Of a stretch of 16,254 bases of DNA, positions 1-16,254 are shown piece after piece (position 1 is the first letter of the stretch; every line of letters begins with the position of its first letter). Position numbers and translations under genes: made by a program. The notes under the pieces are model-generated. The model did not search any database. It saw only the letters and a program-made list of their open reading frames with translations, and was not told where the DNA came from. The DNA comes from Gammaproteobacteria bacterium (GTDB lineage Bacteria; Pseudomonadota; Gammaproteobacteria; Xanthomonadales; Xanthomonadaceae): assembly GCA_024642445.1 (NCBI GenBank), contig JAHEBG010000003.1:1-16254 (forward strand), read 5' to 3'.

Positions 1-2113
1 CGGTATGCATTTCACCGTCGTATTCAATCTCTTCATTGCCCTTTACTTCTACCACGGAACCGTCTTCCAATTCAAACCGGTAGGTGGTGTTCTCCAGATC
101 CGACTCCTTGACCAGAACGCCTTGGAAGGCGGCCGGATTGAAACGGAACGTGGTGCAACCCTTCAGGCCCTGTTGGTGGGCATAGGTGTAGATGTCTTTG
201 AACTCTTCGTACGGATAGTTGGTCGGTACGTTGGCCGTTTTCGAAATCGAGGAATCGATCCACTTCTGCGATGCGGCCTGGATATCCACATGTTCCTTCG
301 GCGAGATGTCATCGGCAGAAACGAAATACTCCGGCAGCGCTGCATTCGGATCGTTGCTGTACGGCATGGCCTTGTCGTTCACCAAGCTGCGGTAGGCCAG
401 CAGCTCATAGCTGTACACTTCCACTTTCTCTTTGGACTTCTTGCCTTCGCGGATGACATTGCGGCTGTAATGGTGCGCAAACGACGGCTCGATGCCGTTC
501 GAGGCATTGTTGGCCAAGCTCAACGAGATGGTACCGGTAGGGGCGATGGAGCTGTGATGGGTGAAACGCGAGCCATTGGCGGCCATGGCTTCAACCAGTT
601 CCGGCGCCACTTCGGCCACGCGCTGCATGTACCGCGAATATTTGGCGTGCAGCACTTTACCCTTGATGGTATCGCCTACTTTGTAGCCATCGCTGGCCAT
701 TTCAGGACGCTGACGCAGCATGGCGGCGCTTACCGTGAAGTCTTCCTCCATAATCGGCGCCGGGCCTTTTTCTTCGGCCAGAGCCAAGCCCACTTCCCAG
801 CCGGCCAGCGCCATTTCGCGCGATACCGATTCAGTGAATGCCAGACTTTCTTTGGAACCGTACTTCATTTTGAGCATGGTTAGCGTACTGCCCAGACCCA
901 AAAAGCCCATGCCGTGACGACGCTTGCGCATGATTTCCTGGCGTTGCTGTTCCAACGGCAACCCGTTGACTTCCACCACGTTGTCGAGCATGCGGGTGAA
1001 CACGCGTACCACTTCTTTGTATTCTTCCCAATCGAACACGGCTTTGTCGGTGAACGGATCACGCACGAACAAGGTGAGATTGACCGAACCGAGCAGGCAG
1101 GCGCCGTACGGCGGCAACGGCTGCTCGCCGCAGGGATTGGTGGCACGGATGTTTTCACACCACCAGTTGTTGTTCATTTCGTTGACGCGGTCGATCAGGA
1201 TGAAACCCGGTTCGGCGAAATCATAAGTGGATGCCATGATCCGGTTCCACAACTGACGGGCGCGAATCTGACCGTATATCTTGCAGGCCACCAAGCCGTC
1301 ATCACGGGTAACGTAACCGGCGCTAACCGGCCAATCCCGCCAGACCACCTGTTTGGCATCGTTCAAATCCAGATCGCCCTGCTCTTTGGCGCTGATCGGA
1401 AACACCAACGGCCAGTCGCCGTCGTTGTTGACCGCATCCATGAAGCCGTCGGTGATCAGCAAAGACAGATTGAACTGACGCAAGCGGCCGTCTTCGCGCT
1501 TGGCACCGATGAATTCTTTAACATCGGGGTGCGACACGTCGAAGGTACCCATCTGGGCGCCACGACGCCCACCGGCGGACGACACAGTGAAACACATCTT
1601 GTCGTAGATATCCATGAACGACAGAGGACCGGAGGTGTGTGCGCCGGCACCCGACACATAGGCACCGCGTGGGCGCAGCGTGGAAAATTCATAGCCAATA
1701 CCGCAACCGGCTTTCAGGGTCAGGCCGGCTTCATGCACTTTGTCCAGAATGCCGTCCATGGAGTCCGGGATCGAGCCCGATACCGTGCAGTTGATGGTGG
1801 AGGTAGCCGGCTTGTGCGCCAAGGCACCGGCATTGGAGGTAATGCGGCCGGCCGGAATGGCACCACGGCGCAATGCCCACAAAAACCGTTCGTTCCAATA
1901 GGACCTTTTTTCAACATCCGGCTCGGCTTCCGAGAGCGCCACGGCCACACGGCGGTAGGTATCGTCAATGGTGTTATCGACCGGCACGCCGTTTTTGGCT
2001 TTCAAACGGTACTTCTTATCCCAAATATCCAAGGAGGCCGGCTGCAAGGGCAAGGCGTCGGTTTCGGTGGATTGTGCGCTGGCCTTGACGGCTTCCAAGC
2101 GGGGTGTACTCAT
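1..2113 (-). CDS. nrdJ: Adenosylcobalamin-dependent (class II) ribonucleoside-diphosphate reductase, 3' end outside window
   Basis: This enzyme reduces ribonucleotides to deoxyribonucleotides in the cytoplasm, using a thiyl radical generated from adenosylcobalamin, so it needs no oxygen and no NrdB-type subunit. The minus-strand frame is open from the ATG at 2113 to base 1 (704 complete codons). The usual family length is about 710-720 residues, so only a short C-terminus is missing. Visible motifs are TINCTVSGS, with the first redox Cys at about residue 109; NPCGE at 326-330, with radical-bearing Cys328 and partner Asn326 and Glu330; MGFLGLG after it; a PTGTISL-type phosphate loop; and, near the C-terminus, SKTANVP followed by GLKGCTTFR. 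The ATG is preceded by GGGAGA about 11 nt upstream. The gene stands alone and diverges from degQ. Its upstream region carries two NrdR boxes, which predict repression by NrdR when dATP/ATP is high. The long plus-strand frames opposite it are shadows of its codon bias. Confidence 0.95.
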   Translation of the reverse strand, partial: MSTPRLEAVKASAQSTETDALPLQPASLDIWDKKYRLKAKNGVPVDNTIDDTYRRVAVALSEAEPDVEKRSYWNERFLWALRRGAIPAGRITSNAGALAHKPATSTINCTVSGSIPDSMDGILDKVHEAGLTLKAGCGIGYEFSTLRPRGAYVSGAGAHTSGPLSFMDIYDKMCFTVSSAGGRRGAQMGTFDVSHPDVKEFIGAKREDGRLRQFNLSLLITDGFMDAVNNDGDWPLVFPISAKEQGDLDLNDAKQVVWRDWPVSAGYVTRDDGLVACKIYGQIRARQLWNRIMASTYDFAEPGFILIDRVNEMNNNWWCENIRATNPCGEQPLPPYGACLLGSVNLTLFVRDPFTDKAVFDWEEYKEVVRVFTRMLDNVVEVNGLPLEQQRQEIMRKRRHGMGFLGLGSTLTMLKMKYGSKESLAFTESVSREMALAGWEVGLALAEEKGPAPIMEEDFTVSAAMLRQRPEMASDGYKVGDTIKGKVLHAKYSRYMQRVAEVAPELVEAMAANGSRFTHHSSIAPTGTISLSLANNASNGIEPSFAHHYSRNVIREGKKSKEKVEVYSYELLAYRSLVNDKAMPYSNDPNAALPEYFVSADDISPKEHVDIQAASQKWIDSSISKTANVPTNYPYEEFKDIYTYAHQQGLKGCTTFRFNPAAFQGVLVKESDLENTTYRFELEDGSVVEVKGNEEIEYDGEMHT

Positions 2114-2167
2114 AAACAGCTTATCTCCCTGATAAATCGCTACTTTTCAGCACGAATGTGCCGCCCC

Positions 2168-2183
2168 GTACTACATCTTGGGG
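2168..2183. promoter_or_regulatory. NrdR box 2 (nrdJ operator, weaker half of the pair)
   Basis: Read on the minus strand this is CCCCAAGATGTAGTAC, about 10 of 16 matches to the NrdR consensus. It shares the core CAAGATGT(T/A)GT with the stronger box. The gap between the boxes is 15 bp (31 bp centre to centre, about three helical turns), the spacing typical of NrdR box pairs. On the nrdJ strand the 15-bp gap is A/T-rich (TTTTAAAACCATAAA) and probably holds part of the nrdJ promoter. I could not fix a single -35/-10 pair: CATAAA and TGTAGT are both possible -10 elements. Confidence 0.75.
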
Positions 2184-2198
2184 TTTATGGTTTTAAAA

Positions 2199-2214
2199 AC
2201 ACAAGATGTTGTGT
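2199..2214. promoter_or_regulatory. NrdR box 1 (nrdJ operator)
   Basis: The 16-mer ACACAAGATGTTGTGT matches the published NrdR-box consensus (acaCwAtATaTwGtgt) at 14 of 16 positions and is a near-perfect palindrome, with outer arms ACACAA/TTGTGT. It lies about 86 bp upstream of the nrdJ start codon. NrdR is the Zn/ATP-cone repressor of ribonucleotide reductase genes and binds paired boxes. The second box lies exactly 31 bp away centre to centre. The match is directly visible; binding is inferred. Confidence 0.85.
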
Positions 2215-2222
2215 TTCCTAAT

Positions 2223-2259
2223 GGGTACATTACCCGTGTTAAAACCGGGTGTCAACACC
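2223..2259. repeat. Cluster of overlapping inverted repeats between nrdJ and degQ
   Basis: Three overlapping dyads are visible. GGGTA(2223-2227)-CAT-TACCC(2231-2235) is a short hairpin or palindrome. ACCCG(2232-2236) pairs with CGGGT(2246-2250). GGTGT(2248-2252)-CA-ACACC(2255-2259) forms a 12-bp near-palindrome. In RNA they would exclude one another, and as DNA the last could be a dimeric operator. The rest of the 302-bp gap (2114-2415) holds the NrdR boxes and, near degQ, an AT-rich patch with TATACA at 2365-2370 but no convincing -35. I recognise no regulator for these dyads. Confidence 0.4.
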
Positions 2260-2415
2260 AAATCTGCCGTAAGAATCTTGTTCATAATCCCTTAACGGTC
2301 AGATGGATAGACTGCTTTTACTGGCGTGAAACCGTGCGTGAATCCGCGCTTTTTTTCGCTTTGTTATACACTTCCGCCAACGGCATACTGCCCGAACGAC
2401 CCTGAAGGACCTCGT

Positions 2416-3819
2416 ATGACCTCTCGATTGCGCTTAATGGCATTTGCCACCCTGTGTGCCGCAACCGGTGCCTTGGCTGCTGGCCTGTATTTCACCCAGA
2501 AAACGGCGCAGCCGGCCAAAGCCGAGCCCATACCAGACTGGGGAATTCCCGCAGCGCAAGCCAGCCCGCCGGCCGGACAAACCCTGCCGACGCTGGCGCC
2601 AATGCTGGCAAAAGTCACACCATCGGTAGTGAATATCTACACTAAACAACGGGTTCGGGTGAACAATCCGATTGCCGACTTCTTCGGCGGCGGGCGAATT
2701 CCGCAGGAACGCATTTCGCAATCGCTGGGTTCGGGCGTGATTGTGGATGCCGCGCGCGGCCTGATTCTGACTAACAACCATGTGGTCGAAGGCGCCGATG
2801 AAGTCTCAGTCAGCTTGTCCGATGGCCGCACCTTCGAAGCGCAGCCCATAGGCTCCGATCCGGATACCGACATCGCCGTTATCCGCATTTCGGCTAAAAA
2901 CCTGGTGGCGTTGCCGGTGGCCGACTCCAACAAATTGCGGGTCGGCGATTATGTGGTAGCGGTTGGCAATCCGTTTGGCTTAGGTCAGACGGTCACCTCC
3001 GGCATCGTCTCGGCGGTAGGCCGAAGTGGCCTGCAAGGCCTGGGCTATCAGAATTTCATTCAAACCGATGCCTCGATCAATCCGGGAAATTCCGGCGGCG
3101 CTTTGGTCAATCTCAACGGCGAATTGGTTGGCATCAATGTCGCCAGCTTCAACCCGCGCGGCAGCGCGGCTGGCAATATCGGTTTGGGCTTCGCCATACC
3201 TTCCTCATTGGCCAAAGAAATCATGCGGCAGTTGATGGCCTACGGTGAAGTACGTCGTGGCACCCTCGGCTTGGATGCCGAAACGGCACTGAACCCGAAC
3301 GACCCGCTGGGCAAGGGCGCACGGGTGACCCGTATCTACCGCGGCAGCCCGGCGGAAGTCTCGGGCATTCGCCCGGGCGATGTCATCGTGTCGGCCAATG
3401 GCCAGCGCATAGACAGCAGTGACGCCTTGAGCAATATGGAAGGCTTGCTGCCATTGGGTGCGCCGGTACGTCTTGAACTGTTGCGCGACGGACAACGCCT
3501 GAGTATCAGTGCGCAACTGAAAGCTTCGCCGAAGGAACTGCAGGCCGGCGAACTGGATGCGCGATTACAGGGTGCGGTATTGATCGATACGCCGGATCGC
3601 TACCGTCAAACCGGAATCCGTGGCGTTATCGTCAGTAAAGTTGCGACCGGCAGCAGAGCCGAACGCAATGGCCTGGAAGCCGGCGATCGCATCCTTGTAG
3701 TCAATCGTCAATCCATCGTTGATTTAGCCGGCCTTCGAGCGCAACTTTCGCAAAACCCTCGCATATTGGAGTTAGGTCTGGCGCGGGGCAGGCAGTCGGG
3801 CTATCTGCAAATGCGTTAA
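2416..3819 (+). CDS. degQ: Do/DegQ-family periplasmic serine endoprotease (HtrA type)
   Basis: This is an envelope quality-control protease and chaperone (peptidase family S1C) that degrades misfolded periplasmic proteins. The 467-residue product has an N-terminal hydrophobic export or anchor segment (residues 7-26), a Pro/Ala-rich linker, a trypsin-like domain (about 60-245) and two PDZ domains (about 255-360 and 375-465). The catalytic triad is intact: His122 in TNNHVV, Asp152 in DTDIAVI, Ser226 in NPGNSGGAL. The ATG at 2416 was chosen because GAAGGA lies 6 nt upstream and a signal sequence follows directly. An in-frame ATG at 2326 would add 30 residues ahead of the signal and has no good ribosome site. 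The short loop after residue 80 fits DegQ better than DegP. Unlike the mucD copy found beside rpoE in many relatives, this gene has no sigma-E or rse neighbours here. Confidence 0.9.
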   Translation: MTSRLRLMAFATLCAATGALAAGLYFTQKTAQPAKAEPIPDWGIPAAQASPPAGQTLPTLAPMLAKVTPSVVNIYTKQRVRVNNPIADFFGGGRIPQERISQSLGSGVIVDAARGLILTNNHVVEGADEVSVSLSDGRTFEAQPIGSDPDTDIAVIRISAKNLVALPVADSNKLRVGDYVVAVGNPFGLGQTVTSGIVSAVGRSGLQGLGYQNFIQTDASINPGNSGGALVNLNGELVGINVASFNPRGSAAGNIGLGFAIPSSLAKEIMRQLMAYGEVRRGTLGLDAETALNPNDPLGKGARVTRIYRGSPAEVSGIRPGDVIVSANGQRIDSSDALSNMEGLLPLGAPVRLELLRDGQRLSISAQLKASPKELQAGELDARLQGAVLIDTPDRYRQTGIRGVIVSKVATGSRAERNGLEAGDRILVVNRQSIVDLAGLRAQLSQNPRILELGLARGRQSGYLQMR

Positions 3820-3854
3820 AAACACGCGGTGTGCACGTCAAGGCGCGGTATCCT

Positions 3855-4556
3855 ATGGTGATGAAAGCCATTAAAGCCATCAGCCTCGATTTAGACGACA
3901 CCCTTTGGCCGATCTGGCCGATAATCGAGCGCGCGGAACAGCGTCTGCACGATTTTCTTGAACTGCACGCACCGGCGACGGCGCGCCAATTTCCCATTCC
4001 GGCCATGCGCACGGTGCGCGAACACATCGCGCAGGCACATCCGGAACTGGCCCACGACTTCACCGCACAACGCAAACTTTCGTTGCAGCATGCCTTTCAT
4101 CTTTCCGGTGTTAGCGACGACCTGATTGAACCGGCATTCGATGCCTTTTTCCAAGCGCGCAATGATGTCGAATTTTATGACGACTGCCTGCCTGCATTGG
4201 AACGCCTGAGCCAACGCTTTCCATTGCTGGGCCTGACCAACGGCAATGCCGATCTGGACCGCACCGGCATTGGCCATTTTTTCGTTGGCTGCGTGTCTGC
4301 AAAATCGGTAGGTACGGCAAAACCGCACGGCCCTATTTTCGAAGCCGCCTGCCAGCAACTGCAATTGCAGCCGTCTCAAATCCTGCATGTGGGCGATGAC
4401 CCCTGGCTGGACGTTCAAGGCGCGCAGTGGGCAGGATTGCACTCGGCCTGGATAAACCGGAACAATGCGGTCTGGCCGGACGAGCTGAAATGTGCCACCG
4501 TTTCCGTGACCACACTGGCTGAACTGGCCGACTATTTGGATACCCTACACACATGA
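3855..4556 (+). CDS. HAD-superfamily (subfamily IA) hydrolase, YigB-like phosphatase
   Basis: A 233-residue cytoplasmic phosphatase of the haloacid dehalogenase superfamily. Its substrate cannot be read from sequence. The closest familiar type is YigB, which hydrolyses FMN and small phosphate esters in E. coli. Motif I is DLDDT (nucleophile Asp12, general acid Asp14), motif II is LTNGN (Thr128), motif III is the Lys of TAKPHGP (Lys156), and motif IV is HVGDD followed by Asp186. A helical cap lies between motif I and about residue 115. Among the possible starts (GTG 3831, ATG 3855, ATG 3861) I chose 3855 because AAGGCG sits 9 nt upstream. It begins 35 bp after degQ and overlaps the next gene by 4 nt (ATGA), so it is cotranslated with the aminopeptidase. 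Confidence 0.87.
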   Translation: MVMKAIKAISLDLDDTLWPIWPIIERAEQRLHDFLELHAPATARQFPIPAMRTVREHIAQAHPELAHDFTAQRKLSLQHAFHLSGVSDDLIEPAFDAFFQARNDVEFYDDCLPALERLSQRFPLLGLTNGNADLDRTGIGHFFVGCVSAKSVGTAKPHGPIFEAACQQLQLQPSQILHVGDDPWLDVQGAQWAGLHSAWINRNNAVWPDELKCATVSVTTLAELADYLDTLHT

Positions 4557-5944
4557 CTACTCGGCAAGCACCGCAAGGCATAAGCTTTACGCGAGACCCG
4601 CAATCAAAAGCATTGAAGTTGGTGTCCAGCACGCAGTACAGCGAATGGCTCACAGCACAATCCGAAGCGATGCGGCAGTGGCTGCAGAGCCAGAAATTCC
4701 AGGGAAAGCCCAGCCAGTTCTGTTTACTGCCCGAACACGGCGAAGCCGGGTATTCGGTGCTGGCCATTGTCGATGAAGACTCGCCATACAGCGTGGCGCA
4801 TTTGCCGAAATTGCTGCCGAAATGCCACTACCACCGCTGCCCTGATGCGAACGCTGCGATCAGCAACGACCACCTGATGCTGGGTTGGGGTTTGGGCGCC
4901 TACCGCTTCGAGCGCTACCTGAGCGTGTCGGACTCGGCACAGTTGCATGCCGAAGCCTTCAGCCCCGAAGCCATGGCGGTATTGGAAGCCAGCCTGCAGG
5001 TGCGCAACCTGATCAACACCCCCACCGAAGACATGGGTCCGGAACAATTGCAACACGCCGCGCAGGCTTTGGCAGATCGCTTCAATGCGCAAATGTCGGT
5101 GGTGATCGGCGATGACCTATTGACGCAGAACTATCCCACCGTGCATGCCGTAGGCCGCGCATCACACCGCGCGCCGCGCGTCATTCGTCTGGATTGGGGC
5201 AATGCTGCACATCCGCAGCTGGTGCTATGCGGCAAAGGCGTGTGTTTCGATACCGGCGGTTTGGACATGAAGGCTGCAGCCGGCATGCGCAATATGAAAA
5301 AAGACATGGGCGGTGCTGCTCATGCGCTGGGCTTGGCACAACTGATTATGCAAAATGCTTTGCCGGTAAGGCTTACGGTACTGATTGCCGCTGTGGAAAA
5401 CAGCGTATCCGGCAACGCGTTCCGGCCCGGCGATATCATACGCACACGTCAAGGCCTTAGCGTTGAAATCCACAATACCGATGCCGAAGGCCGCTTGGTG
5501 TTGTGCGATCTGTTGGCCGAAGCCAGCGCCATGAAGCCCGACCTCATCATGGATTTCGCTACGCTCACCGGCGCCGCGCGCATCGCCCTGGGCCCGGATC
5601 TTCCGGTGCTGTACTGCAACCGCGACGGCTTGGCCGAAGACTATATGGCGGCTGGGCGCGAACAACACGACCCTATTTGGCGTTTGCCGCTGTGGCAACC
5701 GTATTTGAGCTACCTGAAATCGACGATAGCTGATCTATCGAATGCCAGCACCGGAACCCACGCCGGCAGTGTAACGGCCGCTTTGTTCCTTCAGTGCTTT
5801 GTAAAACCTGACATCGACTGGACACATATGGACGTGTACAGTTGGAACGACAGCGAGCGTCCGGGCCGGCCGGCCGGCGGCGAGGCCCAGGGTTTGCGCG
5901 CGGCCTTCGCACTGTTGAAGAAAAAATATGACGACCGGCACTAA
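4553..5944 (+). CDS. M17 leucyl aminopeptidase family protein
   Basis: A 463-residue cytosolic di-metal aminopeptidase that removes N-terminal residues from peptides and takes part in peptide turnover. All seven conserved M17 metal and catalytic residues are present with the same spacing as in E. coli PepA: Lys228, Asp233, Lys240, Asp251, Asp310, Glu312 and Arg314. They lie in GKGVCFDTGG, the LDMK segment, KKDMGG and NTDAEGR. The N-terminal domain (about 1-150) is shorter and diverged compared with PepA, as in PepB and other short family members, so the exact specificity and the symbol pepA or pepB are left open. It starts on the ATGA overlap with the HAD gene; in its reading frame there is no better upstream start. 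Its stop is 54 bp before the exporter operon. Confidence 0.92.
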   Translation: MTTRQAPQGISFTRDPQSKALKLVSSTQYSEWLTAQSEAMRQWLQSQKFQGKPSQFCLLPEHGEAGYSVLAIVDEDSPYSVAHLPKLLPKCHYHRCPDANAAISNDHLMLGWGLGAYRFERYLSVSDSAQLHAEAFSPEAMAVLEASLQVRNLINTPTEDMGPEQLQHAAQALADRFNAQMSVVIGDDLLTQNYPTVHAVGRASHRAPRVIRLDWGNAAHPQLVLCGKGVCFDTGGLDMKAAAGMRNMKKDMGGAAHALGLAQLIMQNALPVRLTVLIAAVENSVSGNAFRPGDIIRTRQGLSVEIHNTDAEGRLVLCDLLAEASAMKPDLIMDFATLTGAARIALGPDLPVLYCNRDGLAEDYMAAGREQHDPIWRLPLWQPYLSYLKSTIADLSNASTGTHAGSVTAALFLQCFVKPDIDWTHMDVYSWNDSERPGRPAGGEAQGLRAAFALLKKKYDDRH

Positions 5945-5998
5945 GCTTTGTATTACCGAATTGCCATACTCTTTATTAATACGATCTAGGATTTCCTT

Positions 5999-7210
5999 AT
6001 GAACCGCCCCGATGACCTGCTGAACGCCTTAAAAATCCAACGCAAGCCCCTTGCCGAAAAAAAGCGCCGCTGGCCATGGATCATACTGGTAATTATTGGC
6101 ATAGGTGTATTGTTCGCACTCACCCGCAGCAAGCCAATGGTGGTGGAAACAGTGGCCCCGCGCTCTGCTGCCAGCAGCGGCCCGGCCACGGTACTGGACG
6201 CTTCCGGTTATGTCACGGCACGCCGGATTGCCACGGTATCCTCGAAAGTCACCGGTAAGGTCAAAGAAGTCTATATCGAAGAAGGCCAGCGGGTTAGCGA
6301 GGGCGAAATTCTGGCACGCCTGGATCCACTCGATGTTGAAGCCCAGCGCCAGCTTTCGAAAGCGCAGCTGGCCTCGAGCCAATCGCAATTGGCTGAAGCG
6401 CGCGCGCAACTGCAATTGGCCGAAAGCACCCTCAGCCGCAACCGCGATTTGGCCAGCCAGCAATTGGTGTCCCGACAAGCCCTGGATACCGCTAAAGCCG
6501 ACCGGGATGCCCGCGCTGCACGTCTTGCCAGCTTGCAGAAGGCTGTCAGTGTCAGCCAGGAGCAACTCAGCGTTGCCAACTTGAGTGTGGACAACACCGT
6601 CATCCGTGCACCGTTCGACGGCGTCATCATTGCCAAAGCTGCGCAGCCTGGAGAAATGATTTCGCCGATTTCGGCGGGCGGCGGCTCGATCCGTACCGGT
6701 ATTGGTACGTTGGTTGATATGGACTCGCTAGAGGTGCAGGTTGATGTCAACGAAGCCTACATCGGGCGCGTCACTCCGGAAATGCCGATTGAAGCCGTTC
6801 TCAACGCCTACCCGGACTGGAAAATTCCGGGCGCAGTGATTGCCATCATTCCAACCGCTGACCGCTCCAAAGCCACGGTAAAAGTGCGGGTTGCGCTCGA
6901 TAACAAAGATCCGCGCATTGTTCCCGATATGGGCGTTCGGGTGAGCTTTCTGGAAAAACGCGATGCCGACAAGCCGCTAACCGGCATGCTGATTGCCAAT
7001 ACCGCCGTGATTGAAGATGCCGGAAAATCCTACGTGTTCCTGCTTCGTGAAGACAAGGCCGTGCGCACCGAAATCACCGTGGCCGAGCGCAACGACAGCG
7101 ACAGCCGGGTTACCCGTGGTCTGGCTGCCAGCGATGCAGTCATCAACAACCCGGACAAAGCCCTGACAGACGGCGTTGCCGTTCGCCTGAAAGATCCGAC
7201 GGAGAAATAA
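5999..7210 (+). CDS. HlyD/MacA-type periplasmic adaptor (membrane fusion protein) of an ABC exporter
   Basis: A 403-residue inner-membrane-anchored adaptor that would couple the ABC transporter encoded downstream to an outer-membrane channel or a periplasmic substrate. It has a basic cytoplasmic tail, one membrane span (about 25-42), the first half of a biotinyl-lipoyl barrel (about 70-110, with TGKVKEVYIEEGQRV), an Ala/Gln/Leu-rich alpha-helical hairpin (about 112-195), the second lipoyl half (RAPFDGVI, about 202-222) and beta-barrel and membrane-proximal domains after it. The ATG at 5999 has AGGA 7 nt upstream. The preceding 54 bp are AT-rich (5945-5998) and could hold a promoter, but I see no clear -35/-10 pair. 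No TolC-like gene is in the window. The substrate is unknown. Confidence 0.88.
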   Translation: MNRPDDLLNALKIQRKPLAEKKRRWPWIILVIIGIGVLFALTRSKPMVVETVAPRSAASSGPATVLDASGYVTARRIATVSSKVTGKVKEVYIEEGQRVSEGEILARLDPLDVEAQRQLSKAQLASSQSQLAEARAQLQLAESTLSRNRDLASQQLVSRQALDTAKADRDARAARLASLQKAVSVSQEQLSVANLSVDNTVIRAPFDGVIIAKAAQPGEMISPISAGGGSIRTGIGTLVDMDSLEVQVDVNEAYIGRVTPEMPIEAVLNAYPDWKIPGAVIAIIPTADRSKATVKVRVALDNKDPRIVPDMGVRVSFLEKRDADKPLTGMLIANTAVIEDAGKSYVFLLREDKAVRTEITVAERNDSDSRVTRGLAASDAVINNPDKALTDGVAVRLKDPTEK

Positions 7211-7212
7211 GC

Positions 7213-7917
7213 GTGAGCGCTGACACTTCCCTTTTTCCTTTGGTGGAAATCCGGCAACTGACCAAAGCCTATGTGCGTGGCAAGCAGGTGTTGGAAGTGC
7301 TGCATGGCATCAATCTGGATATTCCCGAAGGCGATTTCGTGGCGCTGATGGGACCATCCGGCTCAGGTAAAACCACGCTGCTCAATCTCATCGGCGGTAT
7401 CGACTCGCCCACCGGCGGTCTATTGAAAATCGATGGCCAGCGTATTGATGATTTGCCCGGCGATGAACTGGCAGCATGGCGTGCCAATACCGTAGGCTTC
7501 ATTTTCCAGAGTTACAACCTAATGCCTGTGCTGAGCGCACAGAAAAACGTGGAGTTGCCGTTGCTACTCACCGACATGAGTGCCGGCGAGCGTCGCGATC
7601 GTGCCCGCATCGCACTGCAACTGGTGGGCATTCTTGACCGCGCCGGCCACAAGCCGAATGAACTTTCCGGCGGTCAGCAGCAGCGCGTTGCCATCGCCCG
7701 GGCTTTGGTTTCCGACCCGCGTATTTTGATCTGTGACGAGCCCACCGGCGATCTTGACCGCAAGACCGCCGACGAGGTACTGACCTTGCTGCAACAGTTG
7801 AACCGTGAATTCGGCAAAACCATTGTGATGGTGACCCATGACCCGAAGGCTGCCGAATATGCACGGCGCACTGTGCACTTAGATAAAGGCACCTTGGTTA
7901 CTGAGGCAGCACACTAA
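7213..7917 (+). CDS. ABC transporter ATPase, LolD/MacB type
   Basis: A 234-residue ATP-binding subunit that powers the exporter from the cytoplasmic face. Walker A is GPSGSGKTT (47-55), the Q-loop Gln is about residue 99, the signature LSGGQ is at 151-155, Walker B ILICDEPTGD carries catalytic Glu176, and the H-loop is His209 in MVTHD. The length and the motif context place it in the LolD/MacB/FtsE group of mechanotransmission ABC systems. The start is a GTG at 7213 with GGAGA about 8 nt upstream, only 2 nt after the adaptor stop. Unlike MacB itself, the ATPase is not fused to its permease. Confidence 0.94.
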   Translation: MSADTSLFPLVEIRQLTKAYVRGKQVLEVLHGINLDIPEGDFVALMGPSGSGKTTLLNLIGGIDSPTGGLLKIDGQRIDDLPGDELAAWRANTVGFIFQSYNLMPVLSAQKNVELPLLLTDMSAGERRDRARIALQLVGILDRAGHKPNELSGGQQQRVAIARALVSDPRILICDEPTGDLDRKTADEVLTLLQQLNREFGKTIVMVTHDPKAAEYARRTVHLDKGTLVTEAAH

Positions 7918-7920
7918 GCC

Positions 7921-9180
7921 ATGCTGAAATACGTCAACCTTGTGCTCTCCGGTCTGCTGCGCAAAAAATTGCGTACCACGCTAACCTTGCTGTCGTTGGC
8001 GGCGGCGTTCACCTTGCTGGGTTTGTTACAGGCGGTCAACTCGTTGTTCTCAGGCGCTGCGGATTTTCTCGGCGCAAACCGTTTGATATCGCAAGCCAGC
8101 ACCAGCTTCACTCAACCTTTGCCGATGCGGCTGCTGCCGCAGATCGAAGCGGTCCCGGGCGTGCAAGCGGTTTCGCACTCACAGTTCTTCGGCGGCGTGT
8201 ACGGCGAAGGGCGCAATTTCTTCCCACAGTTCGCGGTCAACCCACTGCGTTTGCGTCAGACCTATCCGGAATGGGTGATGCCGGAGGACAACTGGCGTAA
8301 CTTCACCTCCACCCAGGACAGCGCCATCGTGGGCCGGCAGCTGGCGGATCAATTCGGCTGGAAAGTGGGCGACACCGTGCCGTTGAACAGCTTCATCTGG
8401 TCGAAAGCCAACGGCTCGCGCACATGGGAGTGGCGCATTGCCGGCATTTTCGACGGCAAAGACGAAGAGTGGCAAAAACGGGCAGCTTTGATGTATCTGA
8501 ACTACGGGCAATTTGATGAAGGCCGTAATCCCGGGGCGCGCGGCTTGGCCGGCGTATTTGTGGTGCGGGTAGACAACTCCTCCGAGTCGGAACGTATCGC
8601 CAGCGCCATCGACGCCAAATTCAAGAATTCCTCGGATGAAACCAAGACCCAGAGTGAGCAGGAATTCCAGCTCGGCTTCATCCGGCAACTCGGCGATATC
8701 GGTTTAATCGTCAACCTAATTACCGGCGCGGTTTTCTTCTCAATATTGTTTTTAACCGGCGTAGCCATGAGCCAGGCGGTGCGTGAACGCATCCCGGAAC
8801 TGGCGGTGTTGAAATGCCTGGGCTTCAAAGACGGCACGGTCATGTGGCTGGTATTGGCGGAGGCCTTTGCCCTGTGCCTAATTGGTGCCGGCATTGGCAT
8901 GGGCCTGGCCAGCGTCTTGATGACACTGCCCTTCATTCAAAACACCATCCCGGTGCAAGCCGATGCGTTTGTCTGGGTCATTGCGGCACTCAGTGTTCTG
9001 GTACTGACACTGTTGGTGGGTGTGCCTCCCGCCTACACCGCACAACGCCTGAAAATCGTCGATGCACTGGCCGGCCGCACCGATGACAGCTTTCTGGAAG
9101 CGATTCTGCGCAAGGCGGTTCGCGCAGCACAATGGCTGAGCCGACTGATCACCGGAAAATCCGCGGAGATTCCGAATTGA
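7921..9180 (+). CDS. FtsX/MacB-like ABC permease, first of two
   Basis: A 419-residue membrane subunit. The topology is that of a type VII permease: one N-terminal span (about 20-40), a large periplasmic domain (about 45-255, MacB_PCD type), then three C-terminal spans (about 261-287, 308-333 and 350-372) with the short cytoplasmic motif ERIPELAVLKCLGFKD between the first two, typical of FtsX-domain coupling helices. It starts 3 nt after the ATPase stop. The only purine-rich site, GAGG, is 14 nt upstream, so translation is probably coupled. It is co-transcribed with the adaptor, the ATPase and a second, non-identical permease, suggesting a heterodimeric membrane core. Confidence 0.9.
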   Translation: MLKYVNLVLSGLLRKKLRTTLTLLSLAAAFTLLGLLQAVNSLFSGAADFLGANRLISQASTSFTQPLPMRLLPQIEAVPGVQAVSHSQFFGGVYGEGRNFFPQFAVNPLRLRQTYPEWVMPEDNWRNFTSTQDSAIVGRQLADQFGWKVGDTVPLNSFIWSKANGSRTWEWRIAGIFDGKDEEWQKRAALMYLNYGQFDEGRNPGARGLAGVFVVRVDNSSESERIASAIDAKFKNSSDETKTQSEQEFQLGFIRQLGDIGLIVNLITGAVFFSILFLTGVAMSQAVRERIPELAVLKCLGFKDGTVMWLVLAEAFALCLIGAGIGMGLASVLMTLPFIQNTIPVQADAFVWVIAALSVLVLTLLVGVPPAYTAQRLKIVDALAGRTDDSFLEAILRKAVRAAQWLSRLITGKSAEIPN

Positions 9181-10355
9181 GCCGTTTAACCCAGATCCGT
9201 GAGATTACCCGAATGAATCTGGCGTCCATACCCGAGCGCCTGGGGCCAAGCCTGGTCATCGTCATTGGCATCGCCGGCGTGGTCGGGGTATTGGTGGCCT
9301 TGCTGTCGATGTCGACCGGCTTGCAGCAGACCTTAGGCAGTAATGGACGAACCGATCAGGCCGTCATCACCCGTGGCGGTGCCAACGGTGAGTTGGCCAG
9401 CTTCCTGACCATCGGCTCGGCCACGTTGGTTAAACAAGACCCCGCCATCGCCCGAAATGCCGATGGCATCGCGTTGGCCAGTGGCGAACTGATTGTGATT
9501 ACCGAAGTGCCACGCCCAGGACAAAAAACCGGGGCCAATGTGACCCTGCGCGGCGTTGAGCCGATCGGCATGCGTATTCGCTCCGATTTCCGGATTACCG
9601 AAGGCCGCGTATTCAGGCCCGGCGTGCAGGAGTTGATTGTAGGTAAAGGCGCCGCCAGTCAGTTCAGCGGGCTTGAGGTAGGCCGAAGCCTACGCTTCCG
9701 CGGCTCGACATGGACCGTGGTCGGACATTTTGAAAGCGGTGGCTCCTACGATTCCGAGCTATGGAGTGATGTTCAAACCGTTCAGAGCGCATGGCGTCGT
9801 GCCGGTGTGTCATCGGTGTTGGCGCAGATGAAAAGCGAAATGCTGTTGCCGGCAATGGCGAAGCGAATGAAAGAAGATCCGCAGTTGGATGTGGAAGCCA
9901 AAAGCCAGTTGGAATTTTACCGTGGCCAAAGCGGCAACCTCACCGCCACCATCGGCGTCTTGGCCGGCATCGTGGCCTTGATCATGGCCGTAGGTGCCAC
10001 ATTCGGTGCGCTCAATACCATGTACTCGGCCGTGTCGGCACGTACACGCGAGATCGGCACATTGCGCGCCCTGGGTTTCGGGGCATTGCCGGTTGTAGCA
10101 TCGGTGATGGCCGAATCTCTTTTGCTGAGTCTCTCCGGTGGCGTGCTTGGTGCACTGTTTGCCTATGTGGTTTTCAACGGCTATGCCGTATCCACGCTGG
10201 GTGGCGGCTTCACCCAAGTGGCTTTCCAGTTTGCTGTCACCCCGGGACTGGTAGTCATCGGTCTGGCATTGGCTGTCGGAATCGGCCTCATTGGCGGGCT
10301 TGCGCCAGCGCTGCGCGCTGCACGCCTGCCGGTTACCGCAGCATTGCGCGGCTAA
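9177..10355 (+). CDS. FtsX/MacB-like ABC permease, second of two (TTG start)
   Basis: A 392-residue permease with the same layout as its neighbour: N-terminal span (about 24-44), periplasmic domain (about 50-255), three C-terminal spans, and the coupling motif TREIGTLRALGFG. I chose the TTG at 9177 because it overlaps the upstream stop by 4 nt (TTGA), has GGAG 8 nt upstream, and gives an N-terminus (SRLTQIREITRMNL) just ahead of the first span, as usual in this family. The in-frame ATG at 9132 would overlap the previous gene by 49 nt and add a hydrophilic tail read from that gene's C-terminus. It is the last gene of the exporter operon. Confidence 0.88.
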   Translation: MSRLTQIREITRMNLASIPERLGPSLVIVIGIAGVVGVLVALLSMSTGLQQTLGSNGRTDQAVITRGGANGELASFLTIGSATLVKQDPAIARNADGIALASGELIVITEVPRPGQKTGANVTLRGVEPIGMRIRSDFRITEGRVFRPGVQELIVGKGAASQFSGLEVGRSLRFRGSTWTVVGHFESGGSYDSELWSDVQTVQSAWRRAGVSSVLAQMKSEMLLPAMAKRMKEDPQLDVEAKSQLEFYRGQSGNLTATIGVLAGIVALIMAVGATFGALNTMYSAVSARTREIGTLRALGFGALPVVASVMAESLLLSLSGGVLGALFAYVVFNGYAVSTLGGGFTQVAFQFAVTPGLVVIGLALAVGIGLIGGLAPALRAARLPVTAALRG

Positions 10356-10357
10356 TA

Positions 10358-10378
10358 AAGCCGTCAGCTTTCCGGCTT
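10358..10378 (+). terminator. Possible weak hairpin after exporter operon
   Basis: AAGCCG (10358-10363) and CGGCTT (10373-10378) form a 6-bp stem with a 9-nt loop directly behind the permease stop. There is no T-tract after it, so an intrinsic terminator is doubtful. It could be an mRNA 3'-end stabiliser or chance. Confidence 0.25.
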
Positions 10379-10386
10379 GGCTCTGG

Positions 10387-10395
10387 TGTTATGAT
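10387..10395 (+). promoter_or_regulatory. Extended -10 promoter for the GGDEF/EAL gene
   Basis: TGTTATGAT carries an extended -10 (TGn followed by TATGAT, 5 of 6 to TATAAT). The region at -35 (around 10367-10373, CTTTCC-like) is poor, as allowed for extended -10 promoters. Transcription would begin near 10402, about 38 nt before the chosen start codon. This separates the signalling gene from the exporter operon. Confidence 0.5.
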
Positions 10396-10439
10396 GTTTA
10401 TTGTATTCATCGTGGAGCATGCCTTACCAGGCATACGCA

Positions 10440-12755
10440 ATGGCGAGCTTGCGGAAACAATCCTTACTGATGGCGGCATTGACCATGGTGGTTTTCATGG
10501 TCATGGGTACCGCCATTTCCAACTATTGGATGGAACGCAGCCTGCGCGAATTTGAACTGCGCGATGTGCAGCACTCGCTGAGTCAAACCGAACAGCTGTT
10601 GGGTAGCCAGATTTTAAATCTGCGCAAACAAGCCCGGGATTATGCGGTATGGGACACCACCTACGAATTCATGCATAACGGTGATCCCGGCTATGCCTTT
10701 AATAACTATTCCGATGAAATCTTCGGGAATCTGGACTCGGATTTCGTCCTATTGCTAAACAATCAAGGCAGACTGACACTTAAACTGTCCCAGTCACGCT
10801 TTAGTGACCGCAGCAACACCCCAGGCATTTCGATATCCGAGTCCTTGCGTACACAAATGCAGCCTGTTGCCCAGCGTAGCGGAACGCAATTCACCGGCGG
10901 CTTGGTTTGGATTGACGGTCGAGCGTTTTTGTATGGTCTGAGCAGCATTCTCGACAACGAGGCCAATTCCACACCGCGGGGTATTTTGGTATTTGCACGC
11001 GAGCTGAGCGTGGAGCGCGTGTCTGTTTTGCGCAGCCTGGCACGTGAAAACTTCACCCTCAGACCTCTAAGCCCGCATTCGCCGCTGGTCCAACCGATGA
11101 TTCAGGGCGATGCCATTAAAACTGCGCTGATTTTCAAGGACACCAATGGGCAGCCTACGGCAGAATTGGCTTTGGACAAACAACGTCCACTGCTTAGTCA
11201 AATCTCGACGCTTAAAACCATTATCCTTCTGAACGCCCTAATCATCATCCTGTTGTCCTTGGGATCCGTGTACTTTCTGTTCGATCGGATTGTATTGCGT
11301 AAAATTGAAATTCTGGTGCAGTCCATCAGTAACACCCGACTCAATGCCGGCAAGAACTCAAGAGTTACGCTGCAGGGAAACAGTGATGTCGATCGTATCG
11401 CCACGGAAGTCAATCACCTTCTGGACGATCTGCGCTACAGCTATGTACAGCTCGAATACGATGCATTGCATGACCATATGACCGGGCTTGGAAACCGTAA
11501 GAAATTGCTGCAGGAACTGGACAACATCTGCCGTGAACTTAAGTCAGGGTCTGGGCGGCGCTCGGCCATACTGTTGATGGACCTGGATGCTTTCAAGGAC
11601 ATCAATGACCTGCACGGCCACATGGCGGGCGATCACGTGCTGAAAACCGTAGCGGCCCGCCTGAACGGTTATGCCAGCAAAGACCAAGTCGCGATTCGCA
11701 TCGGTGGCGATGAATTCGCGTTCATCGTTCCGGAGTTCAAGGAAAAAACACCTACCCACTACGCCGCACATATCCTTTCTCTGGTGACGCAACCGATTTC
11801 CTTCGAAAACCACCTACTGCATGTGCAGGCTTGTATCGGCATCGTCATCATCGACAAGAGTTTGGGCGCCAATCTAAGACCGTTGGATATTCTTCGCAAA
11901 GCCGATATCGCCATGTACGCCTGTAAACAGCAAGACAAAAACGGTTACCTGCTGTTCCATGAGGAAATCGAGCTCAAGCAGAGCGAACGCAAGAAATTGG
12001 AATCCGATTTGTCCTTCATGATTGCCACGGAAACCTTCGATCTGGTATTGCAGCCCATCGTCAATGTTAGCAACGGCCAACCGTATGCGCTTGAGGCGCT
12101 GTGCCGGTGGCGTCACCCGGATCTCGGCATGATATCGCCCGATGTCTTTATCCCCATAGCGGAAAGCACCAAGCAGATACCAAAACTGGATAAGGCGATG
12201 ATCAAGCGCGCCTGCAAGGAATTGGCCGTTCAGCGTCAACGCCACCCGGATTTGCTGCTCAGTGTCAATCTTTCCGCCATTACCCTGACCGAAGTGGATA
12301 TCGCCAGTTTCATATATGCCACACTGCACGAATACGGATTGCCACGTCATGCATTGATGCTGGAGATTACCGAGTCATCCTTGTCGTCCGATGAAGACCG
12401 TATGACCTCTGCCATCAGCGCGCTGATGGATCTCGATATTCAGATACTGATCGACGACTTCGGCACCGGCTACTCCTCACTTTCGCGCCTGAATTCTTTG
12501 CCGTTGGATTGCGTCAAGATCGACAAGAGTTTTCTTGATGCCTTAGATGACGGCGACCGATCCCTGTGCAGCATCATCATCAATATGGCACACAGCTTGC
12601 ATATGCAGGTTATTGCCGAAGGTGTGGAGACCCAGCGCCAGCTCGAGCTGCTCTCCGACATGGGCTGTGATTTCGTTCAAGGTTACTATTTGGCGCGACC
12701 GCTCGACATTCCGCAACTGAATGCGTACATGGACACATTCGCAGAGCCGGCCTGA
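10440..12755 (+). CDS. CHASE4-GGDEF-EAL membrane protein (cyclic di-GMP synthesis/turnover)
   Basis: A 771-residue inner-membrane sensor with two spans (about 9-28 and 258-281) enclosing a periplasmic CHASE4 domain (ARDYAVWDTTYEF at 65-77 is its hallmark), a short linker in HAMP position, a GGDEF domain (about 338-505) and an EAL domain (about 518-760). The diguanylate cyclase motif GGDEF (422-426) and metal Asp381 are intact. The inhibitory RxxD site is absent, replaced by S413-K-D-Q416. The phosphodiesterase residues are all present: Glu552 of EAL, Asn610, Glu642, Asp672/Asp673, Lys693, Glu727 and Gln747. Both activities are therefore possible. The start is uncertain: ATG 10440 has CAGG about 8 nt upstream, whereas ATG 10419 has GGAG only 1 nt away and a TTG at 10401 has no site. 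Confidence 0.92.
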   Translation: MASLRKQSLLMAALTMVVFMVMGTAISNYWMERSLREFELRDVQHSLSQTEQLLGSQILNLRKQARDYAVWDTTYEFMHNGDPGYAFNNYSDEIFGNLDSDFVLLLNNQGRLTLKLSQSRFSDRSNTPGISISESLRTQMQPVAQRSGTQFTGGLVWIDGRAFLYGLSSILDNEANSTPRGILVFARELSVERVSVLRSLARENFTLRPLSPHSPLVQPMIQGDAIKTALIFKDTNGQPTAELALDKQRPLLSQISTLKTIILLNALIIILLSLGSVYFLFDRIVLRKIEILVQSISNTRLNAGKNSRVTLQGNSDVDRIATEVNHLLDDLRYSYVQLEYDALHDHMTGLGNRKKLLQELDNICRELKSGSGRRSAILLMDLDAFKDINDLHGHMAGDHVLKTVAARLNGYASKDQVAIRIGGDEFAFIVPEFKEKTPTHYAAHILSLVTQPISFENHLLHVQACIGIVIIDKSLGANLRPLDILRKADIAMYACKQQDKNGYLLFHEEIELKQSERKKLESDLSFMIATETFDLVLQPIVNVSNGQPYALEALCRWRHPDLGMISPDVFIPIAESTKQIPKLDKAMIKRACKELAVQRQRHPDLLLSVNLSAITLTEVDIASFIYATLHEYGLPRHALMLEITESSLSSDEDRMTSAISALMDLDIQILIDDFGTGYSSLSRLNSLPLDCVKIDKSFLDALDDGDRSLCSIIINMAHSLHMQVIAEGVETQRQLELLSDMGCDFVQGYYLARPLDIPQLNAYMDTFAEPA

Positions 12756-12857
12756 TTGTGAACGGATGCCAACGGAACACGCCAAGCTGTCAACGAAACC
12801 CGCGGTGCTCCGTTATTCCCTAGACACGGCACCTTTCGCTGCCGCCTGGAGAACCCC

Positions 12858-13232
12858 ATGAAACACGTCATTCTCAAATCCCTGTTGTGCGCAACGGCTT
12901 TCTGTATAGCCAGTGGTGCGCAGGCCAACTCCCCACGTTCTGCGCATCTCGACCGCAAGGGCGATCGCATTGAACATCGCCTTGATGTCAAAGGCGACCG
13001 TATAAACCAGCGTCTGGATGCCCGCGGCCAGCACATCAATGCACGTCTCGATCGACGTGCGGCACTGGCTGCGGCAAATGGCAATTGGCAACGTGCGCGC
13101 CAGCTTGACCGCAAGGGCAACCGCATCGAACGCCATCTGGATCGCAAAGGCAATCGAATAGACCGTCATTTGGACCGGAAAGGCAAGCGTATCGACCGTC
13201 GCTTGGATCGCCGTGCCCGGCGCCTCGGCTGA
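12858..13232 (+). CDS. Small exported basic protein of 11-residue helical repeats
   Basis: I do not recognise a named function. The 124-residue product has a clear Sec signal peptide (MKHVILKSLLC to GAQA, cleavage expected after residue 23). The mature part consists almost entirely of 11-residue units of pattern LDRKGxRIxxR, starting at Leu31, 42, 53, 64, 83, 94, 105 and 116, with a 19-residue unit (64-82) that breaks the register. It is extremely rich in Arg, Asp and Lys, has no mature Cys, and is predicted to be fully helical. Leu and Ile recur at positions 1 and 8 of each hendecad, giving a thin hydrophobic stripe on a charged rod. ATG 12858 has GGAG 6 nt upstream. The gene lies 102 bp after the GGDEF/EAL gene and 33 bp before the sigma factor, and may belong to the latter's operon or be its target. 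Confidence 0.85.
   Translation: MKHVILKSLLCATAFCIASGAQANSPRSAHLDRKGDRIEHRLDVKGDRINQRLDARGQHINARLDRRAALAAANGNWQRARQLDRKGNRIERHLDRKGNRIDRHLDRKGKRIDRRLDRRARRLG
12948..13229 (+). repeat. 33-bp coding tandem repeats (11-residue units)
   Basis: Seven complete-to-partial 33-bp units plus one longer unit encode the LDRKGxRIxxR hendecads. The units differ at many third codon positions (Leu as ctc, ctt, ctg or ttg; Lys as aag or aaa; Asp as gac or gat) while the protein pattern is kept. This points to an old array under protein-level selection rather than a recent slippage expansion. The unit at about 13047-13103 is the 19-residue interruption. Confidence 0.85.
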
Positions 13233-13265
13233 ATAACCGCCAAGTGGAAACGGTAATGCGAGCAT

Positions 13266-13793
13266 ATGACTGATAACGCCATGGCACAGTTTCTGGCATC
13301 GGTTGAACAGAAAGCTTTTCGCATGGCAATGTTTGCTGTGCGAAATCGCGACGATGCCTTGGACATTGTGCAGGACGCCATGTTTAAACTGGTGCAACGC
13401 TACAGCGGTCATGATGCTGCCGAGTGGCCACCCTTGTTTTTTCGGATTCTGCACCACCGTATTACCGATCAGCATCGCCGTAATACCTGGGCGAGCTGGC
13501 TTTACCCCAAACGCAATGCGGCTGAAGACGATAACGGCATACCCGATATTGCCGATCCCGGGCAACTGCCACAGGACGAGCTATTGCATCAAGGCCGTGC
13601 CATGTCGCGCCTGCAGAAGGCATTGCAAGAATTGCCGCTACGGCAACAACAGGCGTATCTTCTGCGCCACTGGCAGGGGCTGGATGTGAAGTCTACAGCC
13701 ATTGCCATGTCCTGTTCGGAAGGCAGCGTTAAAACCCACCTGTCGCGGGCACTGGCGGCATTGAAGAACGAACTCGCGGAGGACTGGCCATGA
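13266..13793 (+). CDS. ECF-family RNA polymerase sigma factor
   Basis: A 175-residue sigma-70 family protein with only regions 2 and 4. Region 2 is at about 15-75 (AFRMAMFAVRNRDDALDIVQDAMF carries the core-binding 2.1-2.2 helix). Region 4 is at about 115-172, with the helix-turn-helix STAIAMSCSEGSVKTHLSRALAALK. The linker is Asp/Pro-rich. It would direct transcription of a small envelope- or stress-related regulon. The gene is followed with a 4-nt overlap by a single-pass membrane protein and then a DUF3106 gene, an order I recall from other proteobacteria. The ATG at 13266 fits the usual N-terminus, but its ribosome site is weak (GCGAG 3 nt upstream). I found no convincing autoregulatory ECF promoter upstream. 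Confidence 0.9.
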   Translation: MTDNAMAQFLASVEQKAFRMAMFAVRNRDDALDIVQDAMFKLVQRYSGHDAAEWPPLFFRILHHRITDQHRRNTWASWLYPKRNAAEDDNGIPDIADPGQLPQDELLHQGRAMSRLQKALQELPLRQQQAYLLRHWQGLDVKSTAIAMSCSEGSVKTHLSRALAALKNELAEDWP

Positions 13794-14218
13794 ACACCCA
13801 TGACCCTAACGAACATCGCCTTATCGAACAGATAAATGCCCTGCTCGATGCAAACAGAGCGAATACCGACGAGCGCAAGGCATTGCAACTGGCCCGATCA
13901 CGGGCACTGCTGACACAACCGAAAAGGGGAGCGCCGTTGCCATGGATGGCATTTGCGCTGTCAGCAGCATTTGCTACGGTAATTGTGGTTAATTTGCCAG
14001 GCAAACACCCGATTGTGGCCAAACAGGCCATCACCCAAAGCAAGCCCCCTACGGCTTCCGTCTCCCCTGCCAACAACAATCCCGTCAGTACAAAATCAGC
14101 AACCTCTGCCACCTCAGCACTGGACTTGGATCTTATTGAAAATATGGAGTTGTATGAAGATGCCGAATTCTATCAATGGTTATCGGAGCAATCCGCACAA
14201 GGAGCACATGATGCATAA
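13790..14218 (+). CDS. DUF3619-like single-pass membrane protein, probable anti-sigma factor
   Basis: A 142-residue protein with a charged helical cytoplasmic N-terminus (1-48, with DERKALQLARSRAL), one membrane span (about 50-69) and a Ser/Thr/Pro/Asn-rich periplasmic linker ending in an acidic motif (LDLIENMELYEDAEFYQWL at about 113-131). The acidic FYQWL end resembles that of DUF3619 proteins. It lacks the HxxxCxxC zinc motif of ZAS anti-sigma factors and has no Cys at all. The gene starts on the sigma factor stop (ATGA) with GGAGG 7 nt upstream, so the two products are made in a coupled way. The anti-sigma role is inferred from topology and position, not from sequence identity to a proven one. 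Confidence 0.8.
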   Translation: MNTHDPNEHRLIEQINALLDANRANTDERKALQLARSRALLTQPKRGAPLPWMAFALSAAFATVIVVNLPGKHPIVAKQAITQSKPPTASVSPANNNPVSTKSATSATSALDLDLIENMELYEDAEFYQWLSEQSAQGAHDA

Positions 14219-14678
14219 ATTCATTCTTACCGTAGCCTTGGGTATGGCAATGCCCGTGGCTTTTGCCGCCGAAGGCCCGGTGCCTTGGCAACAACTGAGC
14301 GCCGAACAGCAAAAGACCTTGGAACCGCTGAAGGACCGCTGGTCCGAGATGCCGGCAGAGCGCCAGCAACGCCTGCTGCGTAATGCCGAACGCTGGCAGA
14401 AAATGAGTCCCGAACAACGCGAGCGCCTGCAAAAAAATCGTCAGCGCCTGCAAGAATTAACCCCGGAACAACGGCAGCGCCTGCGCCAACGCCAGCAGAA
14501 CGTCAGAAACATGACCCCGGAACAGCGTCAACGCATGCGCCGCGCCTTCGAGAACTTCCGTACCATGTCACCCGAACAGCGTGCCGAGGCACGGAAAAAA
14601 TTCCAGGCGATGAGCCCGGAGCAACGCCGGGAATTCATGCAAAAACGCCGGCAAGAGGCGGAAAAATCCAAGGACTAA
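14211..14678 (+). CDS. Exported DUF3106 protein with 18-residue (M/L)(S/T)PEQR repeats
   Basis: A 155-residue protein with a Sec signal peptide (cleavage after AFA, residue 19) and a highly charged helical mature part with Met/Leu-Ser/Thr-Pro-Glu-Gln-Arg motifs at residues 29, 47, 65, 83, 101 and 119 (exactly 18 apart) and 134. The family is DUF3106, without known function. The LTPEQR-type motif recalls the LTxxQ motif of the periplasmic chaperones Spy and CpxP, though this is similarity of motif, not shown homology. Start choice: AAGGAG lies 6 nt before ATG 14211, while ATG 14208 would leave only 3 nt. It overlaps the membrane protein gene by 8 nt. There is no Cys and a single His (in the signal peptide), so a classic metal site is unlikely. 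Confidence 0.87.
   Translation: MHKFILTVALGMAMPVAFAAEGPVPWQQLSAEQQKTLEPLKDRWSEMPAERQQRLLRNAERWQKMSPEQRERLQKNRQRLQELTPEQRQRLRQRQQNVRNMTPEQRQRMRRAFENFRTMSPEQRAEARKKFQAMSPEQRREFMQKRRQEAEKSKD
14295..14627 (+). repeat. 54-bp coding repeats (18-residue units) in the DUF3106 gene
   Basis: Six motif copies lie at exactly 54-bp steps from Leu29, followed by a seventh after 45 bp. Eighteen residues correspond to five alpha-helical turns, so each PEQR motif falls on the same face of a continuous helix. Nucleotide identity between units is only partial. Confidence 0.85.
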
Positions 14679-14682
14679 GCTC

Positions 14683-15555
14683 TCAGCGCAGTCGTTTGCC
14701 CAGTGTTACCATGCCGATGCTGGCCAGAATTAAAACCATGGCCAGCACGGTATGCGAGTTCATCGGCTCACCCAGCAACAACACGCCCAGCAGCAAGGCA
14801 ATCGGTGGGTTGACGTAAGCGTAACTGGTGGCCAGCGCCGGGCGCACATGCTTGATCAGCCAGACAAAGGCCGAATACGCGATGATCGAGCCAAACAGTG
14901 CCAAGTAGAGCATAGCTGCTGTGGCCTGCAATGTCGGCGCATGATCAAAGCGCTCGCCCAATAAAAGTCCGATAAACAACGACAGTACGCCACCAATTGC
15001 CATTTGCCATGCTGACAATGCCATTGACCCCGGCAGATCGCGACCCTTACTCCACATCGAGCCCCAGGCCCAGCCCAGCGGTGCAGCCAATACGCACAAT
15101 AAGCCAACAGTAGACACCCGCAATTCACTGCCCAGATTCAACCAGATTACGCCCAGAAACCCCAACACAAGACCTGTCCATTCCAGGCGGCTGGGGTGAT
15201 AGCCGCGAAGCGCCGAAAACACACCGGCCCATAACGGCATAGCCGCTACACCGATGGCCACCACGCCACTGGACACGGTCTGCTCGGCCACATTGACAAA
15301 GGCATTGCAGAGCACCGTCATCACCAAAGCCAGAACAAACAATGACGGCCACTGTGCCCTGGTGGGCAACGGCGTTTTTTTATAGGCCAGCCAAGACAAC
15401 ATCAAGCCACCGGCAATCAACATGCGAGAGCTGGTCAGAAGAAACGGCGGATAATCCGGCAGTGCCAATTTGATGGCGAAGTAGGTAGAACCCCAGATTA
15501 AATAAACCGCCAATAAGGCGGCCAGGGTATGGCTGGTTTTGACAGGGGAATTCAT
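14683..15555 (-). CDS. yedA: EamA/DMT-family inner-membrane transporter, YedA-like
   Basis: A 290-residue member of the drug/metabolite transporter superfamily with ten predicted membrane spans in two EamA repeats. Similarity to E. coli YedA is clear by eye: WGSTYFAIKLAL near the N-terminus, the VAEQTVSSGVVAI-type segment, YLALFGSIIAYSA and ALATSYAYVNP near the C-terminus. The substrate is unknown, and related proteins export amino acids or toxic metabolites. I chose ATG 15555 because it overlaps the stop of ada by 4 nt (ATGA). An in-frame ATG at 15570 has GGAAG 4 nt upstream and would add five residues, and the frame is open to 15660. It converges on the DUF3106 gene with just 4 bp between the stops and no visible terminator. 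Confidence 0.9.
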   Translation of the reverse strand: MNSPVKTSHTLAALLAVYLIWGSTYFAIKLALPDYPPFLLTSSRMLIAGGLMLSWLAYKKTPLPTRAQWPSLFVLALVMTVLCNAFVNVAEQTVSSGVVAIGVAAMPLWAGVFSALRGYHPSRLEWTGLVLGFLGVIWLNLGSELRVSTVGLLCVLAAPLGWAWGSMWSKGRDLPGSMALSAWQMAIGGVLSLFIGLLLGERFDHAPTLQATAAMLYLALFGSIIAYSAFVWLIKHVRPALATSYAYVNPPIALLLGVLLLGEPMNSHTVLAMVLILASIGMVTLGKRLR

Positions 15556-16254
15556 GGGCCAGTATCGCATGCGGCTTCCGAATGCAGAAGCGTTTGCTTC
15601 AGAGGCAATCCCCAACGGTAACCGCCCAATGAGCCGTCGCCGCGGACGATTCGATGGCACGGCACCAATACCGCAACCCGGTTGCCGGCACAGGCACGTG
15701 CCACGGCACGTGCCGCCTTGGGCATATTCAATTCTGCAGCCAATTCAGCATAGCTGCGTGTCTGGCCTTTGGGCAGACGCATCAAAGCCTGCCAGACACG
15801 ATGTTGAAAAGCCGTACCAATAAGTTCAACATCAACTGTGACCGATTGCCCGGCGAGCACTGCCGCTACGGCACGCACTTTGTCGGCAATCAGGGCTTCG
15901 CCCTCATGTACGGCATTGAGTGTGGCGTTGGGAAACTCGCGTTGCAATTCAGCCAGAAGCTCTGCTTTGGAATCAGCCAATGCCACGGCACAGATACCCC
16001 GGTCAGTGGCAGCAATCAAAGCCTTGCCCAGCACCGTCGTACTAATCGTCCAATGAAGAGTAAGGCCCTCGCCGCCTTTACGGTAATGCGCCGGAAGCAT
16101 GCCCAGTTTCGCCGCGCCGTTCTCGTACACGCGCGAACTGGAACCGAAACCGCTGTCGACCCAAGCCTGAGTGACATCGGCCCCTTGGCGAAGCCGACGC
16201 TTCAGGCTACCGATTTTCAGCTGCGCTGCGTACTCGGCAGGACTGAGGGCGAAC
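15552..16254 (-). CDS. ada: Ada: AraC-type regulator fused to O6-methylguanine-DNA methyltransferase, 5' end outside window
   Basis: The visible 233 residues hold the end of an AraC-type helix-turn-helix region (the stretch from SPAEYAAQLK to GFGSSSRVYENGAAKLGM) and a complete C-terminal methyltransferase. The acceptor Cys is in VPCHRIVR (codon 15657-15659), followed by GDGSLGGYRWG; the conserved helix ARAVARACAGNR precedes it. Ada transfers methyl groups from O6-methylguanine to this Cys and, through an N-terminal Zn-bound Cys, senses methylphosphotriesters and activates transcription of the adaptive response. That N-terminal domain lies beyond the right edge, so its presence cannot be confirmed. 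A GTG at 16130 is internal, since the frame stays open to the edge. Translation is coupled to the transporter gene downstream. Confidence 0.94.
   Translation of the reverse strand, partial: FALSPAEYAAQLKIGSLKRRLRQGADVTQAWVDSGFGSSSRVYENGAAKLGMLPAHYRKGGEGLTLHWTISTTVLGKALIAATDRGICAVALADSKAELLAELQREFPNATLNAVHEGEALIADKVRAVAAVLAGQSVTVDVELIGTAFQHRVWQALMRLPKGQTRSYAELAAELNMPKAARAVARACAGNRVAVLVPCHRIVRGDGSLGGYRWGLPLKQTLLHSEAACDTGP

Follow-up and report, generated by a model that had tools for sequence, protein, structure and literature searches.

A predicted SigAb-type sigma factor operon encoding an exported DUF3106 protein in a member of the Xanthomonadaceae

Introduction

Do four closely packed genes in a member of the Xanthomonadaceae encode an envelope-sensing module, and which known system does it resemble? 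The genes lie within a 16,254-nucleotide stretch of DNA (the window; contig JAHEBG010000003.1, assembly GCA_024642445.1). An initial annotation, made from the sequence alone, proposed that an ECF sigma factor, a membrane-bound anti-sigma factor of the DUF3619 family and two exported helical repeat proteins form such a module, in a layout parallel to that of CnrH-CnrY-CnrX. The latter system, from Cupriavidus metallidurans, follows a three-part logic.

A homologous system, SigAb-AabA-AabB, has been tested experimentally in Acinetobacter baumannii (Bacon et al. 2025; PMC12153292). According to that report, the SigAb operon is autoregulated, and its promoter (GTCAAC/CGTT) was mapped by mutagenesis. 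AabA has anti-sigma activity that is retained by its cytoplasmic part alone. Anti-sigma activity is also reported for AabB, production of which, on its own, lowered sigma activity in E. coli. AabA modelled on SigAb resembles CnrY on CnrH, and SigAb is called Acinetobacter-specific (PMC12153292).

Results

Four genes and their conservation

All four open reading frames were present in the ORF list at the positions given by the initial annotation:

12858..13232, + strand: exported basic protein with 11-residue LDRKGxRIxxR repeats, first gene of the operon (from the ORF, homologues and charge)
13266..13793, + strand: ECF sigma factor of SigAb type, NF006550/PRK09047, 175 aa (from the NF006550 profile, identity to A. 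baumannii and a tree)
13790..14218, + strand: single-pass membrane protein of 142 aa, related to DUF3619 and predicted to be an anti-sigma factor (from position, conservation, relatives, AF2 and a segment swap)
14211..14678, + strand: exported DUF3106 protein, 155 aa, with 18-residue helical repeats, AabB homologue (from PF11304 and AF2)

The packing was recovered as described: the repeat gene ends 33 nt before the sigma gene, the sigma stop overlaps the membrane protein start by 4 nt (13790-13793), and the membrane protein and DUF3106 genes overlap by 8 nt (14211-14218), or by 11 nt with the ATG at 14208.

Conservation of this arrangement was assessed in two datasets, the best 80 of 405 loci found by sigma (the named loci) and a class sample of 140 genomes (a single genome for each family, with two for the window's family). 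A DUF3106 gene lies downstream of sigma in all 80 named loci, as does a membrane protein gene, the latter recognised by position and a lax profile score. The class sample contains 33 genomes with an NF006550 sigma and 37 with DUF3106, the window's own included. DUF3106 was found 399-800 bp downstream of 32 of the 33 NF006550 sigmas, and 37 of 40 DUF3106 places were paired with a sigma, giving a co-occurrence odds ratio of about 650 (140 genomes). DUF3619 was found at 13 places with E<=0.001, 11 of them above the cut-off, and each of the 13 is directly behind an NF006550 sigma. Neither partner was present at L143, which has an NF006550 sigma, or at the sub-threshold L141 and L142. Pairing of sigma with DUF3106 is near-strict in the class sample, and the sigma, anti-sigma and exported DUF3106 genes form one conserved module. 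The arrangement is far beyond chance. That the genes are neighbours by chance, or in a loose functional grouping, could appeal to the three unpaired DUF3106 places, but is refuted by the 80 loci, the class-sample pairing with its odds ratio, the conserved gene overlaps and promoter, and the promoter controls described below; we regard it as scarcely credible.

A shared promoter upstream of the repeat gene

De novo motif discovery in the regions preceding sigma at related loci gave a bipartite motif, and the window carries a copy 42 nt before the repeat gene:

12789..12815, + strand: predicted autoregulatory ECF promoter (-35 GTCAAC at 12789-12794, N16, -10 CGTTA at 12811-12815; from the de novo motif)

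This site matches the -35 and -10 elements of SigAb defined by mutagenesis (PMC12153292), and the A. baumannii operon site reads GTCAAC-N17-CGTT. TCAAC-N16-CGTT occurred in 44 of 79 upstream regions versus none in five shuffled sets. GTCAAC-N16/17-CGTT was found within 600 bp upstream of sigma in 63 of the 80 named loci, with control counts of 0/80 on the reverse strand and 2/80 and 1/80 downstream; the 17 named loci that lack a match include L057, which has almost no upstream sequence. Among hand-picked family loci, all 19 that contain the sigma have the promoter; six of these were picked after the site was already visible. Since the conserved promoter precedes the repeat gene, this gene belongs to the module, as the initial annotation had proposed, and the four genes therefore probably form a single autoregulated operon.

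The sigma factor groups with SigAb

The window sigma factor scores 207 bits against NF006550/PRK09047 (cut-off 173) and shares 36% identity with the A. baumannii sigma factor (E 4e-26), which nests within the family in our tree. The tree contains a 146-member sigma group, with 24 other ECF sigma factors, not classified further, falling outside it. The A. baumannii operon encodes an NF006550 sigma (236.7 bits, cut-off 173), a small transmembrane protein and a third protein that matches PF11304 (38.1 bits). SbrI-SbrR of P. aeruginosa, known to us by description only, was considered as the closest system and set aside once SigAb fitted on four features.

The membrane protein is a predicted anti-sigma factor

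The second protein of the module proved to be Cys-free and single-pass, as described (0 Cys; one transmembrane segment, AF2 helix 51-67), and has neither an HxxxCxxC zinc motif nor a zinc-finger match. Two segments flank the membrane helix:

13790..13933, + strand: predicted cytoplasmic sigma-binding segment, residues 1-48 (AF2 helices 6-25 and 28-41; RLxxAR-type consensus in relatives; function inferred from AabA)
14117..14203, + strand: periplasmic acidic helix, residues 110-138, with FYQWL at 14168-14182 (AF2 helix 110-138; motif conservation)

The DUF3619 label held for its relatives and failed for the protein itself. No match to PF12279 (DUF3619; cut-off 22.2) was found across the window's genome, this protein included, and it had no Pfam match at E<=1, so it was rejected as a Pfam-level DUF3619 member. 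Weak DUF3619 matches were obtained for 15 of the 27 proteins in alignment A1 (best E 1.5e-5). The kinship therefore rests on these relatives, together with the 13 DUF3619 places behind sigma, and not on the protein's own score.

An FYxWL-type tail motif is present in 66 of the 80 related loci, with variants in the remaining 14 and a shuffled maximum of 4, and the last 40 residues of the anti-sigma proteins have a mean charge of -10.4 (80 loci). At loci L145 and L157-L161, which belong to another order, the usual N-terminus is replaced by an HxxxCxxC segment, but the tail is still of FYxWL type and the gene that follows is still DUF3106-like. When five of these proteins were scanned for zf-HC2 (L159 was left out), L157 was over the cut-off, L158 and L161 had weak, sub-threshold matches, and L160 and L145 had none. 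This swap of a zinc-finger-like segment, with tail and DUF3106-like gene retained, supports an anti-sigma role and a link between tail and DUF3106. The membrane protein is thus predicted to be an anti-sigma factor with a DUF3106-linked tail, a claim of the initial annotation that is borne out indirectly, through the segment swap and the SigAb-AabA-AabB homologue as described in PMC12153292.

The DUF3106 protein and its possible relatives

The DUF3106 protein scores 130.3 bits against PF11304 (gathering cut-off 24.3) and is predicted to be entirely helical (AF2, mean pLDDT 91.6). In 79 aligned DUF3106 proteins, W44 is invariant and W26, W62 and W80 are each present in at least 90%, with a spacing of 18 residues. 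A literature search of limited coverage found nothing that names DUF3619 or DUF3106. The statement that these families have no assigned function is not entirely correct: AabB, which by our assignment belongs to DUF3106, is reported to act against sigma (PMC12153292).

Electrostatic matching of the basic repeats and the acidic tail had also been suggested. This is right in sign, with DUF3106 proteins positively charged in 79 of 80 loci (+14 in the window) against the acidic tails. Graded covariation of the two charges was rejected (rho -0.02 over 80 operons), and the A. baumannii protein has a charge of -1; charge matching between tail and DUF3106 is not general.

The initial annotation compared the protein to CnrX and Spy. 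We found nothing convincing for kinship with either in family scans, a PDB profile search or Foldseek. The window protein matched neither PF13801 (Metal_resist, CnrX-type) nor PF07813 (LTXXQ) at E<=1; among its 79 relatives, three matched Metal_resist at E<=0.01 and two matched LTXXQ weakly. The DUF3106 profile found nothing better than E 0.052 among PDB sequences. Foldseek, a method that is weak for helical repeats, returned no PDB match at E<=0.001 and just two poor chains at E<=10; the VIA-align comparison covered those two chains only, so a shared fold may have escaped these searches. The window membrane protein likewise did not match the CnrY model (PF17524) at E<=1, and 2 of the 27 A1 proteins matched it weakly (best 0.028). 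A homologue of CnrH-CnrY-CnrX, sensing metal through a periplasmic protein of CnrX type, would account for these few weak CnrY and Metal_resist matches and for the CnrY/CnrH-like model of AabA and SigAb, but the window proteins match neither model and the search of PDB sequences speaks against it; we consider this reading very unlikely. What stands of the proposed parallel is that the anti-sigma factor may plausibly work like CnrY, given the AabA/SigAb model in PMC12153292; kinship with CnrX was not found.

The repeat protein and a small acidic protein

The exported repeat protein (124 aa) has a mature charge of about +18. Of 20 hand-picked family loci, 7 have a homologue of its gene ahead of sigma, and in each of the seven the promoter lies 33-54 nt before the start chosen for the repeat gene.

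A different exported protein, small and acidic, is encoded alongside 58 of the 80 named loci and has the motif DxELLEFLGxWE. None was found at the window operon, none was seen at operons of the window's family, and five such proteins that we scanned had no notable Pfam or NCBIfam match. Comparison of the tail and small-protein profiles gave a local alignment of eight columns, in register, with a probability of 0.9%, and a global alignment in which the motifs were not significantly lined up. Because these profile comparisons are weak, mimicry of the tail by the small protein is treated here as a conjecture. DUF3106 could be a periplasmic peptide receptor whose tryptophan ladder, with its 18-residue spacing, binds an acidic DLEFYxWL helix; the small acidic protein would then be a look-alike decoy for DUF3106, and competition between tail and decoy would set sigma. 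The window's family would have no decoy at the operon, with the 11-residue repeat protein instead in some members, the window included. We consider this idea speculative and rather unlikely.

Promoter sites outside the operon

A large regulon was rejected, as exact promoter sites were no more numerous than the reversed-pattern control in the class search (26 versus 26 places), and per-genome reversed-pattern counts were of the same order as the site counts or higher. For extra sites, position alone is informative. At 7 of 20 loci, hand-picked from 80-odd places, a site lay 10-39 nt ahead of a MacA-like adaptor gene. A perfect site preceded the best MacA-like match in 4 of 12 genomes, from four other genera (G027, G031, G034 and G036); in the other eight (G000, the window's own, and G001, G005, G006, G013, G014, G024 and G032) sites had two to three mismatches at best. 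Perfect sites also occurred in 38 of 2000 segments drawn at random from the MacA-like loci, some of which overlap true sites. The window's own adaptor gene, L296, likewise lacks a promoter site.

The promoter also precedes genes for other exported proteins: an unlinked homologue of the repeat protein (L262), a Spy-like protein (L261) and an EF-hand repeat protein (L279), the last two named by eye. Together with the position of both the DUF3106 and repeat genes in an autoregulated operon, these sites would fit a DUF3106 protein that is purely an output of sigma, a periplasmic chaperone or scavenger with no control role. The near-strict pairing of sigma and DUF3106 in the class sample, the retention of tail and DUF3106 together through the segment swap, and the reported anti-sigma activity of AabB (PMC12153292) argue against this reading, which we judge improbable.

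Discussion

We consider it likely that the four genes form an envelope-stress operon that regulates itself in the manner of SigAb-AabA-AabB, with DUF3106 acting on the anti-sigma tail. The sequence-level features that suggest this are gene order, conservation, the promoter, the tail motif, the segment swap and kinship with the A. baumannii operon. In the resting state, residues 1 to about 48 of the membrane protein would retain sigma on the cytoplasmic side of the membrane, and the exported DUF3106 protein would engage the acidic periplasmic helix, keeping the anti-sigma factor in its holding state. An envelope signal (copper in Acinetobacter) may alter the DUF3106-tail complex, upon which the anti-sigma factor would let go or be cut. 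Free sigma would then transcribe from GTCAAC-N16-CGTTA before the repeat gene, yielding repeat protein, more sigma and, with a delay, both brakes. In this scheme we infer the binding of DUF3106 to the tail in this organism, the signal, its sensing, the release step and the function of the repeat protein.

Some observations count against the scheme. The aromatic tail motif is missing in A. baumannii and altered in 14 of the 80 loci. The A. baumannii membrane protein has no BLAST match and is marginal by profile (4.7 bits and E 0.007 against the profile of the relatives, with three proteins searched). A simple tail-holding model does not explain why AabB alone lowers sigma activity in E. coli (PMC12153292). 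The sparse zf-HC2 matches among the swap proteins, the 17 named loci with no promoter match and the partnerless sigmas of L141, L142 and L143 count against it as well.

DUF3106 might instead be an RseB-like guard rather than a sensor, shielding the tail from a periplasmic protease, with the signal acting on the protease or on release of the guard. The lowered sigma activity upon AabB overproduction (PMC12153292), the predicted helical tail near the C-terminus (AF2) and a review passage on SbrI, a system known by description only, are in keeping with a guard; the operon has no protease gene, and the cytoplasmic part of AabA suffices for activity according to the same report (PMC12153292), both of which weigh against it. 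We hold a guard role to be possible but the less probable option.

Returning to the SigAb-like operon that we favour, several known systems share part of its design. CnrH-CnrY-CnrX, a system mentioned in PMC12153292 and PMC8103513, likewise combines a sigma factor, a short single-pass anti-sigma factor and an exported helical protein, and a CnrY-like contact has been modelled for AabA (PMC12153292), but no sequence or fold kinship between DUF3106 and CnrX was found and the CnrY matches were few and weak. RpoE-RseA-RseB also has a sigma factor, a membrane anti-sigma factor and a periplasmic partner and is autoregulated, whereas SigAb is 18% identical to E. coli RpoE and uses another promoter (PMC12153292), and the anti-sigma factor here is shorter than 150 aa. 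ZAS (zf-HC2) anti-sigma factors are approached by the swap loci, where the gene in this position encodes a ZAS-like N-terminus and a tail of the same type, unlike the window protein, which has no Cys or zinc-finger match. Spy/CpxP LTXXQ proteins resemble the DUF3106 protein in being exported and helical with a repeated L-S/T-P-E-Q-R motif, but LTXXQ matches were confined to two weakly matching relatives.

The closest counterpart is SigAb-AabA-AabB. The window operon differs in starting with an exported repeat gene, in having an FYQWL tail where A. baumannii has EDLEMLMVL with no aromatic motif, and in its basic rather than near-neutral DUF3106 protein (+14 versus -1). The two are alike in gene order with overlaps, an NF006550 sigma, a small single-pass protein, an exported DUF3106 protein, a GTCAAC-16/17-CGTT promoter and an autoregulated operon (PMC12153292), the last of these predicted for the window. 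This gives two DUF families a testable role and provides annotators with a promoter consensus in agreement with experiment. Arenimonas, Microbulbifer and Pleionea are named relatives in which the signal and release step can be sought. The SigAb pathway, described in 2025 as restricted to Acinetobacter, appears to be one member of a wider family, found in about a quarter of the sampled families of the class.

A bounded, probable four-gene operon

The four-gene set reported by the initial annotation was found at the positions claimed, with open reading frames (ORFs) that are tightly spaced or overlap, all on the forward strand:

12789-12815, forward strand: predicted promoter, GTCAAC-N16-CGTTA, 42 nt before the repeat gene
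12858-13232, forward strand: exported basic repeat protein (ORF reading)
13266-13793, forward strand: ECF sigma factor (NF006550/PRK09047, 207 bits against a cut-off of 173)
13790-14218, forward strand: single-pass membrane protein (ORF reading)
14211-14678, forward strand: exported DUF3106 protein (clear DUF3106 match)

Export was judged by eye from N-terminal sequences, read as putative signal peptides. The 5' neighbour is a CHASE4-GGDEF-EAL gene and the 3' neighbour a convergent EamA transporter gene, therefore the set is bounded. An exported serine protease gene, HtrA/Deg-like by eye, lies approximately 9 kb upstream of the operon (2326-3819).

Conservation of the module

The sigma factor, the membrane protein and DUF3106 form a conserved module. 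Of 61 genomes, comprising that of the window and 60 relatives, 47 have a DUF3106 match above the cut-off, and the sigma factor and membrane protein are upstream in 28 of the 30 best DUF3106 loci, the window's own included. No sigma gene was seen at locus L007 in the available stretch, which stops at a contig end, and none of the NF006550-type family lies in the 3.3-kb stretch analysed at L028. Second DUF3106 matches, in open frames of approximately 500 amino acids, occur in the window's genus, L028 among them. When named genomes were scanned by sigma factor and the best 80 of 405 relatives taken (top matches, not a random draw), DUF3106 was downstream on the same strand in 80/80, as was the membrane protein, recognised from its position together with a permissive match (E<=1) to a profile built from 27 such proteins.

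The co-occurrence of sigma factor, DUF3619 and DUF3106 across genomes, which the initial annotation proposed to check, was confirmed in 140 genomes drawn evenly from the class. DUF3106 lies 399-800 bp downstream of 32 of the 33 sigma genes above the cut-off and of five of the seven scoring 103-168 bits. Conversely, 37 of 40 DUF3106 places above the cut-off have a sigma partner, and each of the 13 DUF3619 places is directly behind such a sigma gene.

Three NF006550-type sigma genes (L141, L142 and L143; one above the cut-off, two below) have no adjoining anti-sigma or DUF3106 gene. Locus L144 has DUF3106, a small acidic protein and the membrane protein's tail with no recognised sigma gene, and is possibly a decayed or misassembled operon. 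The Arenimonas metalli locus (L096) aligns at 77-79% over 2.7-3.1 kb with six loci from members of the window's genus, which, on this sequence likeness, is probably Arenimonas or close to it.

The membrane protein as a predicted anti-sigma factor

The predicted structure of the membrane protein has N-terminal helices at residues 6-25 and 28-41 (fair confidence), followed by a transmembrane helix; a loose linker then leads to helix 110-138, which bears the FYQWL motif. Only the outline of this model is reliable because mean pLDDT is 69 and pTM 0.29. Among the 80 named loci, 66 have the strict motif [FLM][YF]xW[LIVM] within the final 75 residues, against a maximum of four with shuffled tails, and the remaining 14 tails are near variants. 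The N-terminal segment is tandemly duplicated at L032, L034, L035 and L048; at L035 a stop also interrupts the sigma frame.

In six genomes from two families of another order (L145 and L157-L161), the anti-sigma N-terminus is replaced by an HxxxCxxC segment resembling that of ZAS anti-sigma factors, while the protein keeps an FYxWL tail and still has a short DUF3106-like gene beside it. Of the five swap proteins scanned for zf-HC2, one matched above the cut-off (L157) and two below it (L158 and L161), with no match in L160 and L145. This neighbouring gene also matches Pfam above the cut-off in genome G083; in the others, only our own profile recognised it, at E values in or near the range 1e-6 to 1e-11. 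Of the sequence evidence, this segment swap speaks most strongly for the membrane protein gene encoding the anti-sigma factor, and for its tail acting as a pair with DUF3106.

Fold and charge of the DUF3106 protein

The DUF3106 protein is confidently predicted to be an all-helical repeat (mean pLDDT 91.6). The predicted structure matched no solved structure at E<=0.001; kinship with CnrX or Spy is unproven. The proposed electrostatic match between basic DUF3106 and an acidic tail stood in part. In the 80 named operons, tails are mostly acidic (last 40 residues, mean -10.4, range -16 to +4), and 79 of the operons encode a net positive DUF3106 protein, but the two charges do not covary. In A. 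baumannii, the net charge of the DUF3106 protein is -1. Opposite charge is therefore common, not defining.

A small acidic protein in related operons

In 58 of the 80 named loci (best 80 of 405), a small, putatively exported acidic protein with the motif DxELLEFLGxWE..DGxWxDP is encoded between the membrane protein and DUF3106 genes (e.g., L087:5137-5358 and L031:4859-5089). A profile whose seed sequences came from 30 of these loci found it in 20 of 30 class loci (L111-L140) and in seven of the 30 best DUF3106 loci (L001-L030), none of the seven from the window's family; it is absent from the window operon. Five such proteins gave no notable Pfam or NCBIfam match. The core resembles the anti-sigma tail, but the profile alignment is too short for significance. 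The boldest reading is that this protein competes with the tail for DUF3106.

The predicted promoter and a probable sigma-controlled output

A blind search recovered TCAAC-N16-CGTT in 44 of 79 upstream regions and in none of five shuffled sets. The site is present in the 600 bp upstream in 63 of the 80 named loci, with a spacer of 16 in 53 and 17 in 10, compared with 0/80 on the opposite strand and 2/80 and 1/80 in downstream regions. Of 20 window-family loci hand-picked around known operons, 19 contain the sigma gene and all 19 have the site; six of these (G002, G003, G010, G015, G020 and G021) were chosen after the site had been seen and 13 were not.

The repeat gene is present in seven of these family loci, 33-54 nt after a site in each. 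Of two further repeat-family genes, both recognised by eye, one precedes the sigma gene at L269, and the other, unlinked to sigma, has a site at L262. Because the site precedes the gene in the seven loci and at the unlinked L262 gene, the repeat protein is most likely a sigma-controlled output.

The motif also occurs before other genes, all recognised by eye. Several genera of the window's family, but not the window's own genome, have it immediately 5' of a MacA-like efflux adaptor gene (L220, L222-L227, L282, L283, L284 and L286). In four genomes of the genus it lies 5-8 nt before a serine-hydrolase-like gene (L217-L219 and L221); in a fifth (L216), 158 nt separate it from the nearest start listed in the corresponding frame. 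The motif is also 56 nt 5' of an isoaspartate methyltransferase-like gene in two genomes of the genus (L228 and L229). Strict matches lie upstream of a Spy-like exported protein (G161, L261) and, before the sigma gene, of an EF-hand protein that carries RREDVRD repeats (G161, L279).

Relationship to SigAb-AabA-AabB of Acinetobacter

Bacon et al. 2025 (PMC12153292) defined the SigAb promoter by mutagenesis (-35 GTCAAC, -10 CGTT; native spacer 17, with 16 nearly as good) and demonstrated anti-sigma activity for aabA and aabB, two overlapping genes behind sigAb. They term SigAb Acinetobacter-specific, and section 5 compares it with RpoE and a few other ECFs. When plasmid records (some chromosome-sized) were searched with the window sigma protein, A. 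baumannii ranked far ahead of the rest among the 20 matches listed (110 bits; others <=62). At this locus (L306), the sigma factor matches NF006550 (236.7 bits), the third gene matches DUF3106 (38.1 bits), and GTCAAC-N17-CGTTA is found at L306:2337. From gene order, overlap, size and promoter, we identify these genes as putative SigAb, AabA and AabB, names absent from the record; the AabA candidate reads as 106 residues, compared with 107 in the publication (PMC12153292). Its tail, EDLEMLMVL, lacks aromatics, in contrast to FYQWL in the window anti-sigma. In a FastTree phylogeny of 170 sigma factors, the A. baumannii sigma is placed inside the family, in a clade of 135 members with support 81; the 24 other ECF sigmas included, all taken from one order, fall outside the family. 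By these data, SigAb appears to be a single branch within a far wider family, contrary to the Acinetobacter-specific label.
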